Shown in pieces: positions 1-64,000 of a stretch of 64,000 nucleotides of DNA. The stretch lies in NCBI GenBank assembly GCA_021323705.1, contig JAJPKL010000029.1:1-64000 (forward strand), read 5' to 3'. The notes under the pieces were generated by a model. That model worked only from the letters and a program-made list of their open reading frames with translations. It was not told where the DNA came from and did no database searches. This DNA is from Nitrososphaerota archaeon. GTDB lineage: Archaea > Thermoproteota > Nitrososphaeria > Nitrososphaerales > Nitrosopumilaceae. Every line of letters starts with the position of its first letter. Position 1 is the first letter of the stretch. The translations under genes and the position numbers were made by a program.

Positions 1-310
1 GAGCGACTCTGGTAGCGTCTGGCTGACTGACTTGGATATGGATACTGTTCCATCATTGAGATTTAGCGACTGGTCTAGCGGCGTGAAAAAGTCATGGCCT
101 GTTGTTACAGTTCCATCATCAAGACTGAGCGGCTCGCTTAATTCCATGATGAATGCACGACTCACAACTACTGTTCCATCATTGAGATTTAGCAACTCTG
201 ATAGCGTAATATGAGACTTGTAAACATCCACTGTTCCGTCATTAAGGGTGAGAGATTCTTGTAATACGATTCCAGACTTGTAAACACTAACTGTTCCATC
301 ATTAAGTGTC
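1..310 (-). repeat. Tandem ~20-residue LNDGTV repeats inside the giant surface gene
   Basis: Five units of 60-63 bp are visible, each coding for about 20-21 residues that begin with LNDGTV or LDDGTV and end with a Leu/Ser-rich segment. The conserved core on the plus strand reads GTTCCATCATTGAG or a close variant, near 48, 110, 172, 232 and 292. The array runs off the left edge, so the number of units is unknown. It follows the NHL-repeat region and is likely a stalk or repeating extracellular module. Confidence 0.85.
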
Positions 311-3300
311 AAATGTTCTGTTAATCCCATGTCATCGGGATTGAATTTTGAGATTCTGTTATTGTTGGCATCTGCAACATAAATGCCATTGGAAGCGTCT
401 ACTGCAACTCCTATCGGTCCATCAAATTGGTTGCCTGCACTACCAGGTCCTGAACCAAATGTTTGAAGGAATGTTCCAGACGGGCTAAACTTTTCTATTC
501 TATCATTTCCAGCGTCTGCTATGTAGACGTTGTTGAAGCTGTCTATTGTAATACCAATTGGGCTGCGGAATTTACCTGGGTCGGTACCTGTTCCACCAAA
601 CGAACTTGTGGCAGTTCCGTCTGGTTTGAAAATCTCAGTTCTGTTGTTTCCAGTGTCAGTTACATACACGTATCCAGTACTATTTACTGCAATGCCCATG
701 GGACCAGTAAACTCTCCCAAACCAGTTCCAGTACCACTACCAAACGTTTGTAGGAGCGTTCCAGTAGAACTGAACTTCTTTACGAGGTCATGACCGGTGT
801 CTGCCACGTAAATATTGTTTGCAGAGTCCACTGCTACACCTGTTGGAATGTATAAACTTCCACTTCCAAACGAAGTTTTAAAAGTTCCAGACGCGTCTAG
901 TACATTTATCACATCATTTTGCGCGTCTGCAACAAACACAAAGCCAGTACTGTTTGCTGCTATACCAAAGGCAGCAGTCGAAGTTTTGTTGAACTGTACC
1001 ACACCTGCAGAGTTGAATTTTATAACATTGTCAGTTGCAGTAGCAACAAAAAAGTTTCCACTGCTGTCAAGAAAGAGGCTGTGCGGTAGTGCAACATCCA
1101 CCTGACTTGCAAGTGCATTGTTATTTGCATATGCAACAGAACCACCAAACTGGAACATCAGGTGGTGAGCACCATACGTCATGACACGTGAGACCTCAAA
1201 CCCTGTATTACTGCTTGAATAATTGTGATAAATTATTGAATTGCCCTGTATTGTAGGTGTAAGAGATGATACTCCATCGTTTAATTCTAGAAACTTGAGA
1301 TCTGCTGGAAGTGAACTGCCAAAGGTTGTTCCATTGATTGCTGTGATGTTGAGGTCTGCTGTTCCAGTAGTGTTAAAGTATACCGTCCAATCTCCTCCTA
1401 CCATTGGGTATGATTGTACGTTTATGACGGTTATCTCGGCGGTTATCTCAAACTGCTGCTGGGATAATTGTGGCACGACCCACTGCATTTGATCAGGAAT
1501 TCCGTTGCCGTTGGTATCTACAAGCGTTGCCTGAAACCTTGGATCTTTTGTAACATCAACATTTGAACCGTTTATCAACCAATGTAGCTTATACTGAACT
1601 CCTTTTTTGACCAGATCCTCGGAGATGACAGAAAATGCTGTTACATTGGTATAATGCAATGTAGAGTTTTGTTCCACTGATACAAATTTGTCAAACTTGA
1701 AAGCAGTCGAGACATCTTTTTCTGTGGTGTAAGGCGCTTGCGTCACGTAAACCATATCGTATCTGCTAGCAGAACTATCAACCAGTAGAAGTTTTGTCGG
1801 CTTGTCGGGTTGTACCATTTGAGGCAAAGATTGAGTGAGTGAGGCAACTGGAATGAACTGCTTTCCTAGGGTTATTGAAAACCCTGTCTGGTTGTTTACC
1901 TTTTGTATCTTTTTCAATAGAGTGGCATCTACGAATTTTGATTTTTCAAGTCCGGCTTCCTTTAGGCCGTTATTGTCAGATATTCCTACGGTGTTGTTGC
2001 CTTGAATGTTTTGGTGAGTTTTGAGTTTCTGATCTAAATTGCTTGTGCTGTCGAACAAGACATTTGTCTTCTTATCATGTGACGTAGCCAAGTATACGAA
2101 CTGTGCATTTGAAGGCATTTCAATTGCCATATTTTGAGATTGATTTGGAAGAACTATGTTTTCAGTCCATATCACAGGTTGGTTGACTATTATTTTCTCA
2201 TGTCTGAGATGAATGCCTGTAACATTAGTTGGTACAGTAATATTGGAAGGCAGAGTTGGAATCGTGACATTAGCCGTTATGGTAAGGTTGGTTAAGAGGG
2301 GTACTGTAACGTTTGTTGGAACTGCACTCATGTTGGTTAGTGCTTGTTCCATAAGAAGTCTTGAACCGGTATTGTAAAGCTGTTGAATCTCAGGAGGGGT
2401 GAGAAGAGAATTGTACACATTCACTTCGTCTATCTGCCCACCAAAAAGATTCTTGATTGTTATTTGATCTACCTTTCGTGTTTCCTGCGCCCCAATCAGC
2501 ACACTTGCATTGGACTGTATGTTTTGTACAGTTTTTGTCCTCAATTCTCCAAAAGAGGTAATTCCCAAGTTATATGCCGGCATTGTAGCCTCTTCGGTTC
2601 CGTTTACATAAAGCGCAATAGCGCTTGCATTAAAGGTTGCAGCTAAATGTGTCCACGATTGTGGTATCTTTGTCTTGGATTCTATTGTATGCCACTGAAC
2701 TCCATCATAGATTGAAAATACGGCATGCTTCTGTGGAGGGACGGTATTATGAATACCGAATAAAAATGCATTTTCTTTGCTGAGTATTGTAAAGTCAGAT
2801 GATCCTTTTTTGTAATCTGGTTTTATCCATGCAGAAAGAGTCATGTTTGATACGTTGTTTGTGGCAGTCATGTTTTGTGATACAAAGCCGCTTCCTTGAA
2901 GTGTAAGCGCGCTACCATTTACACCGTTTTTTGATATGGCTACTTCGCCAAACGTATCTGACGGAGCAATAGTATTTTGACTAAAGTTTAGCGATCCTAT
3001 TGGTGAGGGTATTTGTGTAATTGTAGCTGGCACGGTAGGAACAAACTTTCCTGCGGAGAATTTTTCATATAGATCGTATATCTGAGTTGAATTCAAAGAT
3101 TTGTCATAGATTGAAATCTCATCTATCAAGCCTGCAAAAGGATTCTTGGATGCAACCGTTCCTGCTCCCTGTGCACCAGTTGTTACATTGGAATTTGATT
3201 GGAGGCTATTGATAACCTGTGTCTCAATCTGACCGGAAGGAGATATGCCTACTATGTTTGCTGTACTGCTTGATTCTAAAACCCCGTTGACATACAGGCT

Positions 3301-4656
3301 AATCGATGTGCCATTAAAGACTCCTACTAAATGAGTCCACTCTTCTGGTATCTGTGTCTTTGACTCTACTGTATGCCATCGTATTCCATCATAAATTGAA
3401 AATTCAGCTGTTCTTTGTATTGCAATGTTGTTTTTGATTGCAAGATTGAACGAATTGTGTTTGTCAAGTATGGTGAGCAAACTAACCCTATTTTCATAAG
3501 AGGGTTTTACCCAAGCAGATACTGTTAATCTGGTGAGAGTGTCAGTTGTGGGAATGCTCTGAGACAGATATCCATTTCCTATCAGTTGAAGGGCCGTTCC
3601 ATTTATGCCACTAAAAATGGATACATTTCCAATCATGTTGGATCTTGGAATAGAATTTGGATCAAAGTGTAATGATACTATCGGAGTTGGTAGTAATGTT
3701 GTTACATTTGTGGGTGGAGGGGTTGGCTGTGTTACGTTTGTAGGAATTAACGGAATGGTAACATTTGTTGGTTGTGTTTGGTTGGAAGGGATAAAGGTAA
3801 GATTTCCTGGGACTTGAGGTATTGTAACATTGGCTGGAATTGTAACATTAGCTGGTACAGTAACATTGGTTGGAATTGTAATATTAGCTAGGTTTGTTGC
3901 GTTACTTGTTTCAAAACTAATGCTATTTGCCGAAGTGAAATTAATTGGTAATACTTTTACATCGTCGATCTGCCCTGAAAAGAAGTTGCCAACTCCACTA
4001 GTTGTTTTCCTTGCCCCTATCAAAATATCTGAAGATGAAAATGAAATTTCTGGTAATGGTATAACATTGAGTAGTTTGGGATTTGTTACAAGTATACTTG
4101 TATCAATATTGTCATTTACATAAATTGTGACTGATGATCCGTCATAAATTCCAGCAACATGAGTCCATTGAGAACCTATTGCTGTTTTTGACTCTACTTG
4201 GTACCAATTTGTACCATCATAAATTTCAAAGCTTGCATAATATGTTGAATTGTATTTTTTTAATGACAAGGAAAATGAATTGTCTTTGCTTATTATTGCA
4301 AAATTATTTGACATGATGTTATAGTCAGGTCTGACCCAAGCCGAAACCACTAGGCCAGGAAATTTTCCTATGGTCGCACTCTTGATGGTAACATAACTTT
4401 CTCTCCCATCAAAAATAAGAGAATGACCAGTTGGACCATTCATTACGCGCCAGATATTTACAAGACTTAACTCATCTGGATTAAAATTGTACAAATGCCA
4501 AGTCAAAAGTTCCTTGACTGTCTCAGCTGGAGAGGTGATGGCATCCTCTGAAAAAACTCTCTGCTGGTAAGAATAAATGCTTATGACTAGAATCAAGACT
4601 ATGGATAGAGTACCTCTAGGGTTATATGCCTGCACTGTTTTTCTACTATGCAACAA
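1..4656 (-). CDS. Giant secreted LamG/NHL-repeat surface protein (C-terminus beyond window)
   Basis: The minus-strand frame is open from base 4656 to the window edge (over 1,550 codons) and the gene continues to the left. A short basic segment and a hydrophobic stretch near the start (SIVLILVISIYSY) look like a signal peptide or anchor. Three LamG/concanavalin-like domains follow, at about 4470-3960, 3680-3050 and 3000-2370, each with the pattern 'FSIYDGxxWHTVESKT...WTHL.G.F...LYVNG'. A conserved-looking beta-rich region lies at about 2200-1150. At about 1090-350 come several NHL repeats of the type 'GPIGVAVDASNGIYVADANN'. Short tandem repeats with LNDGTV then run to the edge. No ATG lies near the start; TTG at 4656 or 4653, or GTG at 4635, are the candidates because TAA precedes at 4659. 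It is probably an adhesin or cell-surface protein that binds glycans, but the ligand is unknown. Confidence 0.88.
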   Translation of the reverse strand, partial: MLHSRKTVQAYNPRGTLSIVLILVISIYSYQQRVFSEDAITSPAETVKELLTWHLYNFNPDELSLVNIWRVMNGPTGHSLIFDGRESYVTIKSATIGKFPGLVVSAWVRPDYNIMSNNFAIISKDNSFSLSLKKYNSTYYASFEIYDGTNWYQVESKTAIGSQWTHVAGIYDGSSVTIYVNDNIDTSILVTNPKLLNVIPLPEISFSSSDILIGARKTTSGVGNFFSGQIDDVKVLPINFTSANSISFETSNATNLANITIPTNVTVPANVTIPANVTIPQVPGNLTFIPSNQTQPTNVTIPLIPTNVTQPTPPPTNVTTLLPTPIVSLHFDPNSIPRSNMIGNVSIFSGINGTALQLIGNGYLSQSIPTTDTLTRLTVSAWVKPSYENRVSLLTILDKHNSFNLAIKNNIAIQRTAEFSIYDGIRWHTVESKTQIPEEWTHLVGVFNGTSISLYVNGVLESSSTANIVGISPSGQIETQVINSLQSNSNVTTGAQGAGTVASKNPFAGLIDEISIYDKSLNSTQIYDLYEKFSAGKFVPTVPATITQIPSPIGSLNFSQNTIAPSDTFGEVAISKNGVNGSALTLQGSGFVSQNMTATNNVSNMTLSAWIKPDYKKGSSDFTILSKENAFLFGIHNTVPPQKHAVFSIYDGVQWHTIESKTKIPQSWTHLAATFNASAIALYVNGTEEATMPAYNLGITSFGELRTKTVQNIQSNASVLIGAQETRKVDQITIKNLFGGQIDEVNVYNSLLTPPEIQQLYNTGSRLLMEQALTNMSAVPTNVTVPLLTNLTITANVTIPTLPSNITVPTNVTGIHLRHEKIIVNQPVIWTENIVLPNQSQNMAIEMPSNAQFVYLATSHDKKTNVLFDSTSNLDQKLKTHQNIQGNNTVGISDNNGLKEAGLEKSKFVDATLLKKIQKVNNQTGFSITLGKQFIPVASLTQSLPQMVQPDKPTKLLLVDSSASRYDMVYVTQAPYTTEKDVSTAFKFDKFVSVEQNSTLHYTNVTAFSVISEDLVKKGVQYKLHWLINGSNVDVTKDPRFQATLVDTNGNGIPDQMQWVVPQLSQQQFEITAEITVINVQSYPMVGGDWTVYFNTTGTADLNITAINGTTFGSSLPADLKFLELNDGVSSLTPTIQGNSIIYHNYSSSNTGFEVSRVMTYGAHHLMFQFGGSVAYANNNALASQVDVALPHSLFLDSSGNFFVATATDNVIKFNSAGVVQFNKTSTAAFGIAANSTGFVFVADAQNDVINVLDASGTFKTSFGSGSLYIPTGVAVDSANNIYVADTGHDLVKKFSSTGTLLQTFGSGTGTGLGEFTGPMGIAVNSTGYVYVTDTGNNRTEIFKPDGTATSSFGGTGTDPGKFRSPIGITIDSFNNVYIADAGNDRIEKFSPSGTFLQTFGSGPGSAGNQFDGPIGVAVDASNGIYVADANNNRISKFNPDDMGLTEHLTLNDGTVSVYKSGIVLQESLTLNDGTVDVYKSHITLSELLNLNDGTVVVSRAFIMELSEPLSLDDGTVTTGHDFFTPLDQSLNLNDGTVSISKSVSQTLPESL

Positions 4657-4814
4657 TTAATCTGCTTTTTTGGAGGATATTATGGTCAAAGCAGAATATC
4701 ACCACTGAAAATCACGCTTGAACATAAGAATAGATGAAAATAGACTCGATCTGAAGGTAATTTTGCATTTTTGAACACCGATTGCTTTATTCCCTTAGTC
4801 TGCCCCCTCCAGAC

Positions 4815-5633
4815 ATGGATTTTGAGTTGGCTTTGGTCACATTGTTGATATTGTTTGTACTGAATGTGGTGTTCCTTCTTCCTATGGCCGTTGGAGAAAA
4901 AATAATGCCATCTGACAACCCTGCAATAAGAACATATTTTGTATATGTAGGATCATCCACTTACCACCCTGCTGATCTCAATAGTTTACTAAATGAATCT
5001 CTCTCGTATTGGAAAGAAACTGATCATGTGAACTTCAAATATGTTCAGGATTCACAAGATGCAACCTTTACAATCCGGTGGATACCTGAAACGGACGAAC
5101 CATATTCAGCTTATACTGTAAACAAGAGAACAATAGAAATAGGTCTTGGAGACAGCAAATGTAACGGTGTTTGGCATGCTTATGATTCTAAATTTATTCT
5201 ATCTTTATTGGAGCATGAAATTGGTCACGCCTTGGGTCATGAGCATAGTATCATTGCTTCGAGTATAATGTATCCCATTATTAACGACGCAAAATATGCC
5301 CCAACCAACTCAACATACGTGCTTGATTCTACAAAACCCCTCTTTATTCAAGCTTGTACATTTAACACGGTATCATCATTTCATTATAAGGTGGCATCAA
5401 ATGGAAAAACTCCTATAAATGCATATTTTGTTGACTGGAGTCATCAATACGGTAACTTGAAGAAAGCCAGCGAAATGACACCTTATAAAGAAAGAGGCTG
5501 TCATGGTGCTGGAGCCTACAATCTAGAAGGAACATGTGATGTCTTTTCAAATTCAGGCCTTCTCATAGTTCCAGAAAAAGCTGACAGCGCCGATCAAACG
5601 ATAACTGTATTCATAGATGAATTAACTTCATAG
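4815..5633 (+). CDS. Matrixin-like zinc metalloprotease, membrane-anchored or secreted
   Basis: The motif HEIGHALGHEHS matches the metzincin zinc site HExxHxxGxxH, followed by a Met-turn-like SSIMYP. Near the N-terminus a long hydrophobic stretch (LALVTLLILFVLNVVFLLP) acts as signal peptide or anchor, so the catalytic part should be outside the cell. The C-terminal third has extra Cys residues and no recognised domain. ATG 4815 is preferred over an in-frame TTG at 4782, because it puts the hydrophobic segment next to the start. The gene is divergent from the giant LamG gene and is followed by a related protease gene. Substrate unknown. Confidence 0.75.
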   Translation: MDFELALVTLLILFVLNVVFLLPMAVGEKIMPSDNPAIRTYFVYVGSSTYHPADLNSLLNESLSYWKETDHVNFKYVQDSQDATFTIRWIPETDEPYSAYTVNKRTIEIGLGDSKCNGVWHAYDSKFILSLLEHEIGHALGHEHSIIASSIMYPIINDAKYAPTNSTYVLDSTKPLFIQACTFNTVSSFHYKVASNGKTPINAYFVDWSHQYGNLKKASEMTPYKERGCHGAGAYNLEGTCDVFSNSGLLIVPEKADSADQTITVFIDELTS

Positions 5634-5944
5634 TGAAAACTTTTTTTTGAAAAGACTAGCAAATCACTAGTTTGTTCGTTTTGCAACACATCGAGAAAAA
5701 CTATATTCAATTATGAGATTCTGTTTGTACTATCTTTGAAACTAGCTGCATATTTGACATGGTGTATCTAGAGTCTAGATTTGGAAAGGAATTTGGGATT
5801 ATGACTAAAGTAACTATCAAATTTGATATTCGCCACCATGTTTAAAAAATAAAGAAAAAACACATCTTTTATGATTAGACATTTCAAAACCACATTCCAT
5901 GCTTCGTTTTGTAATGGTAGGGGTTCCCCGTGGTAAAAAACAAG
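5634..5944. other. Intergenic region between two metalloprotease genes
   Basis: About 300 bp of AT-rich DNA. It begins with an eight-T run (5640-5647) just after the upstream stop, a likely archaeal terminator. TATA-like AT stretches near 5840-5850 and 5866-5876 could serve the next gene. I see no further gene here. Confidence 0.5.
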
Positions 5945-6673
5945 ATGAAGGGATTACAGCAGCAAATAAAAACGCTAACCATAATGTCTATCTCAACAAC
6001 AATCATAGTCATCATAGTTGCGGTTCTTCATTTTTCTAGTACTAATAACGAATCAGCGACAGATTATGCAGTTTTAGATTCTGGAGGAGTACTAGTAAAA
6101 ACATGGGCGGCATGGCATCTTGACAAAGATGAACCGCTACACGTGAGAATAATAAACTCTACACTTGAATCAAGTAACCAATATTCTGCTATTAATGACG
6201 CAATAATGTCAGAAGATCACCTAACGTATGAAAATCCAACTCAGGCAGTTTATTACGTTGGTTGGAATGATGCGCTAGGAAGCGTGAAGGGATTGAAAAC
6301 AAAGTATGCCATTCCTCAAATCAGCCTCAGCAAGACTGACAATGAGGTAGGGGATGTTATAATTCGCTTAACTGATACGAAAGATCCAAAGTACTCTGGT
6401 TTTACAAAATCAATAATTGACACAAAAAACCACCAGATTTTAAAAAGCATAATAACAATCTACGATGTAAAAGATCTGACTGATACACAAATTGAGGCTG
6501 TCGTGAGACATGAGATGGGACATGCCCTGGGGTTGGGTGATGCAGAGGGCGAAAATGATTTGATGAATCACGTGATTGATCTAAAATATTCATACATAAC
6601 GCAATGCGATGTTCAATCAATAATTATATTGTACAATGATACTGACTCTCAAAAAGTTCACTGTGCAAAATAA
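5930..6673 (+). CDS. Matrixin-like metalloprotease with N-terminal membrane anchor, Asp as third zinc ligand
   Basis: The N-terminal segment (residues about 15-35) is a hydrophobic anchor. The zinc site reads HEMGHALGLGD, that is HExxHxxGxxD, with Asp where most metzincins have His. This variant is known from snapalysins (family M7). A Met-turn (NDLMNHV) follows. Much of the protein aligns by eye with the product at 49733-50560 (shared GFTKSI, QILKS, ITIYD, RHExGHALGL), so the two are paralogues. The start is GTG 5930 or ATG 5945. The active site should face outward. Substrate unknown. Confidence 0.72.
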   Translation: MVKNKMKGLQQQIKTLTIMSISTTIIVIIVAVLHFSSTNNESATDYAVLDSGGVLVKTWAAWHLDKDEPLHVRIINSTLESSNQYSAINDAIMSEDHLTYENPTQAVYYVGWNDALGSVKGLKTKYAIPQISLSKTDNEVGDVIIRLTDTKDPKYSGFTKSIIDTKNHQILKSIITIYDVKDLTDTQIEAVVRHEMGHALGLGDAEGENDLMNHVIDLKYSYITQCDVQSIIILYNDTDSQKVHCAK

Positions 6674-6760
6674 TTCTTGTGCGCAATAGTGACAAATTAC
6701 TGATTTTACAGGGATCATATTTTTATTACGGTACACCTAATAAAGACAGGGTAGGAATTT

Positions 6761-7291
6761 TTGGTTCTGTCAGCGAATAGCACAAAGACTAGGACTATGT
6801 CGTTTAGGCTCCCAGAAGAGATAGCTGATTTGTTAGAAACTGAATCGTCAACTAAGAACGTAAACATCAGCACAATTATGGCTGAAATTTGTGGAAATTA
6901 TTTTGGATATGAAGGAAATGCGGGAAGGGCAGGACTAGTTGCATTTCCAAGACCTTTGCTTATGCGTTTGATGGAGGGATATCCTGAAGAAAAAGTAATT
7001 GCTATGGCTGATACCATGTCAAAAGATGTCACTGTAGATATAATGGCAGTCTTACAAAATGAATTTACCGTAGACAGTTTTATTGAATTTGTTCAAGCAT
7101 GGACACATGCTTCTAGAATCCCATTTAGACGACAATTAAAAGGCAGTCTAAACACAGTTGTTATCCAACCTGAATTGGGTAGAAATTGGTCGCTCTATCT
7201 GGGCCATTTGTTTAAAAATGTCATTGAAGAAATAACGGAGAAAAAAGTTGCAATCAACGTAACTGACAAAAGCGTTAGATTCATGTTCTGA
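6761..7291 (+). CDS. Ribbon-helix-helix-like putative DNA-binding protein
   Basis: The N-terminal part (TRTMSFRLPEEIADLLE...) resembles a ribbon-helix-helix DNA-binding segment: a short beta strand followed by an amphipathic helix. The remaining ~120 residues match no family I recognise. The first in-frame start is TTG 6761; ATG 6797 (MSFRLP) is also possible and would remove 12 residues. It stands alone downstream of the protease genes on the same strand, about 90 bp after the previous stop. A regulatory role is inference only. Confidence 0.5.
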   Translation: MVLSANSTKTRTMSFRLPEEIADLLETESSTKNVNISTIMAEICGNYFGYEGNAGRAGLVAFPRPLLMRLMEGYPEEKVIAMADTMSKDVTVDIMAVLQNEFTVDSFIEFVQAWTHASRIPFRRQLKGSLNTVVIQPELGRNWSLYLGHLFKNVIEEITEKKVAINVTDKSVRFMF

Positions 7292-7382
7292 TTCTGGTCT
7301 TTATCAAAATAGTTTTGCAGAAAATTGACAGGAATGCCTCTCTACGAGAATATTTATTTGTGGGTCAAATTCACCCTGACGC

Positions 7383-7619
7383 ATGCACGATTCTGAATCT
7401 GATACTTTTTCAAAGAAAGACAAACGAAATGAATATTGCGAGTTGCTAGAAAAGATTGGCATAAGCGCAGAGCCAGAAAAATTCGAGTCTGACGAGGTGG
7501 AAAAAAGCGACTATTATTCCAAGTATTTCTCTCATACGCCGGCAATGGTTACAAATCATGGTTGCATTGCACTCAAAGGTACCAACATAGATGTTATTCA
7601 GATAATACAAAAGGGATAG
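7383..7619 (+). CDS. Conserved hypothetical small acidic protein
   Basis: A 78-residue protein rich in Lys, Glu, Asp and Ser, with no membrane segment and no recognised domain. It ends two bases before the ATG of the next gene, so the two are very likely co-transcribed. ATG 7383 is the first start and sits close downstream of an AT-rich stretch (GAATATTTATTTG near 7348-7360) that could be its TATA box. The minus-strand frames across the same bases are shadows. Confidence 0.55.
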   Translation: MHDSESDTFSKKDKRNEYCELLEKIGISAEPEKFESDEVEKSDYYSKYFSHTPAMVTNHGCIALKGTNIDVIQIIQKG

Positions 7620-7621
7620 AG

Positions 7622-8002
7622 ATGTCACAAGATCTGATTCCACTACCATGGGGAGCACAGGACAGGTTCCAAGCTCACTTTATAGTAAAGACCAAAAATC
7701 CAGTAAATGGAGATGACTTCATCGCAAGAACAAAGGTAAAGGCAAGTGGCCACTTTGCAGCAAAAAAGGCGTCTGATATCGAATGGGTTGGAGGAAACAT
7801 TGCAGGCTCACTTAATTCAGACGGGGAACTCAAAAGCATGATTCTCAATCTTCCGTACAAGGATACTTTCATCTGGGTCGAACCTACCAAGAAAGGAATT
7901 CGAATACACGGCAAATGGAAGAGCAGCCAAGAACTTGGTATCACAAAAGAACTATTCCAAGTCTATGATGCAATAGCTTCTCACATCAAAAAAAGTCTCT
8001 AG
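7622..8002 (+). CDS. Conserved hypothetical protein, probably thaumarchaeal
   Basis: A soluble 126-residue protein (MSQDLIPLPWGAQDRF...). It is predicted to be mixed alpha/beta, with no cysteines or membrane segments and no family I recognise. The ATG at 7622 is preferred over a longer reading from 7562, because the upstream gene ends at 7619 and the pair forms a tight operon. The stop codon overlaps the stop of convergent endA in a CTAG tetranucleotide (7999-8002). Confidence 0.6.
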   Translation: MSQDLIPLPWGAQDRFQAHFIVKTKNPVNGDDFIARTKVKASGHFAAKKASDIEWVGGNIAGSLNSDGELKSMILNLPYKDTFIWVEPTKKGIRIHGKWKSSQELGITKELFQVYDAIASHIKKSL

Positions 8003-8532
8003 GCCCGCCACCAGTCAAGGGCTAAACAATCAATCTTGGTTCCTCTTGGAATTGCAAGTATGAACTGCTTTCGCACAGTTGTAGCTAGCCTTCCTGCCAG
8101 AACAACTCCTGTTGCTGACATGGTATCCGAAGAATTGTACACCTGAACCAAATACGGAGCGTGGTCTATGCCAGGACCCTTCTGGTATACGGCAAAATCG
8201 CAGCCAAATTTTATACCGGGATTTACAATGTATCCCTTCTCTCTAAAGTCCTTGTACACTTGGTATTTTTTGTCAAAGTTGTGGTGCTCACGTCTGCAAA
8301 TTTCAAGCAACTCGTTTGAGGAAATATTTTTCTTGTTTCTGTGTATCTTTAGTTTTGATTTTTCCAACAGATAGTATCCTTCAATTAAATCAAGTATGAG
8401 AGGTACGTTTATCTCCTCAGGCTTTGGTTTTGTGATTCCGATTGGCTTGCCGTAATATCCATTGACAAAAAGTGATCTTGACTCATCAAGGTTCCACACT
8501 ATGATACGGTTCTCGATTAGTTCTCCTTTCAA
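7999..8532 (-). CDS. endA: tRNA-splicing endonuclease
   Basis: This enzyme cuts introns out of pre-tRNA at the bulge-helix-bulge motif. The C-terminal catalytic domain is clear: Tyr116 in CDFAVYQKGP, His124 in GIDHAPYLVQV and Lys155 in TVRKQFILA form the family's Tyr/His/Lys triad. At 177 residues it matches the short single-domain archaeal type that works as a homotetramer, or as a heterotetramer with a partner gene. No partner is visible in this window. It converges on the upstream hypothetical gene with a 4-base overlap of stops. Confidence 0.9.
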   Translation of the reverse strand: MKGELIENRIIVWNLDESRSLFVNGYYGKPIGITKPKPEEINVPLILDLIEGYYLLEKSKLKIHRNKKNISSNELLEICRREHHNFDKKYQVYKDFREKGYIVNPGIKFGCDFAVYQKGPGIDHAPYLVQVYNSSDTMSATGVVLAGRLATTVRKQFILAIPRGTKIDCLALDWWRA

Positions 8533-8610
8533 GATATGATTTCCAACGTAAGCCTATCGATTTTAGTGTTTATGATTGCGACAAAAAAGGAAAAAAGATG
8601 ATGTATTATT

Positions 8611-9264
8611 CTATAGGCTCAGTGCCAGCAAAATGAACGAATCTGATACTTGGAGGCACTTGTCGGACATTTCCTCAATGCCTTCTACCACGTCTTTGAG
8701 GAGCATTAGCTCTTTTGTAGTCGTGACTTCGTCTAAGACCTTTATGGTCAGTGCACGATATTTCTCGTCTACTGCTCTTTCTATCTTCTGGGCCTCGTGA
8801 GCCAGGTCAATTGCAACCGTGGCGTTTCCGCCAAGTGCTCGAACAATCTCATTTATCTTGTAGATCTGATCCACTGCCTGCTCTATGAGCTCGCCCAAGT
8901 CTTTTTCAATTTTTTCTTTTTTCAGAGTGGCTCCCTTTATGTTGGATAACTTGAAGGCTATGCCTGTGATGTAGCCTGCAATCTCATCCATGGTGTATGC
9001 TGTATTCAACAGGTTCTCTCTGTTCATCATCAGACCTCCAACGTCTGCAATCTCTCGAGTTATCTTTCTGCGCAAGGCCTCCACCTCATCCTCGGTATTC
9101 TTTATTCTCTCAAGGGCCTGCTTTACCTCGGACTTGTCAGACTTGATTATCAGCTCGGGAAGTGCTGAAAGGTCTCTGACTGCGTTAAGAATCCTGTTTA
9201 TTTCATCTTGCAAAACGGCAAGTGCCTTTCTCTTTGCCTGAACTTCAAGTTCTCCGCTATACAT
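8611..9264 (-). CDS. PhoU-like DUF47 family protein
   Basis: A 217-residue all-helical protein with long charged helices, of the DUF47/PhoU-like family (UPF0111). Members are often linked to phosphate transport regulation or phosphate permeases, but no transporter gene is next to it here. The sequence has no membrane segments and many Glu/Lys/Asp residues, as expected for the PhoU fold, which can bind metal clusters. The start is ATG 9264. Its role in phosphate control is inferred from the family. Confidence 0.72.
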   Translation of the reverse strand: MYSGELEVQAKRKALAVLQDEINRILNAVRDLSALPELIIKSDKSEVKQALERIKNTEDEVEALRRKITREIADVGGLMMNRENLLNTAYTMDEIAGYITGIAFKLSNIKGATLKKEKIEKDLGELIEQAVDQIYKINEIVRALGGNATVAIDLAHEAQKIERAVDEKYRALTIKVLDEVTTTKELMLLKDVVEGIEEMSDKCLQVSDSFILLALSL

Positions 9265-9325
9265 GTAGGCGTTTTACTTGAAGCCGGCAGCTAATAATCC
9301 TTGCGTGTAATCTCAATGGATGTAT

Positions 9326-11092
9326 TCAAAACTGTTTTTCGCTTTGTATTACTTTTTTCTGGTTGTTGTACATGGTGATAATCTCATTGACCGAAGTTGC
9401 ATTCTCCGGAGTTTTTTCAAATCTTATCTTTCCTGTAAACTTGGGAAAACGCAAGGCAAGGCCGCTGCCCTTCCTTATCTTGTCTTGAGCTACTTTGTGA
9501 ATTGGGCTCAATGTTATTTCCGAGGCCACTATCTCAATTACTACCTCGGGCTCAAACCAGACATCTGCCTCAAGGCCACTGTCAACCCTTGGATCTTTTT
9601 TTACAACTATCTTGTCTGATAGTATCTGATAGAACTGGTCTAAACTCTCATCGGTAAAACCCGTTCCAACTTTACACACGCTAGGATAACTATCCGAGTC
9701 TTCATCATATGCAGAAAGTAGCAGTGCGCCATACCTGCCTGTTCTCCTGCCACGTCCATAAAATGCACCGATCACAACCAGATCAAGCGAGTCTCCAAGC
9801 TCGTTTCTATATTCGCGTTTTAGTTTGAGCCAGTTGCTTGCACGTGCACCTGCTCTGTACGGCGAATCAAGTTGCTTTAGCATCAATCCTTCGCAGCCTG
9901 AATTGATGGCGTTTTCCAAAAAGTCCTCCACCTCGTCGTCTGTCCTGACTATCGTCATGGGCATGATTCTTGCAAACGCATCTTCTACTACAACACTTTC
10001 AAGTATCCTCCTACGTTCGCTGTATGTCATGTCAAGGCAGCTCTTGCCATCAATAAACATGACGTCAAAGAAATTGACTGTTATAGGATACTCTTGGACC
10101 GCCTTTGCGATGTTGTACTTTCGTCTCCGATGCATGAGTTCCTGAAAAGGCAAAAACTCTCCAGTATCTTCATTTATGGCAACAGCCTCGGCTTCCAATA
10201 TTATTCTGCTTGACTTTATGGATTTGGTAATCTTTTCTACAATGTCAGGATAGTAGCTTGTGATATTTTCAAGACTTCGTGAGTAAAGAACCACTCTGTC
10301 TTTTTCTATGTGAATCTGCACTCTCTCTCCATCAAGTTTGTATTCTGCGGCAAACTGGTTGCCCATCTTTTCGCGAGCTTCCTGGGGGCTCTTTACTCTT
10401 TCAGCAAGCATTGGACGTACGGGACTAAAGACTGAAACCTGAAAATGTTTCAAAGATTCTATGCCCTCTTTTGATACCGATTCGGACACCTTGCCAAGGT
10501 CGCTGCAAACATTGTATGCGTGCTCCAGCAGAGGCCTGTTCTCCTTTGAGCCAGTAAAAGCAATCGATAGTGCGTCAAGAATTGTATAGTCTGCAATGCC
10601 TAGCCGCAAGTTTGCCGTAATTATTTTTGCGATGAATCGACCTTCAATTGGACTAGAATCATTTAACAAACTTGAGATGTATTTCATCTTCATATCCTGC
10701 GACCTGTTGCCCTTGAGCTCTGCTATCTTGAACAGCGTATCGTATACTCGCTCTACAGTAATGTCTTCCTTGAGAAAGGTTGTCTGCATTTTTTGTTCTA
10801 AAATGGTAGCAGTTGCCTGGCCAAAATCCCCCACTTTTTTGTATTCGCGCTCAATCTTGGTAACTGGAATGCCTGTGGATTTTGATAATGCCCTGACTGC
10901 AATCTTTTCAGCAACGCCGACCTCTACTCCTTCGTGGTCTGGTCTTAGTTTTCCTTGTAGGAGATACACCACCTTTGGAATTATCTCCGGAGGAGTTTTC
11001 TTGAACAAATCCACTAGATGCTGGGTAAGCTCTAGTCTCTTAGTGGTGCTCTCCATGTACCCTAGCGTATCTGCAACAAGCGAAAATTTCAT
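9326..11092 (-). CDS. lig: ATP-dependent DNA ligase
   Basis: Seals nicks during replication and repair. At 588 residues it has the normal length for archaeal/eukaryotic ligase I-type enzymes: an N-terminal DNA-binding domain (residues 1-220), then the nucleotidyltransferase domain with the adenylated lysine in EYKLDGER (Lys252). An OB-fold domain follows, with LKLKREY and a C-terminal basic motif (ALRFPKFTGKIR). The start ATG 11092 has an AT-rich TATA-like stretch (TTTTATTATA) about 28 bp upstream. A long plus-strand frame inside it (10596-11096) is a shadow. Confidence 0.95.
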   Translation of the reverse strand: MKFSLVADTLGYMESTTKRLELTQHLVDLFKKTPPEIIPKVVYLLQGKLRPDHEGVEVGVAEKIAVRALSKSTGIPVTKIEREYKKVGDFGQATATILEQKMQTTFLKEDITVERVYDTLFKIAELKGNRSQDMKMKYISSLLNDSSPIEGRFIAKIITANLRLGIADYTILDALSIAFTGSKENRPLLEHAYNVCSDLGKVSESVSKEGIESLKHFQVSVFSPVRPMLAERVKSPQEAREKMGNQFAAEYKLDGERVQIHIEKDRVVLYSRSLENITSYYPDIVEKITKSIKSSRIILEAEAVAINEDTGEFLPFQELMHRRRKYNIAKAVQEYPITVNFFDVMFIDGKSCLDMTYSERRRILESVVVEDAFARIMPMTIVRTDDEVEDFLENAINSGCEGLMLKQLDSPYRAGARASNWLKLKREYRNELGDSLDLVVIGAFYGRGRRTGRYGALLLSAYDEDSDSYPSVCKVGTGFTDESLDQFYQILSDKIVVKKDPRVDSGLEADVWFEPEVVIEIVASEITLSPIHKVAQDKIRKGSGLALRFPKFTGKIRFEKTPENATSVNEIITMYNNQKKVIQSEKQF

Positions 11093-11140
11093 CTGAACGA
11101 CTTTACATTCAGTATAATAAAAGGTTGATAAGCTCTCAGA

Positions 11141-11461
11141 CTAGTTCCCTGAAAGCATTTTTGCTATCTGTCCATCCTGCTCTGATGCCGACTTGAATGA
11201 TTGGAGGGGAGTGACCTTCCATTTTACCATGCCCCAGAATGGAATGGACTTTAACATCTTTCCAAGCTCATCATTTGAAGCGGCCTCCATCACAAAGGCT
11301 CCTGCCCTCTGCCCAGTCAACAACCCGCCCTTTAACTTGTTTTCTGATTCCCATTTCATCAACTGCTCATAGCTTGGAATCACTATGTGGTTGATGTAGT
11401 CGGGAACGTCTTTCATTGGGATTAGGCCGTCGATGTTTTCTGCTTCTACTAGATACTGCAT
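11141..11461 (-). CDS. Muconolactone isomerase-like small protein
   Basis: A 106-residue ferredoxin-like (dimeric alpha/beta barrel) protein. The pattern 'YLVEAE...' at the start and 'IPFWGMVKWKVTPLQSF' near the end recalls the muconolactone delta-isomerase/YCII-like superfamily. No aromatic degradation genes are nearby, so true isomerase activity is unlikely. It lies just upstream of lig on the same strand with about 50 bp between. Function unknown. Confidence 0.5.
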   Translation of the reverse strand: MQYLVEAENIDGLIPMKDVPDYINHIVIPSYEQLMKWESENKLKGGLLTGQRAGAFVMEAASNDELGKMLKSIPFWGMVKWKVTPLQSFKSASEQDGQIAKMLSGN

Positions 11462-11554
11462 GACAAGTCTATGGTATCAAAATTAGATAAGACTTGCTAG
11501 GGAAGAAGTTTATCAGTTAATCTGGAGAATCTGAAAAATCGTAGAAAGATGCCA

Positions 11555-11908
11555 TTATTTCAAGTGCAAGTGAGCCTTGATTCTCAACCGCATCTCTGGA
11601 GTCCTCTTGATGATTGTGTTGTGAAAGTCAGAAGACTCTTCAATGTCTAGATATCTCTTGTTTCTCTGCAAAAACCCGTCAAAGAAAACCCCGCAGACGT
11701 ATCCTACATAGATGCCATATGCAAAGTCTTCAAGGTTTGACGTTATGGCAAGTGACTTGACCTCTGCTAGTACCATCTTGGGATAGTCAAGTGCATATGT
11801 GATGATGTCATTGAGATTTTTTTCTTCAATTACCCCCAATCCCATATATGTGCCAAAATTTAGCTTGTATTTAGGACTTGTGAATTCTTGTTTTAGGTAT
11901 AACACCAT
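11555..11908 (-). CDS. Conserved hypothetical protein
   Basis: A 117-residue protein with a weakly hydrophobic middle (EDFAYGIYVGYVCGVFFDGFL) that could be a buried helix or a poor membrane segment, and a basic C-terminus (RMRLRIKAHLHLK-like). I recognise no family. It lies between the isomerase-like gene and the divergent S25e gene. The start ATG 11908 is the first in frame. Confidence 0.45.
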   Translation of the reverse strand: MVLYLKQEFTSPKYKLNFGTYMGLGVIEEKNLNDIITYALDYPKMVLAEVKSLAITSNLEDFAYGIYVGYVCGVFFDGFLQRNKRYLDIEESSDFHNTIIKRTPEMRLRIKAHLHLK

Positions 11909-12010
11909 GTCATGAGTTTACGTATGTTCAAGATCATGTAGTCCATCTTATTTTATATCTCAAATTTTTTCATCGAACCTTTAGATTTGTTCTTATCATA
12001 ATCTCGTTCG

Positions 12011-12019
12011 TTTATAAAT
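12011..12019 (+). promoter_or_regulatory. TATA box of the S25e gene
   Basis: TTTATAAAT is centred about 27 bp before the ATG at 12042. That is the archaeal TATA-to-start distance for a transcript beginning at or within two bases of the start codon. A purine-rich GGAAGTAAGGGGAG also precedes the ATG and could act as a ribosome site if the transcript starts earlier. Confidence 0.65.
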
Positions 12020-12041
12020 AGGAAGTAAGGGGAGTTTTATC

Positions 12042-12353
12042 ATGGGTGGAGCAAAGAAAAAATCGCCTGCACAAGCAGAGAAATCACAAGCTGCCGAGGC
12101 AGCAAAGAAGGAAGGCGGTCAAAAGAAAGACAAGAAGGAACAAAAATCAAAAACTACGATCTCTGTAATTGTAGACGAACCGCAAGCCATGAATTTCATA
12201 AAGAGCTCCAAAGTCTTTACTGTACAAGAATTATCAAGGCAACTAAATGTCAAGGTATCAGCCGCAAATGCATTCTTGTTGAACCAACAAAAACAAGGTG
12301 CAGTAAAAAGAATTGGTGGATATAGCGGTCACCACATTTACGTACCTGCTTGA
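12042..12353 (+). CDS. rps25e: 30S ribosomal protein S25e
   Basis: A small-subunit ribosomal protein found in archaea and eukaryotes. The first 40 residues are Lys/Ala/Gln-rich and probably disordered. The winged-helix domain follows (VFTVQELSRQLNVKVSAANAF...) and ends with GGYSGHHIYVPA. Length (103) is normal. Its 3' end overlaps the convergent cyclophilin-like gene by 16 bases. Confidence 0.9.
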   Translation: MGGAKKKSPAQAEKSQAAEAAKKEGGQKKDKKEQKSKTTISVIVDEPQAMNFIKSSKVFTVQELSRQLNVKVSAANAFLLNQQKQGAVKRIGGYSGHHIYVPA

Positions 12354-12724
12354 GCCAAAGAAAAGATATCTCCGGGTTTTACTTGACTTAGTATTTCAAG
12401 ATTTGATGTAATTTTTCCGACAAGCGTCATAGGTTTTGCCTGCGATACATCATCTAGAAAAAAACAGATAGAGCCATTTGATGCCAGAAAACCAACATCG
12501 CCTTTTTTGAACTGTGTTTTGAGTTTCTCGCCACCTGCAGTAAGAGTCGTATCCATAAATGCAATCGAACCACCAATCATGTGCGCATTGCCTTCAAGCG
12601 GCAGGGACCTGACTATGGACCCTACTGTCTTTGGCGCAAGATGACGCTTGAGCTCTAAAACGGTTTGTGCCTTTCCCTTCAATGACAGAACCAGTTCAAT
12701 TTTTGATACAGAACCGGCACTCAT
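12338..12724 (-). CDS. Cyclophilin-like fold protein
   Basis: A 128-residue protein resembling the archaeal/bacterial cyclophilin-like family (PF04126), with a beta-barrel pattern and the segments 'GDVGFLASNGSICFFLDD' and 'PMTLVGKI'. The catalytic arginine of true peptidyl-prolyl isomerases is not obvious, so enzymatic activity is uncertain. It overlaps S25e at its 3' end and is divergent from rpoK with about 50 bp between, where AATATATAA is a likely TATA element. Confidence 0.6.
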   Translation of the reverse strand: MSAGSVSKIELVLSLKGKAQTVLELKRHLAPKTVGSIVRSLPLEGNAHMIGGSIAFMDTTLTAGGEKLKTQFKKGDVGFLASNGSICFFLDDVSQAKPMTLVGKITSNLEILSQVKPGDIFSLAQAGT

Positions 12725-12776
12725 TTTTGAGAGGGAGTATTATGAAATATATAACGTTTGTTTCACCAAGACCCTG

Positions 12777-13286
12777 ATGTCTGATGAACCTGAGGAAGCT
12801 AGTGTAGATACCGAAGAGGTTCAAGCAGAGGAAGAACCAGTTACAGAGTCAATTTTACCACCCGAGACAGAAACTGTCGAGGTTACAACAGAAGAAGGAG
12901 AGGAAAAACCGTCTGTCAAGCGAGGGAAGAAAGATCTCTCTCCAGAAGAGATTGCAGAACAGGAAAGACTGCAGAAGATTATCGCTGCAAGAGAGATAAT
13001 CGAGGTAGATCCTGTTCATACCCCTGTAGAATATGAAACAACTGGGAAAGGCAAGATAATGATAGGTCCTCCAACACTTACACGCTTTGAGAAGGCAAGG
13101 ATCCTTGGTGCGCGCGCATTGCAACTATCTCTTGGAGCTCCGCCGTTTATTTCAGTGCCAAAAGAGGTAGCAACTTCACTAGATTTAGCTTATACCGAAC
13201 TTGAAAAGCGTGTAATACCAATTACAATAAGACGCGTATTGCCAAACGGCGACTTTCAAAACATACCAATTGATCTTTTTGATTGA
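12777..13286 (+). CDS. rpoK: DNA-directed RNA polymerase subunit K (RPB6/omega type) with acidic N-terminal extension
   Basis: Residues about 75-169 carry the RPB6/omega core: TRFEKARILGARALQLSLGAPP followed by ALDLAYTELEKRVIPITIRR-like sequence. This part clamps the largest polymerase subunit during assembly. The first ~70 residues are a Glu/Thr/Pro-rich acidic tail, longer than in most archaeal RpoK (often 55-110 residues in all). ATG 12777 is chosen because the longer frame from 12648 overlaps the divergent gene and its promoter. An AT-rich TATA-like element (AATATATAA, about 12744-12753) lies about 28 bp upstream. Confidence 0.85.
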   Translation: MSDEPEEASVDTEEVQAEEEPVTESILPPETETVEVTTEEGEEKPSVKRGKKDLSPEEIAEQERLQKIIAAREIIEVDPVHTPVEYETTGKGKIMIGPPTLTRFEKARILGARALQLSLGAPPFISVPKEVATSLDLAYTELEKRVIPITIRRVLPNGDFQNIPIDLFD

Positions 13287-13341
13287 TGGATGAATTGTCG
13301 ATAAGACTTTAATAGAATGCTAATTTGGTGTGAGATAGAGT

Positions 13342-13656
13342 TTGTTGAGTGGAATTGAAGAAAACGTACTAGATGTTAGGACACACTCAAAAGATAGAAA
13401 GCTGATAGTTATCAATCCGCGCCCAGTGATGGAATGCTCACTTGACATTCTGACAGAATTGATAAAACACAAGACGGTTACCCTGAGGGCAAGGGGAGAT
13501 TCTATTCCAGTAGCCGTCGCGGTAGCAAATGTGATAACAGAAAACATACTAAAGGGAAACTCGCAGATACCTGAAATTACTGTAGACAGTGAAAGCCAAG
13601 GAATCAACGGGCCATTGGTATCTATAATTGAGATTACTATAACAAAGACAAACTAG
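13342..13656 (+). CDS. alba: Alba-family DNA/RNA-binding protein
   Basis: At 104 residues it has the Alba pattern: an initial strand (KLIVINPRPVMECSLDILTEL), the helix/strand 'TVTLRARGDSIPVAVAVANVI', then a loop and a final pair of strands. The usual acetylated N-terminal Lys region is replaced by VINPRPVMEC, so it is a divergent Alba. The start is TTG 13342 or TTG 13345; no ATG is near. It follows rpoK by about 55 bp on the same strand. The stop overlaps that of the convergent regulator gene in CTAG. Confidence 0.75.
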   Translation: MLSGIEENVLDVRTHSKDRKLIVINPRPVMECSLDILTELIKHKTVTLRARGDSIPVAVAVANVITENILKGNSQIPEITVDSESQGINGPLVSIIEITITKTN

Positions 13657-14069
13657 AAAGCGCTACCTGGACCTTTGAGTAACATATTTTCGCATTCTTT
13701 GCATATTGCCTCATCGATGTTTGATTCTAGCTTGTGGTGTATGTCGCAGATCAAAAGGCTTGATTTGATGTAGTTGCAGAGACCTATGAATTTTGATAGG
13801 CTGGATGGTGTATATGCCATGTTTGATGCCAAATTGCCACAAATGTCGTTTATCATATCTGACACTTCTTTTACTGCAAGGAGCTTGTTTATGAGCTCAG
13901 GATCTCCTCTTGTTCCTCTCACATAGTTGCTAATTGCAGCCTGTGTTACACCAAGCATCTTTGACACTTCCTCTTCCCGTATCTTGTGGTCCTCGATGAG
14001 TTTCTTGGCCAAGATTGCCCTTAATGCAGGTATGAGAGTCTTTGTTTCAATCTCTGCAGGCAAAAGCAT
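13653..14069 (-). CDS. HTH transcriptional regulator with C-terminal Cys/His segment (COG2522-like)
   Basis: The N-terminal half has a helix-turn-helix (VSKMLGVTQAAISNYVRGTRG) of the XRE-like archaeal type. The C-terminal part has C-D-I-H-H and AICKECENML, a possible metal-binding site. The frame extends to ATG 14120. I choose ATG 14069 (MLLPAEIETK) because a strong TATA-like CTTTAAATA at 14092-14100 lies inside the extension, about 27 bp upstream of 14069, which suggests a leaderless mRNA. The shorter protein is 138 residues. Confidence 0.72.
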   Translation of the reverse strand: MLLPAEIETKTLIPALRAILAKKLIEDHKIREEEVSKMLGVTQAAISNYVRGTRGDPELINKLLAVKEVSDMINDICGNLASNMAYTPSSLSKFIGLCNYIKSSLLICDIHHKLESNIDEAICKECENMLLKGPGSAF

Positions 14070-14091
14070 ATGCGATTTTGCCTTTGTAAAA

Positions 14092-14100
14092 TATTTAAAG
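14092..14100 (-). promoter_or_regulatory. TATA box that sets the start of the HTH regulator
   Basis: CTTTAAATA read on the minus strand is centred about 27 bp before ATG 14069. It lies inside the longer in-frame reading that begins at 14120, arguing that the longer start is not used. Confidence 0.6.
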
Positions 14101-14134
14101 CTAATCTTTATTGTCGTCATGACTTAATTGAGAG

Positions 14135-15100
14135 ATGGCTAGAATCGATCCGTTGCAAGAGATTTGTTCTAAAATCAAGCTACTCGTTTCCGGTACTGTG
14201 GCAAGATGCATGACTGACAGCATCGCCCTGTCTGGAGGACTTGATTCATCTGTTCTTGCATCATGTCTTGGCAGAAAGGCAAGTGCTTATGCAATGGTTG
14301 CAAAAGACTTTCCTTCTACTGATCTTGTAAACGCGCAGCTTGTTGCAAACTTGAATGGCTTGAAGCTGAAGATTCTTTCTGTATCAATTGATGAGCTCTT
14401 GGAAGCAGTGGAGGAGACAATCAAGATTTTGCGTGTATTTAACCCAATTGAGATTAGAAATAGCATCGTGGTCTACATTACGATGAAAAGTGCAAAACGC
14501 GACGGCTGCAAATCCATCATGACAGGTGATGGTGCAGATGAACTCTTTGCAGGATACAATTTTTTCCAGCGCATGTCTCCTTCTGAACTTAAAAATGATC
14601 TTGAGCGAATATGGAGCGTGATGCATTTTCCGTCTAGGGACATATCAAATTCCATAGGACTTGACCTATGCACTCCATTTCTAGACAAAGAGGTTGTAGA
14701 GCTGGCAAAATCTATACCGCCTGAACTCAAGATACATGAAGAAAATGGAAAAAAATTTGGCAAATGGATTCTAAGAAAGGCGTTTGAGGAGTCGCTTCCA
14801 AGATCTATTGCGTGGCGTGACAAGGCTGCCATGCAAGACGGATCTGGTACAAGCGGCCTGACAAACTTTTTTGAAAATCTGATTCCCGACCATCTCTTTT
14901 CTGAAAGAGCCAAAAGATATCTTGAACAAGAGCAGGTTGCTCTGCAATCAAAAGAGGCACTACACTATTATGAGATCTACCGAAAATACTATGATTGTCC
15001 TGCAGCACTTCATTCATCAAAAAACAAGTGTCCAAACTGTAACTTTTCTGTTGAAAAGGGATCCCGCTTTTGCAGAATGTGCGGCAGTTTTCCTATCTAG
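14135..15100 (+). CDS. Asparagine-synthetase-like ATP-PPi enzyme with C-terminal zinc ribbon, no glutaminase domain
   Basis: Residues 25-230 form the asparagine synthase ATP-pyrophosphatase domain, with the P-loop SGGLDSS (residue ~33) and TGDGADELFAGY. The N-terminal glutaminase (class II amidotransferase) domain of AsnB is absent, so any amidation would use ammonia or another partner. The last ~25 residues hold a zinc ribbon (CPNCNFS...FCRMCG). The substrate may be a protein or metabolite other than aspartate. The stop overlaps the convergent YHS gene (CTAG, 15097-15100). The upstream regulator gene is divergent. Confidence 0.7.
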   Translation: MARIDPLQEICSKIKLLVSGTVARCMTDSIALSGGLDSSVLASCLGRKASAYAMVAKDFPSTDLVNAQLVANLNGLKLKILSVSIDELLEAVEETIKILRVFNPIEIRNSIVVYITMKSAKRDGCKSIMTGDGADELFAGYNFFQRMSPSELKNDLERIWSVMHFPSRDISNSIGLDLCTPFLDKEVVELAKSIPPELKIHEENGKKFGKWILRKAFEESLPRSIAWRDKAAMQDGSGTSGLTNFFENLIPDHLFSERAKRYLEQEQVALQSKEALHYYEIYRKYYDCPAALHSSKNKCPNCNFSVEKGSRFCRMCGSFPI

Positions 15101-15243
15101 TCCTTCTTCCACTTGTTTGGTTTTCTGACAAAGATTCTCTTGCATCCGTGGCAGCAAAAATAATACTTTTTTCCCTTGTGTTCGTGTTCGAGGGCAAGTT
15201 TTTCATCTAGCTCTATGCCACATACTGGATCCACTACCGTCAT
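15097..15243 (-). CDS. YHS-domain small metal-binding protein (48 residues)
   Basis: This short gene encodes MTVVDPVCGIELD, then KYYFCCHGCKRIF and ends with KPNKWKKD. The order Asp-Pro-Val-Cys-Gly, Tyr/Phe-Cys-Cys-x-x-Cys and Pro-x-x-Trp is the YHS signature, found in copper-ATPases and metal-handling proteins. Its cysteines suggest copper or other soft-metal binding. It overlaps the convergent asparagine-synthetase-like gene by four bases. ATG 15243 is the only sensible start. Confidence 0.82.
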   Translation of the reverse strand: MTVVDPVCGIELDEKLALEHEHKGKKYYFCCHGCKRIFVRKPNKWKKD

Positions 15244-15341
15244 GTCTTGACTCGTCTAGCCTTTGTATTTAAAACTTACAGTTGAAAAACTAGAGATACT
15301 AAAGAAGATTTAATCTGATTGATTTTCCAATCATTGGTATC

Positions 15342-16517
15342 GTGAACCTAATCTGTGTCGCACTTGGAATTTCTTTTCTGGCAGGCATTGGATTTTACAA
15401 TGCTTTTGCGCAACAAGTTGACGAATCGCATCTACACACAAAAATAATTGCATCAAATTTGGAAAACCCATGGGAACTTGTTTTTGCACCTGATGGAAGA
15501 GCATTTCTCACTGAAAGAACAGGAAATCTTGATTTGATGCAAAACGGAACACTGCAAGATGAGCCAATAGCGCATCTCCAAGTAACACAAGCAGGAGAAG
15601 GTGGACTGTTGGGCCTGGCACTTGATCCAAATTTTGAAGCAAACCACTTTCTCTATCTCTATTACACCTACTCTGATTTGGAAGGGCTGCATAACAGGGT
15701 TTCAAGATTTACGGAATCAAACGGCACCATATCGCAAGAAAAAGTCTTGATAGATAAAATTCCTGCAAATACATACCATGATGATGGCAGAATAAAGTTT
15801 GGGCCAGACGGAAAGTTGTACATCACGGCAGGAGAGGCCGGTAGGTCAGATCTAGCACAAAATGTCACGTATCTTGGTGGAAAGATATTGAGGATAAACT
15901 CTGATGGGACTGTACCTTCTGACAATCTGTTTGAAGGCTCACCAGTCTATACGTATGGAAACAGAAATCCGCAGGGGCTTGACTGGGATGCAAGAAATGG
16001 AAACCTCATAGAGACTGAACATGGCCCGTCAGGTGAGTTTGGGTGGCATGCACATGACGAGATAAATCTGATAATACCCGGAAAAAATTATGGCTGGCCT
16101 GATGTGATTGGCATGGCAAACGATTCAAGATTTGTAAATCCGATATATCAGACAGGCGACATAACATGGGCTCCGTCTGGTGCAACTTTTTACACCTCTG
16201 ACAAGATTCCTCAATTCAAAGGCAAGTTTTTGGTTGCTACGTTGATGGGGCAGGGTCTTGAGGTGATTACATTGGATAAAGATGACAAGGTGGTCTCGAC
16301 CCAGAAATTATTTGACGGAACCTTTGGAAGGCTACGAGATGTTGTACAAGGGCCAGACGGCTCTCTTTACCTTCTTACAAGCAACGGTGGCGGTGGCACA
16401 GCCAATGACAAAATTATACAGGTAGTGCCAGAGTTTGGTCCAACTGCCGCAATTGTTCTTGCCGTCTCCATATCCTCAATAGTTGTGGTATCAAAGTTTA
16501 GGCTGCCTAAACTTTAA
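15342..16517 (+). CDS. Secreted PQQ-type aldose/sugar dehydrogenase-like protein with C-terminal anchor
   Basis: A beta-propeller of the glucose/sorbosone dehydrogenase family (PF07995). Diagnostic segments include ENPWELVFAPDGRAFLTER, GEGGLLGLALDPNF, YHDDGRIKFGPDGKLYI, GNRNPQGLDWD and HGPSGEFGWHAHDEINLI. A signal peptide covers residues 1-24 (cut after NAFAQ). The last ~20 residues are hydrophobic (TAAIVLAVSISSIVVV) followed by basic residues, as in an archaeal C-terminal membrane anchor. The start is GTG 15342. It likely oxidises an extracellular sugar or aldehyde, if PQQ is available; no PQQ synthesis gene is in this window. Confidence 0.75.
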   Translation: MNLICVALGISFLAGIGFYNAFAQQVDESHLHTKIIASNLENPWELVFAPDGRAFLTERTGNLDLMQNGTLQDEPIAHLQVTQAGEGGLLGLALDPNFEANHFLYLYYTYSDLEGLHNRVSRFTESNGTISQEKVLIDKIPANTYHDDGRIKFGPDGKLYITAGEAGRSDLAQNVTYLGGKILRINSDGTVPSDNLFEGSPVYTYGNRNPQGLDWDARNGNLIETEHGPSGEFGWHAHDEINLIIPGKNYGWPDVIGMANDSRFVNPIYQTGDITWAPSGATFYTSDKIPQFKGKFLVATLMGQGLEVITLDKDDKVVSTQKLFDGTFGRLRDVVQGPDGSLYLLTSNGGGGTANDKIIQVVPEFGPTAAIVLAVSISSIVVVSKFRLPKL

Positions 16518-16540
16518 TGCATCGTGTAAATGTGGATGTC

Positions 16541-17647
16541 CTAAGACGATAACTTGCTGATAAGATCAGAAAACTCGGTCTCGCTCAAGACTGGAGTCTT
16601 TGCAAGCTCCAAGTTTTCATCAACATGAGATGGCGATTTTTGGCCAACAAGGGGGGCTATGACCCCTGGGGTAGACCTGACAAACTGGATTGCTCTGTGT
16701 GACGGGTGTGTTAATTGCCCAAACTCTGGCAAAACATTTGGGCCCAAAAGCCTTGCCTGCATGAGCGGTACGCTTGTGAAAACTCCGATTCCAAGTTTTC
16801 TTGCAGCCTCTAAAATGGTAAATGCGATGCCATCTTGCTCTTGATTCTTAACAGTAAGGGCTTGATCATAATACATGTTGTATGGAAGCTGGATGAACTT
16901 GAATCCGCTCTGAGCTCCGCCTACGCTGCTTGCCAGTTTTACAACATCAAAAATTGAAAGATATTGTTGGTGTTCCTTTGGGACTCTGAAGCACTCCCAC
17001 GTGGCCATCCCGTAATATCTTATCTTTCCTGACTTTCTCTGGCTTTCATAAAACTCAAACACATCGCCAAGTTTTTTCATAAACTCGTCCTTTGTCATAT
17101 CTTGGAGTTGTCCTTCGGCAGCATTGTGAAGATACATCAGGTCGACACACTCTAGTCCAAGATTCTCAAGGCTTCTTTCTAACTGATCTTTAAGATACGG
17201 TATTGTCATGCAGTGGTATCCAGATGAGATGTCTCCAGACTTGATTATTCCGGGTTTTACAAGCGAATTTTGTATGTTCTGCCAAAAATCTTCTTTTATG
17301 TCCCCGTCATTTGTGATGTAGCCGTTTTTTGTACTTATGAAGAATTGATCCCTTTTTGCCTTGCCTTTCTCAATCATCTGAGCAACTGCCTTGCCAACAG
17401 ATCTCTCAGCTTTCTGTGATCTGTAGTTTATGGCAGTGTCTATGACGTTAGTTCCAAGCGTGACTGATTTTACTACGGCATCCTTGACTAGGGCGTCTGT
17501 GGCGTCATCTGGGTTTCCAAGATAGGTGCCTATTCCAATAGATGATAAGGTTAACCCTTCAAATTGTTTGAAATGGTTCTCTGCAACATTTGGGTGATTT
17601 CTTGCAAACTCCAACGTGCCTTCTGGGGTGGCATAACCTGCAATCAT
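16541..17647 (-). CDS. Aldo/keto reductase family oxidoreductase
   Basis: A 368-residue NAD(P)H-dependent aldo/keto reductase. Features are the N-terminal TLSSIGIGTYLGNPDD strand, the catalytic Asp/Tyr region (GTNVIDTAINYRSQKAERSVG), the Lys motif FISTKNG and the conserved C-terminal HRAIQFVRSTPGVIAPLVG. It is longer than typical members (~320), with an insert near residues 125-155. It starts at ATG 17647 and lies 30 bp after the UbiA gene on the same strand, suggesting co-transcription. Substrate unknown. Confidence 0.82.
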   Translation of the reverse strand: MIAGYATPEGTLEFARNHPNVAENHFKQFEGLTLSSIGIGTYLGNPDDATDALVKDAVVKSVTLGTNVIDTAINYRSQKAERSVGKAVAQMIEKGKAKRDQFFISTKNGYITNDGDIKEDFWQNIQNSLVKPGIIKSGDISSGYHCMTIPYLKDQLERSLENLGLECVDLMYLHNAAEGQLQDMTKDEFMKKLGDVFEFYESQRKSGKIRYYGMATWECFRVPKEHQQYLSIFDVVKLASSVGGAQSGFKFIQLPYNMYYDQALTVKNQEQDGIAFTILEAARKLGIGVFTSVPLMQARLLGPNVLPEFGQLTHPSHRAIQFVRSTPGVIAPLVGQKSPSHVDENLELAKTPVLSETEFSDLISKLSS

Positions 17648-17677
17648 GGCATGACTTTGGACGCGGTCGATTTAATT

Positions 17678-18580
17678 CTACTGCACCATTTTGATAAAAT
17701 AATCTGCAATGAAGCTTATGACAAGGAGAGCACCTGTAATCCTGCTGTACGACACAAAGTTTTTCATTACAGGTACAAACTCCTCCAATTTGTCAAATTT
17801 TTGTTTCAAGGAGTGGCATGATCTTATTGCAAGGGGTAAGGTGCCTAGCGTAATGAGAGATACCGAAGGAAAAATGTGTAGTGCCACAGACACTACTATT
17901 ATTCCATGTGATATGGCTGGAAAGAGCCATGCACTAGCAGCGGCCTTTGGCCTTCCAAGTACTATGACCAGCGTCTTTCTTCCATGCGACTTGTCTGCAT
18001 CATAATCAGGAAATGAATTCACAAAAAGAACAGTTGATGACAAGACCCCTGAAACTATTCCACCAAGTACTGGCTCTGAAGTGATGTGCGGCGTTTGCAC
18101 AAAATATGTGCCAAGCACTATCATGGCTCCCTTGATGGCTACAAAGACCTCGCCTAGTCCAGAATCCACAATTCTTGTGGAATAAAAATAAATTGAAATG
18201 ATTGCAAATCCCAAAATTATTGCAATTGTGATGCCTCTTTCATAGACAAAATATGCCCCAATTAGTGTTCCAACAATTAACATGATGACTCCTGCGCGGT
18301 AGACCTCTGATGGCCTGAGCAATCCCTCTGGCAGCACACCAGTACCGCCGCTGAACTTGGTCCTCTTGGTATTCGTGTCGATGTTTCTTTTATAGTCCCA
18401 ATAATCATTGAGCAGGTCTACGCTTGCGTGCAATGCCACGACTCCTGCCATCGTCAAACCTGCAAACTCTAGGTTGATGGTATGGTTTTGCCACCACTCT
18501 ATGGCAAGCCCAAGAAAGACTGCAATTACTGATGCAAGCAGAAACTTTATTCTAACTGCACGCAACCAAGACGACAGCAT
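17678..18580 (-). CDS. UbiA-family prenyltransferase, MenA-like
   Basis: A 300-residue membrane protein with about eight hydrophobic segments. Both Asp-rich motifs are present: LLNDYWDYKRNID (first) and DYDADKSHGRKT (second), which bind Mg2+ and the prenyl diphosphate. The second motif and overall length are closest to the menaquinone-type MenA. Thaumarchaea contain menaquinones, so a role in quinone synthesis is likely, though other UbiA substrates cannot be excluded. It is upstream of the aldo/keto reductase. Confidence 0.8.
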   Translation of the reverse strand: MLSSWLRAVRIKFLLASVIAVFLGLAIEWWQNHTINLEFAGLTMAGVVALHASVDLLNDYWDYKRNIDTNTKRTKFSGGTGVLPEGLLRPSEVYRAGVIMLIVGTLIGAYFVYERGITIAIILGFAIISIYFYSTRIVDSGLGEVFVAIKGAMIVLGTYFVQTPHITSEPVLGGIVSGVLSSTVLFVNSFPDYDADKSHGRKTLVIVLGRPKAAASAWLFPAISHGIIVVSVALHIFPSVSLITLGTLPLAIRSCHSLKQKFDKLEEFVPVMKNFVSYSRITGALLVISFIADYFIKMVQ

Positions 18581-18643
18581 TGCCTATGGGTGGGTGTTTT
18601 GGTCTATTTCGGTATATGGGTCAAACGTAAATTTTGAACAAAA

Positions 18644-19048
18644 TCAGCGTAGTTTTTCTACGTCAAATGCCTCTAGGGGCTTTCTGCCATTGAATCCTTC
18701 ATCCTTTCCATGCCAGAACTTGATCTCAGTCTCGCCTTCTTTCCAGCAAAGCCAAATCTCTTCGCTAAATCGAAGTGATGGAAAGTCAAGCAACCCTTCC
18801 TCCACACTTTTGACCACAACCCCTGTACTTTCTATGTCTTCCATTGCTTTGTAAAAGTTTGAGATCGCTGTGTTGAATTCTTGTTTTTTTAAGATGTATT
18901 CTTTTAGGCTGGTCATGTATTTGGGGTCCGTCTCCATGTCTGTCTGTATTTTTATTATTTCATTTTTCAAGTTCACCAACTCTTTGAATTTTTTAATTGT
19001 GGAAGGGAGAATTGCATTGGCTTCTTTCACAGTAAAATGAGAAAACAT
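18644..19048 (-). CDS. DUF2203 family protein
   Basis: A 134-residue protein of the DUF2203 family. It has an N-terminal FTVKEANAILPSTI helix and a long helix, followed by STGVVVKSVEEGLLDFPS, then IWLCWKEGE and IKFWHGKDEGFNGRKPL, all diagnostic of the family. Function is unknown in the family. It sits between speB and the UbiA gene on the same strand, with 32 and 63 bp spacers. Confidence 0.75.
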   Translation of the reverse strand: MFSHFTVKEANAILPSTIKKFKELVNLKNEIIKIQTDMETDPKYMTSLKEYILKKQEFNTAISNFYKAMEDIESTGVVVKSVEEGLLDFPSLRFSEEIWLCWKEGETEIKFWHGKDEGFNGRKPLEAFDVEKLR

Positions 19049-19080
19049 ATCCTGCTACCGTTTTGGCCCAGTTAAAAGTA

Positions 19081-19929
19081 TTAAGAAGTTTTGTTGATAG
19101 ATGATATCGCTTCACCTATCATTCTTGACGTCAGATGGGATGTTCTGTCCTTGATGTCATAATTTGGGCAGACCTCCATAATATCAAGGCCGACAATTCC
19201 ATGTCTTGCAACAGACTTGAGAAGATACAGTACATCAAGGCTTTGAAGCCCAAGTGGGACTGGGACTGAGACTCCGGGCGCATATGCTGGATCTATTGCA
19301 TCCATATCTATTGAGACGTACACATTTTCCCCAAGTCTTTCAAGTATGTTTTTCTCAATTTTTACAATGCCGCTTTTTAACATATCAAGTGGGGTTACAA
19401 CTGGCATGTTGTGTTTTTTTATATTGTCAATCTCTTCTTGCTCAGGCGTTCTAATTCCAACCTGAATGCTTGATTTTACGTCAATGTATGGCAAAACATC
19501 ATTTACGACAGAGCCATAATAGCCACTGGCCGAGCTAATAAAGTCTGGATGGGCATCAAAATAAACAAGTGATACGGCGCCGTATCTTTTGTAGATTGAT
19601 TTGATGATTTCTGTAGAAATGGAATGATCTCCGCCAAGAGCAATAGGAACTTTTGATTTAGAAACTATCTTGGACACTGTTTCGCCTACTTCTGCTCGCA
19701 GTATGTTTCCTTGATCGTATACTTTACACTTTATTCCGTCAAGCGGGAAGCCTGTAGAAATTTTATTGCCTCTTTTGTAAGTGTCTCTTATGTTGGAGAT
19801 CTCCCTTATCTTGTGGGGAGCCTCTGAACTTCCTTTACGCAAAGAATGTGATTTTGATTCGTCTGGTATTCCAAAAATAACAACATCGGCTTCAGCAAAA
19901 CTCTCGACATTTGCCCAGCAGATCTTCAT
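19081..19929 (-). CDS. speB: Agmatinase/arginase-family ureohydrolase
   Basis: A 282-residue manganese enzyme. The metal motifs are all present: GGDHSIS, DAHPDF (in YFDAHPDFIS) and SIDMDAIDPAYAPG. The length and the motif set fit agmatinase, which yields putrescine and urea, or a guanidinobutyrase-like member of the family. ATG 19929 has TTTTTTATAAG about 25 bp upstream as a TATA box, so the gene is probably leaderless. Confidence 0.82.
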   Translation of the reverse strand: MKICWANVESFAEADVVIFGIPDESKSHSLRKGSSEAPHKIREISNIRDTYKRGNKISTGFPLDGIKCKVYDQGNILRAEVGETVSKIVSKSKVPIALGGDHSISTEIIKSIYKRYGAVSLVYFDAHPDFISSASGYYGSVVNDVLPYIDVKSSIQVGIRTPEQEEIDNIKKHNMPVVTPLDMLKSGIVKIEKNILERLGENVYVSIDMDAIDPAYAPGVSVPVPLGLQSLDVLYLLKSVARHGIVGLDIMEVCPNYDIKDRTSHLTSRMIGEAISSINKTS

Positions 19930-19988
19930 TCTTGTATTAATAATTTGTACTTATAAAAAACTGATTGGTTTCATGTCGTGTTGTACAC

Positions 19989-20255
19989 CTATGAACGTTT
20001 GATTGCTCGTTTTACCGATTCTCGGTTTTTTAGAAGATAGCATGTAGAGTTGTTGGATTTGAAATTTACCTTGACAATGCTACTTGTAACAAGCTTTACT
20101 ATTTTTGCAGGATGAGTCTCAACATCAAACCATTGCCATCCTAGATACTGCTTATTTGTCAGGTTTTCTTCCTCTTTTTGCACGGCTAACTGAAGTGTCT
20201 TGAGATATTCTGGTTTTTGGGCAAGTAGTTGTACTGTGTTGTTGTAATCCTGCAT
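19989..20255 (-). CDS. Hypothetical protein, possible winged-helix fold
   Basis: An 88-residue reading (MQDYNNTVQLLAQ...) with an N-terminal helix and a C-terminal part suggestive of a winged helix (ETHPAKIVKLVTSSIVKVNFKSNN). The longer frame to 20333 is not used here because it runs into the TATA-rich tract (20258-20290), where AGTATATG-type sequence lies 25-30 bp upstream of ATG 20255. Function unknown. It is divergent from the Ehr operon. Confidence 0.5.
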   Translation of the reverse strand: MQDYNNTVQLLAQKPEYLKTLQLAVQKEEENLTNKQYLGWQWFDVETHPAKIVKLVTSSIVKVNFKSNNSTCYLLKNRESVKRAIKRS

Positions 20256-20391
20256 ATATATACACCAATATACATACACATATACTTTTTCCTCATAAAC
20301 AATTAAATGCGTAAAACAGAAACGGAAGCTCAAAGACCCAATCTATGAAAAATCATCCCAACAATGTTCAGGGCTTCACCGGCTGACAAAA

Positions 20392-22434
20392 ATGATTAGC
20401 AATCTTATTTTGTTTCAGGTAATTGTTTCATTATTCCTAGGGGGAGCAATGCTTAGCCTGCTGTCAAGAAGTGGCAAATTTGCAAGATCGATGATCTTCG
20501 TTCCTTCCATGGCGGGATCTGCTCTGACAATCCTGTTTTCCATTGATGTCCTGGCAGGCAAACCGTTGTCATGGGCAATTCCAAACATGATCCCTTTCTT
20601 TAATTTTGAAATCCTTGTTGACGGCGTTTCAGCATTTTTTATGTTAATAATTGGCATTGTTTCATTTGCTGTTTCATTATATTCAATGGGATATTCAAAA
20701 GAATATGAAATAACGAAAAGAATATCGGCTTTTGGGTTTCTTTTTAATATTTTTATTTTATCCATGTTTCTTGTAGTCGGATCAAACAATGGGTTCTTCT
20801 TTCTAGTGTTCTGGGAGTTGATGTCGCTTGCATCATTCTTCTTGGTGATATACGATCATGAGAAGGAAGGAAACCTCAAATCAGGAATTACATATCTTGT
20901 GATGACACATTTTGGGACATTTTTTATTGTAGTTTCATTTCTGCTTGGATATGTCCAAACTGGCAACTTTAGTTTTGACTCTCTGAGAAATTCATCATCT
21001 TCGTTCCCCTTTCTGATAAAAAATCTGATGTTCGTTTTTGCATTCCTCGGATTTGGAACAAAGGCAGGAATGGTGCCACTGCACACGTGGCTGCCTCAAG
21101 CACACCCTTCTGCACCAAGCAATGTTTCTTCATTGATGTCTGCTGTAATGATAAAAATTGGAATCTATGGCTTGGTTAGGACCGTGCTTGATTTTACAGG
21201 TTTTGGGGCTTCTCCGGACTATTCGTGGTGGGGTCTACTCATGGTGGCTGCTGGTTCGGCATCTGCATTAATTGGAGTCCTCTATGCAGTAATAGAACGT
21301 GATATCAAGCGTGCGCTGGCCTTCTCTAGTATAGAAAACATTGGGATAATCCTAGTAGGGTTTGGCCTTTCAATTGTTTTTGCCTCATATCACCTTGTGT
21401 CGCTTTCCGTTTTAGCTCTTGTTGCAAGCATGTATCACACAATAAACCACGCAGTCTTCAAAGGACTGCTTTTCATGGGTGCAGGATCTGTTGTATACGC
21501 CACTCACACAAAAAACATCGAGGATCTAGGCGGTGTTATCAAATACATGCCGTGGACAGCATTATTGTTTCTAATCGGCGCAGTCTCAATTGCAGGATTG
21601 CCTCCCTTCAATGGTTTTGTAAGTGAATGGCTGACACTACAGGCAATTCTTTCTAGTTCTCAAATACCGTCAACCGTACTGCAAATCTCCATTGCATTTG
21701 CAAGTTTGCCATTTGCACTTACTATGGGAATTGCAGCTGCCACATTTGTTAAGTTGTTCGGAATAACATTTCTCTCTAGAGCAAGAAGTAAACATGTTCT
21801 AAACATCAAAGAAGTTCCTCGCAACATGATTGCAGGAATGTCAATACTTGCAGCCGTCTGCATTCTGCTTGGCGTCATTCCATTTTTAGGAATATCGCTG
21901 ATAAGCACGGCGTTTCATCTTTCATCACAACCATCAAGCCCATTTGATGCAATAACATTACAGAATACTGCTGGAACGAGTTTTGCTAATCTCTCCATGC
22001 CAGTAGTATTGATAATCTTATCTGCCATGGCAGTTGCTATTTTTGGTTTTATTCGAGTCATTGGAGGAAAGACCACCAAAACAATTTGCGGAACATGGGA
22101 TTGCGGATTTGGTAGTCTAAACGAGAGAATGGAGTGTACCGCCACGTCGCTTTCTCAACCAATTCGGGCAGTGTTCAGAGTTTTTTTCAAACCGCATAAT
22201 GAAACTAATAAAGAATTTTTTGGGCAAACAAATCAGTACTTGGTAAAAACAATAAAATTCAATTCTGTTACAAAGAACATCTTTGAGGAAAACCTGTATC
22301 AACCGATAGTGAACTCAACACTTTTTGTCCTCGACAGGATACACAAGATTCAGACAGGAAAAGTTAACTCATACCTGCTTTACATCCTGATAACTGCTGT
22401 ACTGCTTCTCTTATTTGTGAGGTTGAATCATTGA
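20392..22434 (+). CDS. Ehr/hydrogenase-4-type membrane subunit, HyfB/NuoL-like proton-pump homologue
   Basis: A 680-residue polytopic membrane protein of the Mrp/NuoL/HyfB antiporter-like family. Conserved markers are FLVFWELMSLASFFLV, AGMVPLHTWLPQAHPSAPSN with Lys/His channel residues, the NHAVFKGLLFMGAG helix, and GLPPFNGFVSEW. A C-terminal domain after ~600 and a final membrane helix match HyfB. It is the first gene of a six-gene operon, with a leader of about 60 bp after an AT-rich stretch near 20305. The stop overlaps the next start (ATGA). Likely role: proton or sodium translocation. Confidence 0.88.
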   Translation: MISNLILFQVIVSLFLGGAMLSLLSRSGKFARSMIFVPSMAGSALTILFSIDVLAGKPLSWAIPNMIPFFNFEILVDGVSAFFMLIIGIVSFAVSLYSMGYSKEYEITKRISAFGFLFNIFILSMFLVVGSNNGFFFLVFWELMSLASFFLVIYDHEKEGNLKSGITYLVMTHFGTFFIVVSFLLGYVQTGNFSFDSLRNSSSSFPFLIKNLMFVFAFLGFGTKAGMVPLHTWLPQAHPSAPSNVSSLMSAVMIKIGIYGLVRTVLDFTGFGASPDYSWWGLLMVAAGSASALIGVLYAVIERDIKRALAFSSIENIGIILVGFGLSIVFASYHLVSLSVLALVASMYHTINHAVFKGLLFMGAGSVVYATHTKNIEDLGGVIKYMPWTALLFLIGAVSIAGLPPFNGFVSEWLTLQAILSSSQIPSTVLQISIAFASLPFALTMGIAAATFVKLFGITFLSRARSKHVLNIKEVPRNMIAGMSILAAVCILLGVIPFLGISLISTAFHLSSQPSSPFDAITLQNTAGTSFANLSMPVVLIILSAMAVAIFGFIRVIGGKTTKTICGTWDCGFGSLNERMECTATSLSQPIRAVFRVFFKPHNETNKEFFGQTNQYLVKTIKFNSVTKNIFEENLYQPIVNSTLFVLDRIHKIQTGKVNSYLLYILITAVLLLLFVRLNH

Positions 22435-23375
22435 TGAGCGGTTATGTAGAGATTGCAATTGGTGTAATCCAAGCCCTTGTCATCGTTGCACTTGCACCGC
22501 TGATTACTGGAATGATGAGAAAGACAAAGGCAAAAACGCAGAAAAGAACAGGATTTGGTATCTTTCAGCCATACTGTGATATCATAAAGCTACTGCACAA
22601 AGATGAGGTTGTATCTGATCAGAGCTCATGGATCTTTAGATTCTCTCCGTGGGTAAACTTTGTTGCAATAGGTGCTGCTGCATTTTTCATACCTGTGTTT
22701 CTTTCCAATTCACCGTTTGGGCTTGTAGGCGATCTACTTCTAGTAATTGGCCTGTTTGGACTTGCAAGATTCTTTACGATGTTATCAGGGTTGGATGTGG
22801 CCAGTACCTTTGGCGGACTAGGGAGCGGTAGGGAGATGATGATTTCAGCACTATTGGAACCTGCTCTGTTTCTTTCTATATTTCTAGTAGCACTTACCTA
22901 TGGAGGAACAAACTTGAGTACTCTGGTAGGTGCTGCATCTGACTCTCCACTATTGCCACATCCACAACTAATCTTTGCTGCCATTGCTATGTTTATTATC
23001 ATATTGGGAGAAACAGGCCGACTGCCATTTGACAATCCTGCAACTCATCTTGAGCTTACCATGGTTCATGAAGCAATGATCTTGGAATATTCTGGCAAAA
23101 GTCTGGCATTGATGGAATGGTCTCAGTCGATAAAACAGATGATACTTTTTGCATTGATTGTAAACATATTCATTCCGTGGGGGATCTCATCTTCGATCTC
23201 AGTATCTGAACTTGGCATTGGATTTCTAGCATTTGTTGCAAAAATTTCGATGTTTGCCATATTTGTTGCATGGTTTGAAACATCTGTTGCAAAATGGCGT
23301 TTGTTTAGAATCCCTGATCTAATTGCCATTGCAATTGCAAGCTTGATGATAGGAATAGTTTTCTATTTTCTCTAG
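22431..23375 (+). CDS. Ehr/hydrogenase-4-type membrane subunit, HyfC/NuoH-like
   Basis: A 314-residue membrane protein of the NuoH/EchB/HyfC family that links the peripheral arm to the membrane arm. Diagnostic segments are GIFQPYCDIIKLLHKDE, LGSGREMMISALLEPALF and ETGRLPFDNPATHLELTMVHEAMILEYSGK, the latter with the conserved glutamates. About eight hydrophobic helices are visible. It overlaps the HyfB-like gene by ATGA and is followed without spacing by the HyfE-like gene. Confidence 0.9.
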   Translation: MMSGYVEIAIGVIQALVIVALAPLITGMMRKTKAKTQKRTGFGIFQPYCDIIKLLHKDEVVSDQSSWIFRFSPWVNFVAIGAAAFFIPVFLSNSPFGLVGDLLLVIGLFGLARFFTMLSGLDVASTFGGLGSGREMMISALLEPALFLSIFLVALTYGGTNLSTLVGAASDSPLLPHPQLIFAAIAMFIIILGETGRLPFDNPATHLELTMVHEAMILEYSGKSLALMEWSQSIKQMILFALIVNIFIPWGISSSISVSELGIGFLAFVAKISMFAIFVAWFETSVAKWRLFRIPDLIAIAIASLMIGIVFYFL

Positions 23376-24049
23376 TGATACTTATGGAAACCATACAACC
23401 TGACATTCTGACAATCTCTGCTGCAATACTACTCATTGCTACATTTGGGGTAGTTGCAAGACGTGGATTCCTAGATTGGCTAAATGCCTATAGGTTGCAA
23501 TCAGTAGTCCTTGCAGGAGTTACGGGTATAGTAGGGTATGTTACTGGAATTTGGGAAATTTACATTGCCGCCGCATTAACCCTTGTTATAAAATCAGTAA
23601 TAATTCCCAAGGTACTCACATATGTAACAAGAAGACTTGAAATTGAATTCAAGATGGAAACAAATCCATACGTCAGCCTTCGAACCGCTGTTATAATCTC
23701 TGCATTTCTTGTTGCGTTATCTTACTTTTTGATACAGCAGATACCACTCAAATCAGATCCTGTAGCAAGCACTTATCTGCCGGTTTCTGTCGCATTGTTT
23801 CTCATAGGTCTTTTTGTAATTGTAAGCAGAAGAGCAGCTCTTAGTCAGGTAGTTGGTCTTTTGATAATAGAAAATGGGCTATTTCTTTTCACACTAGTAC
23901 TAACACATGGTGTATCGCTGCTTATCGAGATGGGCATATTTGCAGACATTCTAGTTGGGATAGTTATTTCATCTATCCTGCTGTTTAGAATTAGTCAGAC
24001 GTTTGATAGCTTGGATATTGGAAAGCTGGAAAATCTGAGGGATGACTAG
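23375..24049 (+). CDS. Ehr/hydrogenase-4-type membrane subunit, HyfE-like
   Basis: A 224-residue protein with about six membrane helices, similar to HyfE (a NuoK-containing fusion). The pattern VGLLIIENGLFLFTL with Glu in the helix is the NuoK-like part. GTG 23375 overlaps the upstream stop by one base, but ATG 23384 (METIQPD) is also good. It is followed directly by the next subunit (stop 24049, ATG 24050). Confidence 0.85.
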   Translation: MILMETIQPDILTISAAILLIATFGVVARRGFLDWLNAYRLQSVVLAGVTGIVGYVTGIWEIYIAAALTLVIKSVIIPKVLTYVTRRLEIEFKMETNPYVSLRTAVIISAFLVALSYFLIQQIPLKSDPVASTYLPVSVALFLIGLFVIVSRRAALSQVVGLLIIENGLFLFTLVLTHGVSLLIEMGIFADILVGIVISSILLFRISQTFDSLDIGKLENLRDD

Positions 24050-25555
24050 ATGCAGTTAACCGAAATCTTTACAGAATCAAACACAACTATACTTTTGCTG
24101 TTTTTAACCCCAGTTATAGCATCAATTCTTGTTACCATATTTAGACAAAAACGAATCTCAGAGATAGTGACAGTATCTTCCGCATTTTTGATCCTACTTC
24201 AGGCATTTTTCATTATTTCTAGAATCATTAACGATAAAACAATGAGTGCGTTTGGAAATACGTTTTACGTAGATTCGTTAGGGGCAATAATACTTTTACC
24301 AATATCGCTTGTAGGTTTTGTTTCTGCCCTGTATTCTGTAAACTACATGGGAAGACAGTTCGACAATGGAATGGTGGATTTAAAACACATCACAAGATAC
24401 TATCAGGGGTTTAACGTCTTTTTACTGGCAATGCTTGTTGTTCCAATTGCAAACAACCTTGGGATACTGTGGATCACGGTAGAGGCAACAACTCTCATTT
24501 CAGTTCTTTTGATAATGCTCTACTTTAAACAAAACGCGATTGAGGCTGCTTGGAAATATCTGATAATTGCAACTGTGGGATTGTCCTTTGCCTTGATAGG
24601 CACCACATTTTTCTACTATGCAAACATTAACGCAGGAACTTCTGTCGATGCAATGAATTGGACAGAAATGATACACAATTCAAAACTATTTGATCCAAAT
24701 TTAGTCAAGATTGCGTTTGTTTTCATATTGATTGGTTATGGCACAAAGGCAGGTCTTGCCCCAATGCATACTTGGCTACCTGACGCCCATAGCGAGGCTC
24801 CGACTCCAGTCAGTGCGTTGCTTTCTGGTGTACTCTTAAACTGCGCTCTTTATGGCATATTGCGATTCCACATTATCAGCAGTTATTCAATAGGCTCTGC
24901 ATTTTCAAGTCAACTTTTGATAATACTTGCCATAATCTCCGTTGGAATAGCTGCTGCCTCGATATATTTCCAAAAGGACATGAAACGAATGCTTGCTTAT
25001 TCTAGTGTTGAGCATATGGGGCTTGTATCACTAGGAATTGGCTTTGGGGGTTTGCTTGGAATCTATGGAGCCATACTTCAGATAATTAACCATGCGATTG
25101 CAAAGCCAATGATGTTTTTTGTAAGTGGTACGATCAGTCAAAAATACGAGACAAAGGCAATGTCAAAAATTACGGGAATAATAAAGACGATGCCAATAAC
25201 TGGGGCGTTGTTTTTGGTGGGGGGCCTCGCATTGGTTGGAATGCCTCCCTTCAATATCTTCCTAAGTGAGTTTATGATACTTGGTTCGGGTTTCAAATCA
25301 GGACAGTTTCTTGCCACATCTCTTGTTATCTTGTTTCTGATTGTGACATTCGCAGTGTTTCTTAGGCATTTGATAAGAATGGTTTTTGGAAAACCATATA
25401 CAGAAATGAAAACAAATGAGATGGGAAATCTTGCCGTAATACCAATTGTAATTCTTGGCGCATTGGTATTCATTTTAGGAGTATATGTCCCAGAGCAATT
25501 GCAGACACTAGTACATGATGCGTCAACCATAGTAAGTCAAGGAGGATCGCCATGA
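24050..25555 (+). CDS. Ehr/hydrogenase-4-type membrane subunit, HyfF/NuoN-like
   Basis: A 501-residue antiporter-like subunit with about 13-14 hydrophobic helices. It has the family core GYGTKAGLAPMHTWLPDAHSEAPTP, the NHAIAKPMMFFVSG helix and GMPPFNIFLSEF. It is the second proton-pump-like subunit of the complex, in addition to the HyfB-like one. It abuts the HyfE-like gene and overlaps the next gene (ATGA), so all are translated from one mRNA. Confidence 0.88.
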   Translation: MQLTEIFTESNTTILLLFLTPVIASILVTIFRQKRISEIVTVSSAFLILLQAFFIISRIINDKTMSAFGNTFYVDSLGAIILLPISLVGFVSALYSVNYMGRQFDNGMVDLKHITRYYQGFNVFLLAMLVVPIANNLGILWITVEATTLISVLLIMLYFKQNAIEAAWKYLIIATVGLSFALIGTTFFYYANINAGTSVDAMNWTEMIHNSKLFDPNLVKIAFVFILIGYGTKAGLAPMHTWLPDAHSEAPTPVSALLSGVLLNCALYGILRFHIISSYSIGSAFSSQLLIILAIISVGIAAASIYFQKDMKRMLAYSSVEHMGLVSLGIGFGGLLGIYGAILQIINHAIAKPMMFFVSGTISQKYETKAMSKITGIIKTMPITGALFLVGGLALVGMPPFNIFLSEFMILGSGFKSGQFLATSLVILFLIVTFAVFLRHLIRMVFGKPYTEMKTNEMGNLAVIPIVILGALVFILGVYVPEQLQTLVHDASTIVSQGGSP

Positions 25556-27177
25556 CTCAATCTCATCTAGAACAATACAAAAAAGAAATACAAGGCAAGT
25601 TTGAAGACAAGATAATCAAGACGGAGGAAAACTATAATGAACTCCATTTCATTCTAACGAATCAAAAAGACATTCCAGAGATTTGCACTTATCTTTATGC
25701 AAATATGGGTACAAAACTTGCCACAATGATCTGTACTGATGAAAGAAAACTGGGAAACGGTTTTGTGATTCGATATGTATTTGGAAAAGAAAATGGAGAA
25801 GACATATTCTTTTTTGTTACCGCAAAAATAGACGAATCCACCTTATCATTTCCAAGCATTGCCATGCCGATTCCCTCCGCAGCTCTTTACGAGCGTGAGA
25901 TACATGACATGTTCGGACTTGATGCAGTTGGCAATCCAGACACAAGACCGCTTGTTTTGCATGAGCACTGGCCTGAAAATACATTTCCATTAAGAAAAGA
26001 GTTTGATCTAAAGACCAAGACGACAAGAAAGGAAAGCCAGTACAAATTTCTCAGCGTGCAGGGAGAGGGAATTTGCGAAATACCTGTTGGACCTGTACAT
26101 GCCGGAATCATAGAGCCAGGTCACTTTAGATTTAGCGTTATGGGAGAAAATATAATCAATCTTGAAACTCGTCTATTTTACACTCACAAGGGTATTGAGA
26201 AGCTAGCAGAATCAATGAAGATTGATGACGTACTACTCTTGTCGGAACGCATTTCTGGCGATGAATCTGTAGCAAACTCTACTGCCTTCTGTCAAGCTTT
26301 GGAAAAGATTGCCATGATTGAGGTTCCAAGAAGAGCCCAACAGATAAGAACGATCTTTGGAGAATTGGAAAGGCTTTACAATCACATGAGCTCGGTTGCT
26401 GGGATTGCAACTGATATTGGTTTTGCCTACGGGTCATCAAGACTTAACATAATAAAAGAGACACTTATGAGACTAAACGAATCACTTAGTGGAAGCCGTA
26501 TTCTTTTTGGAGTTAACAGAGTTGGAGGAGTGCGATGTGACATTACGGATGAAAGTAAAACAACCATCATGAAAACAATAGACAAGGTTTCAAAAGATTT
26601 TGAGAAGGTTGTAACTCTTCTCAAATCAAAATCTTCTTTTGTTGACAGATTGCAAGGAACAGGAACCATACCGAAAAAAGCTGCACAAGATCTTGGAATA
26701 GTCGGAGTTGCTGCAAGATGTGTTGGAATAGACATTGACACAAGACGTGATCATCCCTATGCCGCATATTATACGCAACACAGAGGAACGCCTCAAGAAA
26801 TTACACAGCGTCAAGTTACAATGCAAAAAAGAAATGGTGACGTGCTGGCAAGATTTGAAGTCAGGATTCAAGAAATACTGGAATCATTTGAGATCATAAG
26901 GATGTCTCTCCAGTTGGAAAGTGATGGTTTACATGCGAATACACCGACAAATCTAGAGCCCTTCAGATCTGCTTTAGGATATGCAGAATCTCACAGAGGC
27001 CAGACAGTCCACTGGGTCATGGTAGGGGAAAATAACTCCATATTCAGATACAAAGTAAGAACAGCGTCGTTTCTCAACTGGCCAATAATTGAACAAGCCG
27101 TATTAAATGACATCGTCCCAGATTTTCCAGTAGTAAACAAGAGCCTTGATTTGTCGTATTCTGGGAATGATCTATGA
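25552..27177 (+). CDS. Ehr large subunit, HyfG/NuoCD-like fusion lacking all [NiFe] cysteine ligands
   Basis: Residues 1-155 are a NuoC-like domain (ALYEREIHDMFGLDAVGNPD and WPENTFPLRKEF). The rest is the HyfG/NuoD-like large subunit. The L1 motif of group 4 hydrogenases (ERxCGxCS) is here ERISGDESVANS, with Ser235 and Glu238 in place of the two Cys. The C-terminal L2 motif (DPCxxC) is here LDLSYSGNDL, with Ser535 and Gly538. All four Ni-Fe ligands are therefore lost and the protein cannot bind the [NiFe] centre in the usual way. The rest of the fold looks intact, so it is a specialised Ehr-type subunit and not a pseudogene. It might couple electron transfer from the small subunit to ion pumping. 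Confidence 0.88.
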   Translation: MTQSHLEQYKKEIQGKFEDKIIKTEENYNELHFILTNQKDIPEICTYLYANMGTKLATMICTDERKLGNGFVIRYVFGKENGEDIFFFVTAKIDESTLSFPSIAMPIPSAALYEREIHDMFGLDAVGNPDTRPLVLHEHWPENTFPLRKEFDLKTKTTRKESQYKFLSVQGEGICEIPVGPVHAGIIEPGHFRFSVMGENIINLETRLFYTHKGIEKLAESMKIDDVLLLSERISGDESVANSTAFCQALEKIAMIEVPRRAQQIRTIFGELERLYNHMSSVAGIATDIGFAYGSSRLNIIKETLMRLNESLSGSRILFGVNRVGGVRCDITDESKTTIMKTIDKVSKDFEKVVTLLKSKSSFVDRLQGTGTIPKKAAQDLGIVGVAARCVGIDIDTRRDHPYAAYYTQHRGTPQEITQRQVTMQKRNGDVLARFEVRIQEILESFEIIRMSLQLESDGLHANTPTNLEPFRSALGYAESHRGQTVHWVMVGENNSIFRYKVRTASFLNWPIIEQAVLNDIVPDFPVVNKSLDLSYSGNDL

Positions 27178-28004
27178 CACCAAAAACTGAGAAAAATATA
27201 CTGGGGAACAGTGTTGAGACGGTTAAAGATCTAAGTGAACATGCCTCACCTAATTTCAGAGGTAGTATCACATTTAATCCTGAACTCATTAATGACAGAT
27301 ATGAAGCACTCTTAGAATCATGCCCGACAAATGCACTTGCAAAAGTCAGAGAGAATGAACGAACTATTATTTCAGTAGACCATGGAAAATGTATCGCATG
27401 CGGTTATTGTAAAGACGTGGAACCAAAACTAGTTAAAATTCAAAGTAAATCTGCACTACCAGTCAAAACAAAAACGAATCTAGTTGAATATTCCAACCCT
27501 CAACCTGTGATGCAATCCGGAAAACCCTATGAGGAAATAGGAAATGAGCTTAGCGAAAAAATCAAAAAATTATTTGGGCGTTCGCTTGCAATACGGGAAG
27601 TTGATGCGGGATCATGCAACGGCTGTGAAATTGAAATTACTGCCCTCAATAATCCGATCTATGACATTGAGAGATTTGGAATTCATTTTGTAGCCTCGCC
27701 GCGACACGCTGACATCCTGCTCGTGACAGGACCTGCATCAAGAAATATGGAAATTGCCTTGTTGAGAACCTATGAGGCAACACCTACTCCTAAAATTGTG
27801 ATTGCAGTAGGGGCTTGTGCTTGCAGTGGTGGTATATTTGGTGATACCTATGCAACAACGGGAGGAATTGACAAAGTTGTACCTGTTGATGTCTACATTC
27901 CGGGATGTCCTCCAAGGCCAGAGGTATTGCTTCAAGGATTACTATTGGCAGTCAACAGATTAAAACCAGAACAAATTGCCAAGTCAAAACAAGAATTAAA
28001 CTAA
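27174..28004 (+). CDS. Ehr small subunit, HyfI/NuoB-like with fused N-terminal half-ferredoxin domain
   Basis: Residues 1-110 carry a ferredoxin-like part with Cys50 (ESCPTNAL) and Cys73/76/79 (GKCIACGYCK), enough for one [4Fe-4S] cluster. The other cluster's ligands are missing. Residues 135-276 form the NuoB/HyfI domain with Cys148 and Cys151 (GSCNGCEIE), Cys215 (GACACSGG) and Cys245 (GCPPRPE), fitting a proximal [4Fe-4S] cluster as in hydrogenases. The fusion appears to replace a separate HyfH/NuoI gene, which is absent here. It is the last gene of the operon, overlapping the large subunit gene (ATGA). Confidence 0.88.
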   Translation: MTPKTEKNILGNSVETVKDLSEHASPNFRGSITFNPELINDRYEALLESCPTNALAKVRENERTIISVDHGKCIACGYCKDVEPKLVKIQSKSALPVKTKTNLVEYSNPQPVMQSGKPYEEIGNELSEKIKKLFGRSLAIREVDAGSCNGCEIEITALNNPIYDIERFGIHFVASPRHADILLVTGPASRNMEIALLRTYEATPTPKIVIAVGACACSGGIFGDTYATTGGIDKVVPVDVYIPGCPPRPEVLLQGLLLAVNRLKPEQIAKSKQELN

Positions 28005-28047
28005 TTTCAAAGATCTCTTTTTGCTATCTTTGATTCAAATCTCATGA

Positions 28048-29061
28048 CTAGCTTTGGAGGTACACATCTCCAACTAACAGTCTCTGTATCTTTCCTTTAC
28101 TTGAAACCAATAATGCCCCATCATCATCTATTCCCACTGCTTTTCCTGTCATCATTCCAGTCGTGGTTGATATTTTGACATTTTTTCCAATAGTTGAAGA
28201 TCTCTTTTCCCATTCTTTTTTGATGCCATGCAGATTGTTTGCAATTACATTATTGTATAGCCGCTCAAGCTCCTCTAAAAATGACTGGAGAAAGACTGTC
28301 GAGTCCTCATTTGACTTTTCGCCTACAAGTGTAGTTACACCATAATTTTTGGAACCCTTGATGCCTTTGGATATGGTACTGGGTTTGATTCTAAAGTTTA
28401 TCCCGATTCCAATTACGAGGTAATCTATCTTGTTTGACTCAATTGAGGCATCTACCAGTATTCCTGCAATCTTTTTGTTGTTTAGTGTTACATCGTTTGG
28501 CCACCTGAGCTCAGGTTTTAGTTTCAATTTTTTTTCTATTGCGATAGCAAGGGCAAGTGCAGTAAGCATTGGAAAGAGAGACGTTTGTGACACTTCGAAA
28601 TTTGGTTTTAAAAGTATTGATAGCCATATGCCGCCTCTTGGTGAGATCCACCTTCTATCCTGTCTTCCTCTGCCATGTGTTTGGCGGCTCGCTATGACAA
28701 TGGAGCCATTCTCATATGGCCTTGATGCTAACTTTAACGCAAAATTCTGTGTAGAATCAATCGTATCAAAATAGTATATCTTTCTCCCGATGGTCTCAGT
28801 CTGCAATCCGTCTGAGACCTCCCATGGTAACATCAGGCCGGTCTTGGCAATCATCTTGTAGCCCAAGTTTTGTCTTGAGCTTATTTTGTATCCAAGAGAC
28901 TTGAGTTTCTTTATGTTCTTCCAGACTGCTGCCCTGCTGAACCCAAGAGATCTGCTTATCTCTTCACCTGAGATGTATCCTGACTTGTGGGACTTTAGCA
29001 ATCTGACCACTCTTTCCAAGGTGTCGTCAAACGATGTGAAGGCTTGTCGCATTGCTGTCAA
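28048..29061 (-). CDS. birA: Biotin-protein ligase with N-terminal helix-turn-helix (BirA)
   Basis: Residues 1-75 are a winged helix (ISGEEISRSLGFSRAAVWKNIKKL). The biotin-ligase domain follows, with THGRGRQDRRW (biotinyl-AMP site), SILLKPNF, LRWPNDVTLNNKKIAGILVD and the C-terminal SH3-like segment. It attaches biotin to acyl-CoA carboxylase; in thaumarchaea that is the acetyl/propionyl-CoA carboxylase of the 3HP/4HB cycle. The HTH suggests it may also be a repressor. It converges on the Ehr operon with a 43 bp gap. The start is ATG 29061. Confidence 0.88.
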   Translation of the reverse strand: MTAMRQAFTSFDDTLERVVRLLKSHKSGYISGEEISRSLGFSRAAVWKNIKKLKSLGYKISSRQNLGYKMIAKTGLMLPWEVSDGLQTETIGRKIYYFDTIDSTQNFALKLASRPYENGSIVIASRQTHGRGRQDRRWISPRGGIWLSILLKPNFEVSQTSLFPMLTALALAIAIEKKLKLKPELRWPNDVTLNNKKIAGILVDASIESNKIDYLVIGIGINFRIKPSTISKGIKGSKNYGVTTLVGEKSNEDSTVFLQSFLEELERLYNNVIANNLHGIKKEWEKRSSTIGKNVKISTTTGMMTGKAVGIDDDGALLVSSKGKIQRLLVGDVYLQS

Positions 29062-29078
29062 GTTTTCTTGCGGATTTC

Positions 29079-29741
29079 TTATTCCTCTAGTAACTTTTTG
29101 ATGTGTTCTTCAAGGAGATCATTTTGACCAAACCCAACATCTCTGAGTATTCCTTTTTTGTCAATCAAAATTGTGGAAGGTGTTCCTCGCAGGGCATACT
29201 GCTCAAATGTCTGTGCAGAGTATTCCTTGCTTTTGAGATACTGCTTGACACGCTCTATTATCTCTGCTTTCTGATTTGCACTGTAGGAATCAAATCCAGG
29301 TACATTTGCTTCAATTATCTCGTTTATCTTGTCTTGGCTTATCACACCATTCTCTTTCTTTAAAAGATCCATTCCTACCGGAAAGGGAATTTTGTATGGG
29401 ATCTTTTTTCCTTCCACAAGCTGGCCGTACTGCCCCAGTGCTTTTTGCGTCTCGCCTATTGTCTCCCCATTGGTTAGCAAGAGCTCAAGATTTTCAAGAG
29501 TATTTTTGTCAAAGTCTTCAAACGCGGTTGCCACACCTAGTACCGTGAGACCATCTTTGCGATACTTGTTGTAAATATCAATTGCCTGTGGTATTCCGTA
29601 CAAGAAACATCCCGGGCAGTTTACCTGAAACACTTCAACTAAAACTACATTGTCTTTTTCTTTGTCAATGTTTGTAGGAAGCCCCTGCACCCATTTTGAG
29701 ATCGACAGGTTTGGTGCCTTTGCTCCAACTTTTGCAATCAT
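29079..29741 (-). CDS. Thioredoxin-fold (TlpA/peroxiredoxin-like) protein
   Basis: It has a thioredoxin-like fold with the active-site motif CPGC (EVFQVNCPGCFLYGIPQ), a long insert (residues ~75-175) and the C-terminal RGTPSTILIDKKG cis-Pro region. The cytoplasmic start is either MLMIAKV (29747) or ATG 29741; no signal peptide is visible. It probably acts as a disulfide reductase or in redox repair. It is divergent from the secreted small protein at 29835. Confidence 0.72.
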   Translation of the reverse strand: MIAKVGAKAPNLSISKWVQGLPTNIDKEKDNVVLVEVFQVNCPGCFLYGIPQAIDIYNKYRKDGLTVLGVATAFEDFDKNTLENLELLLTNGETIGETQKALGQYGQLVEGKKIPYKIPFPVGMDLLKKENGVISQDKINEIIEANVPGFDSYSANQKAEIIERVKQYLKSKEYSAQTFEQYALRGTPSTILIDKKGILRDVGFGQNDLLEEHIKKLLEE

Positions 29742-29804
29742 CAGCAAGACTAGTCTTGTTTCTTATGTAACTCTTTGCAAGGCGTCGCAATGTTGTGCGA
29801 AATT

Positions 29805-29814
29805 CTTTTATATG
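29805..29814 (+). promoter_or_regulatory. TATA box of the small secreted protein gene
   Basis: CTTTTATATG is centred 25 bp before ATG 29835, matching a leaderless archaeal promoter. It lies inside a longer in-frame reading from 29775, so it supports the shorter protein. Confidence 0.6.
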
Positions 29815-29834
29815 CGCATCCTTTAGCAAAAAAC

Positions 29835-30212
29835 ATGTCGTCCAAGTTACCGGTAGTACTGTTGTTAACAGCAGTTCTGGTAGCATCTGTTGCAGTATCA
29901 ACTATTCCTGCATCAAATGCATTGATACAGAGAGACTACTCCTACCTAAATGACAACCACTTGACAGTTAGAACAGGAAACACAAAGGTATGTGGAGATC
30001 ACTTGTGCGCACCAGGTGAATGGGATAAATTACAATCACAAATCAACTCTGCCCAGCTTGGTAACAAAACTACAAGTAACGCAACATCCACAACAGCAGC
30101 ACCTACAACTAGCGGCTCATCCACTCTTTGCACAATGGTAAAGGGTGCGCTTGCAGCTGCAAATGCAGATGCTTCTGTAGCAAAGAAAGTATTGTCTGAC
30201 TTAGGTTGCTAA
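29835..30212 (+). CDS. Small secreted protein with Thr/Ser-rich linker
   Basis: A signal peptide occupies the N-terminus (SSKLPVVLLLTAVLVASVAVS, cut near STIPASNA). A mature part has GNTKVCGDHLCAPGEWD, a motif I have seen in several thaumarchaeal surface proteins. A Thr/Ser/Ala linker follows and then a C-terminal domain with two Cys (TLCTMVKG and DLGC). Four cysteines suggest two disulfides. Function unknown. ATG 29835 is chosen on the promoter and signal peptide. Confidence 0.65.
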   Translation: MSSKLPVVLLLTAVLVASVAVSTIPASNALIQRDYSYLNDNHLTVRTGNTKVCGDHLCAPGEWDKLQSQINSAQLGNKTTSNATSTTAAPTTSGSSTLCTMVKGALAAANADASVAKKVLSDLGC

Positions 30213-30264
30213 AGGAATAGTATTTCAAATCTCTTTTTTTAAAATCTATTTATCTAATCGAGAT

Positions 30265-30822
30265 TCAGAAATTAACGTCAAAGCCGCCCATGTCGTGATT
30301 GAAATCGCCATGGCCAAAATCTCCACCGCTGCTGTCATGACCCATATCGTGTCCGCCATCATGTCCCATGTCTGTCGAGCCGGAATCGTACATGTATTGA
30401 TCTGGTATGAAGCTTGCCATTGCAAGCCCCATAAATGACATCATTGATGAAAACATCATCATATCCATTATTCCCATAAACATCATTGCAGGAAACATGG
30501 ACTTTTTGTTTTCCATCTGTTGCTGCAGCTTTTCCTTGTCGCCGTTCTGCCAAAGGGTAACCATCTGATCCCAGTGCTGTTGCAACTCGAACCTTCGCTC
30601 CTCAAGTTCTTTTGTCCCTTTTTCGGTCAACACTAGTTCTTTTTTTGGTCCAAAGAACCCCTTCTTTTCAACCAGATTGATAAAGCCGTTCTTTTCAAGT
30701 CGTTCAAGAAGAGCATTTAGTTCCACATCGTCAATCTTTGTTTTCTTTTTAATCTTGTCAAATTTCTTAGCACCTTGCTGTATTGCACTTAGGACCATGA
30801 CGTCATTTGGAACTTCTTCCAT
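30265..30822 (-). CDS. Winged-helix regulator-like protein with Met-rich membrane-like segment and His/Asp/Gly tail
   Basis: Residues 1-75 look like a winged helix-turn-helix (DKIKKKTKIDDVELNALLER and VLTEKGTKEL). Residues 108-136 are hydrophobic with about 12 Met in 27 residues. The last ~35 residues are a low-complexity tail with five His and many Asp and Gly (MGHDGGHDMGHD). This could bind a metal such as copper or nickel, with the Met-rich part in or on the membrane. It may be a metal-responsive regulator; the metal is unknown. It is divergent from the CoA-binding protein gene. Confidence 0.55.
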   Translation of the reverse strand: MEEVPNDVMVLSAIQQGAKKFDKIKKKTKIDDVELNALLERLEKNGFINLVEKKGFFGPKKELVLTEKGTKELEERRFELQQHWDQMVTLWQNGDKEKLQQQMENKKSMFPAMMFMGIMDMMMFSSMMSFMGLAMASFIPDQYMYDSGSTDMGHDGGHDMGHDSSGGDFGHGDFNHDMGGFDVNF

Positions 30823-30897
30823 GCGATATCATGACACATATGTGCCTATAAATCGTTCTACAAGAATCTATTAAGAGGAATTGCTATACCAAAACTC

Positions 30898-31308
30898 ATG
30901 GAACAAGACCCTCATACAGATGAACAAATAAAGAAAATCTATCAATTCAAAAATATCGCAGTAGTTGGCATGTCAAAAAATCCAGAAAAAGCAGCCCACT
31001 ATGTACCAAAATATCTGGCAGAAAAAGGCTACAACGTTATACCGATAAATCCAACAGCAGATGAGATTTTAGGAAAGAAATGTTTCCACAGTCTTTTGGA
31101 TGTCAAGACACCCGTGGACGTGGTGGATGTATTTAGGCCATCCGACCAAGTAATGCCTGTAATCGAAGAGGCAATAAAGCTGAAACCTCGTGTAATTTGG
31201 CTTCAGGAGGGCATACACAACCCCGAGGCGGAATCGCTTGCAAAAAAAGCAGGAATCGACGTTGTCTTCAACAGGTGCATGCTTGCAGAGCATCAAAGAC
31301 TATTTTAG
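30898..31308 (+). CDS. CoA-binding domain protein (YccU-like)
   Basis: A single Rossmann-type CoA-binding domain of 136 residues: NIAVVGMSKNPEKAAHYVPKYL, then GYNVIPINPT, then PVDVVDVFRP and VIWLQEGIHNPEAE. Proteins of this family bind CoA, often by disulfide linkage. Cys residues are at 'KKCFHSL' and 'NRCMLAEH'. It starts two bases before the next gene (stop 31308, ATG 31311), so they form an operon. Confidence 0.82.
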   Translation: MEQDPHTDEQIKKIYQFKNIAVVGMSKNPEKAAHYVPKYLAEKGYNVIPINPTADEILGKKCFHSLLDVKTPVDVVDVFRPSDQVMPVIEEAIKLKPRVIWLQEGIHNPEAESLAKKAGIDVVFNRCMLAEHQRLF

Positions 31309-31310
31309 AT

Positions 31311-31676
31311 ATGGCAGAAGATCTTGCAAAATTTTGTGATTCTCTGGCAGACCTGATAAAATCATTTGAACAAAAAAATATGGCACTGAAGATGACATCT
31401 GACTTGGATCTGGGCGTGGTCAAGATATATGGAGAGAATACAAGTGCAGTCGCACGAGCAAAGGCAGGACTTGATGAAGTTGCAGAGCTTGCATACGATA
31501 CTGCAGAACATCATCCATACTGGAATCTACTATATGACGGATCACAAATCCTAAAAATTGTCCTGGAAAAGTGGCACGACAATCTAACGGATGACGAACT
31601 CAAAGAAATTCAGTGGTATGCAAACAAGATAAAAGACTCACTTGCAAATGTGTCTCCAAATCACAACCATGAATAA
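31311..31676 (+). CDS. Conserved hypothetical helical protein
   Basis: A 121-residue mostly helical, acidic protein (MAEDLAKFCDSLADLI...). I recognise no family; it ends with a short His-containing tail (SPNHNHE). ATG 31311 follows the CoA-binding gene by two bases and is preferred to the out-of-context start at 31197, which overlaps that gene. The likely operon suggests a shared function, which is unknown. Confidence 0.55.
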   Translation: MAEDLAKFCDSLADLIKSFEQKNMALKMTSDLDLGVVKIYGENTSAVARAKAGLDEVAELAYDTAEHHPYWNLLYDGSQILKIVLEKWHDNLTDDELKEIQWYANKIKDSLANVSPNHNHE

Positions 31677-31734
31677 CTTGACAGGATCAATAATTTACAA
31701 CAGAGATAAATAGCAAGGAGGGTGAGATGAGTTC

Positions 31735-32952
31735 ATGCCAATTAAGATTGGCCTTATTGGTAAGACAAATACTGGAAAAACAACATTTTTCAACGCCGCC
31801 ACCTTGGGAGGAGGCGAGATCTCCACTTATCCATTTACTACAAAAAAGCCCGAGCGCGGAACTGGCAACGCCATAACGCCATGCGTTCATGCAGAATTCA
31901 GTGTACAAGACAATCCTCAAAATTCCAAATGCGTAGACGGATGGAGATTCATACCAATTGAGCTCATCGACCTTCCAGGTCTCATAAAGGGAGCGTGGGC
32001 AGGAAAAGGGCTTGGTAACCAATTCCTCTCAGTTGCCACCCAGTCTGATGCACTGCTTCACGTAGTTGACGTCTCGGGGAGTGTGGACGCAGCGGGTAGG
32101 ATAACTGAGGTTGGCCAAGGCGACCCAATTGCTGACGTCTCAGACATTGAAGAAGAATTGATAATGTGGTATCAGAAACTCTTGGAGGGCAACAGGGATA
32201 AAATATCAAAACTTGTCAACTCTGAGACAGATCCTGTAGTTGCCATCACTGACGTATTTCGTGGAATTGGGGTAAAGGATGGCCATGTAAAAGAGGCTCT
32301 CAAAGTAACAGGACTTGAAGGCAAACACTTTGATAATTTTGACATGGGAGACAGCAAAAAATTTGCAGCGCATCTGCGAAAGATATCCAAGCCTACACTA
32401 ATAGTCGCAAACAAGATAGACCTTCCAGGCGCTGACAAGAACTTTGATAGACTGCGCGAAAAATACGTGGATACTATAATAATTCCAGCCAGTGCCGACA
32501 GTGAACTCTCGCTGAGGCGTGCCGAACAAAAGGGACTCATAAAATATGTCCCGGGTTCAGAACAGTTTGAGATACTTCACAAAGAAAAACTCGCCAAAAA
32601 ACAACTTGAGGCTCTGGAATTTATCACAAAAGGCATACTTGGAGAATACATGAGGACCGGTGTTCAGTTTGCAATAAATGTCACAGTCTTCAAACTGCTA
32701 AAGATGAATTCTGTCTATCCTGTGGCCGACCCTGAAAAACTATCTGATAAAAAGGGACGAATCCTCCCAGACTTGATTTTAATGAAAGACGGGTCCACCA
32801 TCGAAGACCTGGCAAAGGAGATTCATTCCGACCTGACCAAGGGATTGCTATATGCAAAGGATGTTAGATATGGGGTGAGACTTCCGACAAATTACCAACT
32901 TCGAGACCGCGATGTTGTATCGCTTGTCAGCGCACAGACAAAAAAATCCTAA
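31735..32952 (+). CDS. YchF/OBG-family GTPase with C-terminal TGS domain
   Basis: A 405-residue translation-associated GTPase. Motifs are G1 (GKTNTGKTTFFN), G3 (DLPGLIKGAWAGKGLG) and G4 (ANKIDLPG), with the TGS-like domain at the C-terminus (HSDLTKGLLYAKDVRYG, then RDVVSLVSAQ). The sequence has the NKxD form of G4. Its stop overlaps that of the convergent cysS gene (CTAA). Precise function in archaea unknown; likely ribosome-associated. Confidence 0.85.
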   Translation: MPIKIGLIGKTNTGKTTFFNAATLGGGEISTYPFTTKKPERGTGNAITPCVHAEFSVQDNPQNSKCVDGWRFIPIELIDLPGLIKGAWAGKGLGNQFLSVATQSDALLHVVDVSGSVDAAGRITEVGQGDPIADVSDIEEELIMWYQKLLEGNRDKISKLVNSETDPVVAITDVFRGIGVKDGHVKEALKVTGLEGKHFDNFDMGDSKKFAAHLRKISKPTLIVANKIDLPGADKNFDRLREKYVDTIIIPASADSELSLRRAEQKGLIKYVPGSEQFEILHKEKLAKKQLEALEFITKGILGEYMRTGVQFAINVTVFKLLKMNSVYPVADPEKLSDKKGRILPDLILMKDGSTIEDLAKEIHSDLTKGLLYAKDVRYGVRLPTNYQLRDRDVVSLVSAQTKKS

Positions 32953-34352
32953 CCCTCGTCGCCTATTCTTTCCTGCTTCATCCAGAGGGTCTTTTTCTTG
33001 TGATCAATTAATACAACTCCCATTCTTGATATCTCGTCTCTTATTGCATCTGCATCTTGAAATTTTTTCTGGCTTCTCAAAAGATTGCGTCTTTCTATCA
33101 GGCCGTTTATCTTCTTTTTTTCTTCTTCTGTAATTTGCAAAACTTTCAGACCCAAAATGTCAAGCATCCAATCAAGTGCTGGCAAAAGCTGGCTGGAGAT
33201 TGAAGTTACTAGTCGTTCAGATGCGGCAAGTTGGTTTATGACCTTGACAAGCTTGAAAAATGCGTTTGCTGCAAGCGGCGTGTTAAAATCAGAGTTTAGC
33301 GCATCTTCAAACTCTGTTTTTGTCTCCTTTATTGCCTCATCGACAATCTTGGCGTCGTCGTTGCTTGCCTGTCCATTGTCTGATAAGATTAGTTCATAGT
33401 AACAATTTTCCACTTGGCGCCACTTTGTTATTGTCTCTCTTAACAACTCTTCTGAATAGTCGATAGGCTTGGAGTAGTGCCCTGAGAGACAAAAAAGTCT
33501 TATTACGTTTGCGCCCCATTTTTTCAGTACAAAATCCACTGATTTTGTATTCCCAAGAGATTTTGACATCTTCTCACCATTTATTGTGACCATGCCTACA
33601 TGCATCCAAATCTTGGCAAAATTCTTGCCAGAGCATGACTCTGACTGGGCAATCTCATTTTCATGATGGGGAAAGATTAGGTCTCTTCCCCCTCCGTGGA
33701 TCTCAAAGTCTGATCCTAGATACTTTAAGCTCATGGCGGAGCACTCTATGTGCCACCCTGGTCTGCCAGGACCCCATGGGCTCTGCCACACAGGCTCGTC
33801 GCTTGCAAACTTCCACAGCGCAAAATCAAGAGGATCTTTTTTTGTCTCGTCTACCTCTACGCGGGCCCCTGAGATGAGCTCGTCAGTTTTTTTCTTTGAA
33901 AGCTTGCCATAATCATGAAATTTTGACACTGAAAAATAGACTCCATTTTTTGAAACATAGGCAAATTGCTTGTCAATCAAAGTCTTTATCAAATCAATCA
34001 TATCAGAAATGTGTTCTGTTGCTTTTGGATACATATCGGCGCGCTTTACGTGGAGGCTGTCAAATCCTTCAAAATAACTTGCAATGTATTTTGAGCTTAT
34101 CTTATCTGAGGGAACGTTTTCGGCCCTTGCCCTGTTTATTATCTTGTCATCAACATCGGTAAAATTTTGTATGAACTTGACCTTGATTCCTTGATGCTCC
34201 AGAAACCTGCGGAGTGTATCAAAAACTATGATTGTCCTTGCATGTCCTATGTGGCTTTCATCGTACACCGTGACCCCGCATAGGTATATTCTTACGCTGT
34301 TAGATGTGTCAAGTTCCTTTTCAGTTCCTGACAGTGTATCAAAAATCTTCAA
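32949..34352 (-). CDS. cysS: Cysteinyl-tRNA synthetase
   Basis: A class I synthetase of 467 residues. It has the HIGH motif DESHIGHA, the zinc-binding Cys/His residues ([35 protein letters not shown]), and the KMSKS motif ([10 protein letters not shown]). The C-terminal anticodon-binding domain is helical. It starts at ATG 34352. Its stop overlaps the convergent GTPase gene by four bases. Upstream is nadE on the same strand, 11 bp away. Confidence 0.95.
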
Positions 34353-34363
34353 GTACTATCAAC

Positions 34364-35176
34364 TTAGAGGGCGCATACTTTGGGTGTTATTCTTTTGTGC
34401 TCGCTTCTTTTATGCATCTGGTAAATTTTATCCACATTTGATATGGATATGTCTGTGAGTTTTGCAGTCTCTTCAATTGATAGATTCTTGTCAAAGATGC
34501 AATATAGTATGGAATCAACCTCTTCATATGTGAGTCCAATCTCGCCTTCTGCGGTGTGTCCTTCCCACAGGCGAGGACCGCTTGGCTTTGAAATTATGTT
34601 TTGAGGGATTCCAAGAAATTTTGCAAACTCTCGAATTTGTGTCTTGTATAGTGACGCTATAGGTAGAAGGTCTGCTGCACCATCTCCATATTTTGTAAAG
34701 TATCCAATCAGGAACTCACTTTTGTCTCCAGAACCAAGCACAAGGTAGTTCCTTGCATTGGCGTAATAGTACAAGATGTTTGAACGTATCCTAGCACCTA
34801 GGTTTCCAAATGCTAGAGGACTTGGCTCGATATACTTTGAATATTCTTTATGGATGAATCCAATTTCAATTAGCTTGTATTCGAGATGTAAACTGTCAAC
34901 CATCTTTATTGCATCGTCTGTGTCTGATGGCGGAGTAATTTTAGCGCTTGGCATTATCAATGCAAGAGATTTTTCTCTGACAAATTTTGCACAAAGCACA
35001 GCAATTACAGCAGAATCTATGCCGCCACTTAGACCAAATATTACTCCTTGTGATCTGCGTTCTCTTATCTCATCTATCAGAAATGAACCAATCTTTTCTT
35101 GTATCGCATTGAAGTCTTTCTTTGTTATCTCATTTAATATTGCAGGATTCAAGCCCTTGCTAAAGTGATATTGCAT
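34364..35176 (-). CDS. nadE: NH3-dependent NAD+ synthetase
   Basis: Converts deamido-NAD+ to NAD+ with ammonia. The ATP-pyrophosphatase P-loop reads FGLSGGIDSAV. Other markers are VLGSGDKSEFLIGYFTKYGDGAADLLPI and PSGPRLWEGHTAEGEIGL. The glutaminase domain is absent, as usual in short archaeal NadE. It starts at ATG 35176 and lies between the Rieske gene and cysS on the same strand, so the three may be one operon. Confidence 0.92.
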   Translation of the reverse strand: MQYHFSKGLNPAILNEITKKDFNAIQEKIGSFLIDEIRERRSQGVIFGLSGGIDSAVIAVLCAKFVREKSLALIMPSAKITPPSDTDDAIKMVDSLHLEYKLIEIGFIHKEYSKYIEPSPLAFGNLGARIRSNILYYYANARNYLVLGSGDKSEFLIGYFTKYGDGAADLLPIASLYKTQIREFAKFLGIPQNIISKPSGPRLWEGHTAEGEIGLTYEEVDSILYCIFDKNLSIEETAKLTDISISNVDKIYQMHKRSEHKRITPKVCAL

Positions 35177-35191
35177 AATGAATTAAACTTA

Positions 35192-35494
35192 TCACACATC
35201 TAGATAGATGCCGTCATTTTTTAGTTCAACTTTGTATGTCTGAAGTTTTACTCCCTTGATGTAATCGAGCAGCTCTCCTGTCTTGATGTTGTAATGCCAG
35301 AAATGAAGGGGGCATTCTACCACATCGCCTTCAAGCTTGCCTGGAGCAAGTGACCCATCTTGATGTACGCAAATTGAGTCAAGCGCATGATAGCCGTTTT
35401 GGTTGAATATGGCAATTTTTTTGCCGTCCACTACAAACTCTCTTCCTTTTCCCAGAGCAATTGCGTTTTTCTCAGCCACTTTTTTCCATGTCAT
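35192..35494 (-). CDS. Rieske [2Fe-2S] small protein (nitrite reductase NirD/ferredoxin-like)
   Basis: A 100-residue Rieske domain with the CxH...CxxH cluster motif: ICVHQDGSL (Cys-x-His) and ECPLHFWHY (Cys-x-x-His). It resembles the small soluble Rieske ferredoxins. It has no membrane anchor. Likely an electron carrier for an unknown oxygenase or reductase. The start is ATG 35494; it is separated from nadE by 15 bp. Confidence 0.85.
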   Translation of the reverse strand: MTWKKVAEKNAIALGKGREFVVDGKKIAIFNQNGYHALDSICVHQDGSLAPGKLEGDVVECPLHFWHYNIKTGELLDYIKGVKLQTYKVELKNDGIYLDV

Positions 35495-35601
35495 ATTTTT
35501 TTAAACAAAAACCAACCAATATTTAGATTGCCATTTCTTGTATCGGTAAATTCTGCCAGTTTACCTTTATGTCAAACGTAAGGGAGATTTTTTGATAGCA
35601 T

Positions 35602-35607
35602 TTTATA
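35602..35607 (+). promoter_or_regulatory. TATA box of ahcY
   Basis: TTTATA is centred about 26 bp before ATG 35630. This supports ATG 35630 over the upstream TTG 35618 as the real start and predicts a leaderless mRNA. Confidence 0.55.
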
Positions 35608-35629
35608 CCCCTAAACTTTGAAATTTCAT

Positions 35630-36871
35630 ATGAGCCAGATTAAAGATCCAAGCCTAGCAGAAAAAGGAAAACTGTCACACGAATGGGCAAAAGATCACAT
35701 GAAGATTCTAACCAATACCGTTAATCGACTAAAAAAATCACAACCCTTGAAGGGAATAAGGCTTGGAGTATGCCTGCATATTACAAAAGAGACCTCCGTT
35801 CTAATGATGGGCGCAAAGGCATTGGGGGCAGAGGTGAGCGCATGTGGTGCAAACCCGCTCTCTACACAAGATGACATTGCGGCATTTCTTGCAGAAAATG
35901 GAATTCACATTTATGCTTGGGCAGGGCAGACTCCAGAAGAATACGACTGGTGCATAGAACAAATGCTCAGTCACAAACCACAAATTGTAACAGACGACGG
36001 CTCTGACTGTCACAGCAAAATTCATGGCAACAAAGAATTCTCTTCATGGCCTGTTTTTGGCGGAACAGAGGAAACTACTACCGGAGTTATACGACTAAAG
36101 GCTCTTGAGAAACAAAAGAAGCTAAAATATCCAGTAATTGCGGTAAACGACGCTTACACAAAACACATGTTTGATAACAGATATGGTACAGGGCAAAGTA
36201 CGATTGACGGCTATTTCAGATCAATGAATCTTCTCTTTGCAGGAAAAAGAGTTGTGGTGGCAGGTTATGGCTGGGTAGGGAGGGGTGTTGCATCAAGGGC
36301 GCACGGCCTTGGAGCCAAAGTATACGTTACAGAGGTAGACCCGGTGAGGGCACTTGAGGCGCACATGGACGGATATGAAGTCATGCCAATAGATGAAGCT
36401 GCAAAGATAGGAGATGTCTATATCACTGCTACCGGCCAGACTGGAGTGATAAGAAAGGAGCACATCTTAAAGATGAAAGACGGAGCTATACTTGGAAACG
36501 TTGGACACTTTGATGTCGAGGTGGACGCCAAGTTTCTTCTAAATGAATCTAAATCGGTAAGAGAGGTCAGGCCAAACCTAGATGAGTGCAAACTAAAAAA
36601 TGGAAAAAGAGTTTACTTGATTGGAAAAGGAAGGATTGCCAATCTTGTTGCAGCAGAAGGACACCCCCCTGAGGTCATGGCACAATCATTTTCAAACCAA
36701 CTGCTGTCAATGATCTACATTGCAAAGAATCACAAAAAGATAGGAAAAAGAGTGATTACAGTTCCTTCAGAAATTGACAAGCAAATTGCAATAGATGCTC
36801 TAGTTGCAATGAACGTCAAAATTGACAAGCCAACTCCTGCTCAGATAAAATATGCTCAGAGTTGGGCATAG
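35630..36871 (+). CDS. ahcY: S-adenosyl-L-homocysteine hydrolase
   Basis: Splits S-adenosylhomocysteine to homocysteine and adenosine with NAD+. The NAD-binding site is GKRVVVAGYGWVGRGVASRAHGLGAKVYV, and the substrate-binding residues are in HITKETSVLMMGAKALGAEVSACG, TDDGSD and VNDAYTKHMFDNRYGTGQS. Length (413 residues from ATG 35630) is typical for archaeal members. It is followed 31 bp later by metG, linking methionine recycling with methionine charging in one operon. Confidence 0.92.
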   Translation: MSQIKDPSLAEKGKLSHEWAKDHMKILTNTVNRLKKSQPLKGIRLGVCLHITKETSVLMMGAKALGAEVSACGANPLSTQDDIAAFLAENGIHIYAWAGQTPEEYDWCIEQMLSHKPQIVTDDGSDCHSKIHGNKEFSSWPVFGGTEETTTGVIRLKALEKQKKLKYPVIAVNDAYTKHMFDNRYGTGQSTIDGYFRSMNLLFAGKRVVVAGYGWVGRGVASRAHGLGAKVYVTEVDPVRALEAHMDGYEVMPIDEAAKIGDVYITATGQTGVIRKEHILKMKDGAILGNVGHFDVEVDAKFLLNESKSVREVRPNLDECKLKNGKRVYLIGKGRIANLVAAEGHPPEVMAQSFSNQLLSMIYIAKNHKKIGKRVITVPSEIDKQIAIDALVAMNVKIDKPTPAQIKYAQSWA

Positions 36872-36901
36872 CTTAAATCCAGTGCACCCAGTACCAAAAT
36901 A

Positions 36902-38548
36902 ATGAAACGGGCAATTATTACAAGTGCGCTGCCATACGCTAACGGCGAGATACACCTTGGTCATGTTGCCTCGACTTATTTGCCTGCTGATATTACAACA
37001 AGATTCCTAAAGATGGCTGGAACTGAGGCGTATTACATATGTGCCTCAGATGACTATGGGACGCCAATTCTAATTCAAGCCGAGAAGGAAAAAATGACTC
37101 CGGAAGAATATGTGAAAATTTGGAACAAAAGAGATTATGAGGATTTTACCGCATTTGGTATAGGGTTTGATTTTTTCTACAGGACAAGCTCGCCTGAAAA
37201 CGTTGTCTTTGTACAGGACACGTTCAAAAAGTTAATGGAAAATGGCCACATTTACGAGCAAGAGATAATCCAGTTTTACTGCAAGTTTGACAAGAAATTT
37301 TTGCCAGACAGATACGTTGTAGGGAGATGCCCATACTGCAAGGCAGAAGAGCAGTACTCTGATCTGTGTGAAAAATGCGGCAGAGTTCCTCAAGAAATAG
37401 AAGATCCCAAATGTTCGATTTGCAAGAATCCTCCCACAAAAGAAAAGACCAAGCATTACTTTTTCAAACTAAAAAACTTTGTAAATGAGCTAAACCAATG
37501 GCTTGAAGCAGACTCGCATCTGCAAAAGGACGTAAAAAAATATGTCCAGAACTGGATAAAAGATGGGCTTGTGGACTGGGACATAACACGCGACATCACG
37601 TGGGGGGTGCCAATACCACTTGAAGAAGCAAAAGGCCAAGTATTCTATGGATGGTTTGACAACCATCTTGCCTACATCTCCTCTGCACTGAAATTTCTTG
37701 ACAGCAAGGGGATAAACGGAAAGGAATTTTGGAACTCGTCAGATATCTACCATTTTATTGGAAAAGACATTGTATATCACCACTATCTTTTCTTGCCTGC
37801 TATGAGATTTGGAATAAAAAAAGAATACAAGCTTCCTGATTACATCCCGACAAGAGGACATCTCATGTTGCAATCAAAGAAGATCTCAAAGAGTAGAAAT
37901 TGGTATATTGGTCTCAAAGACTTTCTACAAAACTATCCTGCAGACTATCTGAGATTTTATCTTACAATGATTACGCCCTACAGCCAAGACGACCTAAATT
38001 TTGACTGGGACGAGTTTGCAGCAAGGATAAACTCTGAACTTATCGGCAATATTGGAAATTTTGTCAATAGGGCGCTTGGATTTACAAAGAAAAGTACTGG
38101 AGGGATAATACCTTCTGCAGACAACCTTGATCCTGCAGACTTGGAGGCACAAGGCAAGATAAAAAATCTAGCAGGTGAGATTACGCCGCTCATGGAAGAA
38201 AACCATCTTGATAGGGCGCTCAAAAAGATATTGGAATTTTCAGCACACTTTAATCAATATTTTCAAAAAAAAGAGCCATGGAAGGGCGGTCCGGGTACGA
38301 ACAACTGCATATTCATTTCGGTAAACGCAGTGCATTCGATTGCCGTATCTCTCTTTCCGTTTTTGCCTGAATCGTCACAGAAAATATGGTCACAGCTCGG
38401 CCTTAGCGGAAAGGTATCAGAACAGAAATGGAGTTCAATGTCTGATCTCCTTGTGCAAAAGGGGCATACACTTGGTGAACCCTCACCACTTTTCAAGAAA
38501 GTGGAAGCGGCAGATATTCAAGCTCACAAGTCAAAGCTTGGTCAATAA
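36902..38548 (+). CDS. metG: Methionyl-tRNA synthetase
   Basis: A class I synthetase of 548 residues with the HIGH region (YANGEIHLGHVAS), a four-knuckle zinc site (CPYCKAEEQYSDLCEKCG and CSICKNPP), and a KMSKS-type motif (KKISKSRNW). The separate C-terminal tRNA-binding domain of some bacteria is not present. ATG 36902 is in a good context. The stop overlaps the ATG of the MFS gene by one base (TAATG). Confidence 0.93.
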   Translation: MKRAIITSALPYANGEIHLGHVASTYLPADITTRFLKMAGTEAYYICASDDYGTPILIQAEKEKMTPEEYVKIWNKRDYEDFTAFGIGFDFFYRTSSPENVVFVQDTFKKLMENGHIYEQEIIQFYCKFDKKFLPDRYVVGRCPYCKAEEQYSDLCEKCGRVPQEIEDPKCSICKNPPTKEKTKHYFFKLKNFVNELNQWLEADSHLQKDVKKYVQNWIKDGLVDWDITRDITWGVPIPLEEAKGQVFYGWFDNHLAYISSALKFLDSKGINGKEFWNSSDIYHFIGKDIVYHHYLFLPAMRFGIKKEYKLPDYIPTRGHLMLQSKKISKSRNWYIGLKDFLQNYPADYLRFYLTMITPYSQDDLNFDWDEFAARINSELIGNIGNFVNRALGFTKKSTGGIIPSADNLDPADLEAQGKIKNLAGEITPLMEENHLDRALKKILEFSAHFNQYFQKKEPWKGGPGTNNCIFISVNAVHSIAVSLFPFLPESSQKIWSQLGLSGKVSEQKWSSMSDLLVQKGHTLGEPSPLFKKVEAADIQAHKSKLGQ

Positions 38549-39774
38549 TGGTGCTAAACTGGATATCAAAAGATGGGAAGCTCATACTTGGGGCAAGGAT
38601 TGTTAGAACGTTTTCTTATGGTTTTCTAAGCGTAGTTTTAGCAATTTATCTTAGCCTGCTTGGATTCAACGAGATCTTAATTGGAGTTGTGTTAACTGCA
38701 ACACTAGTAAACGGAATAATCTTCAATTTGGTTTCAAGTGCATATGCTGATAAGATAGGACGAAAAAAGTTTCTTATTCTTTATGCGATATTGATGATAG
38801 TTTCTGCTGCAATATTTTTTGTAACGAATAATTACGTGGCGCTAATAGTTGCGGCACTTGTTGGCACAATAAATGTGACAGGGTCAGAGGTAGGGGCGTT
38901 CTTATCGCTTGAACAGGCAATCTTGCCTCAGACTATAAATGATGAAAAAAAACGCACCTCTATTTTTGCCATATATAACATGGTAGGAACCTTTGCCATG
39001 TCTGGAGGAGTCCTACTTTCTGGACTGCCTCATCTCATGTCACTGCAGTTTGGACTAGATAAGATTGAAGCAATCAAAGTTCTTTTTCTTGCATATGCCG
39101 CATGTGCGCTGGCTGTTTTAGCAATATACCTTGTATTGTCACCCAAGATTGAGACCAGAGATAAGAAAGAAAACATCCCTACAATACGTCGTAACATTAC
39201 GCCCGAGTCTCGCAGTATAATTGCAAAGATGTCATCGCTTTTTGCAGTTGATTCCTTTGCAGGAGGATTTGTAATACAAAGTATAGTTTCATTTTGGTTC
39301 TACACCAAGTTTGGAGCAGACTTGAGCACCATCTCTTACATATTTACAGCCGCAGGCGTGCTTACTGCATTATCATATCTATTGGCAAGTAAGGCCGCAT
39401 CAAGGATTGGACTTGTTAATACGATGGTGTGGACCCACATTCCGTCTAATGTCTTTTTGATACTTGTTGCCTTTGCACCAACATTCCCACTTGCTATTGG
39501 GTTGTATCTTGCAAGAATGAGCATATCTCAAATGGATGTTCCAACCCGTCAGTCATATCTTATGGCTGTGGTAAAAGAAAATGAACGTGTTGCAGCTGCT
39601 GGGATTACAAATACTTCAAGAAACATTGCTCAGGCAGTAAGCCCGTCAATTGCTGGTGCCATACTGGGGCAGATCTTGGTTGCCCCTTTTGTAATTGGAG
39701 GCGTGCTAAAGCTTGCATACGACGTAGCCCTCTTCATAAATTTTAGAAAGATAAAGCCACCCGAAGAACTCTAG
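38548..39774 (+). CDS. Major facilitator superfamily transporter
   Basis: A 408-residue polytopic membrane protein with about 12 hydrophobic helices. MFS signatures are in the loop after helix 2 (SSAYADKIGRKKFL) and the paired Arg residues after helix 8 (ASKAASRIGL). The substrate is not predictable; a role in methionine or nucleoside export is only suggested by its operon with ahcY-metG. The stop overlaps that of the convergent dehydrogenase gene (CTAG). Confidence 0.82.
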   Translation: MVLNWISKDGKLILGARIVRTFSYGFLSVVLAIYLSLLGFNEILIGVVLTATLVNGIIFNLVSSAYADKIGRKKFLILYAILMIVSAAIFFVTNNYVALIVAALVGTINVTGSEVGAFLSLEQAILPQTINDEKKRTSIFAIYNMVGTFAMSGGVLLSGLPHLMSLQFGLDKIEAIKVLFLAYAACALAVLAIYLVLSPKIETRDKKENIPTIRRNITPESRSIIAKMSSLFAVDSFAGGFVIQSIVSFWFYTKFGADLSTISYIFTAAGVLTALSYLLASKAASRIGLVNTMVWTHIPSNVFLILVAFAPTFPLAIGLYLARMSISQMDVPTRQSYLMAVVKENERVAAAGITNTSRNIAQAVSPSIAGAILGQILVAPFVIGGVLKLAYDVALFINFRKIKPPEEL

Positions 39775-40649
39775 GTGTCTGATTTGGTAACTTTTTCAAG
39801 ATATGCCATTATTCCGGTATAATCTATTTGGCCAAACCCCTCCTTGACCGCGCCCTGGTACAATTCGTTTGCAAGCCTTGCAACGGGCAGGTTTGCACCA
39901 AACTCTTTGGCAGTATAGTTTATCTCATCGAGGTCTTTTTGCATTACATTCAGAAAGAAACTTGGCTCAAAGACCCCTTTTGCCATCTTTGGTCCCTTGA
40001 GGAGGCTCATTCCTGTCTTAAAATAGGTCGAGTTTAGAACCTCAAGGAAAAGAAGCGGATCAAGTCCGGACTTTTTTGCAAGTATGATTCCTTCTGATAT
40101 TGCCAAAGCCAGGACTGAGATCTGCAAATTCATTGCAAGCTTCATGGCATCGGCGGCACCATTGCTGCCAAGATAAAATGTTCTCTCACCTATTGAGTCA
40201 AAAACTGGCCTGCATCTCTCATATGCTTCTTTACTCCCTCCTACCATGACTACAAGCTGTCCCTTTTCTGCAAGTGACGGGCCGCCCATCACAGGGCTGT
40301 CTATCATAGTAATACCGGATTGCTCATATTTTTTAGCAATTTTTCTTGAGGCAATTGGATTGATGGTGCTCATGTCTGCCACAACAAGTCCATCATGTTT
40401 GCCGTCCACTATGCCGTCTTTACCAAATGATACTGACTCGACTGCTCCTGAATCTTTTACAATTGTTATTACAAGATCAGATTTTTCTGCCACTTTTCTT
40501 GGAGACTCGACTACATCTGCACCCAATTTTCTAAGAGGATCTGTCTTTTCTTTTGTTCTGTTGTATACTGTTACCTTGTGGCCTGTATTGAGAAGACGAG
40601 TTGCAACAGATTTGCCAAGTAATCCTGTTCCAATAATTCCAACATTCAT
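39771..40649 (-). CDS. 3-hydroxyisobutyrate/6-phosphogluconate dehydrogenase-family NAD(P)-oxidoreductase
   Basis: A 292-residue beta-hydroxyacid dehydrogenase. It has the N-terminal Rossmann motif GIIGTGLLGKSVATRLLNTGHKVTVYNRT, the DSPVMGGPSLAEKGQLVVMVGG substrate segment, and the catalytic-Lys region (NGAADAMKLAMNLQIS). Family members reduce semialdehydes such as succinic or glyoxylic semialdehyde, which could fit central carbon metabolism, but the substrate is not fixed by sequence. The start is ATG 40649. Confidence 0.85.
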   Translation of the reverse strand: MNVGIIGTGLLGKSVATRLLNTGHKVTVYNRTKEKTDPLRKLGADVVESPRKVAEKSDLVITIVKDSGAVESVSFGKDGIVDGKHDGLVVADMSTINPIASRKIAKKYEQSGITMIDSPVMGGPSLAEKGQLVVMVGGSKEAYERCRPVFDSIGERTFYLGSNGAADAMKLAMNLQISVLALAISEGIILAKKSGLDPLLFLEVLNSTYFKTGMSLLKGPKMAKGVFEPSFFLNVMQKDLDEINYTAKEFGANLPVARLANELYQGAVKEGFGQIDYTGIMAYLEKVTKSDT

Positions 40650-40693
40650 GATATACTGAATTTTTTTGATGTATTTTTCTCTATTGTATAATT

Positions 40694-41218
40694 TTAGGCA
40701 ACAAGTGCTTTGAATCGTTCGTCATCATGCAAGATATCAAAATCCTTGTCCTTGCTTGCGTTGGTGGCAAACTCTGGATTGAGAACCACTGCACGCTCAA
40801 GCAGTGCAAGAGATTCTTCGGTCTTTTTTTGAAGCGCTTTGCTACATGCCTTGTGGTACAACACATTTGCATTTTGTGGTTCTTGTGATAGGATGCCATC
40901 ATAGCATGAAATTGCCTCGTCATATCTCTGAAGATAATGTAATGCAAGCCCCTTGTTTAAAAGAGACACCGCGTGGTTTGGTCTTGTCTTTAAAATCATA
41001 TCGTAGACCTTGATTGCTTCTTCATACTTGCCAAGCTTCCCTAGTGCATTTCCCTTGTTAAATAGGGCATTTGTGTGAGTAGGTTCTACCATGAGAACAC
41101 GGTCAAAGTAAAATATTGCATCCTTTGGCTTGCCACGCTTTGCGTGCCCAAGGCCAATGCTATACAGATATTCCAGGCTTGTCTCTTCGTCATCTGAGGA
41201 AAAACTAATTCCTTTCAC
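40694..41218 (-). CDS. Tetratricopeptide repeat (TPR) protein
   Basis: A 174-residue protein with about four TPR units of 34 residues (for example 'LYSIGLGHAKRGKPKDAIFYFDRVLMVEPTHTNA' type). TPRs mediate protein contacts. The C-terminus (FATNASKDKDFDILHDDERFKAL) resembles the end of many archaeal TPR proteins. The start is GTG 41218. A divergent zinc-ribbon gene lies upstream. Confidence 0.72.
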   Translation of the reverse strand: MKGISFSSDDEETSLEYLYSIGLGHAKRGKPKDAIFYFDRVLMVEPTHTNALFNKGNALGKLGKYEEAIKVYDMILKTRPNHAVSLLNKGLALHYLQRYDEAISCYDGILSQEPQNANVLYHKACSKALQKKTEESLALLERAVVLNPEFATNASKDKDFDILHDDERFKALVA

Positions 41219-41300
41219 AGTAATCTGTACTGTTATCTATTTGATAAACGCTATCGTATCAAACAGACTGATAAGGAACCGTGTATCTCTAGAATATGTT

Positions 41301-41420
41301 ATGGAGAAGCTACGCGCATGTCCCATATGCCCTAACTGCGGTTCAAAAAAATTTGACAGGATAAAGACCGAAGGAACAGTTGTTAGGTGCGTAAAATGTG
41401 GCAGAGAAATGTCAATTTGA
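41301..41420 (+). CDS. 39-residue zinc-ribbon microprotein
   Basis: The last part of a longer frame encodes MEKLRACPICPNCGSKK, then VRCVKCGREMSI. This is a single zinc ribbon with CPNC...CVKC ligands plus one additional Cys. ATG 41301 gives a complete protein; the upstream in-frame part (from 41130) is antisense to the TPR gene and unlikely to be translated. Such small zinc-ribbon proteins are common in thaumarchaea. Confidence 0.55.
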   Translation: MEKLRACPICPNCGSKKFDRIKTEGTVVRCVKCGREMSI

Positions 41421-41480
41421 TCTTTTAATGTTTTGATAATGTGCGGCTTTAGGAATATCTGAACTAGACTACAGAAATAT

Positions 41481-41699
41481 CTACTGTGTGGAATCAGAGC
41501 TGAGAAACTCGCTATTTTCTTTTTCAAACAACTCTGATTTTTCTTTTACCTGCTTTACTGCAATATACAGTCGAAGTAACAATTCCTTGCTTGGGTTGGT
41601 GGCTTCTAAAAGGCGTCTGTCAATACCGTATTCTTCCATCACATGCCACATCTCATCTGTTGTTATCTCTGAACTCAACTTGCTCTCAATTGAATCCAT
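41481..41699 (-). CDS. Hypothetical small acidic protein
   Basis: A 72-residue, Glu/Ser-rich, mostly helical protein (MDSIESKLSSEITTDEMWHVM...). No family recognised. It is not fully certain as a gene; ATG 41699 is the first start, with AT-rich DNA upstream. It is convergent with the zinc-ribbon gene. Confidence 0.45.
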   Translation of the reverse strand: MDSIESKLSSEITTDEMWHVMEEYGIDRRLLEATNPSKELLLRLYIAVKQVKEKSELFEKENSEFLSSDSTQ

Positions 41700-41872
41700 G
41701 ATTAATTGTATTTAAAAATTTTCAATAGCTAAAAAAATCAGCAAATTTTTTTACAAAGCAAACTTTTCACCAAAATTGGATAATTGCAAATAACTGTCCT
41801 ACTATTTTTTAATATGTTGGTCGAAATTTATATTTCTTAAAATTTTGAATTATTATTAAATTAAAACAAGAG

Positions 41873-42292
41873 TTAATTGAAAAATTTTAACTGGCTTGCA
41901 TTTGACTTGGCTAACAATTCTTTAACTACCTTCATTATGTCATTTATATCAAATGGCTTGTAGACCACCGCTGAAGCTTGTAACTGCTCTAGTCTTTCAG
42001 CCGTGGTAGGAGCAACATCTGATGTTACCATTATTACGATCGCGGAGGGGTTTGCCTCCCTAATCTTTTCCAATGCATATATGCCGTCCCCATCTGGCAT
42101 CACCACATCCAAAAAGACAATCTGTGGCTTATGCTCTGCATACAACCTGACCGCTTCTTTTCCGTTGCTTGCCTTACCGATGACGTCAAAATTTTTCAGC
42201 TTTAAAAGCTCGCTAAACAGCGTGAGAATGTCGTGGTTGTCATCTGCTACTAGTACTCGTATCTTCTCCTTTTGCCCCAATAAAACACACAC
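41873..42292 (-). CDS. Response regulator receiver (CheY-like) protein
   Basis: Single receiver domain: acidic pair Asp in VLVADDNHDIL, phosphoacceptor Asp in IVFLDVVMPDGDG, Thr/Ser in VMVTSDVA and Lys in VYKPFD. No output domain, so it probably acts by protein contact. Translation may start at GTG 42292 or, more likely, at TTG 42280, because a TATA-like CTTAAATA lies near 42303-42311, about 27 bp upstream of that TTG. No kinase gene is next to it. Confidence 0.82.
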   Translation of the reverse strand: MCVLLGQKEKIRVLVADDNHDILTLFSELLKLKNFDVIGKASNGKEAVRLYAEHKPQIVFLDVVMPDGDGIYALEKIREANPSAIVIMVTSDVAPTTAERLEQLQASAVVYKPFDINDIMKVVKELLAKSNASQLKFFN

Positions 42293-42643
42293 GATTAATT
42301 TCCTATTTAAGGTATCTTTTGATTTATAATTTCATTTTTATGGAAATGGTGTCAAAAATGGAAAGTTTCTTCATTTAGCCGGAAATGGTATCCTGTACTG
42401 TACCTGTTTGGAGCGCCATACTTGTACTGTACATGACAATGTAACTGTTATTTGTACCTGATTATTTACTATTCCAGGTTTCTGTTATATCCCTTCAATG
42501 GTAGTTGATGGGCAATAAAACGACAAAATATGGTGAATTCTTCAAAAAACCTCTTATCTTGTTTTGCTGAAATGCCATCCGCACGTCTTAAAAATGTGCT
42601 AGAATCTAGGTTTTTATTTCCATAGTCTTTAAAGGCCAAGCAT
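42293..42643. other. Intergenic region with short direct repeats upstream of ilvC
   Basis: A ~350 bp gap between the divergent response regulator and ilvC genes. It contains TGTACTGTACCTG at 42394-42406 and TGTACTGTACATG at 42423-42435 (one mismatch, 29 bp apart). GGAAATGGTGTC at 42342-42353 and GGAAATGGTATC at 42381-42392 form another pair. A TATA-like TTTTTATT near 42611-42618 precedes ilvC by about 30 bp. I see no gene. Confidence 0.6.
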
Positions 42644-43642
42644 ATGGCAAGAAGCTGGAAAGACTCTGATGTAAAATTAGACACTATAAGAAACGAGACT
42701 GTAGCAGTGATCGGTTATGGCATACAAGGGAATGCCCAGGCAAACAACCTCAAAGATTCTGGCCTTAATGTCACTGTAGGTGTCAACGAGTCTGGCTCTA
42801 GCTGGAAGAAGGCAAAGGCGGACGGCCTTGAGGTAATGTCAGTCCAAGATGCGTGCAAAAAAGCAGACATCATCCATGTCTTGATTCCTGACATGGTCCA
42901 AGCCCAAGTCTACAAAGATGAAATTGCACCACATTTGAAAACTGGAAAAGCACTTTCATTTTCACATGCAGCCGCAATACACTGGGGTTGGATTGTACCG
43001 CCAAAAGATGTTGATGTAATAATGGTGGCGCCAAAAGGGCCTGGCTCCAAAGTAAGAGAGACATATCAACAAGGATTTGGAACTCCATCAATTGTTGCAG
43101 TTTATCAGGATTATACAAAAAGAGCATGGGACAGGACACTTGCTATTGCAAAGGGAATAGGCAGCACTAGGGCAGGAGTAATCGAAACAACCTTCAAGGA
43201 AGAAGTTGAGACTGATTGGTTTGGTGAACAAGTGGACCTGTGTGGAGGTTCTGCATCAATGATAATGAACGCATTTGAAACGCTGGTGGAGGCAGGATAC
43301 CAGCCTGAGATTGCCTACTTTGAAGTGTTGCATGAACTCAAACTGATTGTGGACATGATCCAGAGATACGGAATAGCTGGAATGTATAGGCGAGTGAGCG
43401 AGACTGCAAGATATGGCGGTTTGACACGAGGCCCAATGGTCATGGACAAAGACGTCAAGGATAAAATGAAAAAAGCCCTGAAGATGATCCAAGATGGGAC
43501 ATTCAACCAAGAATGGACAAGCGACTATAGGAAAAACGGCAAAAATGCGTTTGACAGGCACATGAAAGTAATCGAGTCACATCAGATAGAGCAAGTGGGA
43601 AAGAAAATGCGCCAAATGATGTGGCCGGATTCTACTGAATAA
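42644..43642 (+). CDS. ilvC: Ketol-acid reductoisomerase
   Basis: Makes 2,3-dihydroxy-isovalerate (and -methylvalerate) in branched-chain amino acid synthesis. Length 332 is typical of class I. Markers are the N-terminal Rossmann site (AVIGYGIQGNAQANNLKDSG), VIMVAPKGPGSKVRETYQQG, EEVETDWFGEQVDLCGG, and the C-terminal EVLHELKLIVDMIQRYG with metal-binding Glu and Asp. It converges on the B12-subunit gene with a 4 bp gap. Confidence 0.95.
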   Translation: MARSWKDSDVKLDTIRNETVAVIGYGIQGNAQANNLKDSGLNVTVGVNESGSSWKKAKADGLEVMSVQDACKKADIIHVLIPDMVQAQVYKDEIAPHLKTGKALSFSHAAAIHWGWIVPPKDVDVIMVAPKGPGSKVRETYQQGFGTPSIVAVYQDYTKRAWDRTLAIAKGIGSTRAGVIETTFKEEVETDWFGEQVDLCGGSASMIMNAFETLVEAGYQPEIAYFEVLHELKLIVDMIQRYGIAGMYRRVSETARYGGLTRGPMVMDKDVKDKMKKALKMIQDGTFNQEWTSDYRKNGKNAFDRHMKVIESHQIEQVGKKMRQMMWPDSTE

Positions 43643-43646
43643 TCTG

Positions 43647-44069
43647 CTAATTTTTCTTGAACTTTGACAGGTTTGACTGAATAAAGTCAATTATGGTAGG
43701 CAGTGGTGTGCCAGGACCAAAGTTTCCAAGCACTCCAGATTTTTCAAGCTCTGCTTTATCATCATGTGGAATGACTCCTCCGCCTATTACTAGAACATCG
43801 TTGATGCCTTTTTCTTTGAGCGCCTTTACTACCCGTGGAAACAGTGTAAGATGTGCCCCGTTTAGAAGGCTCAGGGCTATGACATCGACATCTTCATCTT
43901 CTGCAATCTGTGCCACTCTTTCTGGCGTAGCAAATAGCCCTGAATAAATGACTTCCATCCCAGCATCTCTAAAAGCTCGACACAGCACTAGGGCTCCTCT
44001 GTCATGACCGTCTAGCCCAAGTTTTGATACCAAGATTCGTATGCGCTTTGTCTGGGCTTTTTGCGACAT
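43647..44069 (-). CDS. Methylmalonyl-CoA mutase B12-binding (small) subunit
   Basis: A 140-residue cobalamin-binding domain with the signature KLGLDGHDRGALVL (DxHxxG) and later SxL and GG motifs (ALSLLNGAH, VIGGGVIP). It partners with the large mutase subunit encoded at 45111. It is on the opposite strand from the other module genes, divergent with about 120 bp between. A TTTTAAGA-like TATA element lies about 25 bp upstream of ATG 44069. It acts in succinyl-CoA/methylmalonyl-CoA conversion in the 3HP/4HB cycle. Confidence 0.9.
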   Translation of the reverse strand: MSQKAQTKRIRILVSKLGLDGHDRGALVLCRAFRDAGMEVIYSGLFATPERVAQIAEDEDVDVIALSLLNGAHLTLFPRVVKALKEKGINDVLVIGGGVIPHDDKAELEKSGVLGNFGPGTPLPTIIDFIQSNLSKFKKN

Positions 44070-44191
44070 AATTTTCAGAGTGTGGGGCGGGTCTTAAAAT
44101 CTTTATTGGAAAACACTTGAGGTCACAACGCATTGCTTTGGGTGCTCTTTCAACAAGATTTTATTGTAGATGTGATACGTCATTGTTCTAG

Positions 44192-45106
44192 ATGGATTTA
44201 GTAAAAGACCTCAAGCAAGGAAAAAGACGAGCCATTGCACGGGCCATATCGATGGTTGAAAACGATGAGAAAGGATCTAGAGATTTGATTAAAAAAATAT
44301 TCAAGACATCTGGCAAGTCAGTTACCATTGGTATAACAGGTCCTGCAGGAGCAGGAAAGAGCACTTTGATTAACAGGACAAGTATCGAGCTCAATAAACT
44401 TGGATACAAAACCGCAGTCCTTGCAATAGATCCGACAAGTCATATCACAGGAGGAGCAATTTTGGGCGACCGAGTGAGAATGACCGAGTCAACTGATTCT
44501 GGTACCTACATACGCAGTATGGCCTCACGAGGTGCGACAGGTGCCGTATCGATGGCACTGCGAAACAGCATAAGGATTTTAGAATATGCTGGGTTTGATC
44601 CAATACTGGTAGAAAGTGTGGGGGCAGGACAGACCGAAGTTGACATCTCAAAAGTAGTTGACCTTACTGTAGTAGTGTTTAATCCAAACACTGGTGACAA
44701 CATTCAAACAATAAAGGCAGGGCTGACAGAAATTGGAGATATTTATCTTATAAACAAGAGCGACCTTCCGGGCGCAAACCAACTCTTTGATTCGGTTCGG
44801 GACTTTATTGGCATGTCGGAAAAAAACCCAACAGTCATGATGACCTCAACCAAGTCAAACAAGGGAATAGTGGAATTTGCAAAGAAACTTGGAGAACTCG
44901 TGGAGTCAAGGAAAAAATCAAAGAAAGAAAAGGAAGAGTCTAGGCTTGACGCAGAGCTTCGGGATATTATTTTAAATAATGTCAAAAATAAAGTGAGCAA
45001 CATGCTTGATTCAAGTGCAACTTATGCTAAATATCTAAAGAAGGTACAGCAAAAGACGCTTGATCCATTTGAGGCAGGGGACAAAATATCAAAATTGCTA
45101 AAGTGA
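44192..45106 (+). CDS. meaB: MeaB/ArgK-family GTPase, mutase chaperone
   Basis: A G3E P-loop GTPase of 304 residues with Walker A GPAGAGKSTLIN, DPTSHITGGAILGDRVRM, VGAGQTEVD and NKSD-type (INKSDLPGANQ) motifs. It protects and reloads methylmalonyl-CoA mutase with B12. It is placed directly upstream of the mutase large subunit (4 bp spacing), as usual for the family. Confidence 0.92.
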   Translation: MDLVKDLKQGKRRAIARAISMVENDEKGSRDLIKKIFKTSGKSVTIGITGPAGAGKSTLINRTSIELNKLGYKTAVLAIDPTSHITGGAILGDRVRMTESTDSGTYIRSMASRGATGAVSMALRNSIRILEYAGFDPILVESVGAGQTEVDISKVVDLTVVVFNPNTGDNIQTIKAGLTEIGDIYLINKSDLPGANQLFDSVRDFIGMSEKNPTVMMTSTKSNKGIVEFAKKLGELVESRKKSKKEKEESRLDAELRDIILNNVKNKVSNMLDSSATYAKYLKKVQQKTLDPFEAGDKISKLLK

Positions 45107-45110
45107 TGCT

Positions 45111-46682
45111 ATGGAAAAAATAAAAACTGATTCAAACATTCCAGTGAAACGATTCTATGATTCTAAGGTAAAACCAAAAAGCAGACTGGAGCAGCCAGGC
45201 AAGTATCCATTTACAAGAAGCATACATCCGGGAATGTATCGTGATAGGCTCTGGACCATGAGGCAGTATACTGGATTTGGTACTGCTGCCCAGACAAACC
45301 AGAGATTCAAGTATTTGCTTGAAAGGGGTCAGACTGGCCTGAGCATGGCCTTTGACCTGCCAACCCAGATTGGATATGACGCAGATGATTCTCATGCAGA
45401 AGGTGAGGTAGGGAAGGTAGGTGTATCAATAACATCGCTTAAGGACATGATGACCTGCTTTAATGGAATTCCTCTTGACAAGGTGAGCACCTCGATGACA
45501 ATTAACGCAACGGCTTCTACTCTTCTTTCGCTCTATATCGCAGCAGGTGAATCACAGGGAGTAAAAAGCGAACAACTGCGAGGAACCACACAAAATGACA
45601 TACTCAAAGAATACATTGCAAGAAATACGTACATCTATCCGCCAAGGCCATCTATGAGGCTAATTGGCGACATGATTGAATACTGCTCAAAAAAAGTCCC
45701 CCAGTGGTATCCAATCTCAATATCTGGATATCACATGAGAGAAGCTGGGTGCAATGCAATTCAGGAAGTTGCATTTACACTTGCAAATGCCATTGAATAT
45801 ATTGATACATGTGTGGACAGAGGACTCAAGATTGACGACTTTGCACCGAGGTTGTCGTTTTTCTTTTGCTGCACAAGTGAATTTCTGGAGGAGGTTGCCA
45901 AGTTTAGGGCAGCAAGAAGAATCTATGCAAAGATAGTCAAGGAAAGATTTCACGCTAAAGACAAAAAATCAATGCAGCTCAAGTTTCATGTTCAAACAAG
46001 CGGCGAGTCTCTTACAGCACAGCAACCAGACAACAACATTGTCAGAGTTGCAATCCAGTCCATGGCCGCAGTACTTGGAGGATGCCAGTCACTTCACACA
46101 AACTCAAAAGACGAAGCACTTGCACTTCCAACAGAAGCTGCAGTAAAGATTGCATTGAGAACACAACAGATTGTAGGCCATGAGAGCGGGATCACAAAGA
46201 CTGTTGATCCTCTGGCCGGTTCCTACTATGTTGAATATCTCACCGACAAAATTGAAGAGGAAGCAAACAAGTATCTCAAAAGAATTGAACGAATGGGAGG
46301 CTCGCTTGCAGGAATAGAGAAGGGATTCTTCCAGTCGGAGATAAGGCAAAATGCATACAGGCTGAAAAAAGAGATAGACAGCAACGAACGAATAATCGTT
46401 GGAGTAAACAAGTTTACCGATTCTGTAGAAGAAAAACCTGAGATAATGAAGATCGATGACAGCATTCAGGTGCAGCAAACACAAAATCTAAAGGAACTAC
46501 GAAGCAGTAGGGACAACAAAAAGACAGAATCTGCCCTATCCAAGATGCAAAGTGCCGCAGAAAAGGAAGAGAACCTCATGCCTTACATCTTGGAATCTGT
46601 GCGAAGTTATGCTACACTTGGAGAGATAAGCAATACCTTTAGACAGGTCTTTGGCGTATACCAACCAAAGGAGTCGTTCTAG
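45111..46682 (+). CDS. Methylmalonyl-CoA mutase catalytic (large) subunit
   Basis: A 523-residue TIM-barrel catalytic subunit lacking the B12 domain, which is separate at 43647. Typical residues: TMRQYTGFGTAAQTNQRFKYLL, MAFDLPTQIGYDADD, SMTINATASTLLSLYIA, RGTTQNDILKEY, ISGYHMREAGCN, HVQTSGESLTAQQPDNN and GCQSLHTNSKDEALALPTE. Converts succinyl-CoA and methylmalonyl-CoA. The next gene, the epimerase, starts two bases after its stop. Confidence 0.94.
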   Translation: MEKIKTDSNIPVKRFYDSKVKPKSRLEQPGKYPFTRSIHPGMYRDRLWTMRQYTGFGTAAQTNQRFKYLLERGQTGLSMAFDLPTQIGYDADDSHAEGEVGKVGVSITSLKDMMTCFNGIPLDKVSTSMTINATASTLLSLYIAAGESQGVKSEQLRGTTQNDILKEYIARNTYIYPPRPSMRLIGDMIEYCSKKVPQWYPISISGYHMREAGCNAIQEVAFTLANAIEYIDTCVDRGLKIDDFAPRLSFFFCCTSEFLEEVAKFRAARRIYAKIVKERFHAKDKKSMQLKFHVQTSGESLTAQQPDNNIVRVAIQSMAAVLGGCQSLHTNSKDEALALPTEAAVKIALRTQQIVGHESGITKTVDPLAGSYYVEYLTDKIEEEANKYLKRIERMGGSLAGIEKGFFQSEIRQNAYRLKKEIDSNERIIVGVNKFTDSVEEKPEIMKIDDSIQVQQTQNLKELRSSRDNKKTESALSKMQSAAEKEENLMPYILESVRSYATLGEISNTFRQVFGVYQPKESF

Positions 46683-46683
46683 A

Positions 46684-47079
46684 ATGAAAATTGACCATGT
46701 TGCCATAGCAGTCAACAACTTAGATGAGGCAGTAAAAGAATATCAAAAAGTACTAGGCATAAATGAAGTAGAGTTTGAGACAGTAGAGACTGAGGGGGTG
46801 CGAGTTGCAATACTTCACTTGAACAATTCAAGAATTGAACTTATGGAGGCAACAAAGGAATCAAGCCCGATTAAAAAATTCCTTGAAACCAGAGGTGAAG
46901 GGTTGCACCACATTGCACTTGAAACAGAAAAGATAGAAAATGAGGTTGACAGAATGAAAGGAAACGGTGTGAGATTTTTGGGCGATGTCAGGCCAGGCTC
47001 GCGTGGAACAAAGATAACTTTTATCCACCCAAAATCCCTTCACGGTGTGCTAACAGAGCTCTGCTCGCATCCGAAATAA
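46684..47079 (+). CDS. mce: Methylmalonyl-CoA epimerase
   Basis: A vicinal-oxygen-chelate protein of 131 residues with paired metal ligands (KIDHVAIAV with His; GLHHIALET with His; Glu residues in RIELMEAT and VLTEL). It interconverts the two methylmalonyl-CoA isomers for the mutase. ATG 46684 is used because the longer frame starts inside the mutase gene. Confidence 0.9.
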   Translation: MKIDHVAIAVNNLDEAVKEYQKVLGINEVEFETVETEGVRVAILHLNNSRIELMEATKESSPIKKFLETRGEGLHHIALETEKIENEVDRMKGNGVRFLGDVRPGSRGTKITFIHPKSLHGVLTELCSHPK

Positions 47080-47081
47080 TT

Positions 47082-47636
47082 TTACTCTACCAGCTTTAGC
47101 GTGTCTGATGCTGTAATTATTCCGACAATCTTACTTTGCTTTGATACTAACACACACTTTGAATATCGTATAAGTGAGACCAGCGTTTTGACAGGTGTTT
47201 CATAGTCTACTATCGGTGGACGTGAATCCATAATTTCTGCAAGCCTTATCTTTTTTCGCTGCGTCTCGTCGTTGTCAATTAGATGTTTTACGATTCCATC
47301 TTCTGTAACAAGGCCTACTACCTCATTTCCTTCAAAGACTGGAACCTGGCTGATGGACATGTCTTGCATCTTTTTTATTGCATCGTGCAACGTATCGCTT
47401 GTTCGAAGTTTTACAATTTCCTTACTGCAGATATCTCCTGCTTTCATGGAAGACTGGCTCTCAAGTGACCATAACACCTCGAATATTTTTCTTGCAGTGG
47501 CATAGCTTGGCTGACATCTTCCTGACTCGATTTGGTTTATCATTGAGGTACTGACGCCTGTAAGGGAGGCAAGCTTTTGCTGTGTTAGCCCAATCTTTAG
47601 TCTTGCCTGTTTTATTGATTCAAGTCGAGGTAGCAT
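47082..47636 (-). CDS. HTH (XRE) regulator with two CBS domains
   Basis: Residues 1-55 hold an XRE helix-turn-helix (RLKIGLTQQKLASLTGVSTSMINQIESG). Residues 65-184 are a pair of CBS domains (TLHDAIKKMQDMSISQVPVFEGNEVVGLVTEDGIV and PVKTLVSLIRYSKCVLVSKQSKIVGIITASD), likely to bind adenosine nucleotides. It is a known archaeal architecture (COG3620-like). It converges on mce with only two bases between stops. Its targets are unknown. Confidence 0.85.
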   Translation of the reverse strand: MLPRLESIKQARLKIGLTQQKLASLTGVSTSMINQIESGRCQPSYATARKIFEVLWSLESQSSMKAGDICSKEIVKLRTSDTLHDAIKKMQDMSISQVPVFEGNEVVGLVTEDGIVKHLIDNDETQRKKIRLAEIMDSRPPIVDYETPVKTLVSLIRYSKCVLVSKQSKIVGIITASDTLKLVE

Positions 47637-47928
47637 GTTGCAAAATAAGATACTTTTACTCGATATTTCAGCCTTCGTGAATTAGAATGAGTTTTTGGTC
47701 TGCCTATGTTGGGGTGGCATTTGTTATTATGCCTGTGAACGAGGGATTTGTCTAGCCCCAGATGATTTGGATTTGCGGTTTTATCAGAGAAAATTAACCC
47801 AAAACGGGCAGTAATCTAATCGTAACTACAAAACTCCTTCCAATTTTTTTTAAACAGCATATGATATTTTTTATTTCATTTCATTTGGAAATTTCTGAAA
47901 TTTAGTGACCTACAGCTTGTTTATGATT
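47637..47928. other. Intergenic region, no gene seen
   Basis: About 290 bp of AT-rich sequence between the CBS regulator and the histidine kinase gene, which ends at 47929. One 22-codon frame (47689-47757, MSFWSAYVGV...) is open but has no supporting signals. A T-rich stretch near 47850 could be a terminator. Confidence 0.4.
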
Positions 47929-49668
47929 TTATGAGGTATTAGTAGGAATGCTAAACCAGAATGTAGTGCCCTTGCCTACATCACTTTCAAACCATATTTT
48001 GCCGCCGAGTCCTTCAACTAATCCTTTGCATATCACCAATCCCAAGCCAGTGCCTCCATGCTGTCTTTTCAGGGAGGAGTCTATCTGATAAAACTTCTTG
48101 AAGAGATTGGCCTGTTTGTCTTTTGGTATACCAATACCATTATCCTTGACAAAAAACACAGCTTGGTTACCCTCATCTTTAACACCAATCTCAATTTTTC
48201 CGCCAGTTGAGGGAACAAAATCTATCGAGTTTCTAATGAGGTTGTCAAACACTTGGGAGAGTCTGTCCTTGTCACTCTTTATAGTGAATTTCACATTCGT
48301 AATATTTTTGAAGTCTATTTTTTTATCTTTTGTAACAACCAGATATGTTTGCACTATGTTGTTCATAAAACTCTCGACATCAAAATCCGCAATATTGAAA
48401 TGCAGTTTATTCAGGTCAATCTTCTGGGCTACGAGAATATCGCCTATGAGACTCTCAAGTTTTTTTGATGATGCATAAATCTTGTTTACCGCGTCTTCTT
48501 GTTCATTATTCAGCGTCCCTAACAATCCTCGTTCTTTAAGCATCTCACTATAGCCGTTTATTGTAACAAGAGGCGTTTTCAATTCATGTGTTACCATTGT
48601 TGCAAACTCTTCTTTAGCCGTGTCAGCCTCTCGCAATTTCTGAGAATGAACCTGTAACTCTATGTTGGATTTTTCAAGTTCTTTTGCTAGCTTGACCCTG
48701 TCGCGGAATGCCTTGTAAAGGAAATAGCCTGCAACAGATACTATTGCCAGGACCAGAATGGACAGGATGATAGATTCTTGTACTGTCTCATTTACTGAAT
48801 GAAATGCCTCATCATAAGGCTGTATTGATACTACGGCCCATCTGGTCTGGCCTACTGATAGTGGAGCATATGCTGTGAACATGTTTGTGCCATTTATTAT
48901 GTTACTAGCTGTTCCGTTTTCTCCTGCAAGAGCCTTTTGAAATACATCAACTCCAGTCATGTGTCTGATCTCTGATGAAGTGCCTTCAGAGTCTGCAACT
49001 ATAGCTCCGGTGTTGTCCACCACAATTACTCTTTCTGAACTGTACAGTTTTGAACTCTCCACTTCTTTTTTGAATTTATCTAGACTAAACGAGCCAGTCA
49101 AAAGTCCCAAGAGAGTGCTATTTTTGGAAAAAACAGGTATCGCGATTACTACGTTTGGTTTTCCACTTGATTTTGAAACTACTACTTGACTTACATAGAT
49201 GTTATCACTGGATATTGCACCCTTGTACCAATCTCTAAATGCAAAGTTGGATGTTGTCATGTTTTTTTGGAAAACAAACGGCTCGTTGATATATACGTCA
49301 CCGTTTGGAAGAACAAAAAGCAGATTTTGAAACTGATTGTCATTATCGTAAATGTCACGCATCACTTTTCTTCTTTCCATGTCCACATTCTGAGGAATCC
49401 CATGCAGGTTGGTATTGATAGAAGAAGTATTAACAGGACTCATCATATGATCATTCCTGCTTGCAATTTGTAGAATTGTTATAGCTTTACTGATACCTGC
49501 ATCAATTCTATCTGCAAGTTGGTTTATGAGTATAGATCTTTCTTCTTTTACAACAGTTGTAGCATGTTTTATCTGATCCTGTGTATAAAATACAATAATT
49601 ATCAGTAATGCTATCGTTGTTGCAATGAGCACAAATAGAATGCCTTGGACCTGTAATTTTGTACTCAT
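47929..49668 (-). CDS. Membrane histidine kinase with extracellular Cache-like sensor
   Basis: Two membrane helices (residues ~5-30 and ~305-325) flank an extracellular dCache-like domain with FAFRDWYKG and VSKSSGKPNVVIAIPVFSK. Then come a short coiled coil, HisKA with MVTHELKTPLVTINGYSEM (the phosphorylated His), and HATPase with NLIRNSIDF, VKDNGIGIPKD and HGGTGLGLVICKGL. ATG 49668 is preferred to GTG 49680. It is the last of three same-strand genes after the response regulator (51112) and the metalloprotease. Confidence 0.88.
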   Translation of the reverse strand: MSTKLQVQGILFVLIATTIALLIIIVFYTQDQIKHATTVVKEERSILINQLADRIDAGISKAITILQIASRNDHMMSPVNTSSINTNLHGIPQNVDMERRKVMRDIYDNDNQFQNLLFVLPNGDVYINEPFVFQKNMTTSNFAFRDWYKGAISSDNIYVSQVVVSKSSGKPNVVIAIPVFSKNSTLLGLLTGSFSLDKFKKEVESSKLYSSERVIVVDNTGAIVADSEGTSSEIRHMTGVDVFQKALAGENGTASNIINGTNMFTAYAPLSVGQTRWAVVSIQPYDEAFHSVNETVQESIILSILVLAIVSVAGYFLYKAFRDRVKLAKELEKSNIELQVHSQKLREADTAKEEFATMVTHELKTPLVTINGYSEMLKERGLLGTLNNEQEDAVNKIYASSKKLESLIGDILVAQKIDLNKLHFNIADFDVESFMNNIVQTYLVVTKDKKIDFKNITNVKFTIKSDKDRLSQVFDNLIRNSIDFVPSTGGKIEIGVKDEGNQAVFFVKDNGIGIPKDKQANLFKKFYQIDSSLKRQHGGTGLGLVICKGLVEGLGGKIWFESDVGKGTTFWFSIPTNTS

Positions 49669-49732
49669 TTCACATCCCACGATTTGTGGACAAGTAAAGA
49701 AATAATGTTAGTTTTGAATGAGCGCAAGACAG

Positions 49733-50560
49733 TCATTGACATATTACTTGGCTCCGCTCATCACCACTATACAATCCCTTGATTGCGTCAATGTCACATC
49801 CGGAGATGTACGGATAATCAGTTCTTATAGTAGCATGCATGAGATCAGAGGGATCTGTCGAGTGTGCAAGCCCTAATGCATGACCAAATTCATGTCTTGT
49901 GATGGCTCCAAGTTGTAAAGATGATAACTGGCTTGCGTCGTAAATCGTTATTTTGCTCTTTAGAATTTGGTTTCCATCAGAAATGGATTTGGTAAATCCC
50001 GACAAGCCATCGGGATTTTCGTCATTTGTAAGTGTTATTACAATATCCCCTGCACCATTACTTTCTTCTGATATTGCAAATGTCTGTGGTATGAAGAATT
50101 TGGTTGGCGATCGCTGCAAGTCAGCTAGTGCGCCTTCCCATCCTTTATAACGAGTTGATGAAGTTCCTGAGGGCCCTTCGTGTAATAATGAATTGTCTAC
50201 AGTAATGGTCTCATTTGATAATATGGCATTTTTTACCGCGTTTATCTTATCATCTGGAAGATTAGCATCATTTACTATGCTCACATGCAAGACCTGTCCC
50301 TGTAACAAATTCCAAGACACCCAAGTGTTAACAACCGTCCCTTGCAAGTTCTGAATGACATAATTCGAATTATAATGTTCAAGCAAATGCGTTGTTGCGT
50401 TAGCAAGCAGCTGATTCTCGTAGTAGGAATATCCTATAAATGCAGAAGCAGCACCTACAACAATCATAGCAATCAAAATAAAAGTCCTTTTGCCAATCTT
50501 TTCTGCCTTTTTTTCGCTTGATTGTGAAATTTCATCTAGAATTAATTTCTCCTGTTCCAA
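49733..50560 (-). CDS. Matrixin-like metalloprotease with N-terminal coiled coil and membrane helix
   Basis: The zinc motif is HEFGHALGLAHS (HExxHxxGxxH), with Met-turn DLMHAT. A membrane helix (TFILIAMIVVGAASAFIGYS) precedes the catalytic region, so the protease faces outward. It is a paralogue of the protein at 5930. The only conventional start in this frame is TTG 50560. Upstream the same frame stays open for 65 more codons (50561-50755), encodes a Glu/Lys coiled coil, and ends at the TAG stop of the response regulator gene. CTG 50752 is the only early non-standard start. The cut between regulator and protease is therefore unclear. Confidence 0.72.
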   Translation of the reverse strand: MEQEKLILDEISQSSEKKAEKIGKRTFILIAMIVVGAASAFIGYSYYENQLLANATTHLLEHYNSNYVIQNLQGTVVNTWVSWNLLQGQVLHVSIVNDANLPDDKINAVKNAILSNETITVDNSLLHEGPSGTSSTRYKGWEGALADLQRSPTKFFIPQTFAISEESNGAGDIVITLTNDENPDGLSGFTKSISDGNQILKSKITIYDASQLSSLQLGAITRHEFGHALGLAHSTDPSDLMHATIRTDYPYISGCDIDAIKGLYSGDERSQVICQ

Positions 50561-50755
50561 CTCTTTTGATTTTTTTATCTCCTCCTCAAGCCTCTTTTCA
50601 AGATTGTCCTTTGATTTTGCTAGTCCTTCAGTCTTTTCCGATAAGATTTCATTTGTTTCGCTTAGTATGATTTTTTCCTGCTCAAGTTCCTTGATTACAG
50701 AATTGTCGTTTGAAGGCGCTGATTCATTTTGTTTCTCATCGTCTGATGTCAGAGC

Positions 50756-51112
50756 CTATCCTCCAATGGCTTTTAGCAGTACTTCTAGTTTGACGGGTTT
50801 CTTGATACAGGAATACACTCCCTTTTCAACAAGTCCTCTTATCTCTTCATCCTTGACACTTGAAGCTGTAAACAAGATTATTTTCTGATCATTTATCCTA
50901 CCTGTCCTGTAAAGATCATTGACAATATCAACACCGGTAAATTCCGGCATTGCTAAGTCAAGCAAGACAACATCAAATCTTTGTTTTTCTAAAAGAGCGA
51001 GTCCATTTCTTCCATCATTTGAGATTATGCATTCATGACCTTTGAGGGTCAAGTACTTCTGCATCATGTTGGTTATTTCCTTGTTATCATCTATTAGCAA
51101 AATTTGCACCAC
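50756..51112 (-). CDS. Response regulator receiver domain, stop codon in frame with downstream coiled-coil protease
   Basis: A 118-residue receiver: LLIDDNKEITN (acidic pair), VVLLDLAMPEFTG (phosphoacceptor Asp), ILFTASS (Thr/Ser) and IKKPVK (Lys). It starts at GTG 51112 with GAGGTG eight bases upstream as a ribosome site. Its TAG at 50756-50758 (after KAIGG) is in frame with the following coiled coil. It is probably the partner of the kinase gene at 47929. Confidence 0.82.
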   Translation of the reverse strand: MVQILLIDDNKEITNMMQKYLTLKGHECIISNDGRNGLALLEKQRFDVVLLDLAMPEFTGVDIVNDLYRTGRINDQKIILFTASSVKDEEIRGLVEKGVYSCIKKPVKLEVLLKAIGG

Positions 51113-51277
51113 ATGCCCACCTCTTTAGAGTGTAATATGTCCCGGATACTATTTAAGGAATATTGTGATTACCATTCCCTTCTTAGGTTCTCTTTAGTTA
51201 CCTTGGTTGGTCTTAACTCCGAGATTAAATTCTGTAATATCAGAACCTCCCCGGACTGCATCCTACACACGTTTTGA

Positions 51278-53956
51278 TTATCTGTCTCGATTCAATTTCT
51301 TTGAAGATTTGGATGTATTTTCAAGTGTTGCCTGTGCAGCAGCCAGAATTGCAATTGGAACTCGGTGTGCTGACGCACTGACATATGTCAGTCCGGCACC
51401 ACTGCAAAACCTGATAGAGCGCGGGTCTCCGCCATGCTCGCCGCAAACTCCTATCTCCAAATTGCGTTTTATGCCTCTGCCTTTTGATACGGCAATCTTC
51501 ATGAGGCTGCCCACGCCGTTTACGTCAAGTGACTGGAAGGGGTTTTCTGTCATTATTTCTTTTTCAATATATTGTGGAAGGAACTTGCCTTCTGCATCTT
51601 CTCTGCTGAAACTAAACACTGCCTGAGTAAGGTCGTTTGTTCCAAAACTAAAAAAGTCTGTTATCTGCGCAATCTCGTCTGCTGTTAGACAAGCCCTTAC
51701 AACTTCCATCATGGTCCCAAAGTTCATCTTTAGCTTGACGTGATACTTTGATTCAACATCTGACTTGATAGAATCATACATTTTTTTGATGTATTCAAGT
51801 TCCGTTACATTTCCAACCTGAGGTATCATTATTTGCGGATGGGTGTTTGCCTTGGCTTTTTCAAGTTCGGCCGCCGCTTCGCAAATGGCTCTTATTTGCA
51901 TTTCATAAATCTCAGGATATGTTATGCCGACCCTGACACCGCGGTGCCCCATCATCGGATTTATTTCTGCAAGCTCTTTTGCTCTTTCAAGAATTTTTCG
52001 GGTAGTGGAAATCTCACCTGAATTTCCCTGGGATTCTAACACGTGGACCTTGTTTAGGAGCGTTTCAATGTTTGGCAGAAATTCATGCAGTGGAGGGTCT
52101 AAAAGCCTGATTGTAACGTGATACCCTTTCATAATTTCAAGAATCTCCTTGAAATCTTGTTTTTGTAATATGCGAAGCTTTTCCAAGACGGATTTTCTTT
52201 CCTCAACAGTCTTTGCCATTATCATCTCAACAAAGACTGCAAGCCTGTCTTTTGCATTGAACATTCTTTCTGTTCTGCACAATCCTATTCCCTTGGCGCC
52301 GTACGTTCGTGCAAGCCTTGCAGCCTCTGGGGTGTCAGCATTTGCGCGTATGCCAAGTTTCTTGAACTTTTCAGACCAATCAAGAATTGTTTTAAAGTCT
52401 TCTGTCAGTCTTGGTTCAACTGTAGGTATCTCGCCTGCATAGACACTGCCAGTACTTCCATCAATTGTTATTATCTCACCTTCACCAATTGCCTTGTCAT
52501 CAACAAAAAATTGCTTTGTAGAATAATCGATTCTAATATCGGAGCATCCGACAATGCAAGGCTTTCCCATACCACGTGCCACAACGGCCGCATGTGACGT
52601 CTTTCCCCCTCTGCTTGTTAAAATGCCAGCTGACGCAAAAAACGCTGGAACATCTTCTGGCTTTGTTTCTTCTCTTACCAGTATGACGCGGGTTCCGTTC
52701 TCGCCTGCACTTGTGGCTCTCTTGACATCAAAAATGACCATGCCTGATGCTGCCCCCGGAGATGCTGGAATGCCTCGTGTAACAGGGCTTAGTGTTTTTG
52801 TTGCCTCGGTATCAAGCGTCCTGTGTAAAATTTGGTCAAGGTCTTCGGGATGAAGGCGCAGTATTGCCCTCTTCTTTGTTATCAACCTCTCTTTTACCAT
52901 TGAGACTGAAGTCTTGATCATTGATGCAGCATTCATCTTTGCAGAGCGGGTCTGAAGAAGATAGAACTTGCCTCTCTCTACGGTAAACTCGATGTCCTGT
53001 GGTTCCTTGAAATGTCTTTCAAGCTTCTCGCATGTTTTTAGCAATTGCTTGTACGTCAATGGCATACTTTTTTCCATCTGGTCAATTTGTTGCGGAGTTC
53101 TGATGCCAGCAACTACATCTTCACCTTGAGCGTTGACAAGATATTCTCCAAAGATCTTCTTTGAGCCGTCCGATGGGTCTCGAGTAAAGACTACTCCGGT
53201 AGCACTATCGTTTCCCATATTGCCAAAAACCATTGCAACTACGCTTACTGCAGTGCCGCTTGCAACATCTTTTGAGATCTTGTATTTTTCTCTGTATACG
53301 ACAGCCCTCTCACCCATCCAGCTCTTAAACACTGCCTCTATTGCAAGCTCAAGCTGCTTGTAAGGATCTTCAGGAAACTTGGCTCCCGTGTGTTCTTGGC
53401 AAATCTGTTTGTACTGTGTTACAACACTTTTTAGTGATTCTTCATTTAACTCATTATCGTGCTGCACACCTTGTCTGTTTTTTGCATCATGTAATACAGA
53501 ATCAAATTTTTTATCGTCGACACAAAAGACCACTTTGCCAAATAACTGCACAAACCTTCGATAGGAATCCCATGCAAATCGGGGGTTTCTGCTTGAATCC
53601 GCAAGCCCTAAAACCGTTTTATCATTTAATCCCAAGTTGAGAATAGTGTCCATCATGCCAGGCATTGATACTGACGCGCCTGATCTAACCGATACCAGAA
53701 GTGGGTTTTTCTCATTGCCAAGTTTTCTCCCTGTTTTTTTCTCAATCCTCTGCACGTTTTTTCTTACTTCTGGCATCAGGTTTTTTGGAAGCCTCTTGTT
53801 GTTGGCATAGTATCTTGTGCAAACTTCGGTAGTTATAGTAAAACCAGGAGGAACTGAAAGTCCTAATCTTGTCATCTCCATGAGGCCAGCTCCCTTGCCT
53901 CCAAACAGTTTCTTGTTCTTGCCGTCGCCTTCGTTAAAAAAATAGACAGATTTCAC
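51278..53956 (-). CDS. ppdK: Pyruvate phosphate dikinase
   Basis: An 892-residue enzyme that makes phosphoenolpyruvate from pyruvate, ATP and phosphate. It has the N-terminal ATP-grasp (FGGKGAGLMEMTRLGLSVPPG; VSVRSGASVSMPGMMDTILNLGLN), the central phosphohistidine domain (SRGGKTSHAAVVARGMGKPC) and the C-terminal PEP-binding barrel (RIRANADTPEAARLARTYGAKGIGLCRTE-like; SFGTNDLTQ; GVCGEHGGDP). The start is GTG 53956. In an autotroph it feeds gluconeogenesis. Confidence 0.95.
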   Translation of the reverse strand: MKSVYFFNEGDGKNKKLFGGKGAGLMEMTRLGLSVPPGFTITTEVCTRYYANNKRLPKNLMPEVRKNVQRIEKKTGRKLGNEKNPLLVSVRSGASVSMPGMMDTILNLGLNDKTVLGLADSSRNPRFAWDSYRRFVQLFGKVVFCVDDKKFDSVLHDAKNRQGVQHDNELNEESLKSVVTQYKQICQEHTGAKFPEDPYKQLELAIEAVFKSWMGERAVVYREKYKISKDVASGTAVSVVAMVFGNMGNDSATGVVFTRDPSDGSKKIFGEYLVNAQGEDVVAGIRTPQQIDQMEKSMPLTYKQLLKTCEKLERHFKEPQDIEFTVERGKFYLLQTRSAKMNAASMIKTSVSMVKERLITKKRAILRLHPEDLDQILHRTLDTEATKTLSPVTRGIPASPGAASGMVIFDVKRATSAGENGTRVILVREETKPEDVPAFFASAGILTSRGGKTSHAAVVARGMGKPCIVGCSDIRIDYSTKQFFVDDKAIGEGEIITIDGSTGSVYAGEIPTVEPRLTEDFKTILDWSEKFKKLGIRANADTPEAARLARTYGAKGIGLCRTERMFNAKDRLAVFVEMIMAKTVEERKSVLEKLRILQKQDFKEILEIMKGYHVTIRLLDPPLHEFLPNIETLLNKVHVLESQGNSGEISTTRKILERAKELAEINPMMGHRGVRVGITYPEIYEMQIRAICEAAAELEKAKANTHPQIMIPQVGNVTELEYIKKMYDSIKSDVESKYHVKLKMNFGTMMEVVRACLTADEIAQITDFFSFGTNDLTQAVFSFSREDAEGKFLPQYIEKEIMTENPFQSLDVNGVGSLMKIAVSKGRGIKRNLEIGVCGEHGGDPRSIRFCSGAGLTYVSASAHRVPIAILAAAQATLENTSKSSKKLNRDR

Positions 53957-53981
53957 ACAAGGATTCTGTTATAGTGGCATA

Positions 53982-54653
53982 TCAAATTTTTCTGCGTGCT
54001 GTGAATGCAAGCGCAAACTCTTCTATTGATTTTTCCCAATTTTTTGCCTTGACTATACCGCTTGCAACCAAGATGCCGTCTGCTCCTAGTTCCAGCGCCT
54101 TTGCAACGTCATCACCTGAGACAATTCCTGCACCGCATAGCAACCGCGTAGAGTTTTTTGCATCTTTTACTGCCTTGACAGAATTTGTAATGACTTCGGG
54201 CCTCTCCTTTGACACCGCCTTTCCGCTTCCTATGAGCTCTGGCGGCTCTATTGCTATAAAATCAGGTTCCAGTCTTGCATACCTCCTTGCCTCGTCTACA
54301 TCTTTTACACATACTACTGATGTCATCTTCAAGGCCCTCAGTCTTGAAACAATCTCCTCTATCTCCTGGGGTGATATTCTGTGCTCGCTGTGGTTGACAA
54401 GAGAGCCTTGGACTTTGGATTTTTTCAAAAGTTCTGGAACTACAAACCCAGTAGTGCTGCCCACTTTTGCAATATCGACATGTTGGGAAAATACCGTGAC
54501 TGGAATCTTTGTTGTTTCAGATATGAGGTGTTGGGGAGGGCAGACAACAATTTTGGTTTTGCATTTTTTGGCAACTTTAGAAGCTGCTCGTGCAAGCCGC
54601 AGTGATTTTAAATCTGCAATCTCTTCATAATTTTTAAAGTTGATGATGAACAA
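53982..54653 (-). CDS. tpiA: Triosephosphate isomerase (archaeal type)
   Basis: A short archaeal TIM of 223 residues. Markers are INFKNYEE (catalytic Lys), NHSEHRISPQEI (catalytic His), VVCVKDVDEA, DFIAIEPPELIGSGKAVS (catalytic Glu) and CGAGIVSGDDVAKALELGADGILVASG. It interconverts dihydroxyacetone phosphate and glyceraldehyde 3-phosphate. Its gene lies 25 bp upstream of ppdK on the same strand, and both serve gluconeogenesis. The large plus-strand frame (53974-54630) is a shadow. Confidence 0.92.
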   Translation of the reverse strand: MFIINFKNYEEIADLKSLRLARAASKVAKKCKTKIVVCPPQHLISETTKIPVTVFSQHVDIAKVGSTTGFVVPELLKKSKVQGSLVNHSEHRISPQEIEEIVSRLRALKMTSVVCVKDVDEARRYARLEPDFIAIEPPELIGSGKAVSKERPEVITNSVKAVKDAKNSTRLLCGAGIVSGDDVAKALELGADGILVASGIVKAKNWEKSIEEFALAFTARRKI

Positions 54654-54793
54654 CGTCTTTTCATCTGATTTTGTTCTGCCCTATATATCAAGAGATTGTT
54701 TGGGAAATGAACAATGATGCGCCAATTTTTTAAACTAAGAAATGAAAACTGTATTCATATGTGCTGCAAGCATCATTGTGGTGATTTATTTTC

Positions 54794-55114
54794 ATGGTGG
54801 TTATAGATTGCGCTGGAGATAATGAAACTGCATATGATCTTGAGACCTATCTGAAAAATATTGACATCGAGGCAAAGGCAGAAGAGTCATTTGTAACTGT
54901 GAACAAAAATAATGTGGAACAACTCTTACGCCTCTTTCTTTTAGAAACAAACAGAGTGGGCTACAACATGCGCAAGATAGATTCTGAAAATTTTCTCTTA
55001 TCTAAAGAAGTACAAATTGAAGATTTTGACCTCCTACGCTGTGAAATGTGCGGACACGTGCTGTCAAATGAGTATGAGCTGATGAATCACAGACGTACTC
55101 ATGGGCTGATATAG
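54794..55114 (+). CDS. Small protein with C-terminal C2H2 zinc finger
   Basis: Residues 1-75 form a small alpha/beta region (MVVIDCAGDNETAYDLETYL...). The C-terminus has a C2H2 finger: CEMCGHVLSNEYELMNHRRTH. The finger spacing (C-x2-C-x12-H-x4-H) is normal. It may bind nucleic acid or protein. It is alone on this strand with 130-140 bp of AT-rich DNA upstream. Confidence 0.65.
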   Translation: MVVIDCAGDNETAYDLETYLKNIDIEAKAEESFVTVNKNNVEQLLRLFLLETNRVGYNMRKIDSENFLLSKEVQIEDFDLLRCEMCGHVLSNEYELMNHRRTHGLI

Positions 55115-55200
55115 CAACTCCGTAAATAATTTTGTGCTACATGTATGGTTAGACAAACATGTGCTCAAAATTATTATAGACTAGAGCAGAAAAAGAAACC

Positions 55201-55506
55201 GTGAAAATAGAATCTCTTGCAATGTTGCAGCAACTCCAAAATTTGATGGCAGACCTGAAATCTACCGGGCCATCCGATGAGGATCTTGCCAAATCGACAT
55301 TTAAAAAAATACTTGAAAGCGGAGACACCTACAGCGTGACAGAATTGGAAAACTGGTTTGCAAGTCAAACAAATATCTTGGAGCAAGCAGTAATTGATAG
55401 GTTGATGAACATTGCACATTATCAAAAATCAAAATTTGAGGCCAACAATAAATTCAGGATGATATCTGATGGTGACAATGAATGCAGCTGTGGCGGAAGT
55501 CACTAG
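55201..55506 (+). CDS. Conserved hypothetical helical protein with CxC tail
   Basis: A 101-residue helical protein (GTG start 55201) of unknown family, with an extreme C-terminus of ECSCGGSH that could bind metal. It ends directly before the stop of convergent L40e (TAG 55504-55506; L40e stop 55507-55509). Confidence 0.5.
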   Translation: MKIESLAMLQQLQNLMADLKSTGPSDEDLAKSTFKKILESGDTYSVTELENWFASQTNILEQAVIDRLMNIAHYQKSKFEANNKFRMISDGDNECSCGGSH

Positions 55507-55674
55507 CTACTTTTTGATGCCAAGAGTTCTGTTCTTTAATCTAAGGTAAGAGTTGTGGCACTTGCGGCATCTTGTGGCAGCCATCGAGTTTTTGGCGCCG
55601 CATGAAAAGCAGACCTTGAAGTAAAGTCTCGCCTTTTGTGCAATTTGCTTTTTTAGTGGATCTGTGATTGGCAT
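55507..55674 (-). CDS. rpl40e: 50S ribosomal protein L40e
   Basis: A 55-residue protein starting MPITDPLKKQIAQKARLY, with zinc ribbon VCFSCGAKN...RCRKCHNSYLRLKNR and a basic end (LGIKK). This is the archaeal L40e ribosomal protein. It is encoded just downstream of sucD on the same strand. Confidence 0.93.
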   Translation of the reverse strand: MPITDPLKKQIAQKARLYFKVCFSCGAKNSMAATRCRKCHNSYLRLKNRTLGIKK

Positions 55675-55696
55675 TTCTTTCTCTCCTGCTTACCTG

Positions 55697-56617
55697 CTAT
55701 TTGTTTCTACCCTTTCCAAGCTTGCCTGCAAGCAGCATTGGCACTTCGGCGGGTCTTTTGGCCACAGGTACATTTGCCTTGGCATACATGGATACCTTTG
55801 ATTCTGCCGAGCCGTAGGTTCCATAGATTATGGCACCTGCATGGCCCATTCTCTTCTCTTTTGGTGCCGCACGTCCTGCAATGTATGCGACAACTGGCTT
55901 GTCAAACTTGGTATCAATGATGTGCTGGGCCAGCATCTCTTCTGCGTCTCCGCCTATCTCTCCTACTACAACTACGCCGTCAATGTTGGCTCCATCCCTG
56001 ATTGTATCAAATGCTTGAATCAGCGGCGCACCATTGATTGGGTCTCCACCTATTCCAAAACAGATACTTTGGCCAAAGTTTGCAAGTGAGAGATGATGGG
56101 ATACTTCGTACATCAATGTACCGCTTCGTGATATTACTGCAATTCTGCCGGGCTTGAAAGGTGACGCTGGCATGATTCCAATCTTTATGACTCCGGGTAT
56201 TATGATGCCTGGTGTGTTTGGTCCTACAACAATGGCGTCTTTCTTTTTTGCCAAGTCTACAACGGTCAAGGCGTCTTTCACCGGCACATGCTCTGGAATT
56301 GCAATTAGTAGCTTGATTCCTGCCTCCAGTGCTTCTATTGCAGCACCGAGGAAAAATTTTGCAGGGACAAAAATTATCGAAATCTTGGCACCGGTTGCAC
56401 TTACAGCCTCTTTCATGTTTTCATAGATTGGAACTCCCTCGAGTTTTTGTCCGCCTTTGCCAGGTGTGACTCCTGCTACGATGTTGGTACCATATGCCAG
56501 CATCTGCTGTGTATGGAAAGAACCAAACTTTCCGGTAATTCCTTGAACTATGACTGGTTTTTTCTTGTAATCCTTGTCTCCCTCTTTTCCAATTAACAGA
56601 TCAAAAAGGTCAGCCAT
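55697..56617 (-). CDS. sucD: Succinyl-CoA synthetase alpha subunit
   Basis: The phosphohistidine-bearing subunit. Key parts: [23 protein letters not shown] (CoA-binding), [28 protein letters not shown] and the catalytic His in [14 protein letters not shown]. The start is ATG 56617, with GAGGT eight bases upstream as ribosome site; TTG 56632 is a weaker option. It overlaps the end of sucC by eight bases, so the two are coupled. Interconverts succinyl-CoA and succinate. Confidence 0.92.
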
Positions 56618-57722
56618 TTTTATTGACCTCAATTACTGCCGCATTTATTGCTTCTTCAATTGTGTCAAACATCTTTGTCCTAGATCCTTTCAGCATCTCT
56701 TTTGACTTGTCTGCTTCTGCACCCGACATCCTTGCAAAGACTGGAACATCAATTATCTTGTTATCAAACGCCTTGATGAACGCCGTTGCAACAGTTGTTG
56801 TTTTGACAATGCCGCCGTAAAGATTCACAAGCACTCCCCTGACTTTTTTCATCTTGCTGATAAGCGTAAGTGCCTCGTATACAGTATCAGTTGTGGCGCC
56901 TCCTCCAACATCAAGAAAACATGCAGGCTTGCCTCCGTGGTCAGATAGCATGTCTAGAGTAGACATGACTAGGCCTGCACCATTTCCAACTACTGCAATG
57001 TTTCCCTCAAGCTCTACAAGTGAGAAACCGCTCTTCTCAGCCCTCTCCTCGAGCTCGGACACTTCTTGAAACTTGCGCAGCTCGTCGTGCCTGAACATGG
57101 CATTATCGTCAATTATCACTTTTCCATCAAGGGCAAAAAGGGTGTCGTCCTTTAGCACTGCAAGAGGGTTGATTTCTGCAAGCTCTGCCTCCTTTTCAAC
57201 TGTAATCTTGGATAGTTTTTTGAGTATGTCTACAAACTGGGCCAACGCTTTATCCTTGAGGCCCATCTCCTTGCCCACTTCTTCTGCAGTCTTCGAGTCT
57301 ACATCACCCAATCCTACCTCACGAATTATCTGGTTCTTGACCGACTCTATCTCGACTCCTCCTTCTACAGAAGCAATTATTGTATAGCATCTTTTACTTC
57401 GATTCAAAAACAAGGAGAGGTAAAGTTCTTTTTTGATGTCGGCCATCTTTTCAAGCAAAATTGCTTTGGTCTTTTCTCCCTTGACCACTTTTTGCATAAT
57501 CTCTGGATACTTGAGCTCAAACTCGTCTGCATTGTGACATTTCTGTATTGCTCCTGCTTTTCCTCTTCCACCTACTGCCATCTGTGCCTTGATTACAAAC
57601 GGATAGCCAAGCTTTGCAGCATCTTTTCTGCCCTGCTCAATATCTGTTGATGTGAGTCCTTGCGGAATGGGAATGGAATAATCTGAAAATAAAGACTTGG
57701 CTTGATATTCAAGTAACCGCAT
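56610..57722 (-). CDS. sucC: Succinyl-CoA synthetase beta subunit
   Basis: The ATP-grasp subunit of 370 residues: RLLEYQAKSLFSDYSIPIPQG, FVIKAQMAVGGRGKAGAIQ, EINPLAVLKD, NGAGLVMSTLDMLSDHGGKPACFLDVGGGA and NLYGGIVKTT. TATA-like GATTATAAAG lies about 26 bp upstream of ATG 57722. Together with sucD it forms the ligase used in the TCA cycle branch. Confidence 0.93.
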   Translation of the reverse strand: MRLLEYQAKSLFSDYSIPIPQGLTSTDIEQGRKDAAKLGYPFVIKAQMAVGGRGKAGAIQKCHNADEFELKYPEIMQKVVKGEKTKAILLEKMADIKKELYLSLFLNRSKRCYTIIASVEGGVEIESVKNQIIREVGLGDVDSKTAEEVGKEMGLKDKALAQFVDILKKLSKITVEKEAELAEINPLAVLKDDTLFALDGKVIIDDNAMFRHDELRKFQEVSELEERAEKSGFSLVELEGNIAVVGNGAGLVMSTLDMLSDHGGKPACFLDVGGGATTDTVYEALTLISKMKKVRGVLVNLYGGIVKTTTVATAFIKAFDNKIIDVPVFARMSGAEADKSKEMLKGSRTKMFDTIEEAINAAVIEVNKNG

Positions 57723-57892
57723 GGAACTTTTTCATTTTTATGGTCTTTATAATCTGTTGGCTAGGTCAAGCCTCAATATTGCATGCCAGAAAAATTTTGA
57801 TTTATCTTATCAAGATCTGTTTTGATGTCGTATCCCCGTGCTTGCAACTTTGATGTTTTATTTTACTGATCAATTTTACTTGTGTCAAAATG

Positions 57893-58017
57893 TATCATAA
57901 GATTGCAATTTTGTGATAAGGAGAGTTAAAAACACCCTCTCTTAACCTAGAAATGTTTTGGAGCAAGGGCCATGGCAAGAGAGTATCCTTTGGGTACTCG
58001 GTCACACTCCAAAACAT
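57893..58017 (+). ncRNA. Candidate structured RNA: hairpins upstream of a hypothetical gene
   Basis: Two strong stems are visible. The first is TATCATAA (57893-57900) with TTGTGATA (57911-57918). The second has outer arms ATGTTTTGGAG (57953-57963) and CTCCAAAACAT (58007-58017), 11 bp, enclosing an inner 8 bp stem GAGTATCC/GGGTACTC (57981-57988/57992-57999) with a TTT loop. A further four-base pairing (57968-57971 with 58000-58003) is possible. A TATA-like TTTTATTTTA lies about 30 bp upstream of the first hairpin. A 6 bp hairpin (AGGTTT/AAACCT) follows near 58028-58045. It could be a free RNA or a leader. I assign no class, and the same strand also holds a 25-codon reading frame, so this is tentative. 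Confidence 0.4.
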
Positions 58018-58137
58018 CCTTCAGTTATAGGTTTTTGAAGAAACCTCTTAAAATGAGATAAAAGCACTAGTATAATTGCATTATGCTGTTTTTTAATTTT
58101 GAAAATTTCCAAAACATTTCTATAATTTATACAATAC

Positions 58138-58551
58138 ATGGCCTATCATAGCCTATTTCATATACTTTCATGGGAATATTATGGCATGAGGCCGGAGGAC
58201 TTTTGCGATCTGGTGCTAGGACTTGATGGAAAGATAAGATATGCTGGCCTCTATCTAAATGAGAACTATTCCTACAAACTACAAAAGAACATTCATCAAT
58301 ATTTCACAGATGAAGAAAACATGATATCAGTAAAGACCGAGGTTGTGAGGGCATCGCTTCGCAGATACATGTCAGAAAAAGTGGGCGAGCCAATCTACGC
58401 CATGACGCAATATCTCAAAGTCAAACTGATTACTGTGCACTTTATGAATACTAACCTTCTTCTGATAAGCGCCGAGCCTGATGCAAATCATGACAATATC
58501 ATAAAAAAAGCACTAGATCTGGTCAAAACCCACGGACAGTCATTAGAATAG
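58138..58551 (+). CDS. Conserved hypothetical protein, probably thaumarchaeal
   Basis: A 137-residue soluble alpha/beta protein starting MAYHSLFHILSW. It has LDGKIRYAGLYLNENY followed by helices and 'LLISAEPDANHDNIIKKAL' near the end, reminiscent of small sensor-like domains, but I can assign no family. It lies between two structured intergenic regions. Confidence 0.55.
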   Translation: MAYHSLFHILSWEYYGMRPEDFCDLVLGLDGKIRYAGLYLNENYSYKLQKNIHQYFTDEENMISVKTEVVRASLRRYMSEKVGEPIYAMTQYLKVKLITVHFMNTNLLLISAEPDANHDNIIKKALDLVKTHGQSLE

Positions 58552-58606
58552 GTACCGCGCAACTACTTGCAATATTGTAGAAACGTGAGGTTTCGGAACG
58601 AACGAA

Positions 58607-58712
58607 CACACTCTTTTCAATAGGTGTGACGTAATCTATGTGTAAGTTGTAGATTCTTACCGAAGTAGCATGTCCTCGGGTTTTCCCGGGGACAATCTAC
58701 TTTGTTTTTATT
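58607..58712 (+). ncRNA. Candidate structured RNA or terminator with alternative pairings
   Basis: The core hairpin TGTCCTCGGG (58671-58680) / CCCGGGGACA (58685-58694) has a TTTT loop and only one G-U pair. An outer stem GTAGAT (58649-58654) / ATCTAC (58695-58700) encloses it with a 16 nt left bulge. AATCTA at 58633-58638 can also pair with TAGATT at 58650-58655, which excludes the outer stem, so two folds compete. A T-rich tail (TTTGTTTTTATT) follows. It could be the 3' end of the upstream gene's mRNA, or a separate RNA. Confidence 0.4.
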
Positions 58713-58736
58713 GGAATTAACATGACTGCAGAAAAA

Positions 58737-59066
58737 TTAACTAAATTGCTCTTCTAATAAATCCACACAAGAAAGCAAAAGGTCCCTGCTTTTCTTGACA
58801 AGCCATGCTGGAAACTCTTCTATTGTAAAAACAATCTGCTGCTGGAAACTTGGAGGTATGCCTCCGCCTGACGTTACAACTTGTACTATCACATAACTTT
58901 CAGTCAGGGTGCATACAGTTTCTTGGTACGATTCGCCTTCCTCTTCCATGGTAGTTCTGTAAAGCACTATTGGAAGCTTTGTTCGTGCCACATGCGCAGA
59001 GCCTCGCTTTAACAGTACCTGAAAATGTGATAACAGCCATCCGTCTAGAGTTATCTGTTTTGGCAT
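58737..59066 (-). CDS. Hypothetical protein
   Basis: A 109-residue soluble protein, mixed beta and helix (MPKQITLDGWLLSHFQVLLKR...; QQQIVFTIEEFPAWLVKKSRDLL). No family recognised. ATG 59066 is the first start. It lies just upstream of ileS in the transcription direction (47 bp after it on the plus map), so it is probably separately transcribed or leads a short operon with ileS. Confidence 0.5.
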   Translation of the reverse strand: MPKQITLDGWLLSHFQVLLKRGSAHVARTKLPIVLYRTTMEEEGESYQETVCTLTESYVIVQVVTSGGGIPPSFQQQIVFTIEEFPAWLVKKSRDLLLSCVDLLEEQFS

Positions 59067-59112
59067 GAGTCTTACTTCCTTTTTTTAATTATTTAATTGG
59101 ATGGTTCAAAGG

Positions 59113-62100
59113 CTACTCAATAGAGATTTGGATCTTTTGACCATCAAGATCTTCATCCTTGTAGTTTTTTGCGCCATCTGAAAATTCTATCTTTTTTGCC
59201 CTTACGAGAAAAGCAAGCTCAGCTTGTTTTTCTTTTACCATGGTTAGGGATTCGTCGTCAAGACCTAGTATATAGGCAGAGCCCAACACGTCTGTAGGAT
59301 TGTATCCACGCTCCTTTCGCAATACCTGTAATCGCCTTGCAATGTCCCTCACAAGCCCACGGGCCATCATCTCACGGTTTCGTGTGGTGCTGATAAATAC
59401 CACAAGTGAGTCACGCCTTGCCATTGCATATCCTTCTTGTTCTGCAAAATCTATGACAAAGTCTTCTCTTTCAAGTGTAATCTTGTTGTTGCCAAGATCA
59501 AACACAAAGGTGCCGTTTTTTAGCAAGCCTTCTACTATTGCGGCAGGTTCTGTCTCTGAAAACTTGGAAACAAGTCTGACCATGTCTTGCTTTGCCTTTG
59601 GACCAATTCTCTTTCTTTCTAACTCTACTTTTGGAACTATTGGAAGCTTTGCCTTCATTAGATTTGATAAAAGTTCAAGCCCTTCGGATTTTGGTATCTC
59701 TACAATCTTGTATTTTTCAACGTTGAGCTGTAAGAGTAACAGGTCGGCAAGTGATTCAAGTTTTTCTTTTTGTGATGGCTCGACACAGATTATCGCTTCA
59801 TTTAGAGGCCATCTCCGTTTCAACTTTCCCTTCATTCTTGCTGCTGCAGAAACAGAGACTGACTCTTTCATCAAGTCAAACGACTCTTCGATTCGTTCAT
59901 TGGCAAGAGATTGATTGGGCACTGCAAAGTCTTCAAGGAGTACGTTCTTTTTTTCTGAAAACATTGCAGTGTATAGGTACTGTGTTGTAAACGGACAAAT
60001 TGGATGCAACAAGACATCAAGCGTCTTTAAAATTTCACTTAGCGTTGCGTATATTGCAAGCCTCCTCTCTCTTGCTTGCTCGTCTTCTGCCCACAGCTCT
60101 TCTCGCGTAATGGGAATGTAGACTTGGCTTACAGAATTTATGACAAAATCATCAATTGCCCTTGCAGACTCGTGAAACCTGCACCTGTCTTGGGATTCTA
60201 TTACAGTTGAGATGAGTTTTTGGAGTTTTGACAATGCCCACATCTCTGGTTCCTTCAGCAGGTTCTTGTCTTTTGCCCACTGTACGGTGTAAGTCTTGTC
60301 ATACCTGTCGTACTCGCTGTTCTGCTTTAGGTAGACATGCAGGTGATACAGCGTGCTTAGGATCTGGTACGGCCTTGAGACAAGCTCGTCTGTGCTAAAG
60401 TTGAGCGGCTCGATGGGGCTTGACTTCCACATGAAATACAGTCGAATCAAGTCAACGGAATACTTGGTTAGCAACTCAATTGCATCAAGCACGTTTCCTT
60501 GGCTCTTGCTCATCTTGTTGCCGTTTTTGTCAAGCACGTGTCCTTGAAACAGAAATGACTTGAAAGGAGCAACTGGTGCGTTATTGAATATCACGTTTTC
60601 TATTAGCAGGGTATATGCCCACCCCCTTGTCTGGTCGATACCTTCTGTCAGAAAGACTGCGGGGATGTGCTGCTTGAAATCCTCATCAGTCAGCGATGCA
60701 TAAGGTGCGGCGCCGCTGTTGTGCCATGTATCTAACACAAACTGTTCTCTTTCCATCTTGGAACCGCACTTGTCGCACTTTATCACAACCTTGTCTACCC
60801 ATGGCCTGTGAAGCTCAAAGTTTGGTCCGTCGGGAAGATCTGATGCTGACTTGATTATATCCTGCCTTGAGAAAAACCATTTTTGATTGCCACAGTTTTT
60901 GCAGTTCCACAGGGGCAAAGGACATCCCCAAATGCGTTCCCTTGAGATGCACCATGGGTGCTTGTCCTTGATTATCTCCACAAATCTGTTTCTTGGAGGC
61001 TCGAAAAAATACTCGACACTTTCTGCAGCCTTTACTGCCTTGTCACCTAACCTGTCAAGAAAATAAAAGAACCCGCGCCTTGCAAGCCAGAGCAGCTTAT
61101 GCTGTGATCTCCAACAGAGTGGATACTGATGCTTTATCTTTCCAATCCTGACAAGCGCATTTTTTTCCTTGACTGCGCTGACTATCTTTTCGTCTGCATC
61201 CCTTACAAAAAGGTCTGCAAAAATCCCTGCATCTTTTGTAAACTTGGCCTCATCGTCTATAGGGTTGAAAATAGGTATCTTTCGTTTTGTTGCAATCTCA
61301 AAGTCTTCTTCTCCATTTGCAGGAGAGAGGTGCACAAGACCGCTTCCTGTCTGCACATCTACAAAATCTTCTGAAACTACAATGTGGAAATTGGGAAGAA
61401 CTGCACGCTCCCTGAGACCGGGTATCTCATCTGAAAGCGGATGGATGTATTTTTTCCCCTCAAGGGTTGAGCCCTTGACTTCCTTGATGACTGTATATTG
61501 TTCTACCCTTGCCTCCTTTGCAAATTCTTCAAGGCGGGTCTTTCCAACAAGCCATGTTTGGCCATCCACCTTGATGTGGACATAGGTCTCTTCTGGATTT
61601 ACTCCAACCATTGTATCTGTAACCAGAGTAAACGGCATTGTGGTCCAAACTATTAGAAACAGATCTTCGTCTTGCAGCTTTACCTTGTAGTACAGAGATG
61701 GGTCTTGCACTGTATCGTATCCTTGGTTTACCTCGGCATGACTAAGCGATGTCTGGCAGCTTGGGCAGTATGCAACTACCTTGTAAGCCTCAGAAAGAAT
61801 TCCGTTTTCATGAGCTTTTTTTAGATACTTCCATTCTCGTTCTATGTAATCATCCTTGTATGTCCAGTATGCATTTTTTTGGTTAAATGACATTCCAAGC
61901 AATTTATCCGCAGCGACCCATGTCTCGTTGAATCGGTGTACAATTTTCTTGCACTCTGCAACAATTTTTTCAATGCCTGCTGACTCGATTACCTGCGACT
62001 TGCTTCCTGATATTCCAAGCTCCTTTTCTGCCTGCAGCTCAACTGGAAGACCTTGTGTATCCCACCCTGCATTGAAGATGACCCTGTATCCTCGTAAGGT

Positions 62101-62310
62101 CATGTATCTGTACCAGAGGTCCTTCATTATCCTGCCGCGTAGATGGCCTGCATGGGGCGTACCATTCATTGTAGGCGGACCTTCGATGAATGCAATTTTT
62201 TTTGTCTTGTTTTGAGAATCGAAAATTAATCTCTCTAAATCCATATCTGACATCTGCCGCTTTACTTCTTCTTCTATCTTCTTTGGGTTAAACTCGCTTG
62301 AAATCTGCAT
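59113..62310 (-). CDS. ileS: Isoleucyl-tRNA synthetase
   Basis: A 1,065-residue class I synthetase. It has the HIGH-like motif (GTPHAGHLRGR), WDTQGLPVELQAEKELG, the editing domain, a zinc-ligand pair (CKNCGNQKW and CDKCGSKM), KMSKSQGNVLDA and a helical anticodon-binding domain. The archaeal/eukaryotic-type C-terminus is present. The start is ATG 62310. Confidence 0.96.
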   Translation of the reverse strand: MQISSEFNPKKIEEEVKRQMSDMDLERLIFDSQNKTKKIAFIEGPPTMNGTPHAGHLRGRIMKDLWYRYMTLRGYRVIFNAGWDTQGLPVELQAEKELGISGSKSQVIESAGIEKIVAECKKIVHRFNETWVAADKLLGMSFNQKNAYWTYKDDYIEREWKYLKKAHENGILSEAYKVVAYCPSCQTSLSHAEVNQGYDTVQDPSLYYKVKLQDEDLFLIVWTTMPFTLVTDTMVGVNPEETYVHIKVDGQTWLVGKTRLEEFAKEARVEQYTVIKEVKGSTLEGKKYIHPLSDEIPGLRERAVLPNFHIVVSEDFVDVQTGSGLVHLSPANGEEDFEIATKRKIPIFNPIDDEAKFTKDAGIFADLFVRDADEKIVSAVKEKNALVRIGKIKHQYPLCWRSQHKLLWLARRGFFYFLDRLGDKAVKAAESVEYFFEPPRNRFVEIIKDKHPWCISRERIWGCPLPLWNCKNCGNQKWFFSRQDIIKSASDLPDGPNFELHRPWVDKVVIKCDKCGSKMEREQFVLDTWHNSGAAPYASLTDEDFKQHIPAVFLTEGIDQTRGWAYTLLIENVIFNNAPVAPFKSFLFQGHVLDKNGNKMSKSQGNVLDAIELLTKYSVDLIRLYFMWKSSPIEPLNFSTDELVSRPYQILSTLYHLHVYLKQNSEYDRYDKTYTVQWAKDKNLLKEPEMWALSKLQKLISTVIESQDRCRFHESARAIDDFVINSVSQVYIPITREELWAEDEQARERRLAIYATLSEILKTLDVLLHPICPFTTQYLYTAMFSEKKNVLLEDFAVPNQSLANERIEESFDLMKESVSVSAAARMKGKLKRRWPLNEAIICVEPSQKEKLESLADLLLLQLNVEKYKIVEIPKSEGLELLSNLMKAKLPIVPKVELERKRIGPKAKQDMVRLVSKFSETEPAAIVEGLLKNGTFVFDLGNNKITLEREDFVIDFAEQEGYAMARRDSLVVFISTTRNREMMARGLVRDIARRLQVLRKERGYNPTDVLGSAYILGLDDESLTMVKEKQAELAFLVRAKKIEFSDGAKNYKDEDLDGQKIQISIE

Positions 62311-62413
62311 TAGCAGATTGAATGGTAACTTGGTGATTTTATAAAGGTAGATTATACCGGATTGGAATCAGGATTGTTTTGCAAAAAGATGCTCTTAGGT
62401 ACTGACATGCGTC

Positions 62414-62890
62414 TCATACCCATACCTTGATTGTACCTTTTTTGTACTTGTCATAGAGTCCCAACTTGTACAACTTGCTTTCTAATTCCTTTTTGAGCTC
62501 CTTTGGCACTACTATGTGAAGTGGAATCACCTTGCCGTTCATCTCCCTCCCCGTAAACGCCTTCAGTTGGGCATCTATGTTGGGGTCGACCTTGACCTTG
62601 GTCTTTACCTCTCCAAAATGACGTAGCGCACCCTTCATTCCTTCTAGGTCTGGTGTATATCCATCTCTCTCTGCGGGCTTTGAGAGTTTCCTATACTTTT
62701 CATCAAATAGTTCAGGTGTCTCTCCCATATCGATATGTGTGATCTTGATTCCTTGGGATTCTAGAGTGTTGGCTAGTGAATTTAACAGTCTTTGGTGTTC
62801 TTCTGATGTCACTTCTGAAAGTATACTGCAAGCAAATTTAGGTATATTTGATTCTGCTTCTTTATTGTAAATGACTTGTTCTGGCAGCAT
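62414..62890 (-). CDS. Conserved hypothetical protein, probably thaumarchaeal
   Basis: A 158-residue protein from ATG 62890 (MLPEQVIYNKEAES...). The 62920 start adds hydrophobic residues and is less likely. It is basic at the C-terminus (YKLGLYDKYKKGTIKVWV). No family recognised. It lies upstream of ileS on the same strand with ~100 bp between. Confidence 0.5.
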   Translation of the reverse strand: MLPEQVIYNKEAESNIPKFACSILSEVTSEEHQRLLNSLANTLESQGIKITHIDMGETPELFDEKYRKLSKPAERDGYTPDLEGMKGALRHFGEVKTKVKVDPNIDAQLKAFTGREMNGKVIPLHIVVPKELKKELESKLYKLGLYDKYKKGTIKVWV

Positions 62891-62920
62891 AAATCCGAAC
62901 CATATCAAATCAAACAGCAA

Positions 62921-63212
62921 TACATGGTAGGTGGGATTTCAAGTTCTAGGACTCTGACAAACTACAATCAATAAACTTCTGTTTATGCCATCACATAACT
63001 ACTATGACAAGATCTGGAAAATAAAACACGGCCAGCATTTGCCATCTAATGACATCTGGTGCATCTACTGCAATGGCCAAAGAAAATGTAAAATTACATG
63101 CATAAACTGTTGTTTTAGTGCTATTGCTTTTTTTAATTTGAATTGTTCTCTGTTTTCTAACATGACAGCTCAAAATTAGGAAGGGAAAGTCTAGCCGCTT
63201 TCCCCAATTTTT
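62921..63212. other. Intergenic region with a Cys-rich short frame and hairpin
   Basis: A 64-codon plus frame (62985-63179) encodes a run with CIYCNGQRKCKITCINCC, but codon use and signals do not settle whether it is real. It ends at TAG 63177-63179, four bases before a hairpin (63183-63204) and a T run. No other gene is visible. A short plus-strand RNA or small protein is possible. Confidence 0.35.
63183..63210 (+). terminator. Hairpin with T-run, likely terminator
   Basis: GGGAAAG (63183-63189) pairs with CTTTCCC (63198-63204), 7 bp with an 8-base loop, followed by CAATTTTT. In the plus direction it would end any transcript from 62985. It also lies just past the stop of the minus-strand membrane protein gene (63213). 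Archaea also use T-runs alone, so the stem may be secondary. Confidence 0.45.
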
Positions 63213-63443
63213 CTATGTGGCTCTGAACACAAACGCTAGATAGCCTATCAAAACACCTGCGCTCATGAGTCCTGCTGATTCGTAGAAGGTGACTGGATTG
63301 TTCCCTCCACCATAGCCTCCTGCTTCTGCATTAATTCCAAATATGACTGCAAAGCAGGTGGCCAGCATTATTGCAACTGCTATTGGCAGGTATTCGTCAT
63401 GGCGTTTTTTCTGTATTCTGCTGGATGTGTCATATGTGGACAT
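63213..63443 (-). CDS. Small membrane protein with two transmembrane helices
   Basis: A 76-residue protein from ATG 63443 (MSTYDTSSRIQKKRHDEYL) with two hydrophobic helices (IAVAIMLATCFAVIFGI and SAGLMSAGVLIGYLAFVF) separated by a Gly-rich loop (EAGGYGGGNN). ATG 63443 is chosen because a TATA-like CTATATTTATG lies about 25 bp upstream; the longer frame to 63494 would include that promoter. It is divergent from the Lrp-type regulator. Function unknown. Confidence 0.6.
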   Translation of the reverse strand: MSTYDTSSRIQKKRHDEYLPIAVAIMLATCFAVIFGINAEAGGYGGGNNPVTFYESAGLMSAGVLIGYLAFVFRAT

Positions 63444-63457
63444 GGAGTGGTATATGC

Positions 63458-63542
63458 TGTTCATAAATATAGGGATATGCTTGATTCTAAGCACAAATGC
63501 ACAAATAAATCCTTAATTAATGAACAAATGTTCATAAATATA
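63458..63542. promoter_or_regulatory. Operator-like repeats between the membrane protein and Lrp genes
   Basis: The 14-base TGTTCATAAATATA occurs exactly at 63458-63471, overlapping the membrane protein gene's TATA (read on the minus strand), and again at 63529-63542, just before the ATG of the Lrp gene. The second copy is part of a palindrome ATGAACA-AA-TGTTCAT at 63520-63535. This is what an autoregulating Lrp/AsnC-type protein could bind to control both divergent genes. Confidence 0.6.
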
Positions 63543-63988
63543 TGGAGATTGACGATCTGGACAGGCGCATATTGGAAGAGTTACTGAAAAACTCAAAGCG
63601 CTCATATCGTCAGCTGGCAGACGACCTTGACATTGCACCTGGAACTGTTCTAAAGCGAATCAAAGACATGGAATCAAATGGAATAATCAAGGGATATTCG
63701 GTAGTTGTAGACCACAGCAAGCTTGGTTCACAAATTATTGCGCTAATTGAGATAATTTCATCGGGGGGAAAATTGGAAGAGATGGGAAAGAAACTTGCAA
63801 AACTTGAAAACATCTACGGTGTTTATGAAACGACAGGTTCTCCTGACGCAATAATTATTGGAAAGTTCAAGGACACTGATGAGCTAGGCAAGTTTGCAAG
63901 GTACTTGCTTGGGCTGCCTTCTGTTAGCAGAACAAACACCCATGTGGTCCTAAACACAGTCAAGGAGGATTTTAGACTACTGCCGTGA
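63542..63988 (+). CDS. Lrp/AsnC-family transcriptional regulator
   Basis: A 148-residue regulator. Residues 1-60 are the HTH (DDLDRRILEELLKNSKRSYRQLADDLDIAPGTVLKRIKDMES). Residues 65-148 are the RAM ligand/oligomer domain (VVVDHSKLGSQIIALIEI, then YGVYETTGSPDAIIIGKF). It is likely autoregulated through the palindrome just upstream. The natural effector is unknown. The start is ATG 63542. Confidence 0.9.
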   Translation: MEIDDLDRRILEELLKNSKRSYRQLADDLDIAPGTVLKRIKDMESNGIIKGYSVVVDHSKLGSQIIALIEIISSGGKLEEMGKKLAKLENIYGVYETTGSPDAIIIGKFKDTDELGKFARYLLGLPSVSRTNTHVVLNTVKEDFRLLP

Positions 63989-64000
63989 TTGTATGTGTGC

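Follow-up and report, generated by a model that had tools for sequence, protein, structure and literature searches.

A receiver–matrixin gene pair of Nitrosopumilaceae archaea with a probable conserved non-AUG protease start beside the receiver stop codon

On the reverse strand of a 64,000-nt stretch of DNA from a Nitrosopumilaceae archaeon (the window), a gene for a response-regulator receiver ends in a stop codon behind which the same frame runs on into a membrane-anchored metalloprotease, and the locus raises the question of whether this is one interrupted gene or two, and, if two, where translation of the second begins. Translation of positions 51112-49733 (-) bears out the layout of the original prediction: the receiver ends in TAG at 50758-50756, the frame continues in phase into the protease for 340 open codons up to TGA at 49735-49733, the first ATG, GTG or TTG past the TAG is the TTG at 50560-50558, 195 nt or 65 codons later, and a CTG is located at 50752-50750. 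That prediction considered a non-standard start at the CTG, readthrough of the stop codon, and an ancestral fused gene with a recent nonsense mutation or sequencing error. On the comparative evidence presented below, the receiver and the matrixin are two separate, co-directed genes, and these most probably yield a separate receiver and a membrane matrixin by termination-reinitiation at CTG 50752.

The receiver, a stand-alone response regulator of 118 aa with a GTG start (50756-51112, reverse strand, as are all features of the locus), contains the full Pfam PF00072 Response_reg domain (E 5e-20; residues 4-116 of 118, profile positions 1-110 of 111). The CTG proposed as the protease start (50750-50752) lies 3 nt past the TAG, and the protease (49733-50752) comprises 339 aa counted from it. 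A Glu/Lys-rich coiled coil on the cytoplasmic side (50489-50701, about codons 18-88, supported by dN/dS and alignment) is followed by a single transmembrane segment recognized from the sequence (50426-50485, about codons 90-109), whose Lys/Arg-rich N side suggests an N-in/C-out topology. The zinc-binding motif HEFGHALGLAH (49862-49894) was located in two alignments, one of them of 14 species, and the Met of the Met-turn stands eight residues past it. The protein matches Pfam PF00413 (Peptidase_M10, matrixin; E 1.9e-9) above the cut-off, and matrix metalloproteinases (MMPs) in the PDB with E values down to 9e-9, so that profile score, HExxHxxGxxH and Met-turn all identify it as a matrixin. It shares the motif and the Met-turn with known M10 matrixins such as MMP-20 and MMP-8, but differs from them in its N-terminal cytoplasmic coil and membrane anchor and in its pairing with a receiver. 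The cysteine-switch propeptide is a feature of MMP zymogens and not of all M10 proteins; the window protein sequence has no Cys N-terminal to the catalytic domain and therefore lacks a switch of the MMP type. An AlphaFold2 model of the protease built from five sequences has a mean pLDDT of 38, with some confidence for a long helix only. The next gene downstream (47929-49680) encodes a membrane dCache histidine kinase (Pfam dCache_1, HisKA, HATPase_c), and a homologue of this kinase, with the N-terminus MSTKLQ(V/I)QGI, also follows the protease in loci L005 and L007. Two more matrixin paralogues are present in the same genome, at positions 6059-6664 (+) of the window and at G000:C24:3135-3929.

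The segment between the TAG and the TTG had been described as a coding-like coiled coil, and it does evolve as protein. For codons 2-64, which precede TTG 50560, dN/dS is 0.16 between the window and its nearest relative (G026, 86% identical) and 0.08-0.47 in other pairs; by this measure the coiled coil is coding and under purifying selection, and the lack of conservation that would have spoken against the prediction was not found. Codons 2-20 are less constrained, with dN/dS from 0.2 to above 1, that is, with little or no purifying selection; this fits a disordered tail and is where the start assignment is most vulnerable.

Orthologue searches covered the genus and the family; the nearest orthologues of the protease are 86, 74 and 72% identical, many more distant ones were found besides, and the receiver–protease pair is kept in the window's species and 13 others of the genus, 14 in all, the receivers directly upstream of the protease in the other 13 being 61-84% identical to the window's. 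A run of 64 codons without ATG, GTG or TTG is expected by chance in about 6% of cases, given the codon frequencies of the ectodomain, and is not very rare alone; among 359 ORFs from 407 kb of the window's own genome, five have an equally long start lag, the genes being called, as for the Shine-Dalgarno (SD) counts below, by a simple ORF rule and not by a gene finder. It is the repetition of the missing standard starts across species that, as read from the alignments, is beyond chance. No standard start ahead of the membrane anchor is conserved across the 14 species, and in four of them (G026, G035, G025, G002) the stretch of protease frame that leads from the receiver stop to the membrane segment contains no ATG, GTG or TTG. 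The sole standard codon in this interval is a TTG at the proposed start in G020 and a GTG abutting the receiver stop in G029.

The proposed start column is occupied by a near-cognate codon in all 14 species (CTG in four, TTG in one, ATT in eight, ATC in one), in support of the CTG option of the original prediction, and among the first 100 columns only this one and one Ile/Met column of the coil hold ATG or a single mismatch to it throughout. The following residue is Ala, Ser or Thr in 14/14 species vs a background of 16%; such second residues are often seen at genuine N-termini. Because the species are related, neither count represents 14 independent events. In a tree of the ectodomain, partly weakly supported, neither the CTG species nor the ATT species form one clade, which suggests that the start codon has changed more than once without ever settling on ATG. 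The proposed start lies at a very short distance from the receiver stop, as in known termination-reinitiation pairs: 3 nt in the window's group, 5 nt in G021, G002, G019 and G018, and 6 nt in G033, G029, G028, G003 and G016. A conserved near-cognate column with no standard start ahead of the conserved coding sequence is found with exceptions, namely the TTG of G020 and, in G029 and G016, a GTG directly past the stop that could be the start used in these two species. We infer from these comparisons that CTG 50752 serves as the start in the window.

Two readings would place the start further into the coil. The rather unlikely one of a non-AUG start at the near-cognate ATC, ATA or ATT codon heading IKELEQEK, about codon 20, would account for the poor conservation of codons 2-20, and the Ile codon at column 22 is near-cognate in 13/14 species; however, G025 has CTA there, and the column's distance from the stop, about 60 nt, exceeds the reach of reinitiation measured in Haloferax (PMC10666635). 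Standard annotation rules would instead let the protease begin on a standard codon within the coil or at the membrane helix, in the window at TTG 50558-50560, which is a legal start, and leave the upstream coil as a leftover. This is quite unlikely given the purifying selection on codons 2-64 and the scatter of the first standard codon among species (codon 65 in the window, 41 in three species, then 48, 53, 75, 77 and 88-99). TTG 50560 itself is rejected for its non-conservation, its column holding CTA, CTG, CTC or TTA in 12 of the 13 others and TTG in one other orthologue. Separate genes with a conserved protease start after the coil had been named as an outcome contrary to the original prediction; the genes are indeed separate, but the proposed start precedes the coil.

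That the protease has a start of its own follows from the comparison of the pairs. The position of the TAG is taken by a stop codon and never by a sense codon in all 14 (TAG in one, TAA in four, TGA in nine), the bases behind the stop differ among orthologues, and in four species (G021, G002, G019, G018) the protease lies in a different frame from the receiver. An assembly error is unlikely to explain the frame-shifted cases, since one of them, G002, is a single-contig genome. With the stop kept but variable, and the protease out of frame in four species, the protease must be initiated on its own. Programmed readthrough, by which the receiver stop would be passed occasionally to give a small amount of a receiver-coil-protease fusion, is very unlikely; the frame is open directly past the stop in 10/14 species, and paralogues with receiver and matrixin in a single ORF exist (L199, G032), but a fusion made in this way could not persist while stop identity and protease frame change between species, and readthrough is contradicted as a conserved mechanism. 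That a single ancestral gene was recently broken by a nonsense mutation, or only seems broken through a sequencing error, is compatible with the continuous frame in the window's genome but can practically be dismissed, as a stop occupies this position in each of the other 13 pairs, none of which has a fused ORF, and receiver ORFs are separate in outgroups of other genera too.

A further element of the junction, not mentioned in the original prediction, is the SD-like sequence GGAGG (50760-50764), located within the final receiver codons 7 nt ahead of the CTG. No 16S match was found in the window's own genome, and the anti-SD was therefore read from a relative, G035, whose 16S 3' end reads GGATCACCTCCTTAG. 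A gene of the own genome was counted as coupled (n=57) if its ATG is conserved in G002 and a neighbour of the same direction lies at a distance of -15 to +25 nt; 15/57 have an anti-SD match of at least 5 nt vs 2/57 in a control stretch, while the 259 other genes display no clear excess (17 vs 9), indicating that SD use here belongs mainly to coupled genes. The window junction, GGAGG-ATAGGCT-CTG, has a 5-nt match at an aligned spacing of 7, within the span of 6-13 of ATG-started coupled genes. Of 11 representative junctions, six, the window's included, carry a 5-6-nt match at a spacing of 7-10 (7 in G026 and G025, 9 in G021, 10 in G033 and G029); the other five (G035, G020, G002, G019, G018), with sequences of the GGGGG and AGGGG types, lack even a 4-nt anti-SD match. 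Since GGAGG also encodes the Gly-Gly of the receiver, it supports an SD role and does not prove it.

The preferred reading, termination-reinitiation at CTG 50752, would operate as follows. The receiver would be translated and terminated at its own stop codon, and the terminating ribosome, or its small subunit, would be held by the SD-like sequence in the last receiver codons and reinitiate at a nearby non-AUG codon, which is CTG 50752, 3 nt past the stop, in this genome and ATT, ATC or TTG in relatives. The product of 339 aa would consist of a short acidic tail, the cytoplasmic coiled coil, one membrane helix and the extracellular matrixin domain. The poor start codon would probably keep protease output well below that of the receiver and tied to receiver translation. 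Phosphate is likely supplied by the downstream Cache histidine kinase, and the phosphorylated receiver probably binds the protease coiled coil, so that the simplest chain would run from Cache kinase to receiver to protease coil. What the sequences show directly is two genes, their conserved pairing, a coding coil, a near-cognate start column and an SD match at several junctions; the use of CTG, the coupling, the stoichiometry and the kinase-receiver and receiver-coil contacts are what we infer.

In archaea, termination-reinitiation across very short distances has been established for Haloferax; it needs overlaps or distances of a few nt, and an SD in the upstream gene is frequent (PMC6728339, PMC10666635). 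The pair described here resembles those pairs in the few nt between stop and proposed start, in the SD match within the upstream gene at six of the 11 junctions, and in the likely functional linkage of the partners, but the known pairs start with ATG, GTG or TTG, typically in ATGA or TGATG overlaps, whereas here CTG, ATT or ATC stands at +3 to +6 nt. Archaeal start codons are given as AUG, GUG and UUG in a review of initiation in that domain, from whose text the terms 'non-AUG' and 'AUU' are absent (PMC7531240). In E. coli, ATT is a very weak start, at about 0.3% of ATG by the figure cited second-hand in PMC10666635, and a reconstruction over 36 prokaryotic groups counted two switches from AUG to CUG and one to AUU among 61,358 (PMC5622118). 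To explain the locus by a coupled gene with a conserved non-AUG start is unusual, but this is the explanation that survives the comparisons made here. The locus also has parallels among known systems. Bacterial genes such as infC carry a conserved AUU start, and the likeness is that of a poor non-AUG start conserved across species; the present case differs in its archaeal initiation factors, in the gene concerned and in the absence of any sign of autoregulation. Like two-component systems with a stand-alone receiver, the locus clusters the receiver gene with that of a histidine kinase, but its probable output is a membrane protease and not a domain borne by the receiver.

A survey for other start anomalies, in which 0.74 Mb of the own genome was compared with 1.6 Mb of G002, listed 33 candidates, most of which appeared by eye to be out-of-frame or antisense overlaps with other genes; it is blind to cases such as the receiver–protease pair of G002, in which the open frame extends back into the upstream gene. 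The only convincing start case was UPP synthase (G000:C6:12360-13151; L081, L096-L107), which has no ATG, GTG or TTG for 54 codons in the window's genome and aligns from the first few residues of the stop-to-stop frame in most genomes of the genus. With an ATA start, the gene would overlap the stop codon (TAA) of another frame upstream, and this ATAA is kept in 12/12 loci read; for other genera, the first aligned residue is one of residues 2-5, and in 9/17 genomes it is exactly residue 5, the ATA codon. UPP synthase with an ATA start in an ATAA overlap is a candidate for a second non-AUG case in the genus. Additionally, ORFs of 436 and 978 codons on the reverse strands of L078 and L089, transporter-like and enzyme-like, respectively, have 103 and 88 coding-looking codons before a standard start, which may reflect a non-AUG start, a frameshift or an assembly error.

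The gene carB was rejected as a start anomaly, as it carries an intron-like insert. This insert of 20, 21 or 22 nt (AGTCAC-loop-GTGACCGYCAA; L085 reverse strand, about 3090-3270, G000:C10:6440-6593; L214-L243) separates GEAGE from FDYSGSQ in 30/30 loci of the genus. The insert is predicted to fold as a bulge-helix-bulge, its pairs vary in a compensatory manner (GTCAC/GTGAC, GTCAT/ATGAC, GTCAG/CTGAC), and leaving it out restores a canonical CarB in all 30 loci; it is a candidate for a mini-intron of the tRNA type within a protein-coding gene, on which no matching paper was found in the part of the literature covered.

The matrixin ectodomain also occurs in other arrangements across the family. 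Joined to dCache, multi-helix membrane, long coiled-coil or HisKA modules, it is found in L191, L192, L203, L200, L196, L022, L038, L044 and L050; L191 and L192 are dCache-matrixins, and L038, L050, L044 and L022 are HisKA-matrixins of the same ectodomain type that lack the kinase ATPase domain. In two species of the genus (L199, L245), one ORF spans receiver, membrane helix and matrixin. That of L199 (1495-3006, reverse strand) matches Response_reg (3e-18) and Matrixin, and the other, a 500-aa ORF of G032, is a candidate for a similar receiver-matrixin. HisKA-matrixins, too, directly follow a stand-alone receiver, which shares 45-54% identity with that of the window. These fusions and receiver-adjacent HisKA-matrixins make a functional receiver-protease link likely. 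Of the proposal that a fusion at this locus would place an extracellular protease under receiver control, the fusion itself did not hold, while the idea of control gains indirect backing from other members of the family in which a matrixin is truly fused to a receiver or to HisKA. In the part of the literature covered, no paper on the receiver–protease pair or on receiver-matrixin systems was found.

Gene finders accept only ATG, GTG and TTG, and such genes are consequently truncated or mis-split; here the entire cytoplasmic coil would be lost. A conserved archaeal CTG or ATT start would also provide a natural test of initiation factors on near-cognate codons during reinitiation. It may be suggested, tentatively, that the clade keeps non-AUG starts (CTG, ATT, ATA) at coupled second genes so that the downstream protein would be made only by ribosomes coming from the upstream gene, which would cap matrixin synthesis and couple it to that of the receiver, within a larger family of matrixins serving as outputs of receiver, HisKA, Cache and multi-helix sensor modules. 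The receiver, HisKA and Cache fusions point to signal-controlled surface proteolysis in these archaea.
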